Shown piece after piece: positions 1 through 64,000 of a stretch of 64,000 bases of DNA (its first letter is position 1; every line of letters begins with the position of its first letter). The translations under genes and the position numbers were made by a program. The notes beneath the pieces were generated by a model. The model made no database searches. It worked only from the letters and a program-made list of their open reading frames with translations, and was not told the DNA's origin. This DNA comes from Planotetraspora kaengkrachanensis (lineage in GTDB: Bacteria; Actinomycetota; Actinomycetes; Streptosporangiales; Streptosporangiaceae), in NCBI RefSeq assembly GCF_016862895.1, contig NZ_BONV01000031.1, positions 62,001-126,000 of the forward strand, read 5' to 3'.

Positions 1-1
1 T

Positions 2-379
2 GCGACGCCGGAGTTGCTCACGCTCACCTCCACCACCTTCACCGCGTCGGCGCGCACAGGCATCCCATGGGTGAACGACCCGAGCAGGCCGGCGGGCTCG
101 CGATGGGTCAACATCTCATCGGTGTTCCCGGGCTACGTGTACGACGTCTCCTTGGCGCCGGCGCCGAGTACTAATCTCTCTGTCGTCGCGGGGCCTCCAG
201 TCGCCCTCGCCAGCCTGGATCAGTCCGGCATTCCCGTGGGCCGGCTCAGGGTCACAGTCCGAAAGGCGGACGGCAGCATCTGGTTCTCCACATGTGCCGT
301 CTCGACCACGACGGGATCCAGCGTTCCGTTCAGCCCCGTGAACTGCACGCCGCAGGCGCCGCTCCCACCCACCGACTGA
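2..379 (+). CDS. Hypothetical protein, C-terminal part (runs off left edge)
   Basis: The frame is open from base 2 to a TGA at 377-379, so this is the last 125 residues of a gene that begins outside the window. It is rich in Thr, Ser, Pro and Val with short beta-strand-like stretches and only two cysteines (in STCAV and VNCTP), which suggests an extracellular or surface domain. I do not recognise the family. It converges on the Fur-family gene at 470 and shares a long hairpin with it. Confidence 0.45.
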   Translation, partial: ATPELLTLTSTTFTASARTGIPWVNDPSRPAGSRWVNISSVFPGYVYDVSLAPAPSTNLSVVAGPPVALASLDQSGIPVGRLRVTVRKADGSIWFSTCAVSTTTGSSVPFSPVNCTPQAPLPPTD

Positions 380-401
380 TGAAGGGACCCTCGAAGTAAC
401 G

Positions 402-455
402 GACGAGGACGGACCTGATTGCGTTCTGGATTGCGCAGACCGGTCCGTCCTCGTC
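402..455. terminator. Long perfect hairpin between convergent genes
   Basis: Arms at 402-415 (GACGAGGACGGACC) and 442-455 are 14-bp perfect reverse complements around a 26-nt loop. They lie between the stop codons at 379 (+) and 470 (-). There is no T-tract, as is usual for actinomycete terminators, so it could work for both genes. Confidence 0.55.
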
Positions 456-469
456 GCCATTCGGGCCTG

Positions 470-910
470 TTAGGCGGGTGGTGTCGCGGTGCTGCAGGTG
501 GCGCAGATTCCGCTGAGTTCGACGGTGTGCTCGACCGAGTCGAATCCGGAGGCCTCGCCGACATGGTCGACCCACGCCTCCACCGCGTCCGCATCCACCG
601 GCTGGCTGCGGCCGCAGGAGCGGCACACCAGATAGTGACGGTGCCCGCCGAACGGCCTTATCCGGTACAGCCGTTCGCCGACGTCGTCGCGTACGACATC
701 GACCCGACCGCATGCCTCCAGCTCTCGCAGCGTGCGATAGACGGTGGTCAATCCCACCCCGAGCCCGTCGGCGGTGGTCAGCGCGTGCAACTGCTGGGCC
801 GAGACGAAGTCCGGGCAGTCCACCAGGACATGCAGGACTGCGCCGCGCTGCCTCGTCCGGCGCCCCGTCGGCAGGGCGCGCGCCAGTTGCTCGGCATTCC
901 GGCAGCTCAT
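470..910 (-). CDS. zur: Fur-family metalloregulator, Zur-like
   Basis: This is a 146-residue Fur-superfamily repressor, most like actinobacterial Zur, which blocks zinc-uptake genes when zinc is plentiful. The winged helix carries the recognition stretch GVGLTTVYRTLREL (51-64). HRHYLVCRSCG (90-100) and GICATC (135-139) supply two CxxC pairs (96/99 and 136/139) for structural zinc. The ATG at 910 is chosen because it gives the normal family length; longer in-frame starts add unrelated sequence. It lies downstream of, and on the same strand as, a metal-type ABC importer. A 133-bp gap carrying a box-like palindrome suggests its own autoregulated promoter. Zur rather than Fur is inferred from motif style. 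Confidence 0.85.
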   Translation of the reverse strand: MSCRNAEQLARALPTGRRTRQRGAVLHVLVDCPDFVSAQQLHALTTADGLGVGLTTVYRTLRELEACGRVDVVRDDVGERLYRIRPFGGHRHYLVCRSCGRSQPVDADAVEAWVDHVGEASGFDSVEHTVELSGICATCSTATPPA

Positions 911-957
911 CGCGGTATCACCCCCTGAACATTCATCACCGAATCCGCCATAACACA

Positions 958-985
958 ATATATGGTAATGAATACCGTTCCCATT
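958..985 (-). promoter_or_regulatory. Putative Zur/Fur box upstream of the zur-like gene
   Basis: Bases 964-976 read GGTAATGAATACC, a palindrome (GGTA, 5-nt centre, TACC) inside an AT-rich patch in otherwise GC-rich DNA, 54-66 bases upstream of the start at 910. It resembles the A/T-rich inverted repeats bound by Fur-family repressors. Confidence 0.5.
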
Positions 986-1043
986 CGGCGCGATCGCGCA
1001 GCAGGTGCGACCCCTGAGCGATTTCCAGGTCGCGGATGCGGCT

Positions 1044-2078
1044 TCAGTCACCCGCGACGCGGTCGTCGAAGCGAGGGACGATCGTGGACTCCGGCACCAG
1101 ATTCCAGCGTTCGAGCGCCTTGCGTATCTGTTCGGCCGCGTCGATGTTCAGGGGACCGCTGGTCCACAGGGCATACGGCAGATTGAGGAATCGTCCCTCG
1201 GTCACCGCGGGCAGCCTGTCGATGCCCGGCCGCGACTCGAGCAGTCCGACCTTCTGCTGAAAGGTCTGCGGCGGATAGTCGACGAAAACGAACGCGTCGG
1301 GGTCGGCCGCGGCGACCCGTTCCCAGGACACTCTGGTCCAGCTGTCGTCGACGTCCTCGATCGCGTTGCGGCCGCCCGCACTGTCGATGATCGCTTGCGG
1401 CGCGCCGTACCTGCCGCTGGAGAACACCGTGTCGCTCGCGCTGTCGAACACGAAGATCGTGGGCGGCCTTTCCGGGCGTGGCGCGTCCTTGAGCGCGTCC
1501 AGCCGCCGGGTGATGTCGTCGACGACCTGTTGCGCCTGCCGCGTGCGGCCGGTGATCGTGCCGAGATTGGTCAGGTCGTCGTGCAGCGCCTGCCACGGTT
1601 CGACGATCCCGCGCCGCTGGTCGTCGTGCTGCCGGCAGCTCTCCGTGAGCACATAGGGCGCGATTCCCTGCGCCCGCAGAGAGGCCGGGGTCAGTCGCGT
1701 TTCTTCGCTGTAGCCGTAGTTCCAGCCGGCGATCATGACGTCCGGCCGTTGCGCGATCACGGTCTCGCTGGACGGATACTGCGGCGCGACGACGTTCAGC
1801 CGGTCGACGACGTCGCCGTAGTGGCGGCGCAACGTGTCGGCGTCACGTTGCAGGCTCGACACCGCGACGACCTGGTCGACTGCCCCGATGGCGAGAGTCA
1901 TTGCGATCATGTTGCCGTCGTTGACGAAGAGCCGCCGCGCGGGCGAGGGGAACTGCGCGCGCTCACCGCAGTTCGTGACCGTGATCGCCGCTCCGGCCGA
2001 CCGCACGGGGACGGTCGCACCGCATGCGGCGAGCGAGACGGCCGCCGCGAGGGCCACGACGGGAATGGTCAGCCTCAT
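1044..2078 (-). CDS. ABC transporter substrate-binding lipoprotein (FecB/BtuF type)
   Basis: A 344-residue periplasmic-binding-type lipoprotein: the signal peptide ends in a lipobox with the acceptor Cys at 19 (SLAAC), so the protein is membrane anchored outside the cell. The helical-backbone fold of siderophore, haem and cobalamin binders is suggested by segments such as AIGAVDQVVAV, VIAQRPDVMIAGWNYG and ADPDAFVFVDY. The start overlaps the ATPase stop by 4 bases, so the three importer genes form one operon. The cargo cannot be read from sequence. Zinc or a zinc-metallophore is inferred from the Zur-like boxes and repressor; a siderophore, or the family annotated as a proposed F420-0 transporter, are alternatives. 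Confidence 0.8.
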   Translation of the reverse strand: MRLTIPVVALAAAVSLAACGATVPVRSAGAAITVTNCGERAQFPSPARRLFVNDGNMIAMTLAIGAVDQVVAVSSLQRDADTLRRHYGDVVDRLNVVAPQYPSSETVIAQRPDVMIAGWNYGYSEETRLTPASLRAQGIAPYVLTESCRQHDDQRRGIVEPWQALHDDLTNLGTITGRTRQAQQVVDDITRRLDALKDAPRPERPPTIFVFDSASDTVFSSGRYGAPQAIIDSAGGRNAIEDVDDSWTRVSWERVAAADPDAFVFVDYPPQTFQQKVGLLESRPGIDRLPAVTEGRFLNLPYALWTSGPLNIDAAEQIRKALERWNLVPESTIVPRFDDRVAGD

Positions 2079-2863
2079 GACATGTCCTCTGGACGGAGGG
2101 GGGTGATCAGCAGGTGCGTGTCACCCGTTACGGGATGGCGGATCGGGGTGGCGTCGACGCCGAAGACGGCGTCGACGACATCGGGTGCCAGCGCCTCGTG
2201 CGGCGGCGCGAGGGGCAGAGCGAGGCCTTCGTGCAGCACGAGAACGCGATCACAGAAGGTGGCCGCCAGCGTGAGATCGTGCAGCGCCACGACCACGGTG
2301 CGGTCGAGCCGGCGCACGAGGCGCATCAGGTGCAGCTGATGCCGTACGTCGAGGTGATTGGTCGGTTCGTCGAGCAGGAGCAGTGGAGTCTCCTGCACCA
2401 GTCCTCTGGCCAGGAGAACCCTGCGGCGCTCGCCACCGGACAGCTGGTCCACGGGCCGGTCAAGGAGATCGGCGAGCTCCACCGCGGCGAGCGCCGCCGC
2501 GACGGCGGCACGCTCGTGGGGCCCACCGCCGTGCCACGGCGGGAGGTACGGGGTCAGGCCGAGTGCCACGAGCTCACCGACGAGCAGGTCCGACGGCAGG
2601 TCCTGCTCCTGGCCGACCAGCGCGACCTTGCGTGCTCGCCGGCGGGCGCCGAGGCGGTCCAACCGGACACCGTCGACGAGGACGCGACCGGCCGCGGGTG
2701 CGCGGATCCCGGCGAGGATCCGCAGGAGCGTGGACTTTCCGCATCCGTTCGGCCCGACGATCCCGACCGTCTCCCCCTCGGCGACGTCCAACTCGACGCC
2801 CCGGAGAAGGACGCGTTTCCCCACTGAGCAGGCAAGTCCTTCGGTGAGCAGGTGGACGGTCAA
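2075..2863 (-). CDS. ABC transporter ATP-binding protein (FecE/BtuD type)
   Basis: A 262-residue cytoplasmic ATPase that drives the importer. All key motifs are present: Walker A GPNGCGKST (37-45), Q-loop VGQEQ (83-87), signature LSGGERRRV (141-149), Walker B LLLLDEP (161-167), the D-loop NHLD and the switch His in VALHDLTLA. It overlaps the permease gene before it and the binding-protein gene after it by 4 bases each, implying translational coupling. Confidence 0.9.
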   Translation of the reverse strand: MTVHLLTEGLACSVGKRVLLRGVELDVAEGETVGIVGPNGCGKSTLLRILAGIRAPAAGRVLVDGVRLDRLGARRRARKVALVGQEQDLPSDLLVGELVALGLTPYLPPWHGGGPHERAAVAAALAAVELADLLDRPVDQLSGGERRRVLLARGLVQETPLLLLDEPTNHLDVRHQLHLMRLVRRLDRTVVVALHDLTLAATFCDRVLVLHEGLALPLAPPHEALAPDVVDAVFGVDATPIRHPVTGDTHLLITPLRPEDMS

Positions 2864-3963
2864 CCGTTCCCCCCGAAGCGATAACGCCGGCGTCCGAGCA
2901 GTACCAGAAACGCCGGTGCGCCGATCAGCCCCGATACGACACTGATCGGCATCTCAGTGGGCCGTACGAGGACGCGGGTCACCACGTCGACCCACAGCAG
3001 GAACAGGGCGCCGCACATCGCCGAGGCCGGCAGCAGGACCCGATGCCGAGCCCCGACCAGCAGCCGCGCGGCGTGCGGCACGACCAGACCGACGAAACCG
3101 ATGCCGCCCGAGACCGCGACCAGCACGCCGACCAGGATCGCCAGGATGACGAACAGGGTGGTGCGCACCGCGCGGACGGGAACGCCGAGCGATGCCGCCG
3201 TATCAGGACCCGTCGCCAGCGCGTCGAGCCAGCCGCTGCCGGCGAGCAGCGCCGCGGCGACGACCCCCACGGTGATCGCCGGCAACGCCAGTTGGCGCCA
3301 GTCCGCCCCGGCCAGGCTGCCGAGCGACCAGAACAGGACGGATTGCGCCGCGGCCGGATCGGGGCTGCGGAAGACCAGGTAGCTCGCGATCGCCGAGAAC
3401 GCCGAGCCGAGGACGGTGCCGGTGAGCACCAGGCGCAACGGGGTCAGCCCGCCTTGGGCGGTGGCGACGACGAACACCAGCACCGCGGCACCGAGCGCGC
3501 CGACGAGCGCGCCCCCGGACAATGCCGATGCCCCGGCCCCCGCGAACATCCCTGAGGTGATCACCGCGGTCGCGCCGACGCTCGCGCCCGAAGAGACGCC
3601 CAGCAGGTACGGATCCGCGAGTGGGTTGCGTACGAGCGTCTGCATTCCTGCCCCGGCGAGCGCGAGACCTGCGCCGACGAGCGCCGCCAGCAACGCCCGG
3701 GGCACCCGCAACTGCCACACGATGGTGTCGTAGGCGAGATCCGGAACCGGCCCGCCGGCCACCCGGCCGACGAGGACGTCGACCACCGTGCCCGGTGACA
3801 ACGACTCCGCACCGAAGGCCGTCGACAGCACAAGGCTGGCGAGCAGGACGAGTGCGACCAGGAAGAAGGCCAGCGGGATGCGGAGCCGGCGCCTGCCTCG
3901 CCGCGTCACCGTGACCGGCCGCGGAGGGCTTGATCGAGCAGGCGCGAGTTCCACTGATGACAC
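2860..3963 (-). CDS. ABC transporter permease (FecCD family)
   Basis: A 367-residue FecCD-type permease with about ten hydrophobic segments and typical family stretches (RVPRALLAALVGAGLALAG, NPLADPYLLGVSSGA, GFVGLVVPHAARLL). It would homodimerise to form the channel for the metal complex. The first 30 residues are basic and Pro/Arg rich before the first membrane segment. The start is GTG at 3963 with AGGAGG a few bases upstream. It is the first gene of the importer operon and sits behind the AT-rich box at 4047-4066. Confidence 0.9.
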   Translation of the reverse strand: MSSVELAPARSSPPRPVTVTRRGRRRLRIPLAFFLVALVLLASLVLSTAFGAESLSPGTVVDVLVGRVAGGPVPDLAYDTIVWQLRVPRALLAALVGAGLALAGAGMQTLVRNPLADPYLLGVSSGASVGATAVITSGMFAGAGASALSGGALVGALGAAVLVFVVATAQGGLTPLRLVLTGTVLGSAFSAIASYLVFRSPDPAAAQSVLFWSLGSLAGADWRQLALPAITVGVVAAALLAGSGWLDALATGPDTAASLGVPVRAVRTTLFVILAILVGVLVAVSGGIGFVGLVVPHAARLLVGARHRVLLPASAMCGALFLLWVDVVTRVLVRPTEMPISVVSGLIGAPAFLVLLGRRRYRFGGNG

Positions 3964-4046
3964 AACAGCCTCCTCGGCTACGCGACCACGCGGGAGCTCA
4001 TGAAGGGAGGAGCACGGCTCCGTCCCTTCGCAGGAGAGACCTTAAC

Positions 4047-4066
4047 GAAAATGGTTTTCATTTTCA
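4047..4066 (-). promoter_or_regulatory. Strong Zur/Fur-type box upstream of the importer operon
   Basis: Bases 4047-4059 read GAAAATGGTTTTC (GAAAA, 3-nt centre, TTTTC), overlapped by a second half-site TTTTCA at 4061-4066. This is close to known actinobacterial Zur/Fur operators. It lies about 85 bases upstream of the permease start and also upstream of the divergent gene at 4119, so either or both units could be controlled. Confidence 0.65.
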
Positions 4067-4118
4067 AAATAGCTAATGTGCTCGCCCCGGCTGTGCAGCG
4101 GCGGGTACCGTCTCCGTC

Positions 4119-4622
4119 GTGTTCGAAGCCGCCGACGTCATCGAGATCGTCCGGATGCTCCACGACGGTGGATGCGACGTCTGGGTCGGCGGCGGCTGGG
4201 GAATCGACGCGCTCGTCGGCGAGGTCACCCGCCCCCACCGGGACCTTGACCTGATGCACGACGCCACCCGGGAGCCCACCCTGATCAAGCTTCTGGAGGA
4301 CTGGGGATTCGCCGAACGGCAGGACGTCGTCCCCGGACGGCCCGCGCGGTTCGTCATGCGCCATCCCGACGGGCGGGAGCTCGACCTGCACCCGCTGACC
4401 TTCCAGCCCGACGGCTCGGCCGTCCAGCCGGCCAACGACCAGGGGGACGTCTTCCCCTATCCCGCCGGCGCCTTCACCACCGGCACGATCCTCGGCGTGA
4501 CCGTCGCCTGCCTGTCGGCCGAGCAGCAGGTCCACTTCCACCAGGGCTACGAGCCGACGGACCGGGACAGGCACGACATGGCACAGCTGCGCAGGGTGTA
4601 CGGCATCGCCACCCACTTCTGA
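4119..4622 (+). CDS. Nucleotidyltransferase of the aminoglycoside-resistance type
   Basis: A 167-residue protein with the Pol-beta-like nucleotidyltransferase core: VGGGWGIDALVG (23-34) followed by RPHRDLDLM (38-46), whose acidic residues D42 and D44 would hold Mg2+. This arrangement matches ANT(2'')-like and lincosamide nucleotidyltransferases, which attach AMP to a drug hydroxyl. Family members in actinomycetes are often uncharacterised, so real drug modification is unproven. The GTG at 4119 is the first start in frame. It diverges from the importer operon and shares its AT-rich upstream region. Confidence 0.75.
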   Translation: MFEAADVIEIVRMLHDGGCDVWVGGGWGIDALVGEVTRPHRDLDLMHDATREPTLIKLLEDWGFAERQDVVPGRPARFVMRHPDGRELDLHPLTFQPDGSAVQPANDQGDVFPYPAGAFTTGTILGVTVACLSAEQQVHFHQGYEPTDRDRHDMAQLRRVYGIATHF

Positions 4623-4708
4623 TTCCTGCGGGTCCCGTCGCACATCTTCGTCGTGGCGCCTCAGGCGATCCCTTGCGCGGTCACCGGGATGAGTTCATCC
4701 GGCGGTGG

Positions 4709-5653
4709 TCACCAGGAGTCGGCAGCAGTCAGGGCGATCTTGCCCTGCCGTGGTCCCCGTTCGGCGAGCGCGTGCGCCCGGGCCGCCTGTGCCATGGCGA
4801 ACACCTCCTGCACCGGAAGGCGGAAGCGCCCTTCCTCGAAGAGCGCGGCCGCGGCGGCGAGACCGTGGTGACCGCTCGGCTCGCCGCCGAACTCGCCGAG
4901 CGAGAGGCGGACCCCGAGCCGCGGGCCGGTGAAGTCGGCGATCGTGACCACGGACGCCGCCGTCTCGGTGAGCGTGATGAGTTCGGGAAGCGAGCCGGCA
5001 CCGGCCACATCGAGCGCGAGGTCGACCCGGCCGTCGTGCAGCGCGCGGACCCGCTCCGGCAGTCCCTGACCGTAGGTGGTGGGGATCGCGCCGAGCCGAG
5101 CGATGAAGGCCTGGTTCGCCGGGCTGCCCGTGCCGATCACACGGGCGCCCCGCGCGACCGCCAACTGCACGGCGACGCCGCCGACGCCGCCTGCCGCGCC
5201 GTCGATCAGCAGCGTCGCCCCTTCGCGCACGTCGAGCAGGTCGAGCGTCCGGGTCGCCGTCTCGACGCTCGTTCCGCTCGCGCCTGCCTCTTCCCACGAC
5301 ATCGACGGCGGTTTCGCCGCCCAGAACTTCAAAACGGCGAACTCGGCGCTCGCCCCGCCGAGCCGTGAGACGTCGACCGCACCGAACACCTCGTCCCCGA
5401 CCGCGGTACCGGTGACATCCGGACCCACCTCATCGACGACTCCCGCCGCGTCGACGCCCGGAATGTGCGGCAAATCGATCTTCTCGCTCGACGGAGAGCG
5501 TCCCGCACGGAGAGCGACGTCCACCGGCGAGACCCCGGCGGCTCTGACCCTGACCCGCACTTCTCCTCTCCCCGCGTGCGGCTCGGGGAACGCGCCGACG
5601 GTGAGCACCTCGGAAGGACCGAATCGGTCGAACTGGACTGCGAACACGAGCAC
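4709..5653 (-). CDS. NADP-dependent oxidoreductase, quinone-reductase-like MDR
   Basis: A 314-residue medium-chain reductase. The N-terminal GroES-like domain includes PHIPGVDAAGVVDEVG (62-77) and the Rossmann fold has the loop GAAGGVGGVAVQLA (152-165). It lacks the zinc-ligand pattern of alcohol dehydrogenases, so a quinone- or enone-type reduction with NADPH is expected. Two GTG starts (5653 and 5647) are possible. The TetR gene is divergent about 100 bases away and is its most likely regulator. The substrate is unknown. Confidence 0.85.
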   Translation of the reverse strand: MLVFAVQFDRFGPSEVLTVGAFPEPHAGRGEVRVRVRAAGVSPVDVALRAGRSPSSEKIDLPHIPGVDAAGVVDEVGPDVTGTAVGDEVFGAVDVSRLGGASAEFAVLKFWAAKPPSMSWEEAGASGTSVETATRTLDLLDVREGATLLIDGAAGGVGGVAVQLAVARGARVIGTGSPANQAFIARLGAIPTTYGQGLPERVRALHDGRVDLALDVAGAGSLPELITLTETAASVVTIADFTGPRLGVRLSLGEFGGEPSGHHGLAAAAALFEEGRFRLPVQEVFAMAQAARAHALAERGPRQGKIALTAADSW

Positions 5654-5750
5654 CTCTCCACCCTGGAGCGACAGGACCGCGCACTACCGTAAGAGCGGAA
5701 GAGGAATAGCTGTTCTGGATCGCGGCGAAGTGAGAGGCGGGCGGAGCGCA

Positions 5751-6323
5751 TTGACTCGGAAACGCCGTTCGGACGCCGAACACAATCGAAGACGCCTCGT
5801 GGAGGTCGCGCGGGCGGCGTTCGCCGCGGACGGCCTGGACCTGCCGGTGCGTGAGATCGCCCGGCGCGCGGGCATGGGCACCGCCACGGTCCACCGGCAC
5901 TTCCCCTCGCGTGCGGACCTCATCGCCGCCGTACTCGCCGAGCAGGTCACGCGGTGCGAAGAGGAGATGCGGGCCGCTCTGGCCGACCCGGATCCCCGGC
6001 GCGCGCTGCGAGGCACCATCCTCCGCTTCGCCGAACGGCAAGTGCGCGACCGCGGCCTGAACGAGGCACTGCTGGGTTCGCACGCGGCGGGAACTGCGTT
6101 CGCCGAAAAGCGCCGGGCGCATGCTGAGGCGTTCGCCCTGCTGGTGGAACGCGCACGACGTGACGGCGCCGTCCGCCGGCAGGTGTCGGTCCAGGACGCG
6201 CGCGTCGCCCTGAGGGCGATCGCCTCCTTCCGAGCCCTTCCGGCCCAGAGCGCGTCAGCAGCCATCCCGAGGCTGACGCATCTGCTGCTCGACGGCGTGC
6301 TGAGCGAGGAACAGCCGCGGTGA
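5751..6323 (+). CDS. TetR-family transcriptional regulator
   Basis: A 190-residue one-component repressor. The N-terminal helix-turn-helix is clear (VREIARRAGMGTATVHRHFPSRADLIAAV, about residues 30-60) and is followed by an all-helical ligand domain. The TTG at 5751 with GGAG just upstream is chosen; an in-frame GTG at 5730 would add seven residues. It is divergent from the MDR reductase, a layout in which the regulator normally controls the reductase and itself in response to a reactive substrate. Confidence 0.85.
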   Translation: MTRKRRSDAEHNRRRLVEVARAAFAADGLDLPVREIARRAGMGTATVHRHFPSRADLIAAVLAEQVTRCEEEMRAALADPDPRRALRGTILRFAERQVRDRGLNEALLGSHAAGTAFAEKRRAHAEAFALLVERARRDGAVRRQVSVQDARVALRAIASFRALPAQSASAAIPRLTHLLLDGVLSEEQPR

Positions 6324-6409
6324 CGGCCGGCGGGCTCGCCGACCCGATTCCGTCATGACCACCGCGGGCTCCCGATCCGCCGAACACCCTCCCCGCAGGC
6401 GCGTTCCGT

Positions 6410-6928
6410 TCACCTGGTGGCCCACCATCGGCGCGTGACCAGCGCCGCGAGTACGGCACCCGCCGTGTTGAGGATCACGTCGTCCACGGAGCTCACCCGG
6501 CCGAGCCGCAACACGTACTGGAGCACCTCAACGGTGAGCGAGCCCGTCGCCGCGACGGCGGCGACCGCCCCGAATGAGGCGAAGCGCGCCGAACGGACCG
6601 GGAGCATCGCACCGAGCGCGGCGAAGACGAGGAGATTGCCGCCGATCTGCACGAATGCGCCCCCCGGCGTCATCAGCGTGATCTGGTCCGCCAGGTCGAC
6701 CAGGGGGACGAGATGCACAAGCTGCAAGGTCCCGGGCGTGAGGATCATCCAGATCCACGGAGCGGTCCCGGCCACGAGGACGACGTCCGCGACAGCCGTA
6801 CGGAGCGGAGCGGGATGCCCCCGGCGGCCGCGCCGGCGCGCGAGGAGCAACGCGGCCAGCGCCGCGGCGGGAAGAGCCAGGACGGCCGCGATGACCACGT
6901 GTCCCCATGCGTTCCAGGCCTGGTGCAC
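6410..6928 (-). CDS. VanZ-like membrane protein
   Basis: About 172 residues from a GTG at 6928, with five hydrophobic segments and the VanZ pattern: an LVPLVDLADQITLMTPGG loop, GGNLLVFAALGAMLP, and a final segment with LTVEVLQYVLRLGRVSSVDDVILNTAGAVLAAL. VanZ proteins are integral membrane proteins; the namesake gives low-level teicoplanin resistance. Earlier in-frame starts up to 7039 would overlap the P450 gene, so the shorter start is preferred. It follows the P450 on the same strand after about 60 bases and may be cotranscribed. Confidence 0.75.
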   Translation of the reverse strand: MHQAWNAWGHVVIAAVLALPAAALAALLLARRRGRRGHPAPLRTAVADVVLVAGTAPWIWMILTPGTLQLVHLVPLVDLADQITLMTPGGAFVQIGGNLLVFAALGAMLPVRSARFASFGAVAAVAATGSLTVEVLQYVLRLGRVSSVDDVILNTAGAVLAALVTRRWWATR

Positions 6929-6989
6929 CGGATCATGATGCCAGGCCCCCCACTCCCTTGACGAAGCCGTCGCCGAGGCCCGGTCGAGG

Positions 6990-8204
6990 TCAGCCTCCGA
7001 CGGTGACGGGCATGGCGACCGGCCGGTAGACCAGACCATCGGTCCAGGTCACCGACTCGGGCGAGATCGCCAGGCGAAGGGTGGGCCGCTGAACGACCAG
7101 AGCTCTGATCGCCTCGGTGAGCTCGACCCTGGCGAGGCTGGCGGCCAGGCACCGGTGCGGGCCGTAACCGAAGGCCACATGCGGGCTGGGCGGGTGGTCG
7201 GTGAAGCGATGGATGTCGAACCTGCCGGGGTCGGGGAACGCCTGCGGGTCGTGGTTGGCCGCGTTCAGGTTCGGCATCACGACCGTCCCCGCGGTCAGCG
7301 AGCCACTGGGCAGATCGGTGTCCGCCGTCATCCGGCGCATGAACGCGCTGGCAGGAGGCCCGTCGTAACGCAGGATCTCCTCTACGGCGGTCGCCGCAAG
7401 GGACGGGTCCGCAACCAGTTCGGCCCACTGGCCGGGATGCAGGAGCAGCCGGAAGACACCACGGCCGATCATCGACGCCGTCGTCTCGTGACCGGCCGTG
7501 ATGAGCGAGAAGACGGTGTTGACCAGTTCGCCCTCTGACAGCCGGTCATCCTCGTCCCTGGCCTGGATGAGCAGGTCGATGAGGTCCCTGCCGGGCTCGG
7601 CGCGATGCTGAGCGACCAGGTCCGTGGCGTAGGCCATGAACTCGGTGTAGCCCTCGTAGCGGGCCTGCTCGGTGTGCGTGGAGGTGGTCAGGAACATGTC
7701 CGTCCACCGGACGAACTGCGCGTAGTCGTCCATCGGCACGCCGAGCATCTCGCAGATGACACGGCCGGGCAGTTGCAGCGCGTACCCCTGGACCAGATCG
7801 AAGTCGTCGTCCATGCCGTCGAGGAGTTCTTGGGCGATCTTCGCGATGCGCGGGCGCCACGGTTCGATCTGGCGTGGGGTGAAGGTGCCGTGCATGATCC
7901 GGCGGTAGCGGGTGTGGTCCGGCGGGTCCTGATTGATGAGCGCGTCCGGGTCGTCGTCGATGCCGACCCCGCTGACGAACCGGGGCAACCCCGGCAGGCG
8001 CAGGTTGCGACTGGAGGTGGGCAAGCCCAGCAAGGCCCGGACGTCCTCGTACTTGACGGCCACGGGGACGCAGTCGCCGCTCGGCATGGGCGCCGGCTCC
8101 AGCGGCCCCGACTCGCGCCTGCGGGCGTACTCCGGTGGCGGTGTGGCGAGTGGTCCCGGCACGATGTCCGGCCAAGTCCCGTTCGGATCCAGTTCGGCGG
8201 TCAT
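6990..8204 (-). CDS. Cytochrome P450
   Basis: A 404-residue soluble bacterial P450. Hallmarks are the I-helix oxygen-binding motif AGHETT (237-242), the K-helix EEILR (275-279), and the haem loop FGYGPHRCLA (345-354) with axial Cys352. The last position of the loop is Ala instead of the more common Gly. NQDPPDHTRYRR (91-102) is the usual C-helix region. The ATG at 8204 has a strong GGAAGGGG ribosome site. No ferredoxin or reductase is adjacent, so it must borrow redox partners. No biosynthetic cluster surrounds it, which fits a xenobiotic or stand-alone tailoring role. Confidence 0.93.
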   Translation of the reverse strand: MTAELDPNGTWPDIVPGPLATPPPEYARRRESGPLEPAPMPSGDCVPVAVKYEDVRALLGLPTSSRNLRLPGLPRFVSGVGIDDDPDALINQDPPDHTRYRRIMHGTFTPRQIEPWRPRIAKIAQELLDGMDDDFDLVQGYALQLPGRVICEMLGVPMDDYAQFVRWTDMFLTTSTHTEQARYEGYTEFMAYATDLVAQHRAEPGRDLIDLLIQARDEDDRLSEGELVNTVFSLITAGHETTASMIGRGVFRLLLHPGQWAELVADPSLAATAVEEILRYDGPPASAFMRRMTADTDLPSGSLTAGTVVMPNLNAANHDPQAFPDPGRFDIHRFTDHPPSPHVAFGYGPHRCLAASLARVELTEAIRALVVQRPTLRLAISPESVTWTDGLVYRPVAMPVTVGG

Positions 8205-8337
8205 CGCAACCCCTTCCGGTTCCGGGCACCCAGGGGAAGGCCCACGCGCAACGTACGAAATGTCGTGTCGACCGTCAACAGCCGAATGTGCACAACGGGA
8301 AGGGGACCGGCAGGGCCACGGAAGGGGGTAACCGGGG

Positions 8338-8484
8338 GTGTGGCAGTTCGTCAATCGGGCCGGCGACCTGGACCGCGTCCTACTCCACAGGTACCGACAC
8401 GAGGCGCTCGCCACTGATTTCCATGAGCGGTATCTCCTGGCGCGCCGGGCGCTTTCCACTCGTCATCCGGAGTTGCTCGGCTAG
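8338..8484 (+). CDS. Small hypothetical protein (48 aa)
   Basis: A GTG at 8338, preceded by a purine-rich GGAAGGGGG, opens a 48-codon frame ending in TAG at 8482. The product is rich in Arg, Leu, His and Tyr (HRYRHEALATDFHERYLLAR) and would be a basic amphipathic helix. Composition and codon use look coding, and it ends almost exactly against the convergent kinase stop (8481). It occupies a gap that otherwise has no gene. No known family recognised; it could also be the remnant of a longer gene. Confidence 0.4.
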   Translation: MWQFVNRAGDLDRVLLHRYRHEALATDFHERYLLARRALSTRHPELLG

Positions 8485-9584
8485 CTCACGTCTGTCACCG
8501 ATTGGGCAGAGAAGGCGGGGTACTCGGGCAATGGAGCCACCGCCCAGCTTCCGGCCACCTTCCGCATCAGTAGCCGCATGGTCTCCGCGAGGGCTGGAAA
8601 ATCCTCGGCCACGCCCAACATCTCCCAGCGATGTCTCAGCAGTTGACGCATCGTCGGCACCGGTCGACGAGTCCGGTGCATCGGCCTGTCCTCCGTTAGA
8701 ACCCGTGGCAGCAGCGCGACGGTCGCGTCCACCGTCCAAACCGCCATCGCCTGCCGCACTCCGGCCCGCCACAGCGCGTCCTCAGCCAGAATCGGGTAGG
8801 CCGTCACGATCTCCGCGCGAAAAGCATGCTCGACATCCTCCGCCAGTCCCCTCGGCAGTCTGAACACGCACCAACACGTGGAGAACGGCATACGGCAGTA
8901 CGCGGCCGTCAGGAAGACCGACTGAAAACACGAGCCCTCGAAGTCGATCAGCTTCAACCCGTCGGGGGTGAGCAAATTGTTGTCCGGGCAGGTGTCGCCG
9001 GGAGTGAACGCCGAATACTCCTTTCTGACCGCCCGCCCGATCTCAGCCAGCTCTTCCGCCAACCCGTACGGCACCGGAACTTCGGCACGGTCAAGCAGTA
9101 CGAGCAGATCAGCAGCGGCCTGCTCGATCCAGGGCTCGTCCTCCCACGAGGGGACGCCCTTGTCGTAGCGCTCCCGTATCCGGGCGAGATCGGCGCGCCT
9201 GCCCACCGACTCGGCAGCCAACCGTCCAAGCCCGCGGGCCCACGCCAGCAGGCCCTTCCTGGCGGCTTCCGGATCGTCCCCGAGCAACACATCCGCCAAC
9301 GTCGGCGCCCGGCCGAGGTCAGTCATCACCAGGAGCGGCACATCGACGTCCACTCCCAGCAGTTCAGGACCCGCCAACCGCAACGAGAGCCCCGCCGCCT
9401 CGGACGCGAACGAGCGCAGTCCCTGCGGCTCCGTGGAGTACGACTTGACGATCACGCTGCCACCGGAGGCCATGTGGCAGCGAAGCACAGTGCTGCGCGG
9501 GTTGCCGCCGAGGTCGACCGGATTGAACAGCTCGCTGCCCAACAGGTCGCCTGCGGCCTGCAGGATCTGCTCCATTTCGGGCAT
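8481..9584 (-). CDS. APH-like kinase-fold protein with altered catalytic loop
   Basis: A 367-residue protein with the fold of aminoglycoside/choline kinases. SVIVKSY (43-49) holds the likely ATP-anchoring Lys47. The catalytic loop is GDTCPDNN (196-203), where the His of the usual HGD motif is replaced by Pro195, and the metal-binding motif is IDFE (213-216). Actinomycete members of this kind are generally uncharacterised. The start is ATG at 9584. Adjacent genes do not suggest a substrate. The missing His may reduce or change activity; Asp198 remains. Confidence 0.7.
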   Translation of the reverse strand: MPEMEQILQAAGDLLGSELFNPVDLGGNPRSTVLRCHMASGGSVIVKSYSTEPQGLRSFASEAAGLSLRLAGPELLGVDVDVPLLVMTDLGRAPTLADVLLGDDPEAARKGLLAWARGLGRLAAESVGRRADLARIRERYDKGVPSWEDEPWIEQAAADLLVLLDRAEVPVPYGLAEELAEIGRAVRKEYSAFTPGDTCPDNNLLTPDGLKLIDFEGSCFQSVFLTAAYCRMPFSTCWCVFRLPRGLAEDVEHAFRAEIVTAYPILAEDALWRAGVRQAMAVWTVDATVALLPRVLTEDRPMHRTRRPVPTMRQLLRHRWEMLGVAEDFPALAETMRLLMRKVAGSWAVAPLPEYPAFSAQSVTDVS

Positions 9585-9862
9585 CCTGCCACGGATCCTT
9601 CAGCGGTGGACGCGACAGCGGATGCGGGTCACCCCCGGCCGACCTTCGAGCTCCCTGACCGTCGATGCCGCAGGCAGGGACTCCCCAAGAACCCGGCACG
9701 ATCTGCCCTTGTCGGCGGACCATTGGGACTGGGGTGACAAGAGTTGGCCATGCGACGCTCGGATGCCCCCCTGCCGGGATATCAACGGGGTACCGGTTTG
9801 TCACCGAAGGTCACGATCAACCGTAATGTCCAGCCAGGCCAAGCCGTACGGGGAGAGTTGCG

Positions 9863-10741
9863 TTGCGCCGAGTCGGCCTCGTCATCACGACCATCCTGGC
9901 TGCCATGGCGGTGGCCACGACCACTGCGGCGGCCGATCCCTCCGTCGTGGTCAGCGCGGCCCACCGCGGTGCGTCGGCGTACGCGCCCGAGAACACCATC
10001 GCCGCCTTCAAACTGGCCGCAGGGCAGGGCGCGGACATGTTCGAACTCGACGTGCAGGAGACCCGGGACCACGAGTTGGTCCTCATGCACGACACGACCG
10101 TGAGCCGCACCACCGACGCGGAGACGGTCTTCCCCGGTCAGAGCCCCTGGAAGGTCGGCGACCTGACCTTCTCGCAGATCCGCCGGCTCGACGCCGGCTC
10201 GTGGTTCGGCTCGGACTTCCGGAACGAACCGGTGCCCACCCTCGGCGAAACGTTGAGCGCGATGCAGGCGAGCGGTCTCGGCCTACTGCTGGAGATCAAG
10301 GCCCCGCACCTCTACCCGGGCATCGAGGCACGAGTCGCGGACGAGCTGCGCCGCAATCCGTTGTGGCTCAGCGGGAACCGGGTCGTCGTGCAGTCGTTCG
10401 ACTGGGACTCCATGCGTGTCTTCCACGAGGAACTCCCCCAGGTGCCGATCGGCCTGCTCGGCACACCGAGGATCGAGGAGCTCGACGACCTCGCGACGTT
10501 CGCCGACGAGATCAACCCGCCGTACGCCGATGTCACCCCCTCCTACGTCAGAAGCATCCACGACGAAGGCATGCAGATCTTCACCTGGACCCTGGACGAC
10601 CCGGACGACATGCGACGAATGATCTCCTACGGCGTGGACGGCGTCATCACCAACAAGCCAGATGTGCTGAGCGACCTGGACGCCACCCCGAACCGGCGCA
10701 CCGGCCGCGGGAAGGCAGAGGACAGAGCCTCGAAGAGCTGA
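9863..10741 (+). CDS. Secreted glycerophosphodiester phosphodiesterase
   Basis: A 292-residue GDPD. A signal peptide (residues 1-24, ending TAAA before D25) exports it. The catalytic signature is AHRGASAYAPENT (33-45), followed by E61 and D63 of FELDVQ and His76 of LVLMHDTT. It would cut glycerophosphodiesters from phospholipids or teichoic-type polymers into glycerol-3-phosphate and an alcohol, usually to scavenge phosphate. The start is TTG at 9863 with GGGGAGAG seven bases upstream. It is transcribed alone. Confidence 0.9.
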   Translation: MRRVGLVITTILAAMAVATTTAAADPSVVVSAAHRGASAYAPENTIAAFKLAAGQGADMFELDVQETRDHELVLMHDTTVSRTTDAETVFPGQSPWKVGDLTFSQIRRLDAGSWFGSDFRNEPVPTLGETLSAMQASGLGLLLEIKAPHLYPGIEARVADELRRNPLWLSGNRVVVQSFDWDSMRVFHEELPQVPIGLLGTPRIEELDDLATFADEINPPYADVTPSYVRSIHDEGMQIFTWTLDDPDDMRRMISYGVDGVITNKPDVLSDLDATPNRRTGRGKAEDRASKS

Positions 10742-10818
10742 CCACCACGGCCGAAACTCCACTTCAGCGCGCGAATAACCACATGCCCTTCCAACGGCGT
10801 CGATGCGAGACTGCCTGA

Positions 10819-11469
10819 ATGTCCTCCGCGGAACTCAGCGAACCCGAGTATCTCCGCCACATCGAGCATCTGGCCCGCGAGGTGGTCGCTGCCGCGGCAG
10901 ATGAGGGCTGGCTTGCTCATGGAGACAGTTCGGCAGAACTCACGCCGCTTCAACAGGTGATCAGCCAGATCAACGATCGAATCCGCCACTACCACTTCGC
11001 CGGAGACGGGTGCATCGACGACCCTGGGCCCACGCCCAACTGCCCCCGGCGAGAGCACTCCATCCCCGGGATGATCGCCAGGCTTCCTCTTCACCGCCGC
11101 CCGCATCCCCAGACCTCTGCGAGCCGTTTCAGCAGCCGGAACTCACTTCACGAACTCCCGAGCACCGCGCAGCCTGGTCGACAGATGCCGCTGAGTCAGG
11201 CCGCAGTCCAACCGCACATCGATCGGCCCAGGCAAGTCGGTGTCGGCGCGACGGCCTGTAGACAGCCGAGTCGGATCCAATCCATCACGCTGCGCGATGA
11301 GACATCCAAGTTCATATCGACTCACCGCATCTGTCCCGGCAACGTGATGGATCCCCGCGCGATCAGAGTTCGCCAACTCCAGGAGGGCCGCTGCCAGGTC
11401 ACTCACATGCACAGGGCAGCGCACATCGTCGGTGAACAGCACCCCGCGCATGCCGTCCGTAGCCAGTGA
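10819..11469 (+). CDS. Hypothetical protein, probably real only in its first part
   Basis: An ATG at 10819 opens a 216-codon frame. The first 80 residues look like a soluble protein (LRHIEHLAREVVAAAADEGW, LTPLQQVISQINDRIRHYHF). After about residue 85 the sequence becomes Pro/Arg/Ser rich and, beyond 11143, runs antisense through the reductase gene. The likely explanation is a short gene whose stop was lost, or a truncated remnant. I do not recognise the family. Confidence 0.35.
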   Translation: MSSAELSEPEYLRHIEHLAREVVAAAADEGWLAHGDSSAELTPLQQVISQINDRIRHYHFAGDGCIDDPGPTPNCPRREHSIPGMIARLPLHRRPHPQTSASRFSSRNSLHELPSTAQPGRQMPLSQAAVQPHIDRPRQVGVGATACRQPSRIQSITLRDETSKFISTHRICPGNVMDPRAIRVRQLQEGRCQVTHMHRAAHIVGEQHPAHAVRSQ

Positions 11470-11961
11470 GTGCACCAGGCGTTCGTGAGGAGAGCCGCCG
11501 TCACCGATGATCAGCGACGTCCGTGCGATCACCGCCGCGGGATCGATGACCTGCACCGCCGTCTCCGCGGCCGCCTTGGCCGCTCCGTACGGAGAAACCG
11601 GATCGGGGACACAGTCCTCGGTATAAGTGATCGCCTTACCGGAGAAGACGGTGTCGCTGGACACATGCACCAGGCGTCCGCCTGTGCCGGAGACTGCGAC
11701 GGCCACGTGCGCGGCGCCCAGGGCCGTCGTCTCCCAGTCCGATTGCCGGTAGGCCGCGTTGATGACGACGTCAGGGCCGAACCCGCCGATCACGTCGACC
11801 ACGGCCGTACGGTCACGAAGATCAAGCGGCAGCCATTCGACTCCTGCTGCCGTGCCCGGCCGAGTCAGATAGGTCGCAGCCACGACATGGCCGTCCGACG
11901 CGGACCGCCGCACGAGTTCGTTGCCGAGGAAGCCGCTGCCGCCCACGATGAGGATCCTCAT
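11143..11961 (-). CDS. RmlD-like SDR (dTDP-4-dehydrorhamnose reductase family)
   Basis: A 272-residue extended short-chain dehydrogenase. It has the nucleotide-binding loop GGSGFLG (7-13), a catalytic Ser in VHVSSDTVFSG, and the Tyr-Lys pair in SPYGAAKAAAE. The order SSDTVFSG followed by a DPVSPYGAAK loop is the RmlD pattern. RmlD makes dTDP-L-rhamnose, but no rmlABC genes are nearby. It could instead act on another nucleotide sugar or be an SAM-synthase MAT2B-like relative. The start is ATG at 11961 and it is monocistronic. Confidence 0.8.
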   Translation of the reverse strand: MRILIVGGSGFLGNELVRRSASDGHVVAATYLTRPGTAAGVEWLPLDLRDRTAVVDVIGGFGPDVVINAAYRQSDWETTALGAAHVAVAVSGTGGRLVHVSSDTVFSGKAITYTEDCVPDPVSPYGAAKAAAETAVQVIDPAAVIARTSLIIGDGGSPHERLVHSLATDGMRGVLFTDDVRCPVHVSDLAAALLELANSDRAGIHHVAGTDAVSRYELGCLIAQRDGLDPTRLSTGRRADTDLPGPIDVRLDCGLTQRHLSTRLRGAREFVK

Positions 11962-12006
11962 GAGCTGTGACCGTAGTGGATGGCTCAGAGCCCAGACCCG
12001 CGCGGC

Positions 12007-12162
12007 TCAGCTCACCTCGCGCAAGGGGTGAAACTGGACGCTCAGCCGCATCTCCAGAGCCTCCGCGAACCGCTCCAGCATCGGGATGGTCGGCATCGTT
12101 CCCCCTGCTTCGAACCGTGCCACCGCCGGCTTCTTCAGCCCTGCTCGCTCACGATCAGTCCG
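12007..12162 (-). pseudogene. Remnant of an XRE-type HTH (antitoxin-like) gene
   Basis: In the minus frame ending at the TGA at 12007-12009, about 50 codons translate into the second half of an XRE helix-turn-helix: AGLKKPAVARFEAGGTMPTI then PMLERFAEALEMRLSVQF. This is the standard end of HigA/XRE antitoxins. No start codon or first half of the domain is found upstream; the sequence loses similarity near 12162 and the kinase gene ends at 12241. It is therefore a decayed fragment. No partner toxin gene is visible nearby. Confidence 0.6.
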
Positions 12163-12240
12163 AGGCGTGGCCCAGGGGTGATCGCGAAAGGGTGTGCGGG
12201 ATGCCGGGCATCCCTCCGCGCAAGGCCGCGGACCCGGGGA

Positions 12241-13257
12241 TCAGTCCCGGCTGGACTCGAGATAGCCGGTCAGATACGTCAACGACGCGGCGACGTCCGC
12301 ACCCGCGCCATGCGGCCGGCGCAACTCGTCGACGAAGATGGCGATGTCGGCGAGCAGCCACCACAGGGGATAGAGGGCAAGGCCGGCCGGCGTGAGGGCC
12401 CGGCCGGTGGCCCGGGTGTATCGGACCAGTACGTCGTCCACATCATCAGCCGGGGCGTCTCCGAGCATGCGGGCGAGCGCGGGGGTCAGCATCCACAGGT
12501 CCCGCTCCGGCGGAGCGATCTGCACGGTTCCCCAGTCGATGAGCCGGAGTCCGGCTGGAGTGCGCATGACGTTGCCGGGGTGCGGTTCGCCGTGGGTGAC
12601 CACCCAGGCCGCCGAAGTGTTCCGTACCTGGTCGACCCGGTGGTCGAAGTCGGCGAGCCATCGCCGGACCTGACCGCTGTGAATCGACAACAACTTGTGG
12701 GCGGGCCCGGCGTACGGCCCGCCGGCCCATTCCCGATCGAGATCCCGCAGCGCCTCCTCCAGCCCGTCCCGGCCGGGCAGCACCAGGTCGGCCCGTGGTG
12801 CGGTGGCCGCCGCGATCGTGGTCGCATCGTGCAACCGGGCCAGCAGGTCGACGACCTGGGCACGGTCCTCGGGGCGATGCGGGCCGAAGTCCCCGGTCTC
12901 ACCCCCCACCATCGGAAACACCGAGAGGGCGTACCGCGAGGTCAGCCGCCGGACCGCGGCGTCGGTCGAGGTCACGACGGGCGCGAGGACGAAGTCGAGC
13001 CTCGCCTCCCGGCGCAGGGCCAGGGCGGTCGAGAACGATCGGCCGAGTCGGTCGAACGCATCATCACGGCCGGCCTCGTCGGCGCCGAGATCGTCGACCT
13101 TGACGAACCAGGCCGTGCCACGATGATCCAGCACGGACCAGTGGAAACTGCCCGCGCCCACCGGGAGATACTCAACCGAGCGGGACTCGATTCCCCAGCC
13201 CTCCGTCAGCGCCGCCGTCAGTTCCGCCTCGGTCAACCCCGCCGGCCTGTCTCTCAT
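12241..13257 (-). CDS. APH-family phosphotransferase
   Basis: A 338-residue aminoglycoside/spectinomycin-phosphotransferase-like kinase. It has the catalytic loop VVTHGEPHPGNVM with intact His and the metal-binding LIDWGT, both placed as in APH(9)-type enzymes, plus an N-lobe WFVKVDD with the ATP-anchoring Lys. These enzymes move the gamma-phosphate of ATP to a drug or metabolite hydroxyl. Glu replaces the usual Asp of HGD, as in several family members. It is divergent from the second kinase at 13454. Actual substrate unknown. Confidence 0.8.
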   Translation of the reverse strand: MRDRPAGLTEAELTAALTEGWGIESRSVEYLPVGAGSFHWSVLDHRGTAWFVKVDDLGADEAGRDDAFDRLGRSFSTALALRREARLDFVLAPVVTSTDAAVRRLTSRYALSVFPMVGGETGDFGPHRPEDRAQVVDLLARLHDATTIAAATAPRADLVLPGRDGLEEALRDLDREWAGGPYAGPAHKLLSIHSGQVRRWLADFDHRVDQVRNTSAAWVVTHGEPHPGNVMRTPAGLRLIDWGTVQIAPPERDLWMLTPALARMLGDAPADDVDDVLVRYTRATGRALTPAGLALYPLWWLLADIAIFVDELRRPHGAGADVAASLTYLTGYLESSRD

Positions 13258-13453
13258 GCGCCGGAATTCCGCTCACTCGCTGCCTGCGGCCACTCCCCCG
13301 CACCCGCGACGATCTCCATGGCGGTCAGCGTACCCACCGGTTGCGGTGTGACATTCCCCGGCGGCGACCCCGCGCGCCCGCGTCCGAAGGCCGGGTCCGG
13401 GCGAAATCGTGTTGCGGGACGAGACCGGGATGCGGAACGCTCCCGGCGTGAAG

Positions 13454-14344
13454 ATGCACGACGACCAACTGACGGTGTCACCGGAGACGGTCCGCGCATT
13501 GGTGGACGAGCAGTTCCCCGAGTGGCGGGGCCTGCCCGTCACGGGCCTCGCCGCCCATGGGACGGTCAATGCCATCTTTCGCATCGGCGAGAGGTTCACG
13601 GCTCGGTTCCCGCTGCAACCCGGGCAGGTCGACGTGACGCGACGATGGCTCGAGTCCGAGGCGGAAGCCGCTCGCGAGCTGAGTGGTCACACGCGGTTTC
13701 CCACACCGGAGCCGGTCACGCTCGGCGAACCCGGCGCGGGATACCCACTGCCGTGGTCGGTGCAGACGTGGCTGCCCGGCGCCGTGGCCACCGACGAGGA
13801 CCCAGGCGGATCCATCGCGTTCGCGCACGACCTCGCCGATCTCATCACGGAGTTGCGTGCGATCGACACGCGTGGCCGCGTGTTCGCCGGCAGAGGACGG
13901 GGAGGCGACCTTCGTTCTCACGACGCGTGGATGGAGACCTGTTTCACGCGCAGCGAGGAGCTGCTGGACGTTCGCCGGCTTCGCCGGATGTGGCAGGACC
14001 TTCGGAGTCTGCCGCGCGAGGCGGCCGACGTGATGACCCATGGTGATCTCATCCCGGGCAACGTGCTCGTGTCCGCCGGTCGGCTGGCCGGGATCCTCGA
14101 CGTCGGCGGCTTCGGAGCGGCCGACCCCGCTCTCGATCTCGTGGGTGCCTGGCACCTGCTCGAGACCGGGCCGCGGCAGGTCCTCCGTCGGGACCTCGAT
14201 TGCGGCGACCTCGAATGGGAGCGGGGCAAGGCGTGGGCCTTCGCGCAGGCGATGGGGCTCGTCTGGTACTACCTCGAAACCAACCCGGCGATGAGCCGGA
14301 TGGGCCGGCGCACCCTGGAACGCATCGTGGCGGACGAGTCCTAG
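13454..14344 (+). CDS. APH-family phosphotransferase
   Basis: About 296 residues from the ATG at 13454 (longer starts at 13409 and 13430 exist). The order is N-lobe GTVNAIFRIG and FTARFPL, then VMTHGDLIPGNVLV with the catalytic Asp, and GILDVGGFG as the DFG-equivalent. It resembles the group of actinomycete kinases annotated as aminoglycoside phosphotransferases. Target unknown. With the divergent gene at 13257 it forms a back-to-back pair of kinases sharing about 200 bases of promoter region. Confidence 0.8.
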   Translation: MHDDQLTVSPETVRALVDEQFPEWRGLPVTGLAAHGTVNAIFRIGERFTARFPLQPGQVDVTRRWLESEAEAARELSGHTRFPTPEPVTLGEPGAGYPLPWSVQTWLPGAVATDEDPGGSIAFAHDLADLITELRAIDTRGRVFAGRGRGGDLRSHDAWMETCFTRSEELLDVRRLRRMWQDLRSLPREAADVMTHGDLIPGNVLVSAGRLAGILDVGGFGAADPALDLVGAWHLLETGPRQVLRRDLDCGDLEWERGKAWAFAQAMGLVWYYLETNPAMSRMGRRTLERIVADES

Positions 14345-14357
14345 CCGGGGGCCTGCC

Positions 14358-14879
14358 TCAGAGGTCGGCGAAGGCCGCCAGCAACGTGCGCAGCAACGCG
14401 GCCAGTTCGGTGCGCTGCCGCTCCGGCAGCCGGCTCAGCACCGCCGCCTGCTCCGCCAGGCCCGCGCCGACCGCCCCGTCGACCACTTCCCTGCCTTTCG
14501 CGGTCAGCCGCGCCCGAAGCGCCCGGCGGTCGCCAGGGTCGGGCACCCGCTGGACCAGGCCCGCACGCTCCAGCTTGTCGAGCCGGCCCGTCATGCCGCC
14601 GCTGGTGAGCATCAGCGTCGCCGACAGCCGACTGGGCGACAACGTGTACGGCTCGCCGGCACGACGCAGCGCCGCGAGCACGTCGAACTCCCCCCGGCCG
14701 ATGCCGAAACGGGCATACGACTCCTCTACCCGGTCCCCCATCTGACGGGCGATCCGGTAGATCCGGCCGAACACCTCCATCGGGAGCGTGTCCAGCTCGG
14801 GGCGCTCGACGGCCCACTGCTGGACGATCGCGTCCACCTCGTCGGCGTCGATCGGGTCTGAACCGCGCTCCTGCGCCAT
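14358..14879 (-). CDS. MarR-family transcriptional regulator
   Basis: A 173-residue winged-helix regulator. GRGEFDVLAALRRAGEPYTLSPSRLSATLMLTSGGMTGRLDKLERAGLV forms the DNA-binding domain, followed by the wing RVPDPGDRRALRARLT with the conserved D-x-R pair. The ATG at 14879 (MAQERGSD) is preferred to 14912, which would run into the operator. It is divergent from an MFS efflux gene, with inverted repeats between them, so it most likely represses both until an inducer binds. Confidence 0.9.
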   Translation of the reverse strand: MAQERGSDPIDADEVDAIVQQWAVERPELDTLPMEVFGRIYRIARQMGDRVEESYARFGIGRGEFDVLAALRRAGEPYTLSPSRLSATLMLTSGGMTGRLDKLERAGLVQRVPDPGDRRALRARLTAKGREVVDGAVGAGLAEQAAVLSRLPERQRTELAALLRTLLAAFADL

Positions 14880-14912
14880 GCGCTCAGTGTGCCATGTCCC
14901 ACAGTCGCTCAA

Positions 14913-14942
14913 TTACTTAGCACTAAGTATCTTAGTAGTAAG
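14913..14942. promoter_or_regulatory. MarR operator between regulator and MFS gene
   Basis: Bases 14915-14928 are a perfect inverted repeat, ACTTAG-CA-CTAAGT. A second, weaker pair follows at 14931-14942 (CTTA, 4 nt, TAAG). They fill the 98-bp gap between the divergent starts at 14879 and 14978, an ideal place for a repressor of both promoters. Confidence 0.7.
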
Positions 14943-14977
14943 TTAGTTAGCGGCTAATGATTTCGGGAGGAACCAGC

Positions 14978-16297
14978 ATGGTCAGGCGGAACCCTGGTGA
15001 GCTCGCCTTGGTGACGGGCATGACGATCGACGCGCTCGGCTCGGGGATGTACGTGCCCTTCTCGCTGATCTTCTTCCAGCGGGTCACCGGCCTCCCGCTC
15101 ACGGTGATCGGAGTCGTCCTGACCGTCGCCGGCCTCGCCGGCATGGCGCTCCTCCCGCTCGCCGGCGCCGCCGTCGACTGCTTCGGCGCCCGCCGGATGC
15201 AGCTGATCGGGTACGCGGTCCGCGGCCTGGGCTTCGTGGCGTACCCCTTCGCGACGTCGCTGCCGGCTTTCGCGGCCGTCGCGCTGTTCACCGCCGCCGG
15301 CGACCGCGCGTTCCCCGCCATCCAGCAGTCACTGGTGGGCGAGATCGCCACCGGCGCCGACCGCGACCGGCTCAACGCGCTGGGCCGCAGCCTGCGCAAC
15401 GCCGGCCTCGGCGCCGGTGGCCTGCTCGCGGCACTCATCGTCGGGCTGGCCGGCGACACCGGGTTCGTCATCACCGCCTGGCTCAACGCCACGAGCTTCC
15501 TCGTCGCGGCACTGATCGCACGGCGACTGCCGCGCCGGGCCCCGGCCGCCGCCGTGAACGCCGCTCCCAGTGCCGGCCCGAAGACCGCCGCCGGCTACCG
15601 TGCCGTCCTCGCCGACCTGCCGTTCCTGAGCCTCACCGGAGCGAACTTCCTGATCGCGCTCGGCTACTCGGCCCTGTCCCTGCTGCTGCCCGCGTACGCC
15701 GTCACCGTGCTGCACGCCCCGGCCGCGACGACCGGCGGACTGTTCGCCGTCAACACCGCGCTCTGCGCGCTCGGCGGGGTGCCGGTGTCCCGATGGGCCC
15801 GGCGGATCGGCCGGCGTTCTCGGATCGCGGCCACCGGCGCCGCCGTCTTCGCCCTGTCGTTCCTCGGGTTCGCACTCATCGGGATGGTCCGCCCCGGCAG
15901 CGTCGCCGTACTGGTCGTCGTGCTGGTGGGGATGATGATCCTGTACACCGCCGGCGAACTGATCCACAGTCCGGCCGCGAGCACGCTGGCGATCGAGGCC
16001 GCACCGGCCGAGCTGCGCGGCCGGTACCTGGCGTCGTACCAGTTGTCCTGGTCGCTGTCCGCCGCACTCGCCCCCTCGATCTTCACCGGCCTGCTGGCCG
16101 TCGACGGATCGCTGCCCTGGCTGTTCCTGATCGGCTCGGCGCTGACCGGCGCCGCCATCCTGCTCCGCTTCGAACGCCGCCGGGTCACGGCGGGCGGGAC
16201 CGACATCGCACCGTCCGCCGACACAGCGCGTCCGCCGACCGCCGCGACATCGGAGGGCCGGCCGTCGAAGGTCGCGCTCACTTCACCGCGCTCTTGA
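14978..16297 (+). CDS. MFS drug-efflux transporter
   Basis: About 439 residues with twelve hydrophobic segments. The short loop after segment 2 (GAAVDCFGARRMQLIGYAVRG) is the MFS motif A. It is likely a proton-driven exporter of a toxic compound, as expected for a gene paired with a MarR repressor. The ATG at 14978 has GGGAGGAA a few bases upstream. Substrate unknown. The C-terminal 40 residues are soluble and Thr/Ala rich. Confidence 0.88.
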   Translation: MVRRNPGELALVTGMTIDALGSGMYVPFSLIFFQRVTGLPLTVIGVVLTVAGLAGMALLPLAGAAVDCFGARRMQLIGYAVRGLGFVAYPFATSLPAFAAVALFTAAGDRAFPAIQQSLVGEIATGADRDRLNALGRSLRNAGLGAGGLLAALIVGLAGDTGFVITAWLNATSFLVAALIARRLPRRAPAAAVNAAPSAGPKTAAGYRAVLADLPFLSLTGANFLIALGYSALSLLLPAYAVTVLHAPAATTGGLFAVNTALCALGGVPVSRWARRIGRRSRIAATGAAVFALSFLGFALIGMVRPGSVAVLVVVLVGMMILYTAGELIHSPAASTLAIEAAPAELRGRYLASYQLSWSLSAALAPSIFTGLLAVDGSLPWLFLIGSALTGAAILLRFERRRVTAGGTDIAPSADTARPPTAATSEGRPSKVALTSPRS

Positions 16298-16458
16298 CAA
16301 TCCCCCGGCGAACCGTGAAGCGGGCACGTAGCGCAAAGGGGTGTCATCAGCCGACAAATACCCGTATGGATCCTGACCTGCGCCGTCAAGTGGGTGTAAG
16401 GATTCCTGTCCGACTCTATGGCGACTCTCCATCGTGGAGATCAACGCCAAGGGGGATC

Positions 16459-17874
16459 ATGACTGGCCGACGGCAGGGGCCGGTCACGCGTCGGCGCCGG
16501 CCGTTATGGCGTTCCATCCGCGCTCGTTACGCCCTCATCGTGGGTTCACTGTTCCTGATCGTTCTCACCCTGGTGGGTGCCTTCGTCGACGGCTGGATCC
16601 GGAGCAAGATCGATGGGGACGTCTTCCGCGACACGCGTCACGCCACCTTCGCCTGGGCCGATGCGATGCGGCCCGGCTACGTGCCGCCGACCGAGTCGAT
16701 AGGTCACGTCGACTATGTCCAGCTCATCGACGACCAGGGACGCGTGGTGGCCTCCAACGCCGCGGCGGCGGGCAAGCCTCCGCTGACCACGGTCCGCCCT
16801 CCCCCTGACGACCGGATCCTGAACCTCATCGAATACCCCTCGTGGGACGACAGGAGCCTCCTGGTCACGGCCATGCGGCTCAGCCCGCAGGCCTCCTACC
16901 TGGTATGGAACGGTCGGCCCCACTACGTCTACGTCGGCGTCGAGGAACCCCCCGGCCTGGCCAAGCACTATCTGGAGATCGGCATCGGGGTCGCGGTTCT
17001 CTTCGCCTCCGCCATCGCGACCTGGGCCACCTGGGTGGTGGTGGGCCGGACCCTGCGCCCGGTGAAGGCGATCAGCGAGCGGATGCGCGTGGCCACGGCG
17101 AGCGACCTGAGCCTACGGGTCCCGACGCCGCCCGGCGATGACGAGATCGCGCAACTCGCGCGCAACTCGAACCAGTACCTCGAACGGCTGGAGGAGGCGG
17201 TGACCGCTCAGCGGCGCTTCGCCTCCGTGGCCTCTCACGAGCTCAGGTCTCCGGTCGCCGCTCTGCACGCCCAACTGGACGAGGCGCTGACCTACCCCCA
17301 GGAAGTGGATCCGCACGAGACCATGCAGACGGCCCTGCGCACCACGGAACGCTTCCAGGCGATCATCGACGACCTGCTGGCCTACACCCGGGTCAAGGAG
17401 ACCCGCACCTCCGCCGCCGAGCCGCTCGACCTCTCGGTCCTTCTTCAGGAGGAGACGGCCGCCCTTCCCTCCGGCACGCCGGTACGGCTCGATGCGACGT
17501 GCCACCCCACCGTCCTCGGCAGCCGGGTGCAACTGGCCGGCGTCCTGCGCAACCTTCTGACGAACGCGCAGCGCCACGCCGCCTCTCGCGTCGACGTCAC
17601 AGCGGAGTGCACCGGAGAGCAGGCCGTCGTGACGGTGCAGGACGACGGCGCGGGCATCGCGCCGGAGGACCGCGAACGGGTCTTCGAGCCCTTCGTCCGT
17701 CTGGAGGAGGGGCGGCGCCTGGATCCCGGGGGCGGTGGGCTCGGCCTGGCCCTTTCCCTCGAGACGGTCAACGCTCACGGGGGGTCCCTGACGATCGAGG
17801 ACTCACCGAGGGGGGCACGGTTCGTGTTCCGTCTGCCGGTTGTGAACGCGGACCGGGAGCCGGCACGGCCGTAG
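16459..17874 (+). CDS. Sensor histidine kinase, OmpR type, orphan
   Basis: A 471-residue membrane kinase. A first membrane helix near 20-42 is followed by an extracellular domain of about 130 residues (including VDYVQLIDDQGRVVASNAAA then AGKPP), a second helix near 178-200, and a HAMP linker. HisKA follows with FASVASHELRSPVAALHAQ holding the phospho-accepting His, then HATPase_c (N-box NLLTNAQRHA, G1 DDGAGI, G2 GGGGLGLAL). The ATG at 16459 has an AAGGGGG ribosome site. No response regulator lies beside it. A similar orphan kinase is at 30705-32099. Confidence 0.9.
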   Translation: MTGRRQGPVTRRRRPLWRSIRARYALIVGSLFLIVLTLVGAFVDGWIRSKIDGDVFRDTRHATFAWADAMRPGYVPPTESIGHVDYVQLIDDQGRVVASNAAAAGKPPLTTVRPPPDDRILNLIEYPSWDDRSLLVTAMRLSPQASYLVWNGRPHYVYVGVEEPPGLAKHYLEIGIGVAVLFASAIATWATWVVVGRTLRPVKAISERMRVATASDLSLRVPTPPGDDEIAQLARNSNQYLERLEEAVTAQRRFASVASHELRSPVAALHAQLDEALTYPQEVDPHETMQTALRTTERFQAIIDDLLAYTRVKETRTSAAEPLDLSVLLQEETAALPSGTPVRLDATCHPTVLGSRVQLAGVLRNLLTNAQRHAASRVDVTAECTGEQAVVTVQDDGAGIAPEDRERVFEPFVRLEEGRRLDPGGGGLGLALSLETVNAHGGSLTIEDSPRGARFVFRLPVVNADREPARP

Positions 17875-17992
17875 CCTGTCGATCTCGACACAGCCGGCCT
17901 CTGTTCCCTTTGATGCGGGCGCTGCCGCCGGGTTGAACGCCCAGGCCGGCGCCGCGGCGCAACCCCGGACGACGACGCTCGCCGAGCGCGGA

Positions 17993-18038
17993 TCAACCGA
18001 TCGGTGGATCGGCTCAACCGTCCGGTGGGGCGACCGGT
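17993..18038 (+). promoter_or_regulatory. Array of ACCG-CGGT palindromes upstream of a membrane-protein gene
   Basis: Two 15-bp near-identical repeats at 17993-18007 and 18014-18028 each contain a palindrome (ACCGATCGGT at 17996-18005; ACCGTCCGGT at 18017-18026), with centres exactly 21 bases apart, or two helical turns. A third, shorter core ACCGGT is at 18033-18038. The layout looks like cooperative operator sites roughly 90-130 bases upstream of the start at 18130. Confidence 0.45.
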
Positions 18039-18129
18039 TCAGCCGCTGCCTCGGGAGATCGGGCGATGTGCGACCTGCCGGGCGATTGCGAGGCTGAAGC
18101 CCGTAACCCCCGACAGGAAGAGCTCACCG

Positions 18130-18573
18130 ATGAACGCCAGAATCGCACCCCCCGCCACGATCCCCGGCGAAGCCCTGAACCACCCGCGCAGCCTCGCGGC
18201 GTTCCGCACGTTGAAGCTCGCCGTTGGCGGCTACACCGGCTTCAGCCTGCTCACCCTCGTGGCCGTCTACCTGCTGCGCCACAACTCCGCACTGGTGAAC
18301 GACACGGCATGGATACGCGGCGGGATCGTCGCCCTCACCTCCCTGCTGATGCTCTCCTTCGCGACCGGCACCGCCCGTGGCCGCCGCCGCGCATACCTGC
18401 GGTTGCGAATCGCGTCAGCCCTCATGCTGGTGTCCATCGCGGCCCTCGTCGCGCTCCCCGGGCTCCTGCCGGCGTGGATGAGGATCGAGCAAGGCGTCTG
18501 CGGACTGCTCCTCGCGGGCGTCGTCGCGATCGCCAACGGCAGGCACCTGCGCACGATGTTCGCCACCGAGTAG
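18130..18573 (+). CDS. Small integral membrane protein
   Basis: A 147-residue protein from ATG 18130 with four hydrophobic helices (GYTGFSLLTLVAVYLL; GGIVALTSLLMLSFATG; ALMLVSIAALVALPGLL; GVCGLLLAGVVAIANG). Between helices 2 and 3 is a basic loop (GTARGRRRAYLRLR). No enzymatic motif is seen and no family name is recognised. It sits directly upstream of a NarL-type sensor kinase and regulator on the same strand, 55 bases before the kinase start, and may be an accessory sensor or a target of that system. Confidence 0.7.
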   Translation: MNARIAPPATIPGEALNHPRSLAAFRTLKLAVGGYTGFSLLTLVAVYLLRHNSALVNDTAWIRGGIVALTSLLMLSFATGTARGRRRAYLRLRIASALMLVSIAALVALPGLLPAWMRIEQGVCGLLLAGVVAIANGRHLRTMFATE

Positions 18574-18628
18574 AACACGACGATGCGGCTAGATTGTCCG
18601 ATTAGAAAGACCTACGGTGGAGGCCCGC

Positions 18629-19891
18629 ATGAGTCGTCCGGTACCGCCTCGGTCCGTGGTGGTGACCACCCTGCCGTACGTGCTGCTGGCGATCCTGGTC
18701 GTCGTCACCGTCGCCGGCAAGCACTCGGCGGGCCCATCCCTGTTCATCGATCTGGCTCTGTGCGCGCTGGCCGCGGCGTGGATGCTATGGATCTTCACGC
18801 TGCATCCCGCCTGGCGGCAGCGCCTGCCGGTCATGGCGGTGTTCTTCGTCGGGCTGACCGCGATCATGACGATCCTGGTGATCAGGGACCCGTGGTTCGG
18901 ATTCTTCACGGCAGCCGGATACATCTACGCGTTCAGGATTCTGAGCTGGCCTTGGCTGCCCGTCGGCGTCGCCGCGGTGGCGATGGTGTCGGGCACGGCG
19001 CAGTCGTACGGCGTCGACAGGACGACCCCCCTCGGCCTGATCACGTATGTCGCCGTCATGGCCGCGAACGTGATCCCCATGGTCGCCTTCGCCTGGTTCG
19101 TACGGCGCAGCGCCCGGCAGAGCGACGAACGCGATCGCGCACTCGAAGAGACACGCCACGCGAACCGCAGGCTGGAAGCGACCCTGGCGGAGAACGCGGC
19201 CCTGCACGAGCGACTACTGGCACAGGCAAGAGAGGCCGGCGTGAACGACGAGCGGCAGCGAATGGCACGGGAGATCCACGACACCCTGGCCCAAGGGCTC
19301 ACCGGCATCATCACCCAACTCCACGCGGCCGAACACGCCGCCGACGACCCCGCGGCATGGCGCAGGCACATCGAGGCCGCGACGGCACTCGCCAAGGAGA
19401 GCCTGTCCGAAGCGCGGCGATCGGTCCACGAGCTGCGTCCAGAACCTCTGCGGACGGCACGGCTCAGCGAGGCACTGGCGAACGTGGCCGAACGCTGGTC
19501 GTCGCTCCACGACGTACCCGTCCAGGTCACCACGACCGGTACGGCACGACCACTGCGCCCGGAAGCGGAAGTCGCACTCCTCAGAACAGCACAGGAGGCC
19601 TTGACCAACGTGGCCAAACACGCACGCGCGACCAGAGTCGGCGTGACACTCTCCTACATGGAGCACCAGGTCGCCCTCGACGTACGCGACGACGGCGCCG
19701 GCTTCGACCCGGCGCGGATCCACGAGGACACCACCGACGATCCCCGCGAAGACCGCGGCGGGTTCGGGCTTATCGCGATGCGCCAGCGAATCGAAGGCCT
19801 GTCGGGAACCCTGCAGATCGAATCCGAGCCGGGCACCGGCACCGGAATCTCCGCCTGCGTCCCCGCCGAACCTGTGCGGATCCCCGCATGA
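18629..19891 (+). CDS. Sensor histidine kinase, NarL/HisKA_3 type
   Basis: About 420 residues from ATG 18629, which follows GGAGG; a GTG at 18617 is an alternative. The N-terminal half has five to six hydrophobic helices. A coiled linker (RALEETRHANRRLEATLAENAALHERL) leads to HisKA_3 with the phospho-acceptor His in RMAREIHDTLAQGL. HATPase_c has AQEALTNVAKHA, VRDDGAGFDP and GGFGLIAMRQRI. The next gene, a NarL-type regulator, overlaps its stop codon, so the two form a cotranslated two-component system. The signal is unknown. Confidence 0.93.
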   Translation: MSRPVPPRSVVVTTLPYVLLAILVVVTVAGKHSAGPSLFIDLALCALAAAWMLWIFTLHPAWRQRLPVMAVFFVGLTAIMTILVIRDPWFGFFTAAGYIYAFRILSWPWLPVGVAAVAMVSGTAQSYGVDRTTPLGLITYVAVMAANVIPMVAFAWFVRRSARQSDERDRALEETRHANRRLEATLAENAALHERLLAQAREAGVNDERQRMAREIHDTLAQGLTGIITQLHAAEHAADDPAAWRRHIEAATALAKESLSEARRSVHELRPEPLRTARLSEALANVAERWSSLHDVPVQVTTTGTARPLRPEAEVALLRTAQEALTNVAKHARATRVGVTLSYMEHQVALDVRDDGAGFDPARIHEDTTDDPREDRGGFGLIAMRQRIEGLSGTLQIESEPGTGTGISACVPAEPVRIPA

Positions 19892-20562
19892 GCCGCCCGG
19901 GCACCGCGATCAAACTGCTGATCGCCGACGACCATCCCGTCGTCAGAGACGGCCTGAGCAGCATGTTCGCCCGCGAACCGGGATTCGAGGTGATCGGCCA
20001 GGCCTCTGACGGAGGCGAAGCGGTCCGCCTCGCCGAGACCCTCCGTCCAGACGTCATCCTCATGGATCTGCGCATGCCCGGCATGGACGGAGTGACCGCG
20101 ATCAGAGAACTCGCGGAACGTGGCAGCAGCGCACGCGTGCTGGTGCTGACCACCTACGACACCGACAGCCACGTGCTCCCCGCGATCGAAGCGGGCGCCA
20201 CCGGCTACCTGCTCAAAGACGCCCCCCGCGACGAACTCCTCCGCGCGGTCCAGGCCACGGCTCGAGGCGAGGCGGTGCTCGCCCCCTCGGCCGCGGCCCT
20301 TCTGATGAGCCGGTTGCGCTCCTCCGCCCCGGGACCGGCCACCGCCACCCCCGGGCCCCTGAGCCAGCGAGAACTCGAAGTCCTCCAGTTGGTGGCTGCC
20401 GGGTCCACCAACCGGGAGGCGGCGGCCAAACTGTTCATCACCGAGGCCACCATCAAGACCCACCTGCTGAACATCTACGCCAAACTCGGCGTGAGCGACC
20501 GCGCCGCCGCCGTCAGCGAGGCGTTCAACCGCGGACTGCTCGTCCCGCGGACACCGAGATGA
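19888..20562 (+). CDS. Response regulator, NarL/LuxR family
   Basis: A 224-residue DNA-binding regulator. The receiver domain begins IKLLIADDHPVVRDGL with the acidic pair, has the phospho-acceptor Asp in DVILMDLRMPGMDG and the conserved Lys in GYLLKDAP. The C-terminal LuxR helix-turn-helix is LSQRELEVLQLVAAGSTNRE followed by TEATIKTHLLNIYAKLG. The ATG overlaps the kinase TGA (ATGA), which supports stoichiometric production of the pair. Confidence 0.94.
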   Translation: MSRPGTAIKLLIADDHPVVRDGLSSMFAREPGFEVIGQASDGGEAVRLAETLRPDVILMDLRMPGMDGVTAIRELAERGSSARVLVLTTYDTDSHVLPAIEAGATGYLLKDAPRDELLRAVQATARGEAVLAPSAAALLMSRLRSSAPGPATATPGPLSQRELEVLQLVAAGSTNREAAAKLFITEATIKTHLLNIYAKLGVSDRAAAVSEAFNRGLLVPRTPR

Positions 20563-20565
20563 CTG

Positions 20566-21450
20566 TCAGGTGACCTTGCTCTTCGGGCTCGTCCATGTGT
20601 CGCACGCCCCCGGCCTGCCCGAGTTGAATCCCTTTTCCGTCCACTTCAGTCGCGTGGGCTGACGACCGTGATCGTGCGCGAACGGATCGTTGACGATGCC
20701 CATGAACAGGTAGCGGTACTGCTGCCACGGGGGCATCTCACGGCGCATCGCCTTCAGTGCCGCTCCGGCGAAGCATTCGGCCTGCAATTCGGTACGCCTC
20801 GTCAACAGGTCCACCGTCGCTCGCTTGGCGCCCCTGCCCTCCAGGGCCTCGTAACTCAGGATGTGCGTCAAATACTGAACGTGGTGACCGTACTCGTGAC
20901 TGATCGTCTTGGACACGAAGGCGGCTGCCAGGGGGTTCCGCAGCAGGTCGTTGGGGACCAGCATGTAGTAGGTGGTGGTCCCGCCGCAGTAGGCCCCGGT
21001 GTCGTTCTTCTTGGGCATCAGCCCGCAGATCGGATCGCGCACACGGCGCTGGACGAACTTCCGTTCGGGCTTGGTGAAGAACATGTTCTCCGCCTTGAAC
21101 GAGCCGGCCCAGATCCGATCCAGGCAGTTCGAAACAGACCCCATGTACTTCTTCATGGACCGCCAACTGCCTGACCTGGGCGCGGGGATCTTGCAACTCC
21201 CCTTCAGCCGGGGTGCGGCATAGAGCGGACTGTCGACCACGGCGGCGCGGCCCCAGGGCACGCTGCGCCAATCCGGGATCACCGGTGCCGAGGCGGAGGG
21301 GGAAGCCGAAGGGGACGGCGTGACAGCGGGAGGAGTCATGGACGTCCGCGGAGCCGCGAGGGGAATCGACGAGGGCGCCGCGGGGGCGGCCGGTGCACAC
21401 GCGGCCAGGAGGAGAACGCAGACGGTCAAGCGCCGGGAGAGGCGAAGCAT
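20566..21450 (-). CDS. Neutral zinc metallopeptidase-like lipoprotein (YpfJ type)
   Basis: A 294-residue exported protein. The signal sequence ends LLLAAC, a lipobox, so it is probably anchored on the outer face of the membrane. A Pro/Ser-rich spacer follows. The catalytic motif is HEYGHHVQ inside SKTISHEYGHHVQYLTHIL, and a downstream Glu in TELQAECFAG would be the third zinc ligand. This matches the putative neutral zinc metallopeptidase family (PF04228). Cysteines in CGGTT, CGLMP and CDTW may form disulfides. Converges on the NarL regulator. Confidence 0.85.
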   Translation of the reverse strand: MLRLSRRLTVCVLLLAACAPAAPAAPSSIPLAAPRTSMTPPAVTPSPSASPSASAPVIPDWRSVPWGRAAVVDSPLYAAPRLKGSCKIPAPRSGSWRSMKKYMGSVSNCLDRIWAGSFKAENMFFTKPERKFVQRRVRDPICGLMPKKNDTGAYCGGTTTYYMLVPNDLLRNPLAAAFVSKTISHEYGHHVQYLTHILSYEALEGRGAKRATVDLLTRRTELQAECFAGAALKAMRREMPPWQQYRYLFMGIVNDPFAHDHGRQPTRLKWTEKGFNSGRPGACDTWTSPKSKVT

Positions 21451-21553
21451 TTGCGGATCTTATCGACGAACACCCACAAAACATCCGCCATTTAAAAGGC
21501 CTCAATCCGGTACGAAATGACCCCCCAGGCGCTGCTCCTGCCTCAGCCCGCTT

Positions 21554-22255
21554 CTAACCGGCCATGCCGAGGAACACGGCAACGGCGCCCACGCCTAGCG
21601 TGAGCGGGTAAGCCCACCATCTGGGCGGAGGGCCGTCCCTCAGAATGCGCACCCCCAGCGGCACGAGCGCCGAGCACAGACCGAGGGTGGCGACGATCGA
21701 CATCGGGCCGGTGCCCTTGAGCACGCCGATCGGCAGCGCGCTCATCGACGCCAGGGCGACGGCTCGGGCGACTCCCAGCACGCCTGCCCGCCACGCCCCG
21801 ACGGCGAGCACGATCCAGCCGAAGAAGATCGCGCCTGACAGTGAGTGGAACACGTGGAACGCCCCGTAGGAGCCGGCGATCACCTTCTGCGCCGCCTCGA
21901 CCCCCTGGACGTCGACGACCTGGAAGGCCAGATGGTTGATCCCGGCGTGGAAGACGCGGGCGAACAACCCGGACAGAACCAGCACGCCACCCCAGAGCGC
22001 CCATCTCATCTGGGTCGGCCACACGCGCCGTACCACCCCCATGACGGCGGGCCACAGCAGGACGTCGCCCGCGACGAAGGCGCTGTAGGAGGCGGTCATC
22101 CGTCCGGGGCTCGCGGCGAACGCGGCGAGTTGCTCGGGGAAGAAGCCATCGAAATCCACCCGGAGCAGCACGCCGCCGAGCATCAGGATCGGCCCGAGGA
22201 CAAGCCCGGCGCCCTCGACCCAGCGGCCGGGGAACTCGAAAGAGGTCGTGGTCAT
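21554..22255 (-). CDS. Integral membrane protein of unknown function
   Basis: A 233-residue protein from ATG 22255 with about seven hydrophobic segments and little else. Loops carry His residues (FHAGINH, FHVFHSLSG) that could bind a metal or haem, but this is speculative. It follows the NarL-type system on the same strand after about 70 bases and may belong to that operon. I cannot name the family with confidence. Confidence 0.7.
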   Translation of the reverse strand: MTTTSFEFPGRWVEGAGLVLGPILMLGGVLLRVDFDGFFPEQLAAFAASPGRMTASYSAFVAGDVLLWPAVMGVVRRVWPTQMRWALWGGVLVLSGLFARVFHAGINHLAFQVVDVQGVEAAQKVIAGSYGAFHVFHSLSGAIFFGWIVLAVGAWRAGVLGVARAVALASMSALPIGVLKGTGPMSIVATLGLCSALVPLGVRILRDGPPPRWWAYPLTLGVGAVAVFLGMAG

Positions 22256-22326
22256 GCCGTCGATCCAACCGACGCGGCCTCCGCCGCACATTGGCCCAGG
22301 GACCCGGTCTCGGGGTAGACCTGGCA

Positions 22327-22977
22327 CTACCTCGGCTCGGCCTGCAGGAAGGCGAGGACGGCGAGGACGCGGCGATGGCCGTCGGCGGCAGGCGGGAGGT
22401 CGAGCTTGGCGAAGATGCTCGCGATGTGCTTGGCGACCGCCGCATCGGTGACGAAGAGCGCCCGAGCTATCGAGGCGTTCGACCGTCCCTCGGCGATCAG
22501 GGCGAGCACCTCCAGCTCCCTCGGGGTGAGCCGCCGCAGGGGGTCGCGCCGCCCGCTGAGCAGCTGCCGCACCACCTCGGGGTCCACGACCGTGCCGCCC
22601 TCCGCGACCCGGACGAGTGCGTCGACGAACTCGCCGACGTCGCCGATCCGCTCCTTCAGCAGATAGCCGATGCCGGCGCCACGGCCGGAGCCGAGCAACT
22701 CGGCGGCGTAGGTCTGCTCGACGTACTGGCTGAGCACCAGCACGGCCAGATCCGGATGCTCCGCGCGCAGCTCGAGCGCGGCCCGCAGCCCCTCGTCGGT
22801 GAAGCCGGGTGGCATCCGCACATCGACCACGACGATGTCAGGCCTGTGCTCCGCCACCGCGGCGACCAGGGAGCCGGCGTCACCGACCGAGGCGACGACC
22901 GGGTGCCCGAAGCGCTCCAGCAGTCCGGCGAGGCCTTCGCGCAGGAGGACGGAGTCTTCGGCGATCGCTACGCGCAC
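22327..22977 (-). CDS. Response regulator, NarL/LuxR family
   Basis: A 216-residue regulator: receiver with MRVAIAEDSVLLREGL at the start, acceptor Asp in DIVVVDVRMPP, Lys in GYLLKERIGD, then LuxR helix-turn-helix LTPRELEVLALIAEGRSNAS with TDAAVAKHIASIFAKLDL. The start overlaps the end of the kinase gene by ten bases, so the two are cotranslated. The PPGFTDEG loop after the receiver Asp is typical of the actinobacterial subgroup paired with kinases that carry a PF13796-type sensor. Confidence 0.93.
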   Translation of the reverse strand: MRVAIAEDSVLLREGLAGLLERFGHPVVASVGDAGSLVAAVAEHRPDIVVVDVRMPPGFTDEGLRAALELRAEHPDLAVLVLSQYVEQTYAAELLGSGRGAGIGYLLKERIGDVGEFVDALVRVAEGGTVVDPEVVRQLLSGRRDPLRRLTPRELEVLALIAEGRSNASIARALFVTDAAVAKHIASIFAKLDLPPAADGHRRVLAVLAFLQAEPR

Positions 22978-24137
22978 GGGATCTCCACTCGCATCGTCGT
23001 CGGCCCGCCTGCCGGACTGGACAGGGCCATCCTCCCGTCGACCACGGAGACCCTGTCGGCCAGCCCCGTCAGGCCGGTGCCGCCCGCAGGATCCGCGCCG
23101 CCGACCCCGTCGTCGCGGATCTCCATGACCAGCATGTCGTCGACCAGACGGCCGTACACCTGAGCACGGCCGGCCTGGCTGTGCTTGGCGATGTTCGACA
23201 GGGCCTCCGACACGATGTAATAGGCGGCGACCTCGACGGCCTCGGGCAACCGCCGCGGCAGCGCGAGGTCGACGTCCACAGGAACCGGGGAGCGCCCGGC
23301 CGTGTCCCGGGCGGCGGCGGCGAGGCCGCGGTCGGTGAGTATCTGCGGGTGCACACCGCGGATCAGTTCCCGCAGCTCGGCCAGAGCTCGCTTGGCCTCC
23401 TCATGGGCCTGCGCGACCTGCTCCGCGGCCGGCCCGTCGGGCGGCAGGTCGAGCCGTGCCAGACCCAGCTTCACGGTCAGTGCGACGAGCCGTTGCTGGG
23501 CGCCGTCGTGCAGGTCGCGCTCGATCCTGCGGCGTTCCAGCTCGAACGCGTCCACCAGGCGTGCCCGTGAACGAAGCACGTCGGCCAGTTCCCCCTCACG
23601 CGGAGCGAGCAGCGCCCTGACCATGGCTTGGCGGGCTCCCGCCCAGGCGGTGACGATGTAGGCGGCCACCGGGAGCAGAACGAGTCCCGCGGCCGAGGCC
23701 GTCAGCGCGGCGGCGAGCGGCCATCCCGCCTCCACGGGCTGGAGGGCCGGTGAAAGGATCAGCACGACGGGGCCGCCGACGCTGAAGCCGACCACCACCA
23801 GGTCGATCCACCAGAGCGCGAGGACTGAGACCAGCGTCAGGCTGATCTCCCGCCACCGCCCGGCGGTCACCCGGGTGACGGGGACGGAGTCGACCAGGCG
23901 CATCCGCCACCGCTCGAACCCCGCCACCAGCGGCACGACCAGCCCCGCGGCGGCGATCCCGACGACGGCCATGAGCGGGACGAATCCCAGGAGAGAGATC
24001 GACACCGCGGTGACGGCGACGGTGACGCCCAGCACGGCGCTCGACAGCAGGTACGCCAGTGACCGCCACGGCCACCGGGACCGCAGGAACGGCAGCGGAC
24101 GCAGAGTGAGGGCCTCCAGGGCGGTCCGGGTGCGCAC
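22968..24137 (-). CDS. Sensor histidine kinase, NarL type with membrane sensor domain
   Basis: A 389-residue kinase. The N-terminal 200 residues form a four-helix membrane sensor domain (about 30-50, 52-70, 100-140 and 150-185) of the kind found in many actinobacterial kinases. HisKA_3 follows, with the acceptor His in RRRIERDLHDGAQQRLVAL. HATPase_c has YYIVSEALSNIAKHS and IRDDGVGGADPAGGTGL. It precedes and overlaps its response regulator. The system may act on the membrane protein at 21554. Confidence 0.92.
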   Translation of the reverse strand: MRTRTALEALTLRPLPFLRSRWPWRSLAYLLSSAVLGVTVAVTAVSISLLGFVPLMAVVGIAAAGLVVPLVAGFERWRMRLVDSVPVTRVTAGRWREISLTLVSVLALWWIDLVVVGFSVGGPVVLILSPALQPVEAGWPLAAALTASAAGLVLLPVAAYIVTAWAGARQAMVRALLAPREGELADVLRSRARLVDAFELERRRIERDLHDGAQQRLVALTVKLGLARLDLPPDGPAAEQVAQAHEEAKRALAELRELIRGVHPQILTDRGLAAAARDTAGRSPVPVDVDLALPRRLPEAVEVAAYYIVSEALSNIAKHSQAGRAQVYGRLVDDMLVMEIRDDGVGGADPAGGTGLTGLADRVSVVDGRMALSSPAGGPTTMRVEIPCA

Positions 24138-24205
24138 CCGCCAGAAGTTACCCGCTTGTTTGATCGCCCTGGCGGCGCCCAGACAGGACCTGGCCCCGGC
24201 GCGGA

Positions 24206-24239
24206 GCAGCCCCGCGAGGCGGTGGCTTCGCGGGGCTGC
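24206..24239 (-). terminator. Hairpin terminator of the Cys-rich peptide gene
   Basis: Perfect 12-bp arms (24206-24217 GCAGCCCCGCGA; 24228-24239) around a 10-nt loop, starting 15 bases past the stop at 24255 on the minus strand. GC-rich with no T-tract. Confidence 0.65.
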
Positions 24240-24254
24240 CGTCGTCCGTGGGCG

Positions 24255-24479
24255 CTACTCGCAGTACTGGGTCTCCCAGCGTGCGCCGCGGTAGCTGTAG
24301 CACATGTAGCAGTCACCCCTCCACATGCACGACGGCGCCGGGCGGGCCGTGTCGATGGCGGGGGCGCTGCGCTGAGCGGCCGCGCAGACGCTCGGCTCGG
24401 AGGCCTGGGCGGTGGCGGTTCCGGTGACGATGAGCGTGGACGCCGCCATCGCGACGGCGAGGAGTAAACGCTTGAGCAT
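24255..24479 (-). CDS. Small secreted cysteine-rich peptide
   Basis: 74 residues. A signal peptide (1-26, ending ATAQA) is followed by a mature peptide of about 48 residues with five cysteines at 32, 51, 57, 60 and 73. The cluster CMWRGDCYMC is rich in aromatic residues and is followed by YSYRGARW. An odd number of cysteines suggests two disulfides plus a free Cys, or dimerisation. The gene is alone, with its own hairpin terminator. No family recognised. Possible roles are an enzyme inhibitor or a surface signal, but nothing in the sequence decides. Confidence 0.7.
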   Translation of the reverse strand: MLKRLLLAVAMAASTLIVTGTATAQASEPSVCAAAQRSAPAIDTARPAPSCMWRGDCYMCYSYRGARWETQYCE

Positions 24480-25208
24480 CAGAGATCACTCCCTGAGGTG
24501 AGGACCGAACCCCCGGATCGAGGGGGATGACGAGCGTCGGTTCCGACTCGGGATACGCCGATGCGGCGCTGAACACTATTCACACTAATCACGACATCAG
24601 ATGAGATCTCCCCGCCTGAGGCAAAACATGGTTTCCAGCCGATCACTCCATGAAGTTTATTATCCGCATTAACCGGAAAAGCGGCATCGCATCCCGGCCT
24701 GCCGCCACGACCATTCGAGTCGCGGATTCATCCCGCCGACTGAATCCGGGAGGCGTTTCCCCGGAGTCGTAAATCCGGCGCCACCGGCAGAGAAAATGAC
24801 CGGCAAGGAAATCGGCGGACGCCGGGAACGGCCCGCCCGGATGCTCATGGTCCCGCCGTCGGTTCCGCGTCCCGGTTCGGCGGATGCGCCTGTCTCACCG
24901 ACGAATACGCAGGCCCGCGCCGCGATGTCCCCCCTCTCCGGCAAGGCGCCCATCCACCCCTTCTCGACACGGAACGGCGCGGCGGGCACCCGGTTCGCTG
25001 ATCTGAGTGCAATCTCCCCCACTGGTGGATCACAACCGCCCGCAATTGGGCCCGGCCCACGGAAAACACAAAGTCATGCCCCTCTACTGAATAACCGTGC
25101 TGTCGTCTCAATACCCGCCAACTTCTCTAGACGGGCCCGGAACTCGATGCCCACGATGGTTGTAGATCCGCAATCGCCGCGGTTCAGGCGATTCGGAGAG
25201 GAGGCATC
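24480..25208. other. Long region without a convincing gene
   Basis: About 730 bases between the Cys-rich peptide start and the Arg-Phe repeat gene. Parts around 24570-24680 and 25060-25130 are clearly richer in A and T than the rest of the window. Both strands have open frames of 90-150 codons, but these are low-complexity or lack a ribosome site and I do not accept them. The region must hold the promoters for both flanking secreted proteins. Confidence 0.5.
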
Positions 25209-25694
25209 ATGCCCAAAAACCTGCTGTCGGCGTCGTTAGGCGCCACAGTGCTCGGGGCTCTGGTGTTCGGGCTCGCTCAAGCGCCGAACGGCTCCGCCGG
25301 CCCGAACTCGATGAACACGACAACGCTCAGCATGTCGAACCACGCAAAGACGGCTGCGGCATCTCAGGTGCAGCCGCCCCGCCCCGACCGTGGCCGTGAG
25401 GGCCGGCACTACCGCGAGCGGTTCAGAGAGCACCGCGTCCACGAGCGGTTCCGCGAGGACCGGCGCATGCGCGACCGGTTCAGAGAGGACCGCCCCTTCC
25501 GCGAGCGCGAACGGTTCAGGGAGCACCGCGTCCGCGAGCGGTTCGGGTTCAGCGAAGACCGCCCCTTCAGGCAGCGCGACCGGTTCATGGAGCGTCCCTT
25601 CCGTGAGCGGATGCGCGGAGGCCCGGCACCCGGCGACCGGTTCGCGGAAGAGCGGTTCTCTCGCGACCGGTTCGGGTTCATGGACGAGGACTAG
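25209..25694 (+). CDS. Secreted Arg/Phe-repeat low-complexity protein
   Basis: 161 residues. A signal peptide (about 1-29, MPKNLLSASLGATVLGALVF onward) is followed by a short Thr/Ser/Asn-rich stretch. From residue 60 to the end is a degenerate repeat built on R-F with acidic and basic neighbours: RF pairs occur at 71, 80, 90, 102, 111, 125, 144, 149 and 154, usually as ERFRE, DRFRE or EDRPFRE. The mature part has no Cys and almost no Lys, with alternating Arg and Glu/Asp. It could be a salt-bridged helix or a disordered, condensation-prone polymer in the cell envelope. The ATG at 25209 follows GGAGAGGAGG. No family known to me. Confidence 0.75.
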   Translation: MPKNLLSASLGATVLGALVFGLAQAPNGSAGPNSMNTTTLSMSNHAKTAAASQVQPPRPDRGREGRHYRERFREHRVHERFREDRRMRDRFREDRPFRERERFREHRVRERFGFSEDRPFRQRDRFMERPFRERMRGGPAPGDRFAEERFSRDRFGFMDED

Positions 25695-25705
25695 GAGGCA
25701 GTGAC

Positions 25706-25725
25706 GCCTGGCGCCCACGCCAGGC
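25706..25725 (+). terminator. Short hairpin after the Arg/Phe-repeat gene
   Basis: GCCTGGCG (25706-25713) pairs with 25718-25725 over a 4-nt loop, 12 bases after the TAG stop. A compact GC hairpin in the right place for a terminator. Confidence 0.5.
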
Positions 25726-25907
25726 ACGGGCGGCCGTTCGCAGGACCATGTGGTCGTGCGGGCGGTCGCCCACCCGGCGTTTCCACCCCGGTCCTCGTTT
25801 TCCGGCAGGCCGGCGGAGCAGGCCGGGCGGACGCCGGGCCCACCCTGTCCGGCTGAACGTCGCCGCAGGCGCTGTCCGAGTTCCCCTAGGCGAGCTACCG
25901 TGAACCG

Positions 25908-26543
25908 GTGTCGGACATTTCCCCACGGGACCAACGGTTACGCCGGTACTGGGACCGGCAGGCCGACTCCTACGATCGGCAGATGGCGTTCGCCGAGCGC
26001 CGCCTGTTCGCCGACACCCGCCCCTGGCTGTGCGGGCAGGCGGTCGGCGACACGCTGGAGGTGGCCGTCGGCAGCGGCCTGAACCTCGCCCACTACCCCG
26101 ACGACGTACGGCTCACCGGCGTGGAGTGGAGTGCCCAGATGCTCGCCGTCGCCCGGCGCCGAGCCCGCGAGCTCGGCCGTACGGTCGATCTGCACCAGGG
26201 CGACGCCCGGGATCTGCCCTTCACCGACGAGCGCTTCGACACGGTCGTGTGCACGTTCGCGCTGTGCGGGATCCCCGACGAACACGTGGCCCTCGCCGAG
26301 ATGGCACGAGTCCTGCGGCCCGGCGGGTTACTGCTCCTGGCCGATCACGTGGAATCGTCCGCCTGGCCGCTTCGCGGGCTGCAGGCCCTGGTGGACGCGT
26401 TCACCGTGCCGATGTCCGGGGAGCACTACCGCCGGCGGCCGATCCGCCGGGTGTCCGCGATGGGATTCACCGTCGAGCAGCACGGGCGCTTCAAGCTCGG
26501 CGTCATCGAGCGGTTCGCGGCCAGGAAACCCGCGAACGGGTGA
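25908..26543 (+). CDS. Class I SAM-dependent methyltransferase
   Basis: A 211-residue Rossmann-fold methyltransferase. Motif I is LEVAVGSGLNLAHY (about 50-63), followed by acidic GVEWSAQML (motif II), HQGDARDLPFTD (motif III) and DTVVCTFALCGI (motif IV). The wording ADSYDRQM at the start and AEMARVLRPGGLLLLADHV later resembles PmtA/UbiE-type enzymes acting on phospholipids or quinones. The start is GTG at 25908. Transcribed alone and convergent with the FBP-domain gene. Substrate not identifiable. Confidence 0.85.
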   Translation: MSDISPRDQRLRRYWDRQADSYDRQMAFAERRLFADTRPWLCGQAVGDTLEVAVGSGLNLAHYPDDVRLTGVEWSAQMLAVARRRARELGRTVDLHQGDARDLPFTDERFDTVVCTFALCGIPDEHVALAEMARVLRPGGLLLLADHVESSAWPLRGLQALVDAFTVPMSGEHYRRRPIRRVSAMGFTVEQHGRFKLGVIERFAARKPANG

Positions 26544-26558
26544 CCGCGGACCGGTCAC
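26540..26558. terminator. Compact bidirectional hairpin over two stop codons
   Basis: GTGACCG (26540-26546) pairs with CGGTCAC (26552-26558) over a 5-nt loop. The stem includes the stop codons of both convergent genes (26541-26543 and 26555-26557). Confidence 0.5.
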
Positions 26559-27052
26559 TCGAGCACCTTGTCCACGAAGGAGTGCAGATTGGCCCGGGTC
26601 CGGGCGACCTTCTCCGCCACGGTGAGGGACTCGTCGACGACCCCGGACCCCGCGGCCTCCCTCTTCCCCCGCGTGTAGAGGGAGCAGGCGAGGTCGACGC
26701 ACAGGTATCGCCCGACCGAGTCGCCCTGGCGACCTGCCTCCCCGGTTCGGCGCGCGGTCATCAGCGCCACCCCGCCGCCGGTGTGCGTGGTCAGGCACAG
26801 TGAGCACATGCTGCGTGAGGTGAAGCGCCGTGTCGCGCCGGACGTCACCCGGAGCGCGATTCCCACGAGGGGTCCGTCGCGTTCGGCGATCAGATAGGCG
26901 CGCCCGGGTGCACCCGGATCTCGCCATCCGAGGAAGTCGAGGTCTTCCCAGGGAAGGTCCACGAGATCATGCGGAAGATCGAGACGCTTGGCCTCTCCCT
27001 TGGAACAGTTGACGAATGATGTGCGGATGTCCTGCTCTGTGACTGGTCTCAT
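26555..27052 (-). CDS. FBP-domain treble-clef zinc finger protein (FusB/EF-G-binding related)
   Basis: 165 residues from ATG 27052 (the longer frame to 27205 would cross the operator and the divergent TetR gene). The C-terminal half has the FBP_C zinc finger: C83 and C86 in SMCSLCLTTH, C118 and C123 in YLCVDLACSLY, joined by TGGGVALMTARR. In FusB/FusC this domain binds elongation factor G and frees ribosomes stalled by fusidic acid. Actinobacterial relatives are common but little studied, so a role in EF-G rescue is inferred. It is divergent from a TetR regulator. Confidence 0.8.
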   Translation of the reverse strand: MRPVTEQDIRTSFVNCSKGEAKRLDLPHDLVDLPWEDLDFLGWRDPGAPGRAYLIAERDGPLVGIALRVTSGATRRFTSRSMCSLCLTTHTGGGVALMTARRTGEAGRQGDSVGRYLCVDLACSLYTRGKREAAGSGVVDESLTVAEKVARTRANLHSFVDKVLE

Positions 27053-27071
27053 GAGCAGGGAGGCTAGTAAA

Positions 27072-27108
27072 CTTAAAACCTGTAAGCAAATAGTTAAGCT
27101 GCGTAAGC
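27072..27108. promoter_or_regulatory. Putative TetR operator region
   Basis: In the 75-bp gap between divergent starts (27052 and 27128), an AT-rich patch has CTTA (27072) facing TAAG (27083) and repeated TAAGC-like half-sites at 27083, 27095 and 27104. This is the likely binding region of the TetR protein encoded alongside. Confidence 0.5.
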
Positions 27109-27127
27109 AAGCGGAGAAGGGCGGCAC

Positions 27128-27697
27128 ATGGCACGGGCGGGACTGACCGCGGAACGTGTGACCCAGGCGGCCGCGGACCTGGCCGACGAGATCGGCTTCC
27201 AGCACATGACCGTCTCGGCGCTCGCGCGCGGATTCGGCGTCAAGCCCGCGGCCCTGTACTCACACGTCAAGGACGCCCAGGACGTGAAGGTCAGGGTGGC
27301 GTCGCTGGCCCTCACGGAGCTCGCCGACAGAGCCGCCGCCGCCCTGGCCGGTCGCGCGGGCAAGGACGCACTGGTGGCCTTCGCGAACGTCTACCGGGAC
27401 TACGCGAAGGAGCACCCAGGCAGGTATGCCGCGACGCAGATGGAACTCGACCCGGAGACGGCGGCCGCCGACGCGGCGAGACGGAACGCGGAGCTGACCC
27501 GGGCCCTGCTGCGCGGATACGAACTGCAGGAGCCCGACCAAACAGACGCGGTGCGGATGCTGGGCGGCCTGTTCCACGGGTACGTCACCCTCGAGAAGGC
27601 GGGCGGGTTCCGCCACACCCCCCGCGAGGTCGACGCCTCGTGGTCCAGGACACTGGACGCCCTCGACAGCCTCCTCAGGAACTGGCCGCCGGCCTGA
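27128..27697 (+). CDS. TetR-family regulator with WHG-type C-terminal domain
   Basis: 189 residues. The DNA-binding helix-turn-helix is about 8-55 (TVSALARGFGVKPAALYSHVKDAQDVKVRV). The C-terminal half has VRMLGGLFHGYVTLEKAGGF, the pattern of the WHG domain (PF13305). The ATG at 27128 is preceded by GGAGAAGGG. It is divergent from the FBP-domain gene, which it probably represses, and convergent with the crcB operon. Confidence 0.88.
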   Translation: MARAGLTAERVTQAAADLADEIGFQHMTVSALARGFGVKPAALYSHVKDAQDVKVRVASLALTELADRAAAALAGRAGKDALVAFANVYRDYAKEHPGRYAATQMELDPETAAADAARRNAELTRALLRGYELQEPDQTDAVRMLGGLFHGYVTLEKAGGFRHTPREVDASWSRTLDALDSLLRNWPPA

Positions 27698-27735
27698 CGA
27701 CCCGCGACAGGAGCCCCCGGCGACCGGCCAGGTCG

Positions 27736-28110
27736 CTATCGCCAGACGGCCTGCGCCAGCGCGGCTCCGACGAACGCCGCCCCGAGACCGGCGACCACGC
27801 TGGCGACGACGTTGGCGACGGCGAAGAACCGTGCGCCGGTCTCGACCAGTCGCAGCGTCTCGTAGGAGAACGTCGAATAGGTGGTCAACGCTCCGCACAG
27901 CCCGGTGCCCAGCAGCAGTTGCAGACAGGACGGGGCGGCGCCCGCCGCCACCGCGCCCGTCAGCACGCCGAGGATCAGGCAGCCGGCGACGTTGACGGTG
28001 AAGGTCCCCCACGGGAACACGGTGTCGTGCCTGACCTGAATCGCCCTGTCCGTGAGATAGCGCAAGGGTGCGCCAACCACAGCGCCGGCGATGACCAGCA
28101 GCCAGTTCAC
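27736..28110 (-). CDS. crcB: Fluoride-specific channel CrcB/Fluc, second subunit
   Basis: 124 residues, the usual length, with four hydrophobic helices. Family signatures are [26 protein letters not shown] (the conserved Asn in the pore) and [16 protein letters not shown], whose Thr-Tyr-Ser-Thr-Phe-Ser box with Phe lines the fluoride path. Fluc channels are antiparallel dimers; here two different CrcB proteins are encoded in one operon, so a heterodimer is likely. The GTG start overlaps the DUF190 stop. Confidence 0.93.
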
Positions 28111-28454
28111 CGAGCGGCCTGCCTGACCGCATGACGGACGACCTCGACCTCGTCCAGGATCGCCAGTCCCTCACCGACCAGTTCGTCGAGCTGGGGCAGG
28201 AACGCGCGAATCCGCTCGGCGGTGTCCACCATGACGATGCACAGCGGAAGATCCTCGCTCAGCGACAACAACCGGGCGGTATGGATCCGGGAGGAGGCCC
28301 CGTATCCCTCCACCCCGCGGAACACGCTCGCCCCGGCGAGACCCGCCTTGTGGGCGCGGTGCACGATCTCGCTCGACAGCGGTTTGTGATGCCATCGGTC
28401 GCTCTCGCCGATGAAGACGGTCAGCCGCAGCGCCGTCCCGGTCAAACCGGTCAT
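28107..28454 (-). CDS. DUF190 protein of the fluoride-export operon
   Basis: 115 residues, DUF190 family: [19 protein letters not shown] at the start, [22 protein letters not shown] in the middle and [20 protein letters not shown] later. The fold is a small PII/ferredoxin-like alpha-beta barrel and the protein is cytoplasmic. DUF190 genes are repeatedly found between or beside crcB genes, so a role in regulating or sensing fluoride or another anion is inferred. The ATG at 28454 follows GGAGGG. It overlaps both flanking crcB genes. Confidence 0.88.
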
Positions 28455-28924
28455 CGTGCCCTCCATCCGATCAGCAGGCGGGTCAGCTTGGCGGCCGCCC
28501 AGACTCCGGCCAAGGCGGTGACCAGCGTCGACATCAGATAGGCGAGCCCCATGGCCGCGTGCCCGGACTCCACCAGCCGCTGGATGTCGACCGCGTACGT
28601 CGAGAAGGTGGTGTATCCGCCCAGGATTCCGGTGCCGACGAACGGGCGTACCAGCCGGTGCGCCGTCCACAACTCCGTGATCACCACCATGAAGACGCCG
28701 ATGATCACGCAGCCGCTGAGGTTGACCAGCAACGTGGCCCAGGGAAACGCGCCGGGGAGCGCGGGCCACAACAGCGACGCCCCATAGCGGGCACACGCTC
28801 CGATGGCGCCGCCCACCGCGACGACCGCGACCACCGGGCCCTGCCCCTGCCACAGGTCTCGGCGCCACAAGGGAACCCTGAAGTCGACATCGGAATCGAT
28901 CGGCTCAGACCGGGGCACTTCCAC
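28451..28924 (-). CDS. crcB: Fluoride-specific channel CrcB/Fluc, first subunit
   Basis: 157 residues from a GTG at 28924, chosen because AGGAGGT sits seven bases upstream; a GTG at 28951 is the longer option. After a 25-residue hydrophilic N-terminus come four helices with [29 protein letters not shown] and [15 protein letters not shown], the family pore motifs. It is the first gene of crcB-DUF190-crcB, all overlapping. The operon exports fluoride down its electrochemical gradient. No fluoride riboswitch was recognised upstream. Confidence 0.92.
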
Positions 28925-29245
28925 TCGCCTACCTCCTACCCGTGCGCGCACGCAGACGCGTCCATCACCAGGTAGGGACCGTTGACGGCACGATTCGCCG
29001 CGGTTCGGGTACGGCGGGCCCCACCGCCGCGCGGCCTCCGGAGGGGGGACCGCTCGTGGTCAGTCTATCGGGGCGTCTCCTGCGGCCCCGCGCGGGATCA
29101 TCACGGCGCGACTCGATCTCGCTACCTGCCCGGCCTGCGTCGAGGCACCCGATCCGGCCGTCATCCGCCGTCAGGGACGATCGTCTTTTGTTCGTCGGTA
29201 TATGGGCCTGAATCGGCGGCGCGATCAGTGAATAGGCTGTCGAGC
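28925..29245. other. Divergent intergenic region, crcB to GNAT
   Basis: About 320 bases containing the promoters of the fluoride operon (minus strand) and the acetyltransferase (plus strand). I see no gene and no confident riboswitch. Close to 29195-29210 a TATATG stretch may belong to the GNAT promoter. Confidence 0.4.
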
Positions 29246-29737
29246 ATGATGAGGCTGGAGCGGCTCCGCGCCGACCACGCGCCCGCCCTGCTGGTCTTCG
29301 AGAAGGAGAACAGGGAGTACTTCGCACAGTCGATCCCGGATCGTGGGGACGCGTACTTCGTGGAGTTCACCGCCCGGCACCGCGCTCTGCTCGCCGAGCA
29401 GGCGATCGGACTGTGTCACTTCCACGTCATCGTGGACGTCGAGGGAGCCCTCCTCGGCCGCGTCAATCTCGTCGACGTCAAGGACGGCGCCGCCGAACTC
29501 GGCTACCGGATCGGCGAGCGCGCCGCCGGCCGGGGCGTGGCCACCGCCGCGGTCGAGGAGGTGTGCCGCCTGGCCGCCGCGCCCTACGGCCTCGCCTCAC
29601 TCGTCGCGGTCACCACCCTCGACAACCACGCGTCCCAGGCCGTGCTCGAACGCAACGGGTTCACCCTGGTCGAGGACATCAGCGTCGGAGGGCGTCCGGG
29701 CGTGAAGTACCGGCGCCGGCTCGCCGCCACGCGTTGA
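29246..29737 (+). CDS. GNAT acetyltransferase, RimJ/RimL type
   Basis: 163 residues from ATG 29246 (a second ATG follows immediately). The acetyl-CoA loop is GYRIGERAAGRGVATAAVEE with R-G-x-G-V-A, and the closing motif is NHASQAVLERNGFTLVED. This is the pattern of enzymes that acetylate protein N-termini or small amines. It stands alone; target unknown. Confidence 0.87.
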   Translation: MMRLERLRADHAPALLVFEKENREYFAQSIPDRGDAYFVEFTARHRALLAEQAIGLCHFHVIVDVEGALLGRVNLVDVKDGAAELGYRIGERAAGRGVATAAVEEVCRLAAAPYGLASLVAVTTLDNHASQAVLERNGFTLVEDISVGGRPGVKYRRRLAATR

Positions 29738-29776
29738 TCACCCGGGCCACCGTCATCGCCCTTCCACCGCCCGAAA

Positions 29777-30667
29777 TCAGAGAGCTTCGTCGCGATCGAG
29801 AACGGCGTTGTGCACCGACGAGGGAACGGTGAGCCGGTCGTCGCTCTGGAAGAGCAGCCGTAACTCGTCCAGGGAGGACTCCGGTGTCCGGGTGAGAGCG
29901 GCGACGCGGTCGAAGAGGGCGGCCAGGTCGTCGCCGATCGGCTGGTCGGGCGCGGGCATCGCGCCCCAGCTGTCCCACGGCAGGAGTTCCAGGTTGAGCA
30001 GTGCGGCGGCGTCCCGCATCAGGTTGCCCGCGATCCACCAGAGCCCCGACTCACCGATGACGCTCAGCCCGAAGACGGCGGGGTCCAGTTCCCCGGCCCG
30101 GCACCGGATCCAGGCTTCCCCGGCGGTCAGGAAACGATCGCGCGGGACGTCGGTGACGTCGAAGTCCACGGGGAACATGCCGCGCTGCCGCTGATCGATC
30201 TGCGGATCGACGAGGATCCACCGCTCCTGAGCGTCGTTCCAGTACTCGCAGACCCAGTGGTCCTCGAACCAGCCGGTCACGAAGTATCCGCCGAAACCGC
30301 ACCGCGCCCTCGCGGGCACCCCCCGCCCCCGGAGCAGGGCGACCAGGAACACCGTGAAGTGCCGGCAGTTGCCGGCGATCCGGGCACCCGGCTCTCGCGC
30401 GATCTCCAGCGGCCGGTCGTCGCGATCGGCGATGCGGTCCAGCAGCCGCTCCACCGGCCGGATGTGCACGCTGGCGCGGTCTTCGTCGGACAACTCCACC
30501 CCGTAGGCCGGCGCGATGTACTCGTGGACGATGAGACCGTGCCCGATGGCGGCCAAGCCGGCGAGGTCGCGCGGGCTCACCGCGTCGAGACGATGTTGGT
30601 GGCGGCCGGGCGAGGTCATCACCGCCGGGCTGGTGTAGAAGGACGTGAACTGCCGGTGGAGCCGCAT
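29777..30667 (-). CDS. Transglutaminase-like cysteine peptidase-fold protein
   Basis: 296 residues, no signal peptide. The catalytic triad of the transglutaminase-like superfamily is visible: Cys101 in RIAGNCRHFTVFLVALLRGRGVPAR, His137 in EDHWVCEYWND and Asp154 in WILVDPQID. Members act as amidases, peptidases or protein cross-linkers. The C-terminal 120 residues (DDLAALFDRVAALTRTPESSLDELRLLF) are outside the core. It follows the orphan kinase on the same strand by about 35 bases and may be its cotranscribed partner. Confidence 0.85.
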   Translation of the reverse strand: MRLHRQFTSFYTSPAVMTSPGRHQHRLDAVSPRDLAGLAAIGHGLIVHEYIAPAYGVELSDEDRASVHIRPVERLLDRIADRDDRPLEIAREPGARIAGNCRHFTVFLVALLRGRGVPARARCGFGGYFVTGWFEDHWVCEYWNDAQERWILVDPQIDQRQRGMFPVDFDVTDVPRDRFLTAGEAWIRCRAGELDPAVFGLSVIGESGLWWIAGNLMRDAAALLNLELLPWDSWGAMPAPDQPIGDDLAALFDRVAALTRTPESSLDELRLLFQSDDRLTVPSSVHNAVLDRDEAL

Positions 30668-30704
30668 CGCTCACCTCGCGGATCGGGGGGTGTCGGGTGA
30701 TCTG

Positions 30705-32099
30705 TCAGCTGCCTCCGAGCTTGCCAGAGTGGCCCGACACTTTCGGCACGTCCTGCCTGGACCTGCGCCTGGGGATGCGCATGACGAATCGGGCGCCTCG
30801 TTCGCTGTCCTGGATGGTCAAGGTGCCCCCGTGCGCCTCCGCGACCTCCCGCGCGATCGCCAGCCCCAGCCCGGTCCCTCCCGCGTCCCTGTCGCGGGAG
30901 GCGTCCAGCCGGGTGAACCGGTCGAAGACGATCTCCCGGTGTTCGGGGGCGATGCCCGCCCCGTCGTCGGCGACCTCGAGTACGGCGTCCGCCCCGTCGG
31001 CCCGCACGGTGACGGTGATCTTCGAGGAGGCGTGGCGTTCGGCGTTGTCGAGCAGGTTGACCAGCACGCGGGTGATCCGCAGCCGGTCGCAGTCGATGAC
31101 GACACCCCGCTGCAGATCCTTGACGATCATCATCCGGTAGGTTCGCCGGTCCAGTTCGGCGCCGACCAACTGACCCAGGTCGGCCGCCTCGCGGCTGAGG
31201 GGGGCCCGCGCGTCCAGCCGGGCGAGGGTCAGCAGGTCGGTGACGATCGCCTGGAGCCGGTCCACCCCGGCGAGCACCGCCACGGCCATCTTCGGCCAGT
31301 CGGCGCCCTGCGGGTGCATGAGCGCCTCTTCCAGTTGGGCCCGCATGGCGGTGATGGGGCTGCGGAGATCGTGTGAGGCGTCCGAGGTGAACCGCCGCAA
31401 CTGCTGGTAGGCGCCTTCGAGACGGTCCAGGGTGTCGTTGACCGTCTCGGCCAGTGACTTGATCTCCTCGTACTTCCTGGGCACGGGGACCCGGCGGTCG
31501 AGGGCGGAGGCGGTGATCTCCGCCAGTTCCGCGCTTATGGCGTTCACCGGGGCCATGGCCTTGGTGAGATCACGGAACGACCAGGCCGTCATCATCGCCG
31601 TCACCACGACGGACACGCCGATCGCCAGGAGCAGCGCCGTGGTGGTCCCGTACCAGGGGACCACCCGGACCGCCACGTAGAGGAGCCAGACGCCTCCCGG
31701 CTGGTAGACCTTGTACGACGCGACGGTCATGCAGCCCTGCAGCCCGGCGGGAGGGCACAGGACGCGGGCGGCCCGCACGCTGCTGTTGACCGAACGGAAG
31801 TCGGCCATCGGCGGCTTGCCTGCGAGCTGGGGGGTCGCCGCGACCACCTGGCCATGGGAGTTCACGACCTGGATCGCCTCGACCTTGCCCTGCTGCAGCA
31901 CGGACGGGAGAGGACCCTGCCGGATGAGGGGGACGACGCGGTTCCAGGCGGCGGTGGCCCGGGTCTGGGCGCCGTCGGCCTCCTTGTTGCCCGCGAACAG
32001 GAGGAAGAGCAGGCTCACCCCGATGCAGAGCAGTACCGCCACGACGCCGGTAGCCAATGTTCTCCGGGCCCTGAAGGACGGCCGGTACCAGGCTGGCAT
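30705..32099 (-). CDS. Sensor histidine kinase, OmpR type, orphan
   Basis: 464 residues from ATG 32099, which follows GGGGGAGGA. A membrane helix near 13-36, an extracellular domain (VEAIQVVNSHGQVVAATPQL then AGKPP), a second helix near 160-182, HAMP, HisKA with the acceptor His in FTSDASHDLRSPITAMRAQ, and HATPase_c with NLLDNAERHASS, DDGAGIAPEH and GGTGLGLAI. No response regulator is adjacent. The layout and the sensor-domain wording match the kinase at 16459, so the two are probably paralogues. Confidence 0.9.
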   Translation of the reverse strand: MPAWYRPSFRARRTLATGVVAVLLCIGVSLLFLLFAGNKEADGAQTRATAAWNRVVPLIRQGPLPSVLQQGKVEAIQVVNSHGQVVAATPQLAGKPPMADFRSVNSSVRAARVLCPPAGLQGCMTVASYKVYQPGGVWLLYVAVRVVPWYGTTTALLLAIGVSVVVTAMMTAWSFRDLTKAMAPVNAISAELAEITASALDRRVPVPRKYEEIKSLAETVNDTLDRLEGAYQQLRRFTSDASHDLRSPITAMRAQLEEALMHPQGADWPKMAVAVLAGVDRLQAIVTDLLTLARLDARAPLSREAADLGQLVGAELDRRTYRMMIVKDLQRGVVIDCDRLRITRVLVNLLDNAERHASSKITVTVRADGADAVLEVADDGAGIAPEHREIVFDRFTRLDASRDRDAGGTGLGLAIAREVAEAHGGTLTIQDSERGARFVMRIPRRRSRQDVPKVSGHSGKLGGS

Positions 32100-32279
32100 G
32101 TCCTCCCCCGAACGCGTGATTGCCCACCTCCTACTAGTCAAAGAAACCGCACAATTCGACAACAACGTCCCGAAATAGGGCAAAACTTTGAGGGTGGGAG
32201 TGACTCACCCAGGCCGCGAGGCACTCGGTCCGTCACCACCAGTCCCCCGTCTCACACCCGCATTGACGTCGCCCGTCCC

Positions 32280-32303
32280 ACCTGTCAGTCTCTACTTACA
32301 GGT
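32280..32303 (+). promoter_or_regulatory. Inverted repeat, likely ArsR-type operator
   Basis: ACCTGT (32280-32285) and ACAGGT (32298-32303) form a perfect inverted repeat with a 12-nt spacer, just downstream of a TTGACG that could be a -35 element (32263-32268). It lies 28 bases before the probable start of the ArsR-like gene, the normal position for an autoregulatory site. Confidence 0.55.
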
Positions 32304-32330
32304 GAAACATCGAGCGACAGGATTGGGACT

Positions 32331-32660
32331 CTGACCAGTGAGGAGCTGTTGGCCCTGCTCGCCGCCGTCGGTCATCCGCAGCGGCTACGGGTCATCGCCG
32401 GACTGTCCGCCGGCCGGGTACACGTCAGCGAGCTGGCCCGGCGGCTCGGCATGTCGCGCCCCCTTCTCTACCTGCATCTGGAACGCCTGGAGAAGGCGGG
32501 GCTGGTCACCGGCGACCTTGAACTGTCACCGGACGGCAAGGCGATGAAGTATTTCGAACTGGTGCCGTTCGATGTCCACCTGACGGTGGACGTGGTCCTC
32601 GCCGCGCTCCGAGCAGACGAACAGGAAGGGCTCAACGACGTGCAGGAGACCCCGAGATGA
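32331..32660 (+). CDS. ArsR-like winged-helix regulator (non-standard start)
   Basis: About 109 residues with a clear winged helix: LLALLAAVGHPQRLRVIAGL, HVSELARRLGMSRPLLYLHLERLEKAGLV and a wing LELSPDGKAMKYFELVPF. No ATG or GTG exists in frame upstream of the domain. CTG at 32331, eleven bases after AGGA, is the best start; TTG at 32349 would trim the first helix. No metal-binding Cys is present, so it is not a metal sensor. The ATG of the next gene overlaps its stop. It probably controls the small membrane protein and the MmpL gene. Confidence 0.75.
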   Translation: MTSEELLALLAAVGHPQRLRVIAGLSAGRVHVSELARRLGMSRPLLYLHLERLEKAGLVTGDLELSPDGKAMKYFELVPFDVHLTVDVVLAALRADEQEGLNDVQETPR

Positions 32661-32890
32661 AGAACATCATCGTTCCCGTCGCGGCGCTTTTCGCGGTGTT
32701 CACCGTCGTCGCGGTGGGCCTCATCTACTACTTCCGGTTTCTCCAGCACCGTGCGGACGCGGCCGTGATGGCGAGGTACGAGGAGCTCGCCGAGCAGTCG
32801 GGCCAGAACCAGGAACGGCTGAACGCCCAGCTCGCCGAGCTGACCTCGCGTCTCGCCGCCGTAGAGCAACTCCTGCGAAGCGTCGGATGA
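32657..32890 (+). CDS. Small membrane protein with C-terminal coiled coil
   Basis: 77 residues: one membrane helix (about 4-27, IVPVAALFAVFTVVAVGLIYYF) followed by a charged helix with heptad spacing (LAEQSGQNQERLNAQLAELTSRLAAVEQLL). The start overlaps the ArsR-like stop (ATGA). Topology suggests N-out/C-in, with the coil in the cytoplasm, where it could oligomerise or bind a partner such as the MmpL protein or the regulator. No named family. Confidence 0.75.
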   Translation: MKNIIVPVAALFAVFTVVAVGLIYYFRFLQHRADAAVMARYEELAEQSGQNQERLNAQLAELTSRLAAVEQLLRSVG

Positions 32891-32942
32891 CCGCCGGGCC
32901 GCGGTCGCGGGGATCGGAGGCCGGAAGCACCCGATGACAGGC

Positions 32943-32976
32943 CCCGGGGCGGCGAGCGGCAACTCGCCACCCCGGG
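32943..32976 (+). terminator. Intercistronic hairpin between small membrane gene and MmpL
   Basis: CCCGGGG-C-GGCGAG (32943-32956) pairs with CTCGCC-A-CCCCGGG (32963-32976) over a 6-nt loop: 13 paired bases with a single mismatch. It may end the first two genes' transcript or attenuate read-through into mmpL. Confidence 0.55.
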
Positions 32977-33052
32977 AAACGGAAGTCGTGCGACCACGCC
33001 GTGTCGGCGTGCCTTGAAGCGCACACACCTCTCAGGGAAAGGAGAGCAGCTC

Positions 33053-35293
33053 ATGCTGCTCCGAGGCAAATCCCATCCAGGGCGGACCGGGTCCGCCCCC
33101 GTCGTCTCCCGGCCGTTGACGGTACGCGTGGCCCGCTGGAGTGCCACCCACCCATGGCGCGCGATCGCCGTCTGGCTCGTGTTCGTGGCGCTGTGTCTGG
33201 TGACGGGCTCGATCGCCGGGACCAACAGCGCCACGAGCGCCGACTACCGGGTCGGAGAGGCCGGCCGCGCCGAGGCGATCGCGGCGGAGGGCCGGCTGAC
33301 GCGCGCGCCGACGGAGCGTGTTCTCATCGAATCCCCCTCCGGCCCCGTGGACGCCGTGGCCGCGGACCGGGCCGTCCACGATCTCACGCGCCGGATGCTC
33401 GCCCTGCCCGAGGTGGATCGGGTGGAACCTCCGGTCCGCTCCGAGAACGGCGAGATCGTCATGGTCTCGATCGTGATGAAGGGCGAGGAACTGGCGGCCA
33501 AGCGGCACCTCGGGCCGCTGATCGAGCAGACCGCCGCGGTGCAGGCGGCCAATCCGGGCCTGCGCGTCACGGAGACCGGCCGGCCGTCGATGAGCCGGGG
33601 CCTGGACGCGCAACGCGCCGACGACCTCCTCCGCTCCGAAATGATCACCTTCCCGGTGACGCTGGCGGTTCTGCTGCTCGTCTTCGGGTCGGTGCTGGCG
33701 GCAGGTGTGCCTCTGTTGCTGGCGGTCTCCTCGATCGCCGCCTCAATGGGTCTGGCGGCGGTCGCCTCGCACGCGCTGCCGGACGCGGGCGTGGGCAACA
33801 ACGTGATCCTGCTGATCGGCATGGCGGTCGGCGTCGACTATTCGCTCTTCTACCTCAAGCGAGAAAGGGAGGAACGCGCGCGTGCGGGGGGCCGGGTCAG
33901 CCCGGCTGCCGCGGTGGAGCTCGCCGCGGCCACCTCGGGACGGGCGATCGTGGTGTCCGGGCTCGCGGTGATCGTCTCCACCGCCTGCCTCTATCTGGCC
34001 GCTGACGTGATCTTCTCCTCCCTGGCCACGGGCACCGTGATCGCCGTCCTGGTGGCCATGGTGAGCTCGCTGACCGTCCTGCCGGCCGTCCTGGCCAAGG
34101 CCGGCGACCGGGTCGAGCGCCGCCGTGCCCGCCGTGCCGTACATCCGGCTTCCGGACGGCGGGACGGCGGGCGGGTGTGGGGGGCCGTCCTGCGACCGGC
34201 CACGCGGCACCCGGTCGCCACCCTGCTCGCGGCCACGGTGGCGATGCTGGCACTGGCGCTGCCGGCCGTGACCCTGAAGCTGAACGTGCCGGGCACCGAC
34301 ACGTTCTCGCGGACGATCCCGGCCGTACGGACCTGGGACCGGCTGACCACCGCCTTCCCCCATGTGCAGACGACGCACCTGGTGGCTGTCAGGGCCGACC
34401 CGGCGCGCTCCGGCGAGGTCGTCACCGCGTTGGCGGACCTCGCGCGGCGTGTGGAGGCGGGCAGGCGTTCCGCGGACCCGGTTCCCGAGCCGAAGACCTC
34501 CTCCGACAGGCGGATCAGCACGCTCGAACTGGCGGTTCCGTTCCCGGCGGGTTCGCCGGAGGCGCGGCTGTCGCTCCAGCGCCTGCGGTCCGAGTACCTT
34601 CCCGCCACCGTCGGCAGGGTGGCCGGAGCCGAGGCGGCCGTCGGCGGAGACGTCGCCAGGGACGTCGACTACGTCGCGCACCAGAACGAGAAGCTGCCCT
34701 GGGTGATCGGGTTCCTGCTGGTGGCGACCTTCGTCATGACGGTGGCGGCGTTCGGCTCGGTGGTGATCGCCTTTCTCGGCGTGATCCTCAACCTGCTGTC
34801 GGCCGCGGCGGCCTTCGGCCTGCTCGTCGTGGTCTTCCAGCACACCTGGGCGGAGGGCCTGCTCGGCTTCACCTCCACTGGATTCATCGGGTCCCGGGTG
34901 CCGTTGTTCCTGTTCGTCATCCTGTTCGGGTTGTCGATGGACTACCAGGTGTTCGCGGTCAGCCGCATCAGGGAGTCCGCCCTGCGGGGCGCCCCGACGC
35001 GTGCGGCCGTGGTCGAAGGCATCGGCGGCTCCGCCGGGGTGATCACCAGCGCCGCCGTCGTCATGGTGTCGGTCTTCGCCAGTTTCATGTTCCTGTCGCT
35101 GGTCGAGATGAAGCAGATGGGCTTCGGCCTCGCCGTCGCCGTGTTGCTGGACGCCTTCGTCGTACGGACGATGATCCTGCCGTCGATCATGACGCTGCTC
35201 GGCGAGGCGAGCTGGTGGCCGTCACGGACGATGCGGCGCCGCCGAGCCGCGCCCGACCCGGCGGACGTGCTGCCGGTCGGCGCCGCGGATTGA
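33053..35293 (+). CDS. MmpL/RND-family membrane transporter
   Basis: 746 residues from ATG 33053, which follows GGAAAGGAGAG. It has the MMPL layout: helix 1 (HPWRAIAVWLVFVALCLVTGSIAG), a large extracellular domain, five helices including GNNVILLIGMAVGVDYSLFYLKRERE, a second extracellular domain, then five more helices including LFLFVILFGLSMDYQVFAVSRIRE. The two GxxxDY(S/Q) boxes carry the Asp-Tyr pairs used for proton relay. Such proteins export lipids or lipophilic drugs. It likely belongs to the ArsR-controlled unit upstream. Cargo unknown. Confidence 0.92.
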   Translation: MLLRGKSHPGRTGSAPVVSRPLTVRVARWSATHPWRAIAVWLVFVALCLVTGSIAGTNSATSADYRVGEAGRAEAIAAEGRLTRAPTERVLIESPSGPVDAVAADRAVHDLTRRMLALPEVDRVEPPVRSENGEIVMVSIVMKGEELAAKRHLGPLIEQTAAVQAANPGLRVTETGRPSMSRGLDAQRADDLLRSEMITFPVTLAVLLLVFGSVLAAGVPLLLAVSSIAASMGLAAVASHALPDAGVGNNVILLIGMAVGVDYSLFYLKREREERARAGGRVSPAAAVELAAATSGRAIVVSGLAVIVSTACLYLAADVIFSSLATGTVIAVLVAMVSSLTVLPAVLAKAGDRVERRRARRAVHPASGRRDGGRVWGAVLRPATRHPVATLLAATVAMLALALPAVTLKLNVPGTDTFSRTIPAVRTWDRLTTAFPHVQTTHLVAVRADPARSGEVVTALADLARRVEAGRRSADPVPEPKTSSDRRISTLELAVPFPAGSPEARLSLQRLRSEYLPATVGRVAGAEAAVGGDVARDVDYVAHQNEKLPWVIGFLLVATFVMTVAAFGSVVIAFLGVILNLLSAAAAFGLLVVVFQHTWAEGLLGFTSTGFIGSRVPLFLFVILFGLSMDYQVFAVSRIRESALRGAPTRAAVVEGIGGSAGVITSAAVVMVSVFASFMFLSLVEMKQMGFGLAVAVLLDAFVVRTMILPSIMTLLGEASWWPSRTMRRRRAAPDPADVLPVGAAD

Positions 35294-35319
35294 CGTTCAG
35301 CCGGAAGACGGGCGGGTGG

Positions 35320-36327
35320 TCACCCTTCTGCGCTCAGGCGTACGGCGACCTCTTCCACCGGGCCCCTGAGCCGGGTGACCACCTCGTGCGCGCCTCGGGG
35401 GCTCAGGGCGGTCCTCGCGGTCAGGCATGCCTCGGCCAGCTTCGGCTCGCCGGCCGCGAGCAGCCAGGCGGCCTGCCGCTCCAGCGCGTCCGCCGTGTGC
35501 CAGAACTGGGTGCGGGGCGGCGGGGAGTATTCGATGAGGCCCGCATGACCCTCTGCGGCGTCCTGCAGCGCGAGCAACGCCTCCGCCGCGGCGGAGGCGT
35601 CGGAGGCGCCGAGTTGTGCCGCGAACGTGGAGGCGGTCTGGCAGAAGCGCTCAAGAGTCTGCGTGCTCAGCCAGATCAGGCCGCGGTCGTACCGTGTGGT
35701 CCACAACCACCCGTCGGGCCGCGCGTCGGGCCGGGAGAGTTCGACGGACCGGCGGCGGGCCGTCAGGGCGGCGTCTTCCCGGCCGGCCACGATCATGACG
35801 TCGGCGTACCTGGACAGGGCTCGCGCGAACAGGAGCCGGCTGGCGCGATCATCGGTGGCGCAGTGGCGCCGATAGTCCGCGATGGAGGATTCGGCCAGCT
35901 CACCGGCCGTCACGATGTCGCCGGACAGCCCGTGGAGCTCACTCAGAGTCAGGCGGATCTCCGCCGGCCGAACCGGAAACTTCGCGTCCGGCGCCCCGGA
36001 CAACTCCTCGAACAGCCTCATGGACTGGGCGGCGTCCTTGATCCCACCCCGGATCAGGGGAGTCGCCCTGACCGTGTTCCACACCTCGGGGGTCCGCACC
36101 CACGACAGCTGGATCTCGGCGCGATCGCGCAGGTGACCGCCGAGGACCTCGGCGACGTCACGGTCGTTCTTGTCGCTCCGGTGAAGTCTGCCCGCCGCGC
36201 GGACCGCCCTGTCCGCCGCGTCCATCGCGTTCTCGTAATGACCGTCGAGAAGGAGCAGCGCGGCCTGCTCACCGTAGTAGTTGCTCTCCTGAGCGAGCTC
36301 GGTCCAACGCTTCTCGGAAAGACGCAC
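35320..36327 (-). CDS. TPR-like helical repeat protein
   Basis: 335 residues, no signal peptide or membrane helix. It is almost entirely helical with TPR-like pairs (YYGEQAALLLLDGHYENAMDAADRAVRAAGRL; ALSRYADVMIVAGREDAALTARRRSVEL; ALERQAAWLLAAGEPKLAEACLTARTAL). There is no DNA-binding or catalytic domain; the length fits the C-terminal part of actinobacterial XRE-TPR regulators standing alone. It probably mediates protein contacts. The start is GTG at 36327. Confidence 0.65.
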   Translation of the reverse strand: MRLSEKRWTELAQESNYYGEQAALLLLDGHYENAMDAADRAVRAAGRLHRSDKNDRDVAEVLGGHLRDRAEIQLSWVRTPEVWNTVRATPLIRGGIKDAAQSMRLFEELSGAPDAKFPVRPAEIRLTLSELHGLSGDIVTAGELAESSIADYRRHCATDDRASRLLFARALSRYADVMIVAGREDAALTARRRSVELSRPDARPDGWLWTTRYDRGLIWLSTQTLERFCQTASTFAAQLGASDASAAAEALLALQDAAEGHAGLIEYSPPPRTQFWHTADALERQAAWLLAAGEPKLAEACLTARTALSPRGAHEVVTRLRGPVEEVAVRLSAEG

Positions 36328-36414
36328 CCGGGCTTTCCTCCGTCACCGGTTTCGAGAGCGACACGGACATACCGTTTTATCAAATTAAACACACGTAGTT
36401 CATGACAATGCCTG

Positions 36415-36687
36415 TCACTCTGCCGGGCCGACGTCCAGATGGCTCGTACGCGGAGGCCCCGGCGTACGGCCGGCGGGAGGGTACTCGCAGTCGAGTTGAC
36501 TGACGTCCACGTCCCTGCTGCTGGTCCAGCTCTCGCCTTCACGGGCGGTGTAGACGAACGTGCAGGCTCGGCCGTGCGAGTCGCTGAAGTTCGATACGAA
36601 GATCTCGTCGTCGTTGGCGCACCCCGTCAAAACCAGTGCCGCCATCCCAAATCCCGCAAACCGCAAAATGGCGCTTCTGCCGGTCAT
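36415..36687 (-). CDS. Small lipoprotein of unknown function
   Basis: 90 residues. A signal peptide ends in LVLTGC (acceptor Cys near 23), making it a lipoprotein. The mature part of about 67 residues has two more cysteines (RACTFVY and LDCEYPP), likely one disulfide, in a beta-rich stretch. No family recognised. It follows the TPR gene's promoter region on the same strand but is probably its own unit. Confidence 0.65.
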   Translation of the reverse strand: MTGRSAILRFAGFGMAALVLTGCANDDEIFVSNFSDSHGRACTFVYTAREGESWTSSRDVDVSQLDCEYPPAGRTPGPPRTSHLDVGPAE

Positions 36688-36802
36688 GCTCGGATATTAA
36701 GCGTCGAATACGAACTGCCGCCTTACATCACGGTGAAGATCGGGGATCATCCGGCTTTCGCGGGGGTCCGGCCCGGAAAACCAGGGAAGTACGCTGGTCA
36801 GC

Positions 36803-37630
36803 GTGCCGGCCGCAGCCACGAACAAGCTCGGAGAGTTCCTCCGCGCCCATCGCGCGCGCCTCGAGCCGGCGGATGTCGGCCTGCCCGGGGGTGGCGACCG
36901 CCGGGTCTCCGGACTGCGTCGCGAAGAGGTCGCCGTGCTCGCCGGAGTGAGCATCGACTACTACGCCCGGTTGGAACAGGGCCGAGAGCGCAACCCGTCC
37001 GCGCAGGTCCTCGACGCGATCGGCCAGGCGCTCAGGCTCGACCCCGACGCCCGAGGCCACATCTTCCGGCTCGCCGGGCTGAACCCTCACCGGCCGCCGG
37101 ACACGTCACGCGACCTGGTCCATCCGGCCCTGCTGCGGCTGCTCGACTCCTTTCCCTCCTCGGCCGCATACGTGCTGAGCCCGGCGTTCGACGTGCTCGC
37201 CGTCAACTCCGTCGCCGCCGCGCTGCTGTCCCCCTTCTCCGGCATGACCAACATGGTCAGGGTTCTGTTCCGGCATCCGCAGGCGCGGACCGTGTTCGTC
37301 GAGTGGCCCACGCTCGTCGAGCAGGTCGTCCATGCCCTGCGCTTCAACGCCGGCCACTACCCGGACGATCCGCAGATCCGGGCGCTCGTCGACGAGTTCC
37401 TCGGCGCCTCGCCCGAGTTCCGGGACCTGTGGCGCGACCAGACCGTGAGCGGGCTCACCCGCATGTTCAAGGTCTTCGTCCATCCCGAGGCCGGCCGGAT
37501 CGAATTGACGTACCAGACCTTCGACGTCCGTGACGCTCCCGGTCAGCAGCTGCTCGTCGGCACGCCGGAGCCCGGGAGCCGCAGCGCCGAGGCGCTCGCC
37601 CACCTGGGCTCCCCGCACGCCACGGCCTGA
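36803..37630 (+). CDS. XRE regulator with MmyB-like ligand domain
   Basis: 275 residues. An N-terminal HTH (RRVSGLRREEVAVLAGVSIDYYARLEQGRERNPSAQVLDAIGQAL, about 33-78) is followed by the MmyB-type domain (LLDSFPSSAAYVLSPAFDVLAVNSVAAALL and later IELTYQTFDVRDAPGQQLLVGTPEPGS), which is thought to bind a fatty-acid-like ligand. In this family the regulator usually sits beside an SDR it controls, exactly as here (SDR at 37784, same strand). Confidence 0.9.
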   Translation: MPAAATNKLGEFLRAHRARLEPADVGLPGGGDRRVSGLRREEVAVLAGVSIDYYARLEQGRERNPSAQVLDAIGQALRLDPDARGHIFRLAGLNPHRPPDTSRDLVHPALLRLLDSFPSSAAYVLSPAFDVLAVNSVAAALLSPFSGMTNMVRVLFRHPQARTVFVEWPTLVEQVVHALRFNAGHYPDDPQIRALVDEFLGASPEFRDLWRDQTVSGLTRMFKVFVHPEAGRIELTYQTFDVRDAPGQQLLVGTPEPGSRSAEALAHLGSPHATA

Positions 37631-37783
37631 TCGGCACCGGAGTCGCAGGCCATGTCTCCCTGGGAGCACCGCACCCAGGAAGGCACACCCAGGAAGACTC
37701 GGCCTTCTCCGTTCGCGACGCCGCCCGCACGCTGGGTCCCGCGGCACACCCGGCCGCGAGTCCGGCGTCTTCCAGGAGTTCCC

Positions 37784-38509
37784 ATGCACAGCAAGATCGT
37801 TCTCATCACCGGAGCCTCCAGCGGCATCGGTGCGGCGACCGCCCGCCGACTGGCTGCGGACGGCCACCATGTCGTCCTCGGGGCGCGGCGCGTCGGCAGG
37901 CTCGCAGCGCTCGCCGACGAGATCCGCGCCTCAGGCGGCCGAGCCGATCATCGGGAGCTCGACGTGACGGACCTCGACGACATGCGCGCCTTCGCTGAGG
38001 CCGCCCGTGACCGGCTCGGCCGCATCGACGTGCTCGTCAACAACGCGGGCGTGATGCCGCTGTCGAGGGTCGACGCCCTCCGCGTCGAGGAGTGGAACCA
38101 GATGATCGACGTGAACCTGCGCGGCACCCTGCACGGCGTCGCCGCCGTCCTGCCGCACATGCGAGCCCAGGGCGCGGGCCACATCGTGAACGTCGCCTCC
38201 ACCTCGGCGCACCGGGTCGACCCCACGGCGGCCGTCTACTGCGCCACGAAGTACGCCGTCCGGGCGCTGTCCGAGGGGCTGCGCCAGGAGAGCAGCGACG
38301 TGCGCGTGACCGTCGTGAGCCCGGGATTCACCCGGTCGGAGCTCACCGACCGCGGCGGCGACCCGGAGGCACAGGCCGCCGCGCGGGCCGCCGCCCGGCA
38401 ACTCGCCATCCCCGCGTCCGCCGTCGCGGACGCCATCGGCTACGCCGTTTCCCAGCCGGGCGACGTCGACGTCAACGAGATCGTCGTCCGTCCCACCGTC
38501 CAGGGCTGA
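37784..38509 (+). CDS. SDR-family oxidoreductase
   Basis: 241 residues from ATG 37784, following CCAGGAG. Classical short-chain dehydrogenase: cofactor loop TGASSGIG (9-16), NNAG at 86-89, catalytic Ser139, Tyr152 and Lys156 (YCATK). The basic residues after the first fold (GARRVGRL) favour NADP(H). It lies about 150 bases downstream of the XRE-MmyB regulator, its probable controller. Substrate unknown. Confidence 0.9.
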   Translation: MHSKIVLITGASSGIGAATARRLAADGHHVVLGARRVGRLAALADEIRASGGRADHRELDVTDLDDMRAFAEAARDRLGRIDVLVNNAGVMPLSRVDALRVEEWNQMIDVNLRGTLHGVAAVLPHMRAQGAGHIVNVASTSAHRVDPTAAVYCATKYAVRALSEGLRQESSDVRVTVVSPGFTRSELTDRGGDPEAQAAARAAARQLAIPASAVADAIGYAVSQPGDVDVNEIVVRPTVQG

Positions 38510-38541
38510 TCGCCCGACGTCCAGTTGTGGTGTGCCGCCGT

Positions 38542-39135
38542 CTAGCGAAGCCGGGCTCGGAGAGCGTCACGGGCCGCGGGCCACTCACTGTCGATCATCG
38601 AGTAGACGACGGTGTCCCGCTGCGAGCCGTCCGGCATTGTCTTGTGCTTCCGCAGGACGCCTTCGCGTTGGGCGCCGAGCCGCTCGATGGCCCGCTGCGA
38701 CCGCAGATTGTTGTGGTGGGTCATCCAGCCCACCCGCAGCACGCCCAGCGTGTCGAAGGCCCGCTCGAGCAGCATCAGCTTGGCCTCGATGTTGAGGCCC
38801 GTCCGGTGCCAGCGGCTGCCTATCCACGTGGAGCCGATGTGCAGCGCCCGGTCCTTGGGAGTGAGGTCGTGGTAGGTGGTGACCCCGGCCGGTTCCCCGG
38901 TTCGGATGTCCATCTGGGCCCACGGTGTCAGGGCCTGAGCCTCGTGCATCGCGAGCAGTCGCGTCACGTACGCGCGCATCGCCGCGACATCGGTCGGCTG
39001 CCTGTTGTTGAGCCACGTCCACACCTCGGGGTCCTTCCCGGCCTCCAGCAGTCCCTCGGCGTGCTCGAGGGTCAACGGCTCCAGCCGTACGTAACGGCCG
39101 GCGAGGACAGGTCTGTCGAAGTATGCGCTGCTCAC
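38542..39135 (-). CDS. GNAT acetyltransferase, RimJ/RimL type
   Basis: 197 residues. Starts with the family opening GRYVRLEPLTLEHAEGLLEAG, has STWIGSRWHRTGLNIEAKLMLLERAF as the acetyl-CoA region and closes with NNLRSQRAIERLGAQREGVLRKHKTMPDGSQRDTVVYSM. The Q/R-x-x-G/A loop is altered to RWHRTGLN, as in several RimL-type relatives. Convergent with the SDR. Upstream DNA carries a 53-bp tandem repeat. Target unknown. Confidence 0.88.
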   Translation of the reverse strand: MSSAYFDRPVLAGRYVRLEPLTLEHAEGLLEAGKDPEVWTWLNNRQPTDVAAMRAYVTRLLAMHEAQALTPWAQMDIRTGEPAGVTTYHDLTPKDRALHIGSTWIGSRWHRTGLNIEAKLMLLERAFDTLGVLRVGWMTHHNNLRSQRAIERLGAQREGVLRKHKTMPDGSQRDTVVYSMIDSEWPAARDALRARLR

Positions 39136-39284
39136 GCCCGAGAGGATAGGCCGGGATCAAACCGGGTGAAAATCGGTTTCGGCAGGCGAGCGCGCCGTCC
39201 CGGCATGATCGAGTGACGGCGCGCATCTCAGCGGAGCCCTTCCGGGCGCCTTCAGTGCATGCGGAACGACCCGGTTCCAGGCAT

Positions 39285-39401
39285 GCATGATCACGCTCGA
39301 CGTTCGCGCAGGTCAAACCATAGGTGGCCGAATCCGTGCATGATCACGGATGGTGTCGGTGCAGGTCAGACCGCACGCGACCGAATCCGTGCATGATCAC
39401 G
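39285..39401. repeat. Tandem repeat with a 53-bp period
   Basis: The core GCATGATCACG occurs at 39285, 39338 and 39391, exactly 53 bases apart each time. The last two units also share CCGAATCCGT before the core and GCAGGTCA (with one change) in the spacer. The third core overlaps the stop codon (39397-39399) of the LLM gene. The array lies between that gene and the GNAT start, where it could hold regulator sites. Confidence 0.75.
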
Positions 39402-40467
39402 CCGAGGGGGCGGGGGCGGGGGATGCGGCGGGGGTCTGGGCAAGGAGTTCCTTCACCCGGGGAATGACCTCCTCGCCGTACAGGCGGATCGTGTTCATGA
39501 GCTTCTCGTGCGCGAGCGTCCCCGAGCTGTACTTGAACTCGAAGCGGTCGACGCCGAGCGCTCGCACGGTCTTCGCGATCTTGGCGGCCACGGTCTCCGG
39601 CGCTCCCACGTACAGCGCCCCCTCGTCGGCCTCCGCCTCGAAGCGGTCGCGCGTCGTGGGGCCCCAGCCCCGCTCGCGACCGATGCGGTCGTGCATGGCC
39701 CGGTAGTGCGGCCAGAGTTCCTCACGCGCCTGCTTGTCGGTCTCGGCGATGTAGCCCGGCGAGTGCACGCCGACCGGCAGCCGCGGAACCTCGAGCTGGG
39801 CGAGCGCGCGGTGGTACAGGTCGACGTACGGCGCGAACCGCTCCGGCTGACCGCCGATGATCGCGAGCATGAGCGGCATCGCGTAGCTCGCCGCCCGCAC
39901 GACGGACTGGGGGCTTCCGCCGACGCCGACCCAGGTGCGCAGCCGGCCGGACTCCGTCTTGGGGTAGACCTGCTGGTCCTTCAGTCCGGCGCGGAGCTTG
40001 CCCTCCCAGGTGACCGGCCCCTCCGGGAGCAGGTGGAACAGCAGGTCGAGCTTCTCCTCGAACAGCTCCTCGTACTGCGCGAGGTCGTAGCCGAACAGCG
40101 GGAACGACTCCGTGAACGAGCCGCGGCCAAGGATGATCTCCGCCCGGCCGTGCGACACCGCGTCCAGCGTGGCGAACTTCTCGAACACGCGCACCGGGTC
40201 GTCGGAGCTGAGCACGGTCACCGCCGTGCCGAGAATGATGCGCTCGGTGCGGCCGGCGATCGTCGCCAGCACGATCTCCGGCGCCGAGATGGCGAAGTCG
40301 TCGCGGTGGTGCTCCCCGAGGCCGATGGCGTCGATCCCCAGGCTGTCGGCGAGCACGGCCTCCTCGACGACGTTGCGAATCACCTGCGCGTACGGCAGCC
40401 GGTTCCCGTCCGCGTCCACGGTGACGTCCCCGAACGTGTCGATACCGAACTCAAGTGGTGCGGACAT
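39397..40467 (-). CDS. LLM-class flavin-dependent oxidoreductase
   Basis: 356 residues, luciferase-like TIM barrel: LEFGIDTFGDVT at the start, IGLGEHHRDDFAISAPEIVLATIAGRT, LSSDDPVRVFEKFATLD and HGRAEIILGRGSFTESFPLFGYD, the pattern of FMN- or F420-using monooxygenases. WVGVGGSPQSVVRAASY is the flavin-phosphate region. The C-terminus is a Pro/Ala tail. Its 3' end coincides with the tandem repeat. Reaction unknown. Confidence 0.9.
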   Translation of the reverse strand: MSAPLEFGIDTFGDVTVDADGNRLPYAQVIRNVVEEAVLADSLGIDAIGLGEHHRDDFAISAPEIVLATIAGRTERIILGTAVTVLSSDDPVRVFEKFATLDAVSHGRAEIILGRGSFTESFPLFGYDLAQYEELFEEKLDLLFHLLPEGPVTWEGKLRAGLKDQQVYPKTESGRLRTWVGVGGSPQSVVRAASYAMPLMLAIIGGQPERFAPYVDLYHRALAQLEVPRLPVGVHSPGYIAETDKQAREELWPHYRAMHDRIGRERGWGPTTRDRFEAEADEGALYVGAPETVAAKIAKTVRALGVDRFEFKYSSGTLAHEKLMNTIRLYGEEVIPRVKELLAQTPAASPAPAPSA

Positions 40468-40593
40468 CCTTCGCCTCTTTCTCGACGGCCCAAAAGCTGT
40501 AGACGCAAACGACCTCGCCGTGGCGGGAATTCCGGCACGCCACCCCCGTGTGACATGTGCGACGAACAGGCATGACGTGCGGGCCGCCGCGCG

Positions 40594-41256
40594 TCACGAC
40601 TCGGCGGAACCGGCCGGTTTCCTGGCCAGAAGGAAGGCCTGCGGCGCGGTGTCCGGCCCCTCGGGCTCACGCACCAGCCGGGCTCGTACGGCAAGCCCGG
40701 CCTGGCCGAGCAGTCCGGCGACGTGGTCCGGCCGCCGCCGCCGGAAGTCGAGCGACACCTCGTGGCCCCATGGTCGCGCCAGGTGCAACGGCTCGTCGCC
40801 GACCTGGAAGGCGACCAGCAGATGACCGCCGGGGGCCAGCACCCGGTGGAACTCGGCGAACACGTCCGGCAGCCGTTCCTCTGGCATGTGGATGATGGAG
40901 TACCACGCCAGGACGCCGGCGAGGGAGTCGTCCTTCAGGTCCAGGGAAGAGATCGACCCGACGTCGAACCGCAGACCCGGATATGCCCGCCGGGCCACCT
41001 CGACCATCCGCGACGACAGGTCGACGCCGAAAGCCGGCACCCCCAGAGCGTTCAGATGGGCCGTCACGTGACCGGGCCCGCAGCCGAGGTCGGCCACGGG
41101 CCCGTCACCGGCGGCCCGCACCTGTTCGGCGAAGGCGGTGAGCAGCGCCCGGTCCAGCGGCCTGTCGTCCATCGCGTCGCGGAAGTGGTCCGCATAGTCG
41201 ACGGCCACGGTGTCGTAGAACACCCGGGTGGTGCGCAGGAACTCGGGTTCGGTCAT
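40594..41256 (-). CDS. Class I SAM-dependent methyltransferase
   Basis: 220 residues. Motif I VADLGCGPGHVTAHL (about 54-68), GVDLSSRMVEVARR, VGSISSLDLKDDSLAGVLAWYSIIHM and FAEFHRVLAPGGHLLVAF are all in family positions. It is a small-molecule type methyltransferase. It lies upstream of the LLM gene on the same strand, about 125 bases away, so probably a separate unit. Confidence 0.87.
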   Translation of the reverse strand: MTEPEFLRTTRVFYDTVAVDYADHFRDAMDDRPLDRALLTAFAEQVRAAGDGPVADLGCGPGHVTAHLNALGVPAFGVDLSSRMVEVARRAYPGLRFDVGSISSLDLKDDSLAGVLAWYSIIHMPEERLPDVFAEFHRVLAPGGHLLVAFQVGDEPLHLARPWGHEVSLDFRRRRPDHVAGLLGQAGLAVRARLVREPEGPDTAPQAFLLARKPAGSAES

Positions 41257-41295
41257 GGCGGAACACCCTAGCCCCGCGAACCGACAGCGGGCGGA

Positions 41296-41682
41296 TCAGT
41301 CTTCGGCGTCCTGTGGATACCAGCGCAGTTCCACGGTGTTGCCGTCGGGGTCGAGCACGTAGATCGAGGTCGCGTTCCCGCGCGCGCCGAACCGGCCCAC
41401 GGGTCCCTCGGTCACGGTGAAGACGCCGGAGTCGACGACCTCCTGCCAGTCCAGCGGTTCCACGACGAGGCAGATGTGATCGACGTTGGATTCGCCCCTG
41501 GGACGTCTCACCATGTCGATGATCGTCTCCGGGGTGACCCGCACGGACGGGAACCCGACCTCACCCGCCCGCCACTCGGCGACGCGTACGGGCTCCAGGC
41601 CGAGGACCCCGCAGTAGAACTCCAGCGAGCGCTCGACGTCCTCGACGTTGAGCACCAGGTGGTCGAAGGCCTTCACGCGCAT
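41296..41682 (-). CDS. VOC/glyoxalase-family protein
   Basis: 128 residues from ATG 41682. Two beta-alpha-beta-beta-beta modules: AFDHLVLNVEDVERSLEFYCGVLGLEPV and VDHICLVVEPLDWQEVVDSG, then the ending ATSIYVLDPDGNTVELRWYP. Metal ligands would be His8, His69 and Glu118. Members include glyoxalases, extradiol dioxygenases and fosfomycin-type resistance proteins; which one cannot be told. The start is next to the DUF1801 stop, so the two genes are coupled. Confidence 0.85.
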   Translation of the reverse strand: MRVKAFDHLVLNVEDVERSLEFYCGVLGLEPVRVAEWRAGEVGFPSVRVTPETIIDMVRRPRGESNVDHICLVVEPLDWQEVVDSGVFTVTEGPVGRFGARGNATSIYVLDPDGNTVELRWYPQDAED

Positions 41683-41687
41683 GACCG

Positions 41688-42050
41688 TCACCTCGATTCC
41701 AGGGCCAGCGCCTGACCCAGCCAGTCGGCGAACAGGGCCGGGTCGATGTCGGCGACGGCATGGAGCTTCACCGAGGCCATCTGGCGGGCGCCCGCGACGA
41801 GGCGGCCCGACGGGTCGTCGATCTCCTGCCCCCGCCACAACCCGAACGTGACGTACTTCCCGTACGCCTTGAGCAGGCAGACCGGGCTCTCCCCCGGTCT
41901 GCCGCCGAGGCTCCAGGTCGGATGACCGTGCCACATGGCTCCCTGCGCGCCCGGCAGGCCCGCGTCGATGACGGGGCGCAGCTTCTCGCCGATCTCCCGC
42001 AGCGTTCCGTCCAGGCCCGCCAGGTAGTCGGTGACGTCCGTCGTGGTCAT
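41688..42050 (-). CDS. DUF1801 protein (YdhG/YdeI-like)
   Basis: 120 residues. DVTDYLAGLDGTLREIGEKLRPVIDAGLPGAQGAMWHGHPTWSLGG and VTFGLWRGQEIDDPSGRL match DUF1801, an alpha/beta domain in the same superfamily as frataxin-like folds. Function unknown. It precedes the VOC gene in the same transcript and is divergent from the LysR regulator, with a LysR-type box in between. Confidence 0.8.
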   Translation of the reverse strand: MTTTDVTDYLAGLDGTLREIGEKLRPVIDAGLPGAQGAMWHGHPTWSLGGRPGESPVCLLKAYGKYVTFGLWRGQEIDDPSGRLVAGARQMASVKLHAVADIDPALFADWLGQALALESR

Positions 42051-42159
42051 GAGGGCTCCGTCTCAGTCGAAGGGGTTCACAGGGGCCGGTGGTGCACATC
42101 GGCGCCACTCCCAACGATGCTCCGTACGGCGAGGCCGACCAAGCCACGATGAGACTACG

Positions 42160-42182
42160 ATCGTTGACTCAGATTCAACGAT
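42160..42182. promoter_or_regulatory. LysR-type binding box
   Basis: ATCGTTGA (42160-42167) and TCAACGAT (42175-42182) form a perfect inverted repeat with a 7-nt spacer, containing a T-N11-A core. It sits 13-35 bases upstream of the LysR start and in the promoter region of the divergent DUF1801-VOC pair. Confidence 0.65.
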
Positions 42183-42194
42183 GGGGAGGTCGCC

Positions 42195-43097
42195 ATGCTG
42201 GAGCGCCACGAACTCGAGACCTTCCTGACGCTCGCCGAGGAACTGCACTTCGGCCGTACGGCCGAGCGTCTGGGGGTGACGACCGGGCGGATCAGCCACG
42301 TCGTCAAGAAGCTGGAACGCCGCATCGGTGCTCCGCTGTTCGAGCGCACCAGCCGCGTCGTCCGGTTCACTCCGATCGGCCGGCGACTGGCCGACGACCT
42401 GGCGCCGCTGGCGGCTCAGATGGACGAGGCGATCCGCAGGGCCGTCGACGCCGGGCGCGGCGTCAGCGGACGGCTGCGCGTGGCGTTCCTCGGCGAGTGG
42501 ACCGGGCCGGTGCTGCTCAGAGCCGTCAGCCTGTTCCGCGAGCGGCACCCCGACTGCGAGGTCGAGGTTAACGAGGTGCAGCTGTTCAACTCGCGGGCGA
42601 GCCTGGTCGACGGCTCGATCGACATCCTCATCGCGTCGTACCCCTTCGACGGCATGGCCTGCGGACCGGCCCTGCTGTCAGAGGGCCGTTCGCTGGCCGT
42701 GGCCGCCGATCATCCCCTCGCCCGCGAGACGTCGGTGTCCCTCGAGGTGCTCGCCGAGCACCCGGTGATCCAGTACCCCCAGATGACCTCGGCGGAGTTC
42801 AAGCGGGACCGCACGCCCGACCACACCCCGTCGGGCGGGCCCGTGCGGAAGGGCCCGGCGGGAAACACGTTCTCCGAGATGTTGTCGCTGGTCGCGATGG
42901 GCAGGGGCGTGCTCCCCGTGGGCGAGCAGAGCCGCAGGTACTACCCCCGGCCGGACATCGCCTACGTGCCGATTCACGACGCGCCCCCGATCGAACGGGG
43001 CCTGGTCTGGCTGGAGACCAACACCACGGCCCGCATCCGCGAGTTCGTGCGTGCCGCCACCGACGCCGAGCGCCGAGCTCATCGGGCCGGCGGCTGA
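42195..43097 (+). CDS. LysR-family transcriptional regulator
   Basis: 300 residues. The N-terminal winged helix reads LETFLTLAEELHFGRTAERLGVTTGRISHVVKKLERRIGAPLFERTSRVV, followed by the two-lobed ligand domain starting GRLRVAFLGEWTGPVLLRAV. It has the VTTGRISHVV variant of the recognition helix common in actinobacteria. The ATG at 42195 has GGGGAGGT upstream. It likely activates the divergent DUF1801-VOC genes and represses itself. Its 3' end overlaps the convergent sulfatase gene by 19 bases. Confidence 0.93.
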   Translation: MLERHELETFLTLAEELHFGRTAERLGVTTGRISHVVKKLERRIGAPLFERTSRVVRFTPIGRRLADDLAPLAAQMDEAIRRAVDAGRGVSGRLRVAFLGEWTGPVLLRAVSLFRERHPDCEVEVNEVQLFNSRASLVDGSIDILIASYPFDGMACGPALLSEGRSLAVAADHPLARETSVSLEVLAEHPVIQYPQMTSAEFKRDRTPDHTPSGGPVRKGPAGNTFSEMLSLVAMGRGVLPVGEQSRRYYPRPDIAYVPIHDAPPIERGLVWLETNTTARIREFVRAATDAERRAHRAGG

Positions 43098-44812
43098 GCG
43101 GGCGCGGGCTTCGATCCGAAGGCCGAGAGGAACCGGTCGCGGAAGTCGCTCATCTTCCATACCGGAGCCTGCGGACCGGGCTTCAGGCCGTCCTGCCAGC
43201 CCCATCCGGAGATCCGGTCCAGTACGGCCGGGTCGTGGGCGACGATCGTGATCGGGACGTCCCGGTCGGCGCCCACCCCCGTGATGAGCGGGGCGGGCTG
43301 GTGGTCACCGAGGAAGACGAGCACCAGATCGTCGTCGCCGTACTTCTCCACATAGGAGATGAGGCTGTTCAGCGAATACTCGATGGAACGCCCGTAGTCG
43401 GTGCGCACCTGCCTGAAGTCGCTCCACGCGGAGCCCTGCGAGACTCCCGCCGAGGTCATGCCGTTGAAGGCCGAGCCGTCCCCGACGTCGTCCCAGTCGA
43501 TGAGGCGCGGGATGGGCGTCCAGGGCGCGTGGCTGGAGACCAGGGGGATCTCCGCCATCACCGGGGTGTGGCCCGGCGCCGCCCGTTCCGTGCGCTGGAA
43601 GTTCGACAGGGTGTACTGGTCGGGCATCGTGCCCCAGTTGAACCGCGGCCCCCGATACCCGAGGTCCTGGGCCGTGTAGACCTTGTCGTAGCCGAAGAAC
43701 GCGCCCTCCGGCCAGGGCTCCGTGGAGCCCGGCATGACGGAGACCGTACGCCAGCCCGCCTGCTTGAACGCTCCGCTGAGGGTCAGGCGGTCGCTCTTGA
43801 GCAGGCTGTCGGAGCGCTGCTGGTTGTCGATCCACAGGCCGGACAGCAGTGTGTCGTGGGCCAGCCAGCTGCCGCCGCCCGACGTCGGCGAGGTGAGGAA
43901 CGCGCTCCGGGAGCCGAATCCCGCCGCGCGCAGCCGGCTCGTCCCCGCGTCGAGCGCGGCGCCGACCTGCGACGCGAAGTTCGGGTCCTCGACCGCGTCA
44001 CGTCCGTAGCTCTCGACGAACGAGACGATGACGTCCTTGCCGCGCAGCGCGCTCAGCAGCTGGTCGCTCGGTGTGCCCCGGAAGGCGTCGACGGAGGCCT
44101 CTTCGGCGAACGCCTCCTGGTCGTGCAGGCTCGCACCCACCTGCGTCAGCTTGTCGTCGGCGACGGCGGCGACCGGTAGGCCCGGGACGATCTGCACGCT
44201 GAGCACCGCGCATATCACCCAGGTGATCCCGAGCACGGCGACGGCGCCCGTCGCCGTGGCGTTGTGCCGGACCACCAGCCGGCTCACCCGCAGGACGGAC
44301 AGCGTCATGACGACGAGCACGGCGACGGCGAGGGCGCCCACACCGATCACGGAGCCGATCGCGCCGGCCCGCCCGATCGACGCCGTGAGGAAGTCGACGG
44401 CCGCCGGGAAGAACGACCAGTCGAACACGGGGTTGAACGGCCGGTCGAGGACCGCGGAGAAACCCAGATCGGTGATCTTCCAGATGGTCAGCACCCCGAG
44501 GACCGCTCCGGCGACCACCGCCACGACCCGTCTCGCCCATCCCGGCAGAACGAGGATGAAGGCGACGCCGAGGAGCGCCTCGACCGGGATGCGCACGAAC
44601 GCCCCGAGCGTGAGCCGTCCGACCTCGTCGGGGGCGATGAGCGCGAGCAGAACGAGCAGGCAGGCCAGGACGGTCGTCACCCGCGCGACGACGAAGCGCA
44701 GACCTCGGCGAGCGCGCGGGCCGTCACCCGCCGCGCCCTCCTCCGCCGCCGGGTCCTCCTCCGTCGTCGTCCGTCCCTGCGGCGGCTGATGAAAGCGCGT
44801 GATGAGCGACAA
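43079..44812 (-). CDS. Membrane sulfatase-family protein (LtaS-like layout)
   Basis: About 577 residues from TTG 44812 (GGAAGGA upstream); a GTG at 44947 would add 45 Arg-rich residues. Five membrane helices fill the first 230 residues, then an extracellular alkaline-phosphatase-superfamily domain: KDVIVSFVESYGRDAVE with a metal-binding Glu, TSPTSGGGSWLAHDTLLSGLW around the expected Ser/Thr nucleophile, and LVLVFLGDHQPAP with the Asp-His pair. The layout resembles lipoteichoic-acid synthase and phosphoglycerol transferases, so it may build or modify a surface glycopolymer. Confidence 0.82.
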   Translation of the reverse strand: MSLITRFHQPPQGRTTTEEDPAAEEGAAGDGPRARRGLRFVVARVTTVLACLLVLLALIAPDEVGRLTLGAFVRIPVEALLGVAFILVLPGWARRVVAVVAGAVLGVLTIWKITDLGFSAVLDRPFNPVFDWSFFPAAVDFLTASIGRAGAIGSVIGVGALAVAVLVVMTLSVLRVSRLVVRHNATATGAVAVLGITWVICAVLSVQIVPGLPVAAVADDKLTQVGASLHDQEAFAEEASVDAFRGTPSDQLLSALRGKDVIVSFVESYGRDAVEDPNFASQVGAALDAGTSRLRAAGFGSRSAFLTSPTSGGGSWLAHDTLLSGLWIDNQQRSDSLLKSDRLTLSGAFKQAGWRTVSVMPGSTEPWPEGAFFGYDKVYTAQDLGYRGPRFNWGTMPDQYTLSNFQRTERAAPGHTPVMAEIPLVSSHAPWTPIPRLIDWDDVGDGSAFNGMTSAGVSQGSAWSDFRQVRTDYGRSIEYSLNSLISYVEKYGDDDLVLVFLGDHQPAPLITGVGADRDVPITIVAHDPAVLDRISGWGWQDGLKPGPQAPVWKMSDFRDRFLSAFGSKPAPAQPPAR

Positions 44813-45022
44813 GCCGAAGGTCCTTCCCTGCGAATCCGGTGGCGCCGCGACCGGTCCAGACCGTCTGCCGCGTCGGCGGCGCCACCTGTGAGTACGGCCG
44901 GCGGCCGCCGCCGGTTCAGTGAGGTGCGTCCGCGGGGGCACGTCCACTCCGGGTGACCTGCGCTCCGAGCCCGGGAGAACGGGCGTGCGGCCGGCCGGGG
45001 GCCGCGGTTAGTCTCGTGAGGT

Positions 45023-45793
45023 ATGCCGGAAGAAGAGGTGCTCCAGGACGCACCGCATCGCAGGGTCGTGCGGGTGGGTGACACCGTCCGCAGGCCCATG
45101 CAGCCGTGGGCACCGGCCGTCCACGCCTTGCTGCGCCATCTGGAGAGCGTCGGATTCCCCTACTCGCCACGCGTGCGCGGAATCGACGAACAGGACCGCG
45201 AGGTCCTGACCTACCTGGACGGCCGGTCCGGCCCGCAGAGCTGGATCGAGGTGGCCGGCGACGCGGGCCTGGTCGCCTCGGCCCGCCTGCTCCGCGACTT
45301 TCACGACGCGGTGGCCGGCTTCCGTCCGTCCGACGAGCTCAGCTGGTTCACCGGCCGGACCGCGCCGGCCGACGGCGAACTGATCTGCCACGGGGACTTC
45401 GGACCCTGGAACGTCGTCTGGCGAGACGGGCGTCCGGTCGGGCTCCTCGACTGGGACTACGCGAGGCCGGCGAGCCGCCTGTACGACGTCGCCTACGCAC
45501 TGGAGTACTTCGCTCCGTTCCGCGACGACGACGAGTGCATGCGCTGGATGGCCCACCCCCGGCCGCCCGACCGGCGCCGCCGTCTGGAACTGTTCGCCGG
45601 CGCGTACGGACTGACCTCCCTCACCGGTCTGGTCGACGCCGTCCTCGACGTCCAGCAGGACGGCATCGACCAGGTTCGCCGGCTGGCGGACCTGGGACGG
45701 CAGCCGCAGGCGGCCTGGGTCGCCGACGGCTACCTCGGCGAACTGGAGCGGAAGCTCGCCTGGAGCCGCGACAACCGGCACCTGTTCGAGTAG
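45023..45793 (+). CDS. APH-family phosphotransferase
   Basis: 256 residues from ATG 45023. Short N-lobe, then catalytic loop LICHGDFGPWNVVWRDG and metal-binding GLLDWDYARPASRLYDVAYAL, the most canonical set among the four APH-like proteins in this window. Substrate unknown; related actinomycete proteins are annotated as aminoglycoside phosphotransferases without proof. Lies alone between the sulfatase (divergent) and a lipoprotein hydrolase. Confidence 0.82.
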   Translation: MPEEEVLQDAPHRRVVRVGDTVRRPMQPWAPAVHALLRHLESVGFPYSPRVRGIDEQDREVLTYLDGRSGPQSWIEVAGDAGLVASARLLRDFHDAVAGFRPSDELSWFTGRTAPADGELICHGDFGPWNVVWRDGRPVGLLDWDYARPASRLYDVAYALEYFAPFRDDDECMRWMAHPRPPDRRRRLELFAGAYGLTSLTGLVDAVLDVQQDGIDQVRRLADLGRQPQAAWVADGYLGELERKLAWSRDNRHLFE

Positions 45794-45863
45794 CCGCACA
45801 CGATCTGATCACGTTTCCGTCCCGCGAGAAGACACGACCGCCGCCGCGACGGACATTGATCTC

Positions 45864-46649
45864 ATGCTTAGACGGAGAATGGTCTTGGGCCTGGTGCTGG
45901 CTCTGGGCGTGGCCGGTTGTGGCGGAGGCTCGACGAGCGGCCAGGGCACGCGTCCCGCTCCCGCGGCGGCGGCTCCGTCGCCTTCCGCCGCGCCCGAGCT
46001 CGTCGGCTGCAGCGGGGGACCCTCGGTGGCGTTCACCCCCATGGCGGTGACGAGTCCGGGCACGGGTGCCGGCCTGGCCGTGGGAGTGGCCGGTGAAGGG
46101 CCAGTCGGCGTCGTGATCGCGAACACGCTCACGGGATACCACTGCGACTGGCTGATATGGGCCGACCATCTGGTCAAGCGCGGTTTCCGCGTGGCGGTCT
46201 TCGAGTACGGCGACGTTCCCCAGACCGTCGGCATCCCGGCCATGCTGGATCGCGGCTCCGACGAGATGGCGGCCATCGGTGCCGGGCTCAGAAAACTCGG
46301 CACACAGAAGGTCGTCTATGCCGGCGGTTCGCTCGGCGGTTCGGTCGCGCTCGCAACCGCCGCCGACCCGGCCGCCGAGGCGGCGGGCGTCATCTCCTTG
46401 TCCGGCGGCCTGGACGGGATGGAGGAACTGGCCGAGCGGCTGTCCGTGCCCGCGCTCTACGCCGCCGCCGAGGAGGACTTCAGCGGCGGCGTCGCGGATC
46501 TCGCCAGAAGCCTCCACAAGGCGACGCCCAAGGGCAGGAGCACCCTGCTGGTCTACCCCGGTGCCCAGCACGCCGGTGAGATGTTCAACGACGAGCGCTA
46601 CGCCGACGAACTGCAGGCGAAGCTCGAAGCGTTCCTGCGGGACGTCTAG
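45864..46649 (+). CDS. Alpha/beta-hydrolase lipoprotein
   Basis: 261 residues. The signal peptide ends in GVAGC, a lipobox, followed by a Gly/Ser/Pro/Ala-rich linker of about 25 residues. The hydrolase core has the nucleophile elbow GGSLGG (VVYAGGSLGGSVALATAA), an acid in AAAEEDFSG and the catalytic His in YPGAQHAGEMF. It is a small serine hydrolase of the dienelactone type acting outside the cell. Same strand as the APH gene, 70 bases downstream. Confidence 0.8.
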   Translation: MLRRRMVLGLVLALGVAGCGGGSTSGQGTRPAPAAAAPSPSAAPELVGCSGGPSVAFTPMAVTSPGTGAGLAVGVAGEGPVGVVIANTLTGYHCDWLIWADHLVKRGFRVAVFEYGDVPQTVGIPAMLDRGSDEMAAIGAGLRKLGTQKVVYAGGSLGGSVALATAADPAAEAAGVISLSGGLDGMEELAERLSVPALYAAAEEDFSGGVADLARSLHKATPKGRSTLLVYPGAQHAGEMFNDERYADELQAKLEAFLRDV

Positions 46650-46995
46650 CCGGCGAAACGGCCCCCACGTCTTCGCGCTCCGCGCGCTCAGTGGAGTGGG
46701 ACCGTTCCTGTGGGGTGCCGCACGGTGTGACGGGTCTGCGGTTTCCGCGGCTTCCGCAGGGGCGCTCGTCGCCGCCGTGTCCGGTGACGGCCGAGACATG
46801 GGGTCACAACTAGATCGCACATGGCAATCACTGCAAACGCCGAGAACGTAAAGGAATGAGCGAATCTTCGACTGCGAGTGTAAGCGCTAAGTAAACAGAG
46901 CATTACTTAGCGTGAGCATCGCGGATCGGGTCCTCCTGACACCGACCATCACCCCGGCCACCCCGGACAAGCGATGCGGACAGAAGGGAGACATC
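46650..46995. other. Intergenic region before the SH3 gene
   Basis: About 345 bases with no gene. It holds the SH3 gene's promoter region, including the inverted repeat at 46885-46912 in a local AT-rich patch. The first 170 bases after the hydrolase stop are GC rich and featureless. Confidence 0.45.
46885..46912 (+). promoter_or_regulatory. Inverted repeat upstream of the SH3 gene
   Basis: CGCTAAGTAA (46885-46894) and TTACTTAGCG (46903-46912) are perfect 10-bp reverse complements with an 8-nt spacer, 84-111 bases before the start at 46996. The half-site TTACTTAGC is identical to one half of the MarR operator at 14913-14921. Confidence 0.6.
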
Positions 46996-47832
46996 GTGAA
47001 AGTCGCCAAGAGGGTAGCGTCCGGACTGACCATCTGCGCCGCCGCAGGCTGGCTCGCGGTCGCCGCTCCTCCGGCCCACGCGACCGCCCCTCCGGCCGGC
47101 GCACCCACACTCCAGACCGCCGCCTGCACCTACCAGCTCACGAATCTGCGCACAGGCGGCTACCTCAACGTCCGGACCTCGCCCGCGACCACCTCGCGGA
47201 GGGTCGGCACGCTGAAGCCGTCCGACGGGACGTTCACCGGTAGCTGCGCGGCCACGCGCGGCTGGTTCTCCGTCACCTCGTCCAACGGCCGCACCGGCTG
47301 GGTCTCCGGCCACTACCTGCGCAGGAGCGGACCGGTGCACCGCGTCGCCGTTCCGAAGACCCCGTCCCTGACGTGCACCTACCTGGTCGCGAACGTCCGC
47401 CGGGCCAGCTACCTCAACGTTCGCTCCGCCCCCGGCGTCCACGCGCGGCGGGTCGGCACGCTGAGGGTGTCCGACGGACGGTTCTCCGGAGGGTGCGCCT
47501 CCTCCCGCGGCTGGGTCGCGGTCAGGTCGTCCAACGGCCGCACCGGCTGGGCCGCCGCGCACTACGTGCGCAAGACCACCAGGACCCCCCTCGCCGCGTC
47601 CGCGTCGCGCCCGTGGGGATGCACCTACCAGCTCACCCACGTCCAGCCGAACGGTGTCGTCACCGTCTACAAGAGTCGCGGAACCACCTACGAGCCGGTC
47701 GGCACACTGCGGCTGTCCGACGGGCGGTTCGGCGGCGGCTGCACCGCCACCCAGGGCTGGGTTCCCGTCACGTCCTCCAACGGCCGGCCCGGATGGGTCT
47801 CCGACTACTACCTCCAGCGCGTGACCGGCTAG
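46996..47832 (+). CDS. Secreted protein with three SH3-like repeats
   Basis: 278 residues from GTG 46996 (GAAGGGAG upstream). A signal peptide (1-29, ending AHA) is followed by three bacterial SH3 repeats at about 44-109, 127-192 and 209-274. Each has one Cys near its start and one exactly 40 residues later (44/84, 127/167, 209/249), so one disulfide per repeat is likely. Each ends in SSNGR(T/P)GW. The first two contain YLNVR; the third has VVTVYKS instead. SH3b repeats bind cell-wall peptides; no catalytic domain is attached. Confidence 0.85.
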   Translation: MKVAKRVASGLTICAAAGWLAVAAPPAHATAPPAGAPTLQTAACTYQLTNLRTGGYLNVRTSPATTSRRVGTLKPSDGTFTGSCAATRGWFSVTSSNGRTGWVSGHYLRRSGPVHRVAVPKTPSLTCTYLVANVRRASYLNVRSAPGVHARRVGTLRVSDGRFSGGCASSRGWVAVRSSNGRTGWAAAHYVRKTTRTPLAASASRPWGCTYQLTHVQPNGVVTVYKSRGTTYEPVGTLRLSDGRFGGGCTATQGWVPVTSSNGRPGWVSDYYLQRVTG

Positions 47833-47861
47833 CAGTACCGGGCCCGCCAGGCGGATGCGGC

Positions 47862-47893
47862 CTGCTTCCGAGATCGCCGGCACTCGGAAGCAG
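47862..47893. terminator. Hairpin between SH3 and HAD genes
   Basis: CTGCTTCCGAG (47862-47872) pairs perfectly with 47883-47893 over a 10-nt loop, between the convergent stops at 47832 (+) and 47939 (-). Likely bidirectional terminator. Confidence 0.65.
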
Positions 47894-47938
47894 ACCCACC
47901 GGCGGGTATGTGCGACTTTCACGCGCCGCGGGGAGCCG

Positions 47939-48667
47939 TCAGAGCAGGTCCGGGCCGAGGAGGGCGGGCACGAGTTCGTCCAGGGAACCGATCACGGTGA
48001 TCCCGTCCAGGGGTGTCACCCCGGTGACCGCCCGGTCGAGCCAGTACGAACGGAGCCCGGCCGCATGAGCGCCGACCGCGTCGATCTCGTACTTGTCGCC
48101 GACGTACGCCACCTGGTGCGCGGGCAGGCCGAGGACCGCGCAGCCCGCCAGGAAGATGCCGGCGTCCGGCTTGGCGGCACCGTGTTCGACGGCGCAGATG
48201 ATCGCGTCACCGAAATGGTCGAGCAGGCCGATCGCACGCAGTTTGCCCTGCTGGTGCGAGAGCGACGAGTTCGACACGATCCCCAGCCGGAACCGGGGCG
48301 CGAGTCTTCTGAGCACGGGGTCGGCGTCGGGGAAGGCGGCCCACACCTCGTCGCGCAGACCCCTGTACCGCGTGAACCAGAGGTCGGCCTCGTCGTCGGA
48401 GACGCCACCGGCGGGCGCGCGCCCCACGTGCGACAGGAACCTCCTGGCCCGGGTGATCTGCTGCCCGGCGAAGGTGAGCTCCCCGGCGAGGAACCGTGCG
48501 TACTCCTCCTCCATGATCTCCCGCCAGGTGGCCACCGCGTCGTCGGGCGACGGGAAGAGCTCCAAGAGGCCCTCGGCCGTCAGGTGGCGCAGCACACCGG
48601 TCCGCTCCGACGACGAGTAGTCGAAGAGCGTGTCATCGATATCAAACAGAACCCCGCGGATCGTCAC
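47939..48667 (-). CDS. HAD-superfamily hydrolase
   Basis: 242 residues. Motif I GVLFDIDDTLFDY with nucleophile Asp9 and acid Asp11, motif II in GIVSNSS, motif III Lys in GAAKPDAGIF and motif IV VAYVGDKYEIDAVGAHAAG. The inserted helical cap (about 18-100) makes it a subclass-I phosphatase/dehalogenase-like enzyme, often acting on small phosphorylated metabolites. Substrate unknown. Monocistronic. Confidence 0.9.
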   Translation of the reverse strand: MTIRGVLFDIDDTLFDYSSSERTGVLRHLTAEGLLELFPSPDDAVATWREIMEEEYARFLAGELTFAGQQITRARRFLSHVGRAPAGGVSDDEADLWFTRYRGLRDEVWAAFPDADPVLRRLAPRFRLGIVSNSSLSHQQGKLRAIGLLDHFGDAIICAVEHGAAKPDAGIFLAGCAVLGLPAHQVAYVGDKYEIDAVGAHAAGLRSYWLDRAVTGVTPLDGITVIGSLDELVPALLGPDLL

Positions 48668-48735
48668 ATATCAACCATGCCATCACCGGCTCCGGACGCG
48701 GTCCGGACCCATGGTCAGGCAATGGTCAGCAATGA

Positions 48736-49326
48736 TCAGGCCGAGACGGGGCGGCCGAAGGTCACGGCGCCGAGGACGGCCGGCGGGGCCTTGGCTCCCA
48801 GGGGCGCGTCGGGACGGACGCCGAGCGCGTCGTTCACGGTCGAGAACGCGATTCGCAGCGCGACGAAAACCGTGATCGCGAAGATCTGCGTGTCGTCGAA
48901 GCCGGCGTCGCGCAACGCCTGGACATCCCTCTCACCGGTGTGGTTCGGATCACGGGCCACCTTCCGCGCCCACCCGGCCAACGCCCGCTCGACGCCGGTC
49001 AGCCCGTCGTCGTCCCCCCGGAGCACCCCCGCGGCCGTCTGCTCGCCGGCCGCGTCGGCCAGTCTGGTGCCGTACGCCAGCGAACAGTACGAGTCGCCGA
49101 ACGCCGACGCGCAGGCGGCGACGAGCACGGCCCGCTGGCGCGGGGTGATGCCGTGGTCCGCCAGGGACCTGCGCATCAGGTCGAACAACCCGTCCGACGT
49201 GGCGGGCTGGTGGGCCCACAGCCGGGTGAGGTTCATCACGTAGCCGAGATCCGCGATGTCCTCCTCGTAGAGCCGCTGAGTGTCGTCGGTGGGATCCGGA
49301 GGCCGGAGAAAGCCGGTTTCGTCCAT
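48736..49326 (-). CDS. AhpD/carboxymuconolactone-decarboxylase-like protein
   Basis: 196 residues from ATG 49326. The central helical motif is TPRQRAVLVAACASAFGDSYCSLAYG (61-86), where AhpD-like enzymes have E-x-V-x-L and a C-x-x-C-x-x-x-H. Here the first Cys of the pair is Asp78 and only Cys81 remains, with an extra Cys72 nine residues earlier, and the His is absent. Redox activity of the normal kind is therefore doubtful. Close to the methyltransferase on the same strand. Confidence 0.7.
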   Translation of the reverse strand: MDETGFLRPPDPTDDTQRLYEEDIADLGYVMNLTRLWAHQPATSDGLFDLMRRSLADHGITPRQRAVLVAACASAFGDSYCSLAYGTRLADAAGEQTAAGVLRGDDDGLTGVERALAGWARKVARDPNHTGERDVQALRDAGFDDTQIFAITVFVALRIAFSTVNDALGVRPDAPLGAKAPPAVLGAVTFGRPVSA

Positions 49327-49366
49327 GCCCGTACGTTCCCCTCGGATCGAGTCCCGCGCAACCACG

Positions 49367-50185
49367 TCAGGCCCGCCGGACTCCGACGGCTTCCAGATAC
49401 TCGGCCTGCGCGACGACCGTGCCGTCGTCGGCCCGGTTGTACTGCCGTGCCACTTCAGCGAGGTCGTCGGAGAAGCGGTCGAGGTCCCGGCTCGGAAGGG
49501 TGCCGACCAGCCGGGTGATGGGTCCGTAGTGCTGACGGAACCACTCGGAGTAGTGCTCAGGCGAGTGGTATCGGAACGCGTACTCCCGCGTGACGAGGCC
49601 GGTCCACTCGACCCGATCCCCGAAGAGCTCGGCCAGGTGCTCCGGAGTGCCCCACGCCGTCGCCGGCCGCACTCCGGCCGGCGGCGGAGCCCATTGGCCG
49701 ACCGTCCTGAACAACTGGCCGATCATGCCGCTCGGCGTCCAGCTGGCCAGCGCGATCTTCCCGCCCGGCGCCGTGACGCGGACCAGTTCGCCGGCCGCCC
49801 TGTGGTGGTCCGGCGCGAACATGACTCCCACCGTGCTGAGCACCAGGTCGAAGGACTCGTCGGGGAAGGGCAGCCGTTCGGCGTCGCCCTCGGTGAACGT
49901 CACCGGGAGGTGCTCGACCGCCGCACGCTCCCGCCCCTGGGCCAGGAGGTTGACGGCGTAGTCGACGCCGGTGGCCTCGGCGAACCTGCGGGCCGCCGCG
50001 ATCGCCGCGTTGCCCTGCCCGCAGGCCACGTCGAGCACCCGCTGCCCCGCGCGCACGTCCGCGGCCTCCACCAGGCGCTCCGCGATGATCTGAAGCGTGT
50101 TTCCGACCCGCGGGTAGTCGCCCGTCTCCCAGCCCGCCCGCTGGGTTTTCTTTATCGACTCGAAGTCGACGTCCCTGTCCGTCAT
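49367..50185 (-). CDS. Class I SAM-dependent methyltransferase (UbiE-like)
   Basis: 272 residues from ATG 50185 with GAGGAGGA upstream. Motif I RVLDVACGQGNAAIAAARR, GVDYAVNLLAQGRERA, TFTEGDAERLPFPDESFDLVLSTVGVMFAPDH and GELVRVTAPGGKIALASWTP are all typical. The C-terminal 90 residues (EYAFRYHSPEHYSEWFRQHYGP) form a separate helical cap. It is divergent from the LuxR-type regulator at 50329 and separated by 143 bases with an inverted repeat; it may be a target. Substrate unknown. Confidence 0.88.
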   Translation of the reverse strand: MTDRDVDFESIKKTQRAGWETGDYPRVGNTLQIIAERLVEAADVRAGQRVLDVACGQGNAAIAAARRFAEATGVDYAVNLLAQGRERAAVEHLPVTFTEGDAERLPFPDESFDLVLSTVGVMFAPDHHRAAGELVRVTAPGGKIALASWTPSGMIGQLFRTVGQWAPPPAGVRPATAWGTPEHLAELFGDRVEWTGLVTREYAFRYHSPEHYSEWFRQHYGPITRLVGTLPSRDLDRFSDDLAEVARQYNRADDGTVVAQAEYLEAVGVRRA

Positions 50186-50267
50186 GCGTCCTCCTCGCGT
50201 GGCGCCGCCGGCGGCGGCCCTCTTCGGCATTCGACCCCCGCGCCCGCGCGTCGCACATCCGTGCTCA

Positions 50268-50311
50268 GTACGGAAGTCCTGTCCGTGGAACAGAGGAGGA
50301 TTCGTCCGTAC
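50268..50311. promoter_or_regulatory. Inverted repeat in the LuxR/methyltransferase divergent promoter
   Basis: GTACGGA (50268-50274) and TCCGTAC (50305-50311) are perfect reverse complements, centres 37 bases apart, between divergent starts at 50185 and 50329. The spacing is near 3.5 helical turns; the sites could bind the encoded regulator. Confidence 0.4.
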
Positions 50312-50328
50312 CGAGTGATACTCACTCC

Positions 50329-52791
50329 ATGGCGCCTGATGTCTTCCCGGATCCGCTGCGCGCGGCCGGAGTGACACCGCGGGAGCTCGAGGTCTTCTGG
50401 CTCGTCGGAGACCGCCTGCAGAACAGGGAGATCGCCGACAGGCTGCGGGTGTCGGAACGGACCGTGGAGAGCCACGTGTCGTCCCTTCTACGCAAGCTCG
50501 GCGGCGCCGACCGCCGGGCCCTCGCCGACACGGCGGCGCGGCTTCAGGTTCGCGGCGGTCCCGATGAGGTGCTGCCGAGACCCCTGTCGTCGTTCGTCGG
50601 GCGGGACCGGGAGACCGAGGAGCTGTTCCGGCTCGTCGGCGACCACCGCCTCCTGACGCTGACCGGTCCTGCGGGGGCGGGCAAGACGCGGCTGGCACTG
50701 CACGTGGCCCATTCGCAGACCACGCTGCCGGCCGCCGTCCTGGTCGACCTCGCGGCCGTGTCACCCGGTGACGCCGTGGAACGTGCCTTCGCGGACGCCC
50801 TGCACGTCTCCGACGACGAACGCCGGCTCCACGCCCTCCTCCGCGCGACGCTCTCCGAGCGGCGGCACTGGCTCATCGTAGACAACTGCGAGCACGTGGC
50901 CGCCAACGCGGCGGCCTTGCTCGCCGACCTGCTGGCCACCACCCACCTCCGGGTGCTGGCCACCAGCCACGGTCCGCTGGGCATAGCGGGGGAGGTCGTG
51001 TACGACACCCCGCCGCTGCAGATTCCGGAGGAGTCTGACGATCCGTCCTCCGTGCTGGACGCGGCCTCCGCGCGGTTGTTCGCCGACCGCGCGGCCGCGG
51101 TCTCCCCCGGCTTCCGCGTCACCCCGCAGAACGCCCGCCACGTCGCGATGATCTGCCGCAGGTTGGACGGCCTCCCGCTGGCCATCGAACTCGCGGCCGC
51201 GCGGATCCGCTTCTTCTCGCCGGTCGAGCTCCTTGCGCGCCTGCACGACCGGTTCGCCCTGCTGACCGATGGGGCGCACGGCATGCCGAGCCGGCATCGC
51301 ACGCTGGAGGAGGCGCTGAGGTGGAGCTACGAGCTCCTCGGCGAGGACGAACGACTGTTGTTCGAGCGATGCGCGGTGTTCCCCGGCGAGTTCGGCTACG
51401 ACACCGCGGCGGAGATCCTCGCCTATCCCCCGTTGGACTCCACCCACCTCGTGCGACTCTTTCCGCGCCTGCTGGACCGCTCCCTCATCTCCCGCCGCCG
51501 CGGGGACCACGTCACCGAATACCGCCTGCTCGACAGTGTCCGCCAGTTCGCGCACCGCCAACTGGCCGAACGCGGCGCCGCCGACGCGGCGCACGAGCGG
51601 CACGCCCGTCACCATCTCGAGCGCGGCGTGGCCCTGCTGGCCGATCTGCGCGGGCGGGACCAGGTCGCCGCGTTGCGCTGGTTCGACCGGCACTGGGCGG
51701 ACGTGCGCATGGGGATGAGGTGGGCCATCGACCAAGGGGACACCACAACGGCGTGGACGTTCCTCGCGGGCATCGGAACGGGATGGGAGATCCTGGGGGC
51801 GCGCGGCGAGTTGTTCGACTGGCTCGAAAGGCTGCTCCGGCATCCGCTGCCGCAGGGCGGCCTGGGCATCCGGGCCACGGTGACCTGCTCCATCCTGCTG
51901 GCCTACCAGGACACCGGCCGAGCGCGGGAGTTCGCCGACCACGCGAGTGAACGAGCCGAGCACGGGACCGAGTGGGACCGGTCCCTCGCGCTGCTCGCCC
52001 GCGGCTGGGCGAGGATTTACAGTGCGTCCCGCGCTGGGGCGATCGGGCCGCTGGAGCAGGCGGCGTCACGTTTCGAACGGCTCGGCGACGGCTGGCATCG
52101 TGCTCTGGCGATGTCGTTCCAGGGACTGGCGACGTCGGACATCACCGCCGGCCTGGAACGGATGTCGGAGGCGGCCGCCCTGTTCGGCCGGCTCCACGAT
52201 CGTGTCAAACGTGCCAACTGCCTCAACCAGATGGCCAGCCGCGCGATCGAGAACGGAACCCGTCTCGACGACGCGGTGGGCTGGCTCGCCGAGGCCGGAC
52301 GATTGGCCCGGCTGAGCGCCAACGACCACGAGCGGCTCCACACCGAGATCTTCCAGGCCTCTCTCGACCAGCGTCGCGGAGACCACGCGACGGCGCGTGT
52401 CCGGTTCGACGGCCTCGTCTCCGAGTTCCGCCGTATCGGCGACCGCCGTTGCACGGCCCGCTGCCTCATCGGTCTCGGCCGCGCCGCGGCACACGACGGC
52501 GACCACGAGCGGGCACGGCGTCATTTCACCGACGGTGTGGAGATCGTCCTTGGCCTCGGCGACCACCGCTCCACCGTGAACGGCCTGCGCCTGCTCTCCG
52601 GCGCCGAACACGCGACCGGGAATTCCAGACGCGCGGCCGTCCTGCTCGGCGCCGCCCAACGCCTCGATCCCGGACACGACGGCGACGCCGTGCTGCGGAC
52701 GGCGCTCGGCGAACGGCTCGGATCCGCCGAGCTCGCCTCGGCCCTGTCGGAGGGACATCACATGCCGCTCGCCGACCTGCTCATCCACTGA
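50329..52791 (+). CDS. Large regulator: N-terminal LuxR HTH, NB-ARC ATPase, TPR
   Basis: 820 residues. The order is unusual but known in actinobacteria: a LuxR helix-turn-helix at the N-terminus (VTPRELEVFWLVGDRLQNRE and SERTVESHVSSLLRKLG, about 15-60), an AP-ATPase/NB-ARC domain with Walker A TGPAGAGKTRLA (near 119-130), WLIVDNCEH as Walker B and LDGLPLAIELAAARI, and then a long TPR-type helical region to the end. Such proteins bind an inducer with the TPR part and use ATP to switch on genes. Divergent from a methyltransferase. Confidence 0.88.
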   Translation: MAPDVFPDPLRAAGVTPRELEVFWLVGDRLQNREIADRLRVSERTVESHVSSLLRKLGGADRRALADTAARLQVRGGPDEVLPRPLSSFVGRDRETEELFRLVGDHRLLTLTGPAGAGKTRLALHVAHSQTTLPAAVLVDLAAVSPGDAVERAFADALHVSDDERRLHALLRATLSERRHWLIVDNCEHVAANAAALLADLLATTHLRVLATSHGPLGIAGEVVYDTPPLQIPEESDDPSSVLDAASARLFADRAAAVSPGFRVTPQNARHVAMICRRLDGLPLAIELAAARIRFFSPVELLARLHDRFALLTDGAHGMPSRHRTLEEALRWSYELLGEDERLLFERCAVFPGEFGYDTAAEILAYPPLDSTHLVRLFPRLLDRSLISRRRGDHVTEYRLLDSVRQFAHRQLAERGAADAAHERHARHHLERGVALLADLRGRDQVAALRWFDRHWADVRMGMRWAIDQGDTTTAWTFLAGIGTGWEILGARGELFDWLERLLRHPLPQGGLGIRATVTCSILLAYQDTGRAREFADHASERAEHGTEWDRSLALLARGWARIYSASRAGAIGPLEQAASRFERLGDGWHRALAMSFQGLATSDITAGLERMSEAAALFGRLHDRVKRANCLNQMASRAIENGTRLDDAVGWLAEAGRLARLSANDHERLHTEIFQASLDQRRGDHATARVRFDGLVSEFRRIGDRRCTARCLIGLGRAAAHDGDHERARRHFTDGVEIVLGLGDHRSTVNGLRLLSGAEHATGNSRRAAVLLGAAQRLDPGHDGDAVLRTALGERLGSAELASALSEGHHMPLADLLIH

Positions 52792-52804
52792 CCGCGCGGA
52801 GGGC

Positions 52805-53338
52805 TCAGGTGAGCCGCTTGTAGAAGAAGCTGCAGTCTTCGAGGACGCCGGTCGGGCTGGTGGCGTAGTCCGGGACGACGCCGAACCGCGTCCAGCCGGC
52901 GGAGCCGTAGAGGTGGTCCGCGGGGCTGCCGGTCACGGTGTCCAGGAGCAAGAGGGTGGCTCCCGCCTGCGCGGCGGCCTGCTCGGCGGTGGCGAGGAGC
53001 GCTCGGGCGAGCCCCCTGCCGCGGGCGTCGCGGTGCACCATCAGCTTGACGACCTCGGCGCGGTGCCGGCCGTTCGGCTTGTCCGCCATGGCGAGGCTGA
53101 TGGTCCCCGCGACGCCGTCGGGGCCATGGGCCGCCCAGACGACGAGGCGGCCCTCGGCCACCGCGGGCCGCCGCGCCCGCCACCATGCCGCCGCCGCGTC
53201 CTGGTCGAACGGGAGCAGGAAGCCGAGGGAGGCTCCTCCGGCGACGACGTCCACGAGAAGGTCGGCGAGTGTCTTCACGCTGCGGTCGAAGTCATCGACG
53301 GACAGGCGGGTGATGGTGTGCAACGGGACCCCTCTCAC
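52805..53338 (-). CDS. GNAT acetyltransferase
   Basis: 177 residues from a GTG at 53338 that overlaps the stop codon of the XRE-cupin gene (GTGA), so the two are translationally coupled. The acetyl-CoA site is VVKLMVHRDARGRGLARALLATAEQAA and the rest fits a streptothricin- or phosphinothricin-type small-amine acetyltransferase (LLLDTVTGSPADHLYGSAGWTRFGVVPDYA). The regulator it is paired with probably senses the same compound. Confidence 0.88.
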   Translation of the reverse strand: MRGVPLHTITRLSVDDFDRSVKTLADLLVDVVAGGASLGFLLPFDQDAAAAWWRARRPAVAEGRLVVWAAHGPDGVAGTISLAMADKPNGRHRAEVVKLMVHRDARGRGLARALLATAEQAAAQAGATLLLLDTVTGSPADHLYGSAGWTRFGVVPDYATSPTGVLEDCSFFYKRLT

Positions 53339-53916
53339 GGCAGGACGATCACAAGGGCGTAGCGGGCCGGGTCAGGACCGGGGCAGCGGAACCGCGACCG
53401 GTCCCACAGCCGGAACCGCAGGCAGTCCCCGGCCCGGATCTCGTGCACGACGTCGCCCGCGGTGACCTCCAGCACGCCTTCCAGCACCCAGATGTGCTGC
53501 TCCAGACCCGGCATGGGCGGGACGTCGTACGAGATGTCCGCACCCGGCCGCAGAATCCCCTCGACCAGCTCACCGCGCAGTCCAGGGTGTGGCGGGGAGA
53601 CCGAGCGGCGGGTGAACCCCGAACTCCCGTCCCGCCACACCGTCTGCCGATCGGCACGCACGAGTTGCGGCGGCTCCTGCTCGACCTCGGCAAGCAGTCG
53701 CGACATCGTCCGCCCGTAGGCCGCGCACAACCTGTTCAGCAGGGCCGCGGTCGGGCTGATCTCCGTTCGCTCCAGCCGCGACAACGTCGAACGGCTCACG
53801 CCGGTCCGCCGCGCGAGCTCGTCCAGGGACCAGCCGTGCTCCTCCCGCAAGCGCGCGAGCCGGTCGGCCAGACGGACCTCCATCTGCGCGTCGTGCGCTG
53901 CGACTTCCTCTCTCAC
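53335..53916 (-). CDS. XRE-cupin transcriptional regulator
   Basis: 193 residues. An HTH (LADRLARLREEHGWSLDELARRTGVSRSTLSRLERTEISPTAALLNRLCAAYG, about 16-70) is joined to a small cupin barrel (about 115-190: GADISYDVPPMPGLEQHIWVLEGVLEVTAGDVVHEIRAGDCLRF). The cupin would bind an inducer. A perfect 20-bp palindrome lies 11 bases upstream of the start, so it very likely represses its own operon with the GNAT gene. Confidence 0.9.
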   Translation of the reverse strand: MREEVAAHDAQMEVRLADRLARLREEHGWSLDELARRTGVSRSTLSRLERTEISPTAALLNRLCAAYGRTMSRLLAEVEQEPPQLVRADRQTVWRDGSSGFTRRSVSPPHPGLRGELVEGILRPGADISYDVPPMPGLEQHIWVLEGVLEVTAGDVVHEIRAGDCLRFRLWDRSRFRCPGPDPARYALVIVLP

Positions 53917-53926
53917 TCGAGAGACA

Positions 53927-53946
53927 ATATCTCATATATGAGATAT
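53927..53946. promoter_or_regulatory. Perfect 20-bp palindrome, operator of the XRE-cupin operon
   Basis: Half-site ATATCTCATA followed by its exact reverse complement, 53927-53946. It is strikingly AT rich for this DNA and is 11-30 bases upstream of the minus-strand start at 53916, overlapping where a promoter -10 region would be. Confidence 0.8.
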
Positions 53947-54043
53947 GACGAGACCTGGGGGCCGGATCCGAACTTCCAGGCCCGGACACGCGTCTAAAGC
54001 AGCGAGGGCCGTGGTGCGGCCACCTGTTCGCAGGCGGTCAATC

Positions 54044-54760
54044 ATGCAGTTCATCGAAGTCACCGAACTCTGCGGAGTGCGATCCGCCGTCATCACGTTC
54101 CGGCGGCCAGGCAGTGCCCTCAGATTCGTCGTCTATCCGATGATCCATCTCGGCGAACCACGCTTCTACGCGCAGGTGGAGCAACGGCTGTACGCGCACG
54201 ACCTGCTGGTCGTCGAAGGCGTGGGTGACTCACCCACGACGCGCGCCCTCACCGCGGCCTACCGGCGGTTGGAAGGCAGCAGCCGGTTGGCTCTGGTCGT
54301 CCAGAGAATCGACCTTCGCGCCGTGGGGGTTCCACTCATCAATCCCGACATGACAGCCGACGCCGTCGAGGAGGGCTGGCGACGCATCCCTTTTCACGAG
54401 AGAGTCCTCGTCCGGCTTCTCATCCCCGTGTACATCATTCAAATGCGGTTGTTCGGCACCCGCCGCGTCATCGCCCGGCACCTCGCGAGGGAGGAGCAGG
54501 GCGAGTACGACCCCGCACTCACCGACCAGTCGACCCCGTTGCGCGAACTGATGCTGCACGAACGCGATCGGCTGCTCATCCGCGCTCTCCACTCCATCCA
54601 CCAGGAGCGATGCGCGGAACACATCCTCGTCGGCGTGATCTACGGCGCGGGGCACATGCACGCCGTGGTCGACGCGCTCTGGAATCTCGGTTACCGGCCA
54701 TGCGACGCCGAATGGCTGACCGTTTTCGACATCGATCCTCCCGTGTCGCTCAACGGCTGA
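54044..54760 (+). CDS. TraB/TIKI-type protein
   Basis: 238 residues from ATG 54044. Features of the TraB/PrgY/GumN superfamily are visible: a conserved His in YPMIHLGEPRFY (His35), the Glu in DLLVVEGVGDS (Glu58), and near the end VGVIYGAGHMHAVVDALWNLGY with the G-x-x-H motif. Eukaryotic TIKI is a metalloprotease and PrgY limits pheromone signalling; bacterial solo members are uncharacterised. No signal peptide; one hydrophobic stretch (VLVRLLIPVYIIQMRLFG) may touch the membrane. The next gene follows after 60 bases. Confidence 0.7.
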   Translation: MQFIEVTELCGVRSAVITFRRPGSALRFVVYPMIHLGEPRFYAQVEQRLYAHDLLVVEGVGDSPTTRALTAAYRRLEGSSRLALVVQRIDLRAVGVPLINPDMTADAVEEGWRRIPFHERVLVRLLIPVYIIQMRLFGTRRVIARHLAREEQGEYDPALTDQSTPLRELMLHERDRLLIRALHSIHQERCAEHILVGVIYGAGHMHAVVDALWNLGYRPCDAEWLTVFDIDPPVSLNG

Positions 54761-54821
54761 CCAGCGCAGCCGTGTCCGGCCGTGCCCCGCGAGGTACGGT
54801 GCGGGGGGGAGGACGGACGGC

Positions 54822-55100
54822 ATGACGGAAAAGAAGATCACCTCGATAGGCCGCTGCTACGCGTGTAAGCGCACCTTCGCCTTCGATCCGGGAACCGTCA
54901 TGATGTTCTCGATCGACCCAGAAACGGGACTTATTCCAGGAATGACCGTCTTCGGCGGGATGCGGGAGCCGACGCCGGAGGCTCTGGCACGGGCGGTCGA
55001 CATGCCGATCTGCCCCGACTGCGTGAGCAAGGCGAAGAAGTTCCTTGAAGCCGAGGATCCGTTCGCCGGCTGGAAACGGTGGCCGACGGACGAACGCTGA
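54822..55100 (+). CDS. Small two-CxxC zinc-ribbon-like protein
   Basis: 92 residues. Cys pairs at 12/15 (RCYACK) and 64/67 (CPDC) make a zinc ribbon likely, with a FDPGTVMMFSIDPETGLIPG hairpin between. No DNA-binding or catalytic motif. Similar short proteins are widely conserved in actinomycetes as hypotheticals. It probably shares a transcript with the TraB-like gene. Confidence 0.7.
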   Translation: MTEKKITSIGRCYACKRTFAFDPGTVMMFSIDPETGLIPGMTVFGGMREPTPEALARAVDMPICPDCVSKAKKFLEAEDPFAGWKRWPTDER

Positions 55101-55145
55101 GTACGGCAGCGGGCGGGCCACGACCGCGGGAACCTCGGCGTGGGC

Positions 55146-55739
55146 CTAAGCGACGACGGTCACCTCGTCCTGCGACGTCAGCGCGGCGAGCCCGCGCCAG
55201 GAGAAGGTGAGGCAGCCCGCCAGGAGGAACACTCCCGACAGGACGCCGCTGACGAAGGGCACCCACGCGACGGCGGAGGTCGCCGTCATGACGAGACCTA
55301 CAACGCCGAGCAGGGTGAGGACGACGCCCGGGACGGCGATGCTCCACTGCTTCCACACCGGTGCGAGCACGATGAAGTGCACACCCACGACCAGCGCGAT
55401 CCAGGCCACATTGGCCTGCTCGGGCCACTCCAGGACACGGAACACCTGGAGGCCCCCGTAGAGCAGCACGGCCTCGGCGACGACGACCAGCCAGTAGCCC
55501 CGCGTGAACATGGACGCCGCCGGCCCGGAGCCCTCAACGGGCCGGACACGGCCTGTCTTCACCCTCCTGACACCGAGGAACCACATGACGACGACGCCGA
55601 TGAGGCCGAGGACGGCCAGCACGCGGAGAACGCCGCCGGCCACGGCGTTGAGCGGGTCGGCCGCATTAATGAGAACAAAGATCATTCCAAAGACGGCGCC
55701 GATCAACATTCCGGTCATTCGTTGCATGACGGAAACCAT
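55146..55739 (-). CDS. Membrane protein of unknown function
   Basis: About 197 residues from ATG 55739 (ATG 55727 also possible), with six hydrophobic segments; no loop motif or known family. Parts such as GYWLVVVAEAVLLYGGLQVF and WIALVVGVHFIVLAPVW are typical of small actinobacterial membrane proteins. Convergent with the CxxC gene. Confidence 0.65.
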   Translation of the reverse strand: MVSVMQRMTGMLIGAVFGMIFVLINAADPLNAVAGGVLRVLAVLGLIGVVVMWFLGVRRVKTGRVRPVEGSGPAASMFTRGYWLVVVAEAVLLYGGLQVFRVLEWPEQANVAWIALVVGVHFIVLAPVWKQWSIAVPGVVLTLLGVVGLVMTATSAVAWVPFVSGVLSGVFLLAGCLTFSWRGLAALTSQDEVTVVA

Positions 55740-55853
55740 AGCGATGGTGTGATCATTTCGGACAATCCCGAAGTCCGCCTTTTCATGACGCCCCGTCCAA
55801 AAGAACGGCCCGCGCATGTGAACGACGCATCCGCGAACAGCCGGCCGTGGGCG

Positions 55854-56687
55854 TCAACCACGGAGTGATTCCAGCCTGTCGGCCGCGGACGGCCGGAGCC
55901 GTGCCGGCCGCCACGCCCACGAGCCGTCCACGTCCAGGGGGATGACGTCGATCGTCTGGAGCCCCCGCCGCAACTCGAGGTCGCCCGCGGCCGAGCCGCC
56001 GAGCAGGGCCACCACGACGTCCGGCATCGCCCGGAGGCCGCCATCCTCGTACCGGGTCAGCGTGCGTGCCAGCACGAACCGCCCCGCCTCGGTCAGCGGG
56101 ATCCTGTCGCTCGTGCGGGCCACCCGCCACGCGACCTCGCCGATGGCCAACGCGGTGAGTGCGATCGCCGCGCTCACCACCTGTCGCTCGAAGACGGCGA
56201 GGACCACGACGGCGCAGGCGATCCCCGTGGACAGCCGCAGGAGCCGCCGGCTCCAGCCGGGGGCGCTGTAGCCCGCGGGCAGCAGTAATCGCTGGTGGGT
56301 GAGGCGAGCCGGAAGCTCCGCGATCGCGACGCCGCCGCACATCGCGGCGCACAACTCGCCCACGGTCAGCTCGCCGCCGCTGGACACCAAGGTGGTCATG
56401 GCGGCGTTCTCGACCGCGCCCGTTCCCCGGGCGGTCGTGAGGACCTCGACGTGGCCGTCACCGCCGACCCGTACGGCCCTGGCCCGCGCCAGCGCGGCAA
56501 GCGCGGTGAGCACGACCCGGCGGGGGCCTCCCGCGAGCAGGGCCAGTTCGTACAGTCCCGGACGGCGTTCGACGGCGCCGTACGGCACCCGGCGGGAACG
56601 GCGGCGCGCCTCGCGATCGGTCAGCACGGACAGGACGACCACGAAGGCGGAGCCGAGGGCGGACAGTTCGACTGACAGCTGCGACAT
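55854..56687 (-). CDS. TIGR04222-type membrane protein
   Basis: 277 residues. The opening RPGLYELALLAGGPRRVVLTALAALARARAVRV is the TIGR04222 pattern, a winged-helix-like module followed by one or two membrane helices (GIACAVVVLAVFERQVVSAAIALTALAIG). The family ordinarily ends in a Gly/Cys-rich tail, which is not present here. Role unknown; the family is restricted largely to actinobacteria. Alone between the membrane protein and the PEP-mutase-type gene. Confidence 0.65.
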   Translation of the reverse strand: MSQLSVELSALGSAFVVVLSVLTDREARRRSRRVPYGAVERRPGLYELALLAGGPRRVVLTALAALARARAVRVGGDGHVEVLTTARGTGAVENAAMTTLVSSGGELTVGELCAAMCGGVAIAELPARLTHQRLLLPAGYSAPGWSRRLLRLSTGIACAVVVLAVFERQVVSAAIALTALAIGEVAWRVARTSDRIPLTEAGRFVLARTLTRYEDGGLRAMPDVVVALLGGSAAGDLELRRGLQTIDVIPLDVDGSWAWRPARLRPSAADRLESLRG

Positions 56688-56773
56688 GGGGTCACCTCGC
56701 GCGCCCGCTGCGAATACACCCCGACAACGCGCGCGGAAGGCGGATCGGTTCCCCGGCTGCGGTCAGGGCCGGG

Positions 56774-57664
56774 TCAGCCGCGCTCTTCGTACCGTTTCTC
56801 AAGCTCCAGGTGTTCGCCGAGGCCGATCAGCGTGTTGAAGTCCTCAAAAAGGATCATGTCGTCGAGCACGCCGCGGGTGTCGCCCTCGGCCGCGAGCTCC
56901 GCCAGGTAGGTGTACAACCCCTTCGCGGCGGCGAAGGCCGTGCCGAGGGAGAAGAGTGCGAGCGCGTAGCCCATCTCCTCGAGCACCCGGACACCCGGCG
57001 TCGGCGTGCGTCCGCCCTCGATCTGGTTGCTGAGCACGGGAACCCTGCCGCGGAAGGCCGCGCAGACGCGCCGCATCTCGTCCTCACTCTCGGGCGACTC
57101 GATGAACAACATGTCCGCGCCGGACTCGTGATAGGCCGCGCCCCGGTCGATCGCCTCGTCGAGTCCCAGGGTCGTGCGCGCGTCGGTGCGCGCGATGATC
57201 ACGAAGTCCGGATCGCTCCGCGCGTCGACCGCGGCCTTGACCTTCTCGACCATCTCGCTCACGGGGACCTCGTGCCGTCCGAGCAGGTGACCGCAGCGTT
57301 TCGGGAAGGTCTGATCCTCGATGTGCATGCCCGCCGCACCCGCCTTCTCGTACGCGCGGACCGCACGGCGGACGTTGAGCGGATTGCCGTAACCCGTGTC
57401 ACCGTCCGCGATGAGGGGCAGATCGACGGCGTCGCAGATGGCGGAGACCCGGGTCGCCATCTCCGTCATCGTCAGGTAACCGAGGTCCGGTGCCCCAAGC
57501 AGGCCGGCGGAGGTCTCGAACCCGCTGAGGTAGAGCGCCTCGAACCCGAGAGATCGAGCGATCCGGGCGCCGGTGCCGTCGTAGGCGCCGGGGACGACCA
57601 GGATCTCGGGTGCGTTCACCAACTCCCGCAACCGAGTCGTCCGCTTCGTCGTCGATTTCGTCAT
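56774..57664 (-). CDS. Isocitrate lyase/PEP mutase superfamily enzyme
   Basis: 296 residues forming a TIM-barrel lyase. DGDTGYGNPLNVRRAVRAYEKAGAAGMHIEDQ (87-118) holds the Mg2+ site, KRCGH (122-126) with Cys124 is the catalytic loop, and FVIIARTDA and MLFIESPES follow. A Cys in KRCGH points to a C-C lyase (methylisocitrate lyase or oxaloacetate-decarboxylase type) and not a phosphonate mutase. No prpC, prpD or phosphonate genes are nearby, so the substrate remains open. Confidence 0.85.
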   Translation of the reverse strand: MTKSTTKRTTRLRELVNAPEILVVPGAYDGTGARIARSLGFEALYLSGFETSAGLLGAPDLGYLTMTEMATRVSAICDAVDLPLIADGDTGYGNPLNVRRAVRAYEKAGAAGMHIEDQTFPKRCGHLLGRHEVPVSEMVEKVKAAVDARSDPDFVIIARTDARTTLGLDEAIDRGAAYHESGADMLFIESPESEDEMRRVCAAFRGRVPVLSNQIEGGRTPTPGVRVLEEMGYALALFSLGTAFAAAKGLYTYLAELAAEGDTRGVLDDMILFEDFNTLIGLGEHLELEKRYEERG

Positions 57665-57857
57665 CGATCACACCGCCTCGTTCACCGATGCGCAGTGGCG
57701 GATCATCCGTAATTTCGATGATATAAGCGCACTTAAGGCGGCAAAGTGGTCAGGGCTCCCGCCACTTACGCGGAGGAAGGCGAGGCCGCGCACCGGCGAC
57801 GGGCGATGCCCCATTAAGGTGCCATTCCGAACGAACATTGCGGAAAGGCAGCAGGCC

Positions 57858-58562
57858 GTGAACACTGTGGATGTCCCGCCGAGCCGGAGTAGAGCACGCA
57901 GGTACGCGGCCATGATCGCCGCCCTGGCGGTGATCGCCGTGTCCCTGGCGGCCAACCTGTCCCGGCAGGAACCCACCGCCGCGGCACGCGCCGACACGAT
58001 CGAGCGGCTGGTCACTTTGCGCCCCGACGGGAGCGTCATGCTGGCCCGTCCCGGCGTGGTGCGTCCCGTGCTCGAGGTCTACGAGGACTTCCAGTGCCCC
58101 GTGTGCCAGGAGTTCGAGCGCGGGAACGGCAAGGTGGCGAGGGAGGCCGTGCTCCGCGGGGAGATCGTGCTGCTCATCCACCCCATGACGATCTTCAGTG
58201 AGTCGCCGATGCACGAGAACTCGCATCGGGCGCTGTCGGCCTCGTTGTGCGTCACCGACCCGGCGAAGTGGCTGGCCTACCACGACGCCCTGTACGCCGG
58301 CCAGCCTGAGGAGACGCAGGTCGGCGGGTTCGCCGTCCCCGAACTGGTCGCCCTCGCGGAGAAGACCGGAATTCCGACAGGCGACTTCGCCGACTGCATC
58401 ACGTCCGACGAGACCTCCGACAAGGCCGACGAGATGTCGCGGACGGCCCTGATGAAGGCCGTGCAGGGCACGCCGACGGTGCGCATCGACGGGCAGGACA
58501 TCGACTGGAGCGCCCCCTGGGGAGGCGCCGAGACCGAGCCCGAGCAGGCCACCACCGTCTGA
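57858..58562 (+). CDS. DsbA-like membrane-anchored thioredoxin
   Basis: 234 residues from GTG 57858 (GGAAAGG upstream). One N-terminal membrane helix (17-34) anchors a thioredoxin domain of DsbA type: VYEDFQCPVCQEFE with active-site C80-P-V-C83, and the cis-Pro loop AVQGTPTVRIDGQDI. It would make or isomerise disulfides in exported proteins. An extra pair of cysteines (SLCVTD and FADCITS) lies in the helical insertion. Divergent from the lyase gene. Confidence 0.88.
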   Translation: MNTVDVPPSRSRARRYAAMIAALAVIAVSLAANLSRQEPTAAARADTIERLVTLRPDGSVMLARPGVVRPVLEVYEDFQCPVCQEFERGNGKVAREAVLRGEIVLLIHPMTIFSESPMHENSHRALSASLCVTDPAKWLAYHDALYAGQPEETQVGGFAVPELVALAEKTGIPTGDFADCITSDETSDKADEMSRTALMKAVQGTPTVRIDGQDIDWSAPWGGAETEPEQATTV

Positions 58563-58596
58563 ACCGCCCGCTCCGCGCCCGCCTACCTGAGCCCGC

Positions 58597-59106
58597 CTAC
58601 GCCGTGGCGGCCTCAGGGTGGTCGCCGGTGGCTCCGTCGATCAGCTCACGCAGGATGTCCATGTGGCCGGCGTGGCGGGCGGTCTCCTCGATCATGTGGA
58701 TGAGCACCCACCGCATCGTCACCGTGGCGCCGTGCCACGCCGTGCCGGCGGTCTCGACGTCGGCCTCCTCGATGGCCTTGTCCGCCGCCGCCCGCGCCCG
58801 CTCGTAGAACGCCAGGATCTGCTCGGTCGTCTCGTGCGGCAACACGTGCATGTCGACGTCCGGGTCGTCCTCGTCGCTCGGGAACGGCTCGGTCTCACGT
58901 CCGAAGGTCTCGCAGAACCAGCCGTACTCGACAGCAGCGAGGTGCTTGACCAGGCCGAGCAGGGTGGTGCCCGAGGGGGTCATCGGCCTTCGAAGCTGCT
59001 CGTCGTCAAGCCCCCGCAGCTTCCAGACGACCGCGTCGCGGTGGCGGTCGAGGCTGACGTGCAGGCTGGTCTTCTCGTCGGCGGTGTACGGCACGTTTCT
59101 CATCAT
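58597..59106 (-). CDS. DinB-family four-helix protein
   Basis: 169 residues from ATG 59106. A four-helix bundle with the metal-binding His triad of the DinB/YfiT family: His55 in GLVKHLAAVEYGWF and a pair in HMIEETARHAGHMDILREL. The sequence matches the actinobacterial group annotated DUF664/DinB, often mycothiol- or bacillithiol-dependent S-transferases. Convergent with the DsbA-like gene and on the same strand as the LLM and hemerythrin genes. Confidence 0.85.
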   Translation of the reverse strand: MMRNVPYTADEKTSLHVSLDRHRDAVVWKLRGLDDEQLRRPMTPSGTTLLGLVKHLAAVEYGWFCETFGRETEPFPSDEDDPDVDMHVLPHETTEQILAFYERARAAADKAIEEADVETAGTAWHGATVTMRWVLIHMIEETARHAGHMDILRELIDGATGDHPEAATA

Positions 59107-59169
59107 GGGCCCGACCGTAACAACCGGCCCCGACACTCCACCTACCGCGCCGGGCCCCCGCCTCGGCCG

Positions 59170-60081
59170 TCAGCCGATAAGGGCGCGGACTCTCGGCACG
59201 ACCTCTTCGGCGAACAGGCGGAACTGCGTGGCCGACTCGGCTGTGGGCCAGAAGACGAACGTGTCGAAGCGCAGCCGGACGGCCCAGTCGGCCAAGGTCT
59301 CGGCCCACAGTCCAGCCGGGCCGTTCAGCCCCTGACCACCGGTCTCGGGCCCGATCCTGCCGAGCACGTTGTAGATCCTGCGGATCCGGTTCGGGTCGCG
59401 GCCGGCATCGGACGCCGCGTCGTCGATGATCTCCTGCAGCGGCGGCACCTCGTCGGGCGAGATGTAGATGTTCAGCGGGCACACCCATCCATCGGCCAGC
59501 TCACCGATGAGGCGGAGCATCCGCGGCTTCTGCGCGCCCACCCACAGGCCGATCTCACGGCTCGGCGCAGGGCCGGGCCGGTAACCCCGAATCCGGTGAT
59601 GCTCGCCGAGCAGGGCGAACGGGCGAGAGCCCCAGGCCGCCCTGATGACCTGCAGGGCCTCCTGCGTGGCCCTGACGTTCTCCGCGGGTGTCCGCGTGGG
59701 GCCGCCCATCCCGGCGATGGCGTCCGCGAACGCCCCCGCGCCCACGCCGAGCTCGATCCGGCCGCCGCTGAGCAGGTCGAGCGAGGCGGCCGCCTTGGCG
59801 AGCATCGCCGGCGGGCGCAACGCGAGGTCGGCGACGTCGGGGAAGAACCTGATCCGCTCCGTCCTGGCGGCCAGGTGGGTGATCAGCGTCCAGACGTCGA
59901 GGAACCCCGGCTGGTACGGATGATCCTGGATGGCCACGAGGTCGAGCCCGCCGGCGTCGGCGATCCGCGCGAGGTTCGTGATCTCGTCGACGGCTGCGGC
60001 GTCGGGCGTCACCGACACGCCGAACAGGACGGGCGGGCGCGACGCGTTCACTGCCCTGTTCACTGTCCTGTTCACTGCCAT
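59170..60081 (-). CDS. LLM-class oxidoreductase, probably F420-dependent
   Basis: 303 residues. A luciferase-like barrel with VLFGVSVTPDAAAVDEITNLARIADAGGLDLVAIQDHPYQPGF, SGGRIELGVGAGAFADAIAGMG and VWVGAQKPRMLRLIGELADGWV style motifs, as in F420-dependent reductases. ATG 60081 lies inside the end of the hemerythrin gene, so the two are coupled. The first codons form three 12-bp tandem repeats (60048-60083) encoding NRTVNRAVN-like sequence, an unusual leader for this family. Confidence 0.87.
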   Translation of the reverse strand: MAVNRTVNRAVNASRPPVLFGVSVTPDAAAVDEITNLARIADAGGLDLVAIQDHPYQPGFLDVWTLITHLAARTERIRFFPDVADLALRPPAMLAKAAASLDLLSGGRIELGVGAGAFADAIAGMGGPTRTPAENVRATQEALQVIRAAWGSRPFALLGEHHRIRGYRPGPAPSREIGLWVGAQKPRMLRLIGELADGWVCPLNIYISPDEVPPLQEIIDDAASDAGRDPNRIRRIYNVLGRIGPETGGQGLNGPAGLWAETLADWAVRLRFDTFVFWPTAESATQFRLFAEEVVPRVRALIG

Positions 60082-60083
60082 GG
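60048..60083. repeat. Three 12-bp tandem repeats at the LLM start
   Basis: GTTCACTGCCCT, GTTCACTGTCCT and GTTCACTGCCAT follow each other at 60048-60083 (plus strand). They encode the first residues of the LLM protein and overlap the end of the hemerythrin gene. Slippage could change the copy number. Confidence 0.6.
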
Positions 60084-60593
60084 CCATCTGCTCCACTTCC
60101 GCAACGTCGGGTTGATCGACCTCTCCTCGAAGTCGAGATGCTCCAGCAGGTGCGTGCCCAGGTCGGTGAGCGCGTCGACCAACCGCCGGCGAGTGCCGGC
60201 GTTCTGACCGTCACCGAGGGCCTTCGTGAGGTCTTCGACCGTGTCCAGGAGGACGGCCACCTTCTTGTGGTCGGCTTCCAGGCGGTCGACCGTCCGCCCG
60301 AGAGAGGGGTCGCTCCGGCGCAGGGCGGGGAACAACGCCGCGCTCTCGGATTCGTGATGGTGATGGACGAACTGGCAGTACTGCAGGCAGTTGACCCGCA
60401 ACTGCCACAACGGCCCCCGCGTCTGCAGGGAGCGGATCGTCGTCGTGATCTGCGATACGGCGGCTCCTGAGGCCACCTTGGCGGCTAGCTCCTGCACGGT
60501 CCGGAGATCCTGCCGGACCATGCCGTGGACCCAGGCGAGCTCGCGCACCAGATGCTCTCCAGGCGCCCCCGGCGAGACCTTGCGTTCAGTCAT
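60072..60593 (-). CDS. Hemerythrin-domain protein
   Basis: 173 residues, a four-helix di-iron protein. Candidate ligands are His23 (WVHGM), the His77-80 cluster followed by Glu81/Glu83 (FVHHHHESESAALFP), His109 (EADHKK), and His152 with Glu156/157 (EHLDFEER). Such domains sense oxygen, iron or nitrosative stress, or store iron. It is divergent from a MarR regulator with a clear operator-like region between, so it is probably induced by the regulator's signal. Confidence 0.85.
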   Translation of the reverse strand: MTERKVSPGAPGEHLVRELAWVHGMVRQDLRTVQELAAKVASGAAVSQITTTIRSLQTRGPLWQLRVNCLQYCQFVHHHHESESAALFPALRRSDPSLGRTVDRLEADHKKVAVLLDTVEDLTKALGDGQNAGTRRRLVDALTDLGTHLLEHLDFEERSINPTLRKWSRWPWQ

Positions 60594-60610
60594 ACCGTGG
60601 ACCGTATCAG

Positions 60611-60644
60611 ATCATTGAAGTAACTCAATTATTTAACTTCATGG
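60611..60644. promoter_or_regulatory. Operator-like inverted repeats between MarR and hemerythrin genes
   Basis: TGAAGT (60616-60621) and ACTTCA (60636-60641) are reverse complements 14 bases apart, and TTGA/TCAA pairs also flank the first half. The whole 60610-60660 stretch is AT rich. It lies between divergent starts at 60593 and 60673, a typical place for a MarR dimer site. Confidence 0.6.
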
Positions 60645-60672
60645 ATCATTGACACTCTGTTAGCATGAAGAC

Positions 60673-61140
60673 GTGGCACTCGAGGACCTTCCGATGGCGA
60701 CGGCCGACACCGACCGGCTCGGGTTGCTGCTGGCCCGGCACGGAGCGATCACCAACATCCGCATCCGCGACGCACTCGGCGCCAACGGGCTCACTCCGCG
60801 AAAGGGCGTCGCGCTGATGAACCTGGCGAGGACCGGGCGGATGAGCCAGCAGGCGCTCCTGGAGACCCTCGAGGTCGACCCCAGCGTGCTCGTCGTGATC
60901 CTCAACGACCTCGAGCGCGACGGCCTCGTCGAGCGACGCCGCGACCCCGCGGACCGGCGGCGTCACATCGTGGAGATCACCCCGGCCGGACGGAAGGCCC
61001 AGGCCGTGGTCGAGGACGCGATCGCGACCGTGGAGCGCGAACTGTTCGCCGACCTCGACGACGAGCAGGTCGCCCAACTGCGACTGCTCCTCTCCCGGGT
61101 CAGGACCTCGATCAACGACCCGGCCTGCACGGAGGCGTGA
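60673..61140 (+). CDS. MarR-family transcriptional regulator
   Basis: 155 residues from GTG 60673 (ATG 60694 would trim seven). The winged helix is MSQQALLETLEVDPSVLVVILNDLERDGLVERRRDPADRRRHIVEITPAGR, with the D-x-R wing. It is divergent from the hemerythrin/LLM pair, which it probably represses. No Cys in the domain, so sensing by thiol oxidation is unlikely. Confidence 0.9.
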   Translation: MALEDLPMATADTDRLGLLLARHGAITNIRIRDALGANGLTPRKGVALMNLARTGRMSQQALLETLEVDPSVLVVILNDLERDGLVERRRDPADRRRHIVEITPAGRKAQAVVEDAIATVERELFADLDDEQVAQLRLLLSRVRTSINDPACTEA

Positions 61141-61259
61141 CCACACCGCCCGGCCTTTCCGGCACCCCCCGAGGCGTGGCGCCGATGATTGCGACGTCTT
61201 AGCCCTCCCTTCTCCGCGCTTTGTGCTGTTCGTGATGATCTGTGACCTACGTTCATTCA

Positions 61260-63605
61260 ATGACCCATTGTGACGTAATACACTCAAAGAGTTACTGGTT
61301 GTCCGTGTTGCGCAATGACGTTCCTGCGTCGCTTGTGGTGTTCCTGGTGGCGGTTCCGCTGTCGCTGGGCATCGCGGTCGCGTCAGGGGCGCCGATCGCC
61401 GCCGGCCTGGTGGCCGCGGTCATCGGCGGAGTCGTGGCGGGCGCCATGGGGGGATCGGTCGTGCAGGTCAGCGGACCCGCGGCGGGGCTCGCGCTGGTCG
61501 TGGCCGAACTCGTGCACAAGTTCGGCTGGCGGGTGACCTGCATGATCACACTGCTCGCCGGGCTGCTGCAGTTGTTGCTCGGCCTCGCCCGCGTCGCCAG
61601 GGCGGCGCTCGGCGTCTCACCGGCGGTCGTCCACGGCATGCTCGCCGGCGTGGGCATCGTGATCGCGTTGTCGCAGGTGCACATCGTGCTCGGCGGCAAA
61701 CCCCAGAGTTCCGCGGTGGACAACGTGCTCGCGCTGCCCGCGCAGATCGTCAATCACCACGGCCACGCCGTCCTGATCGGCCTGCTCACCGTGGGGGTCC
61801 TGCTGGTGTGGAGGCGGCTGCCGAAGGTCCGCGTCGTGCCCGCGCCGCTGGCTGCCCTGCTGATCGCCGCGGTGCCCGCGGCCCTGCTCGGCTGCCTGAC
61901 CAAGGTCGACCTCTCCGGCGGCTTCTCCTCGCTCCAGCATCCGCTGCTGCCGCAGGGTGAGTGGTTCGCCGTCGTGTCCGCCGTCCTGCTCGTCGCGCTG
62001 CTCGCGGGCGTGGAGTCACTGCTCACCTGCGTCGCGTCCGACCGGATGCACTCCGGGCCGCGGGCCAACCTCGACAGGGAGCTCACCGCCCAGGGCGTCG
62101 CCAACGTCATCTCCGGCGCGTGCGGCGGGCTCCCGGTTGCCGGCGTGGTCGTGCGGACCACGACCAACGTCCGGGCGGGGGCGCGCAGCCGCTGGTCGAC
62201 GGTGCTGCACGGCGTGTGGATCCTGGTGTTCGTCACGGCCTTCGGCTGGCTGATCGGGCTCATCCCGATGGAGGCCCTCGCCGCGTTGCTGATGTTCATC
62301 GGTGTTCAGATGGTCAACCTCGGCCACGCTCGCAACCTCCGCAACCATCGGGAGATGCCGATCTACTTCGTGACGATGGCCGGCGTCGTGGTGATCGGGC
62401 TGGCGGAAGGCGTCGCCATCGGCCTCGGGCTGGCCGCGATGTTCGCGCTGCTCCGGCTCACGAGGGTCTCCGTGCGGGCGCGGGCCGCCGACGACGGACG
62501 ATGGAGGATCGCCGTCGACGGCTCGCTCACCTTCCTCGCGGTCCCCCGGCTGACCAAGGCGCTGGCCGCCGTACCGTCCGGAGCGGCCGTCGACCTCGAC
62601 CTCAACATCGACTTCATGGACAACGCCGCCTTCGAGGCGCTGCAGGCATGGCGCCTGGAGCACGAGCGCGGCGGCGGCACCGTGGACGTCGACGAGGTGC
62701 ACAGCGAGTGGTACGTCAACGCGGTCAGCGGCACGCGGACATCTCAGGGAAAGACGCACATGCGCCACGACCAGTGGTGGCTGCCCTGGGCCCACCGTCG
62801 TGGCAGCCTCGATGCCGCTTCGCCGTCGGGCGCGTGGCAGGAACCCGCGCACACGGACCACGCGGACGTCTCGGACCGCTCGGATGTCCCGGTCGGCGCC
62901 GACGCCCGCACCGCCGCACTCGGCGTGGCGCCGGTCGCCGGTGACGCCCAGGCGGACGACGATCCGGCGCTGCCCGGCCTGATGGAGGGCACGCGTGAGT
63001 TCCAGCGGCGGACGGCGCCGCTCATGCGTCCGCTCCTGCACGGAATGGCCCGGCGGCAGGCGCCCACGCACCTGTTCATCGCCTGCGCAGACTCGCGGGT
63101 CGTGCCGAACCTCATCACCTCCAGCGGGCCCGGAGACCTGTTCACCACGCGGAACATCGGAAACCTGGTGCCTCACGCCACGAGCGCGCCGCCCGACGAG
63201 TCGGTCACCGCCGCGATCGAGTACGCCGTGGGAGTGCTGGAGGTGCGGACGATCACGGTGTGCGGTCACTCGGGATGCGGCGCGATGGCGGCTCTGCTGG
63301 GCACCACGCCCGACCTTCCCGGGTTGCGCGGCTGGCTCCGCCACGGGCGGCCCAGCCTGGACCGGTTCCGGTCCTTCGAGGAGTCGGAGGGTCCGCTCCC
63401 CGATGGCGGCAGGCTCGACCTGCTCTGCCGGATCAACGTGATGCAGCAACTCGACAACCTGCGCACCCATCCGCTCGTCGACGATCGCGTCCGATCGGGA
63501 CGGCTCGAGCTGACCGGCCTCTACTTCGACATCGGGACGGCACGCGTGCACGTGCTCGACGAGGACGGTTTCGTCCCGGTGCTCGAGCGGACGGCGACGG
63601 GGTAA
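61260..63605 (+). CDS. SulP-type anion transporter fused to beta-carbonic anhydrase
   Basis: About 781 residues (start between 61242 and 61303 is uncertain; no clear ribosome site). Residues 20-400 form the SulP transporter (RNDVPASLVVFLVAVPLSLGIAVASGAP; GACGGLPVAGVVVRTTTNVRAGARSRWSTVLHG), followed by a STAS-like piece (420-480), a linker and a full beta-carbonic anhydrase with zinc ligands Cys609 (ACADSRV), His670 and Cys673 (CGHSGCGA). It likely imports bicarbonate and interconverts it with CO2 at the membrane. Similar fusions are known, but natural roles are unproven. Confidence 0.9.
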   Translation: MTHCDVIHSKSYWLSVLRNDVPASLVVFLVAVPLSLGIAVASGAPIAAGLVAAVIGGVVAGAMGGSVVQVSGPAAGLALVVAELVHKFGWRVTCMITLLAGLLQLLLGLARVARAALGVSPAVVHGMLAGVGIVIALSQVHIVLGGKPQSSAVDNVLALPAQIVNHHGHAVLIGLLTVGVLLVWRRLPKVRVVPAPLAALLIAAVPAALLGCLTKVDLSGGFSSLQHPLLPQGEWFAVVSAVLLVALLAGVESLLTCVASDRMHSGPRANLDRELTAQGVANVISGACGGLPVAGVVVRTTTNVRAGARSRWSTVLHGVWILVFVTAFGWLIGLIPMEALAALLMFIGVQMVNLGHARNLRNHREMPIYFVTMAGVVVIGLAEGVAIGLGLAAMFALLRLTRVSVRARAADDGRWRIAVDGSLTFLAVPRLTKALAAVPSGAAVDLDLNIDFMDNAAFEALQAWRLEHERGGGTVDVDEVHSEWYVNAVSGTRTSQGKTHMRHDQWWLPWAHRRGSLDAASPSGAWQEPAHTDHADVSDRSDVPVGADARTAALGVAPVAGDAQADDDPALPGLMEGTREFQRRTAPLMRPLLHGMARRQAPTHLFIACADSRVVPNLITSSGPGDLFTTRNIGNLVPHATSAPPDESVTAAIEYAVGVLEVRTITVCGHSGCGAMAALLGTTPDLPGLRGWLRHGRPSLDRFRSFEESEGPLPDGGRLDLLCRINVMQQLDNLRTHPLVDDRVRSGRLELTGLYFDIGTARVHVLDEDGFVPVLERTATG

Positions 63606-63616
63606 CTCACGACGCG

Positions 63617-63655
63617 AACGTGGTCATGCGCTCGGGGAAAGCGCATGACCACGTT
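63617..63655. terminator. Strong bidirectional terminator
   Basis: A perfect 16-bp stem (63617-63632 with 63640-63655, AACGTGGTCATGCGCT paired to its complement) over a 7-nt loop, 12 bases after the SulP stop and 36 bases beyond the convergent peptidase stop (63691). The most stable hairpin seen in the window. Confidence 0.75.
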
Positions 63656-63690
63656 GACCGCAGAGAGTACCTAATGGGGTTGGGGGTGAC

Positions 63691-64000
63691 TTATCGGATG
63701 ATTCCCGCGGCCACCTTGGCGCCGGCCGTCCGGGCCGCCGCTGTGGGCGCCGCCGGTGCGGGCCGCACATCGGGCCCGGGCAGGTCGCCGCTGAACGCGT
63801 AGACGACCGCCGCGGTGACGATGGCGCCGGTGTTCAGCGCGAGCGCCTTGTCGTTGATGTTGGCGATGGTGTCGCAGGCCTGGTGGTAACAGCCGTCGTA
63901 GGCCTCGCCGGCCGTCCCGCCGAACAGTGCCTGCTCCTCGGGTGTCTTGGTGCCCTCGGCTCCCGTGAACAGGCCGCCCGAGGGGATTCCCACGCCGATG
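63691..64000 (-). CDS. M28-family aminopeptidase, C-terminal part
   Basis: Only the last 103 residues are present; the gene continues past the right edge. GIPSGGLFTGAEG, ALFGGTAGEAYDGCYHQACD and INDKALALNTGAIVTAAVVYAFSG match the end of secreted M28 aminopeptidases such as the Streptomyces griseus enzyme, including the His ligand in CYHQACD. A Pro/Ala tail follows. The missing part should carry the other zinc ligands and a signal peptide. Confidence 0.85.
   Translation of the reverse strand, partial: IGVGIPSGGLFTGAEGTKTPEEQALFGGTAGEAYDGCYHQACDTIANINDKALALNTGAIVTAAVVYAFSGDLPGPDVRPAPAAPTAAARTAGAKVAAGIIR

Follow-up and report, generated by a model that had tools for sequence, protein, structure and literature searches.

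Fusions of SulP transporters with carbonic anhydrases (CAs) are said to have been described by Felce and Saier, reportedly in a sequence study, and to have been proposed there as bicarbonate transporters. In Rv3273/CanC of Mycobacterium tuberculosis, the CA domain has a reported kcat of 4.3 x 10^5 per s (PMC6834203), and Rv3273 is worded as an experimentally validated bicarbonate transporter in PMC6458275. A canC (Rv3273) knockout is reported to leave survival in macrophages unaffected (PMC11895460). For the SulP-CA of Streptomyces, import or export is called an open question (PMC5489568). The two proteins are also encoded by neighboring genes. In Acidithiobacillus ferrooxidans, can2-sulP transcripts are reported to drop as CO2 rises (PMC6458275), and in Methylococcus capsulatus, a beta-CA gene and a SulP gene are described as sharing an operon (PMC11423575). 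In published SulP trees, CA-associated SulPs stand apart from sulfate transporters (PMC12596568, PMC6458275), and in one of these trees they group with BicA (PMC12596568).

Here, we describe a SulP-STAS-beta-CA fusion encoded in a stretch of 64,000 nucleotides from Planotetraspora kaengkrachanensis (contig NZ_BONV01000031.1, positions 62,001 to 126,000), called the window below. The protein is probably an SLC26-type transporter, most likely for bicarbonate, with its own tethered CA. The kinetics of the CanC CA domain and the separation of CA-associated SulPs from sulfate transporters favor this reading. The unaffected macrophage survival of the canC knockout counts against it, as does the result that a search of open-licence PMC papers yielded no measurement of transport for any SulP-CA fusion. 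The original prediction called the roles of such fusions largely untested, which is fair but incomplete, as both the kinetics and the knockout of Rv3273 have been published.

Gene architecture and the CA active site

The fusion is a single intact ORF, with the SulP domain first and the beta-CA second according to the ORF translation and Pfam (Table 1). The predicted joining of a SulP transporter and a beta-CA is borne out by the Sulfate_transp and Pro_CA matches in this one ORF. The frame (61242-63605, plus strand) encodes 787 aa from GTG 61242 and 781 aa from ATG 61260; residue numbers of the window fusion are counted from GTG 61242. ATG 61260 is the better-supported start, because L014 and the identical L016 and L060 each have a stop two codons behind their counterpart of GTG 61242, and because the codon aligned with 61260 is a GTG in L014, L015, L016 and L060 and an ATG in the second copy, L011. 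This codon comparison with relatives favors the start that had been proposed from the window sequence. The fusion is no assembly accident, since 60 fused ORFs can be aligned and fused relatives are found in named species of several genera. These relatives, with approximately 50-92% identity in the best segment, include species of Planotetraspora, Microtetraspora, Sphaerisporangium, Actinomadura and others.

A MarR gene lies upstream in five of five Planotetraspora copies examined (the window, L013, L014, L015 and L016), and MarR is a possible candidate regulator of the window fusion. An operon was also considered for the window copy. The MarR gene is kept in Planotetraspora, but the neighbors of the second copy differ, so no partner gene is proposed. 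In the same region of the window, the minus-strand frame 58597-59136 has a Pfam mycothiol-S-transferase match of 176 bits and lies two genes from a hemerythrin-domain protein at 60072-60593.

Sulfate_transp (PF00916) matches residues 23-372 with 223.5 bits. In Foldseek searches with an AF2 model, the SulP part resembles BicA (6ki1_A; TM 0.80 by target length, 25% identity) and SLC26Dg (5iof_A; TM 0.79 by target length). The whole-protein model has a mean pLDDT of 59.7, mostly below 60 in the CA part, and was therefore used for the membrane domain only. Behind this domain, the STAS-like piece of the original prediction is a STAS domain by predicted fold, with a sequence match under the cut-off. 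For the full-length protein, Pfam gives no STAS match with a threshold as loose as E <= 10, and the excised piece reaches 20.8 bits with STAS_2 (PF13466) against a cut-off of 29.2. A separate AF2 model of the piece (128 residues, mean pLDDT 75.7, block means of 88-95 over model residues 11-80) has the STAS domains 3lkl, 6m36 and 3oiz as its top PDB matches, with SLC26Dg at rank 11. At the level of predicted structure, a real but divergent STAS domain after the membrane domain is confirmed.

In the WWLPWAHRR stretch of the linker, W, W, P and R are invariant across the 22 rows of alignment A1. Of 69 fused ORFs, 53 have the motif WWxPW; among the 16 without it, at least four (L047, L051, L058 and L113) are ORFs whose searched part ends before the linker. 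The motif was considered as a fusion-specific coupling device and rejected, since the second copy carries an altered form and the fusions L069, L070, L072/L159 and L075 from outside the family lack it. Judged from the alignments, WWxPW is a feature of the family and no general rule for fusions.

Pro_CA (PF00484) matches residues 611-769 with 152.1 bits. All zinc ligands that had been predicted to be intact are present, together with the Asp-Arg pair of beta-CAs (C615, D617, R619, H676 and C679). Relatives were gathered by one contig scan (47 loci) and genome searches, and 60 fused ORFs covering both query ends were aligned (59 distinct, including the window's own and the second copy), leaving out nine other ORFs with a partial match. 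C-x-D-x-R and H-x-x-C are kept in 60 of 60 aligned fused ORFs. When nine survey ORFs are added, the count is 69 of 69, with 77 rows scanned, eight failing rows excluded as shadow frames of real genes, and L159 being the same locus as L072. Because all aligned fused ORFs keep the pattern, the CA active site is conserved over proteins down to approximately 50% identity, which favors a transporter with a working CA of its own. A loss of zinc ligands in Actinomadura fusions was considered and rejected; the site reads CVDSR, and every ligand is kept in the alignment.

Table 1. Features of the fusion gene and its upstream neighbor, in window positions.
Feature	Position	Strand	Basis or detail
MarR-family regulator	60673..61140	+	Pfam; 119 bp upstream of ATG 61260
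SulP-STAS-beta-carbonic anhydrase fusion gene	61260..63605	+	Start ATG 61260; frame opens at GTG 61242
SulP/SLC26 membrane domain	61308..62477	+	Residues 23-412; Pfam PF00916 and Foldseek
TM3 Ala80	61479..61481	+	At BicA Thr69; A 60, T 1 of 61 fused rows
TM8 Glu258	62013..62015	+	At BicA Asp258; E 52, A 7, Q 2 of 61 fused rows
TM10 Arg305	62154..62156	+	At BicA Gly304; Arg in 61/61 fused rows and 18/18 unfused SulPs
Divergent STAS domain	62466..62702	+	Residues ~409-487; sub-cut-off STAS_2 match and predicted fold
Variable linker	62712..62960	+	Residues ~491-573; low identity to second copy
WWLPWAHRR stretch	62775-62801	+	Between STAS and CA, in linker
Beta-carbonic anhydrase domain	62961..63581	+	Residues ~574-780; Pfam PF00484; PDB relatives 1ddz, 5swc, 1i6o
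CA active site C615-A-D617-S-R619	63084..63098	+	Translation and alignment
CA zinc ligands H676-S-G-C679	63267..63278	+	Translation and alignment

The second copy, the distribution of fusions and CA-less relatives

The window's assembly (8.77 Mb, 96 contigs) contains a second full SulP-STAS-CA fusion of 758 aa on contig C10 (L011:8302-10578). The two copies are 72% identical in the genome search and 69% over 783 columns. By domain, the identity is 79% in SulP, 69% in STAS, 70% in the CA and 31% in the linker (16 of 51 aligned residues, residues 501-573). The genome also encodes one unfused SulP on contig C5, two small beta-CAs of 169 and 164 aa, and, side by side, two ABC sulfate-permease matches above cut-off. 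No match to the RuBisCO large subunit was found in the genome, and the heterotrophic setting named in the original prediction is borne out to this extent. Because of the second fusion and the two small beta-CAs, a single deletion may show nothing and would then not refute a role in CO2 metabolism.

The C10 copy is surrounded by genes for an ABC transporter, an AfsR-type regulator, a PEBP protein and an NAD-dependent epimerase. These neighbors are common to Microtetraspora and Sphaerisporangium, and some of them to Actinomadura. The neighbors of the window copy are common to Planotetraspora only, among loci L011-L059. The C10 type is the copy in shared surroundings, and the window type is seen only in Planotetraspora. 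Five Planotetraspora-type copies form a group with the window copy in the tree (100/100), and the C10 copy pairs with L061, which comes from a different genus of the family (100/99); both groups are sisters (99/96). Since L061 joins the C10 copy, the two copies diverged no later than the two genera did. The origin of this split is either an older duplication with loss in the L061 genus, in which G059 has one match, or a transfer within the family.

The surroundings bear on a reading of the protein as a CO2/bicarbonate sensor, in which the CA and STAS domains would signal the inorganic-carbon status to a partner, with transport in a secondary role. Family knowledge has it that STAS domains bind signaling partners, and the MarR gene upstream of all five Planotetraspora copies, the window included, would suit such a role. 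We regard a sensor as very improbable, as no MarR neighbor was found at the second copy and the SulP motifs and CA residues are kept as in a working transporter and enzyme.

A fusion was counted where SulP and CA matches lie in the same open frame or where one match spans both. Of the 61 genomes in the sample of the window's family, 33 have at least one fusion as read from the match table. Seven of the 61 have a match and no fusion, and for the other 21, which include several fragmentary assemblies, the search at E <= 1e-30 gave no match. In the phylum sample, 18 of 149 genomes have a match and seven a fusion (the window's own genome, G083, G098, G110, G188, G199 and G068); G134, with a long open frame, is not counted.

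SulP and CA domains were compared in quick trees, with a warning of a long-branch join of L082-L084 with the outgroup. Among 46 SulP domains, 27 fused and four CA-less ones stand together (support 98), and six cases of a CA gene before the SulP gene form a separate group with three CA-less SulPs (support 100). In the CA tree, the fused CAs stand apart from the paired ones (100). Inside the fused clade, CA-less SulPs occur at three places (L078/L079, L089 and L090; support 91 for the place of L089). From their positions in the tree, these are best read as CA losses. In L090 (5217-6731, minus strand), a close SulP relative ends right after STAS, with the CA missing in place. The epimerase gene of the usual neighborhood still lies behind the shortened gene, and the genome, G057, has only two short Pro_CA matches elsewhere. 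Since some members of the fused clade lack the CA, the transporter can be retained in its absence, which counts against a transporter bound to its own CA. SulPs of the CanC-like clade are stated in PMC6458275 to be always beside or fused to a CA; if both clades are the same, the CA-less members qualify this statement.

Eighteen unfused SulPs comprise six with an upstream CA gene, two outgroup SulPs without a CA and ten for which a model built on the fused CAs found no CA in the retrieved sequence, which often breaks off at a contig end. In the six (L085, L086, L088, L091, L092 and L093), a beta-CA gene lies directly upstream of a GPAAG-type SulP on the same strand, in an order opposite to that of the fusion. 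L130 and L134 are SulPs with GPVAI in TM3, each followed directly on the same strand by a CA-like gene (53.7 and 43.3 bits with the model of the fused CAs). The association of CA and SulP in several forms, as fusion, with the CA gene upstream and with the CA gene downstream, favors a shared function in bicarbonate transport.

A survey of 65 SulP ORFs in 63 loci, which were the 60 best-scoring loci plus L001, L011 and L096 and no random sample, includes 11 fused ORFs, ten of the GPAAG type and one with GPSAA (L129). L128, from the same genome as L090, is of the GPAAG type yet CA-less. The remainder consists of 13 Q-[VI]-[ST]-GPT ORFs, the two with a downstream CA gene (L130 and L134) and 38 others. 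Near these 13 and 38 SulPs, no CA was found in the 1.5 kb that flank the Pfam match on either side, a distance partly taken up by the SulP gene. In addition to its fusion, Actinomadura kijaniata carries another SulP frame (L036:5473-7571, minus strand; 671 aa, 41% identity), whose end is overlapped by a same-strand CA frame (207 aa, 40%).

The putative anion site and the direction of transport

In BicA, HCO3- is bound by Thr69 and Ala301, and Na+ by Asp258, Thr262, Gly300 and Thr302 (PMC13249358). These sites were transferred to the fusions by a HMMER alignment, in which the structure chain is numbered one lower than BicA. Residues were counted in 61 fused rows, with the window counted twice and L016 and L060 identical. 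Besides the positions in Table 1, Thr262 of the window stands at BicA Thr262 (T 13, C 43, S 3, G 2), Gly301 at Gly300 (G 59, S 2), Val302 at Ala301 (V 60, A 1) and Val303 at Thr302 (I 45, V 13, A 2, M 1). Two of the six site residues are identical in the window fusion (Thr262 and Gly301), one is changed from Asp to Glu, and the others are Ala, Val and Val, which counts against bicarbonate transport in the manner of BicA. With NCBIfam NF050096, the BicA family, the window SulP scores 137.3 bits against a cut-off of 880; on this score and the site residues, BicA orthology was rejected.

The TM3 motif GPAAG occurs in 60 of 61 fused rows and in 10 of 10 CA-less clade members examined. GPAAG was rejected as a mark of CA association, given its presence in CA-less members and its absence in L130 and L134, which have an adjoining CA gene. 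As far as the alignment can tell, it marks the clade, not the CA.

Arg305 aligns with an Arg of prestin in the HMMER alignment, and we take it, from this alignment and family knowledge, to be the equivalent of SLC26A6 Arg404. With few BicA residues kept and this invariant Arg aligned with that of prestin, a Na+ symporter like BicA does not suggest itself as the model. The fusions are unlikely to share a Na+ site of the BicA type as their mechanism; from the aligned residues, a reasonable guess is an anion site lined by Arg, like that of SLC26 exchangers. In SLC26A6, the conserved Arg404 at the ion site is reported to be required for coupled Cl-/HCO3- exchange (PMC10328499). Even full conservation of the BicA site is no guarantee of transport, because RintRC_4851 keeps all six site residues, yet is reported to have no activity (PMC12596568).

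One special case of the preferred reading is an Arg-type exchanger that would export bicarbonate, made by the CA from respiratory CO2, for chloride or another anion, and would thus serve pH control and CO2 disposal, not carboxylase supply. The same Arg, present in 18 of 18 unfused SulPs, is no mark of bicarbonate exchange, its match to Arg404 is the assumption just named, and direction cannot be read from sequence. Arg305 in every fused row, at a position where BicA has Gly, would agree with such an exporter in light of the exchange by SLC26A6 (PMC10328499), and so would the lack of a RuBisCO match in the genome. Direction is called open for Streptomyces too (PMC5489568), and the printed tree, in contrast, puts CA-associated SulPs with BicA, a Na+ symporter (PMC12596568). 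Export is possible on this evidence, although we lean against it.

The cargo could also be another anion. The SulP part would then carry sulfate, dicarboxylate or some other anion, and the CA would be a passenger, merely anchored to the membrane. Many anions are moved by SulP family members, and the three separate CA absences in the fused clade point to a transporter able to work on its own. DauA, a dicarboxylate transporter (NF008660), is the best NCBIfam match of the SulP part, which counts against bicarbonate, though its 183.4 bits are far below the cut-off of 614. The sulfate permease model TIGR00815 gives 146.8 bits against a cut-off of 380.45. Because the adjacent ABC sulfate-permease genes exist in the genome, a sulfate route exists without the fusion, and this favors bicarbonate. 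Together with the repeated association of CA and SulP genes in differing orders, this makes a passenger CA unlikely.

We return to the SLC26-type transporter with its own tethered CA. The SulP/STAS part would act as an elevator transporter of the SLC26 type, probably as a dimer, and its cargo would be a small anion. Bicarbonate is the likely substrate of the window fusion. The C-terminal beta-CA would lie on the cytosolic side, next to the inner mouth of the transporter. There, it would interconvert bicarbonate and CO2, keeping the transport gradient steep and buffering the HCO3-/CO2/H+ pool. Bicarbonate supply to carboxylases and pH control, as originally suggested, are plausible roles. A wider conjecture, which is tentative and rather doubtful as a whole, takes the SulP clade with GPAAG and the TM10 Arg as bacterial Arg-type bicarbonate exchangers with a site unlike that of BicA and often with a tethered or adjoining CA. 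In heterotrophs, these would serve mainly CO2 clearance and pH, and the extra Planotetraspora copy would be specialized for another condition.

If the transport side were shown, the function of a protein found in many soil actinobacteria would be settled. It would also tell whether heterotrophs gain or dispose of bicarbonate via CA-tethered transporters. With natural fusions, separate gene pairs and CA-less relatives of the same clade at hand, the reason for linking enzyme and transporter can be tested cleanly.

Comparison with described systems

Mycobacterium tuberculosis belongs to a different order of actinobacteria. Its Rv3273/CanC (mtCA 3, 764 aa) resembles the window fusion by description, with an N-terminal SulP, a C-terminal beta-CA and conserved zinc ligands (PMC6834203). 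Unlike CanC, which stands beside CanA and CanB, the window fusion belongs to a genome with two fusions and two small CAs. The Streptomyces SulP-CA is of the same fusion kind and has received the same proposal as a bicarbonate transporter (PMC5489568). In contrast to the fusions of Felce and Saier and of Streptomyces, the window copy is an additional one, is seen only in Planotetraspora and has a divergent STAS under the Pfam cut-off.

In A. ferrooxidans, can2-sulP is likewise a proposed functional pair of beta-CA and SulP (PMC6458275), but consists of two genes in an autotroph, whereas the window fusion is a single gene. The same source ties STAS to SulP clades without a CA (PMC6458275), whereas the window fusion has a STAS fold and a CA in one protein. 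BicA (6ki1), the cyanobacterial Na+/HCO3- symporter, shares the SulP fold and the STAS domain with the window fusion and, unlike it, has no fused CA. The window fusion is a member of the already described SulP-CA kind, Rv3273/CanC included, and an extra copy in a soil actinobacterium. What is added here is the second copy, the cryptic STAS, the non-BicA site and the CA-less clade members, which are useful for test design and make no new system.
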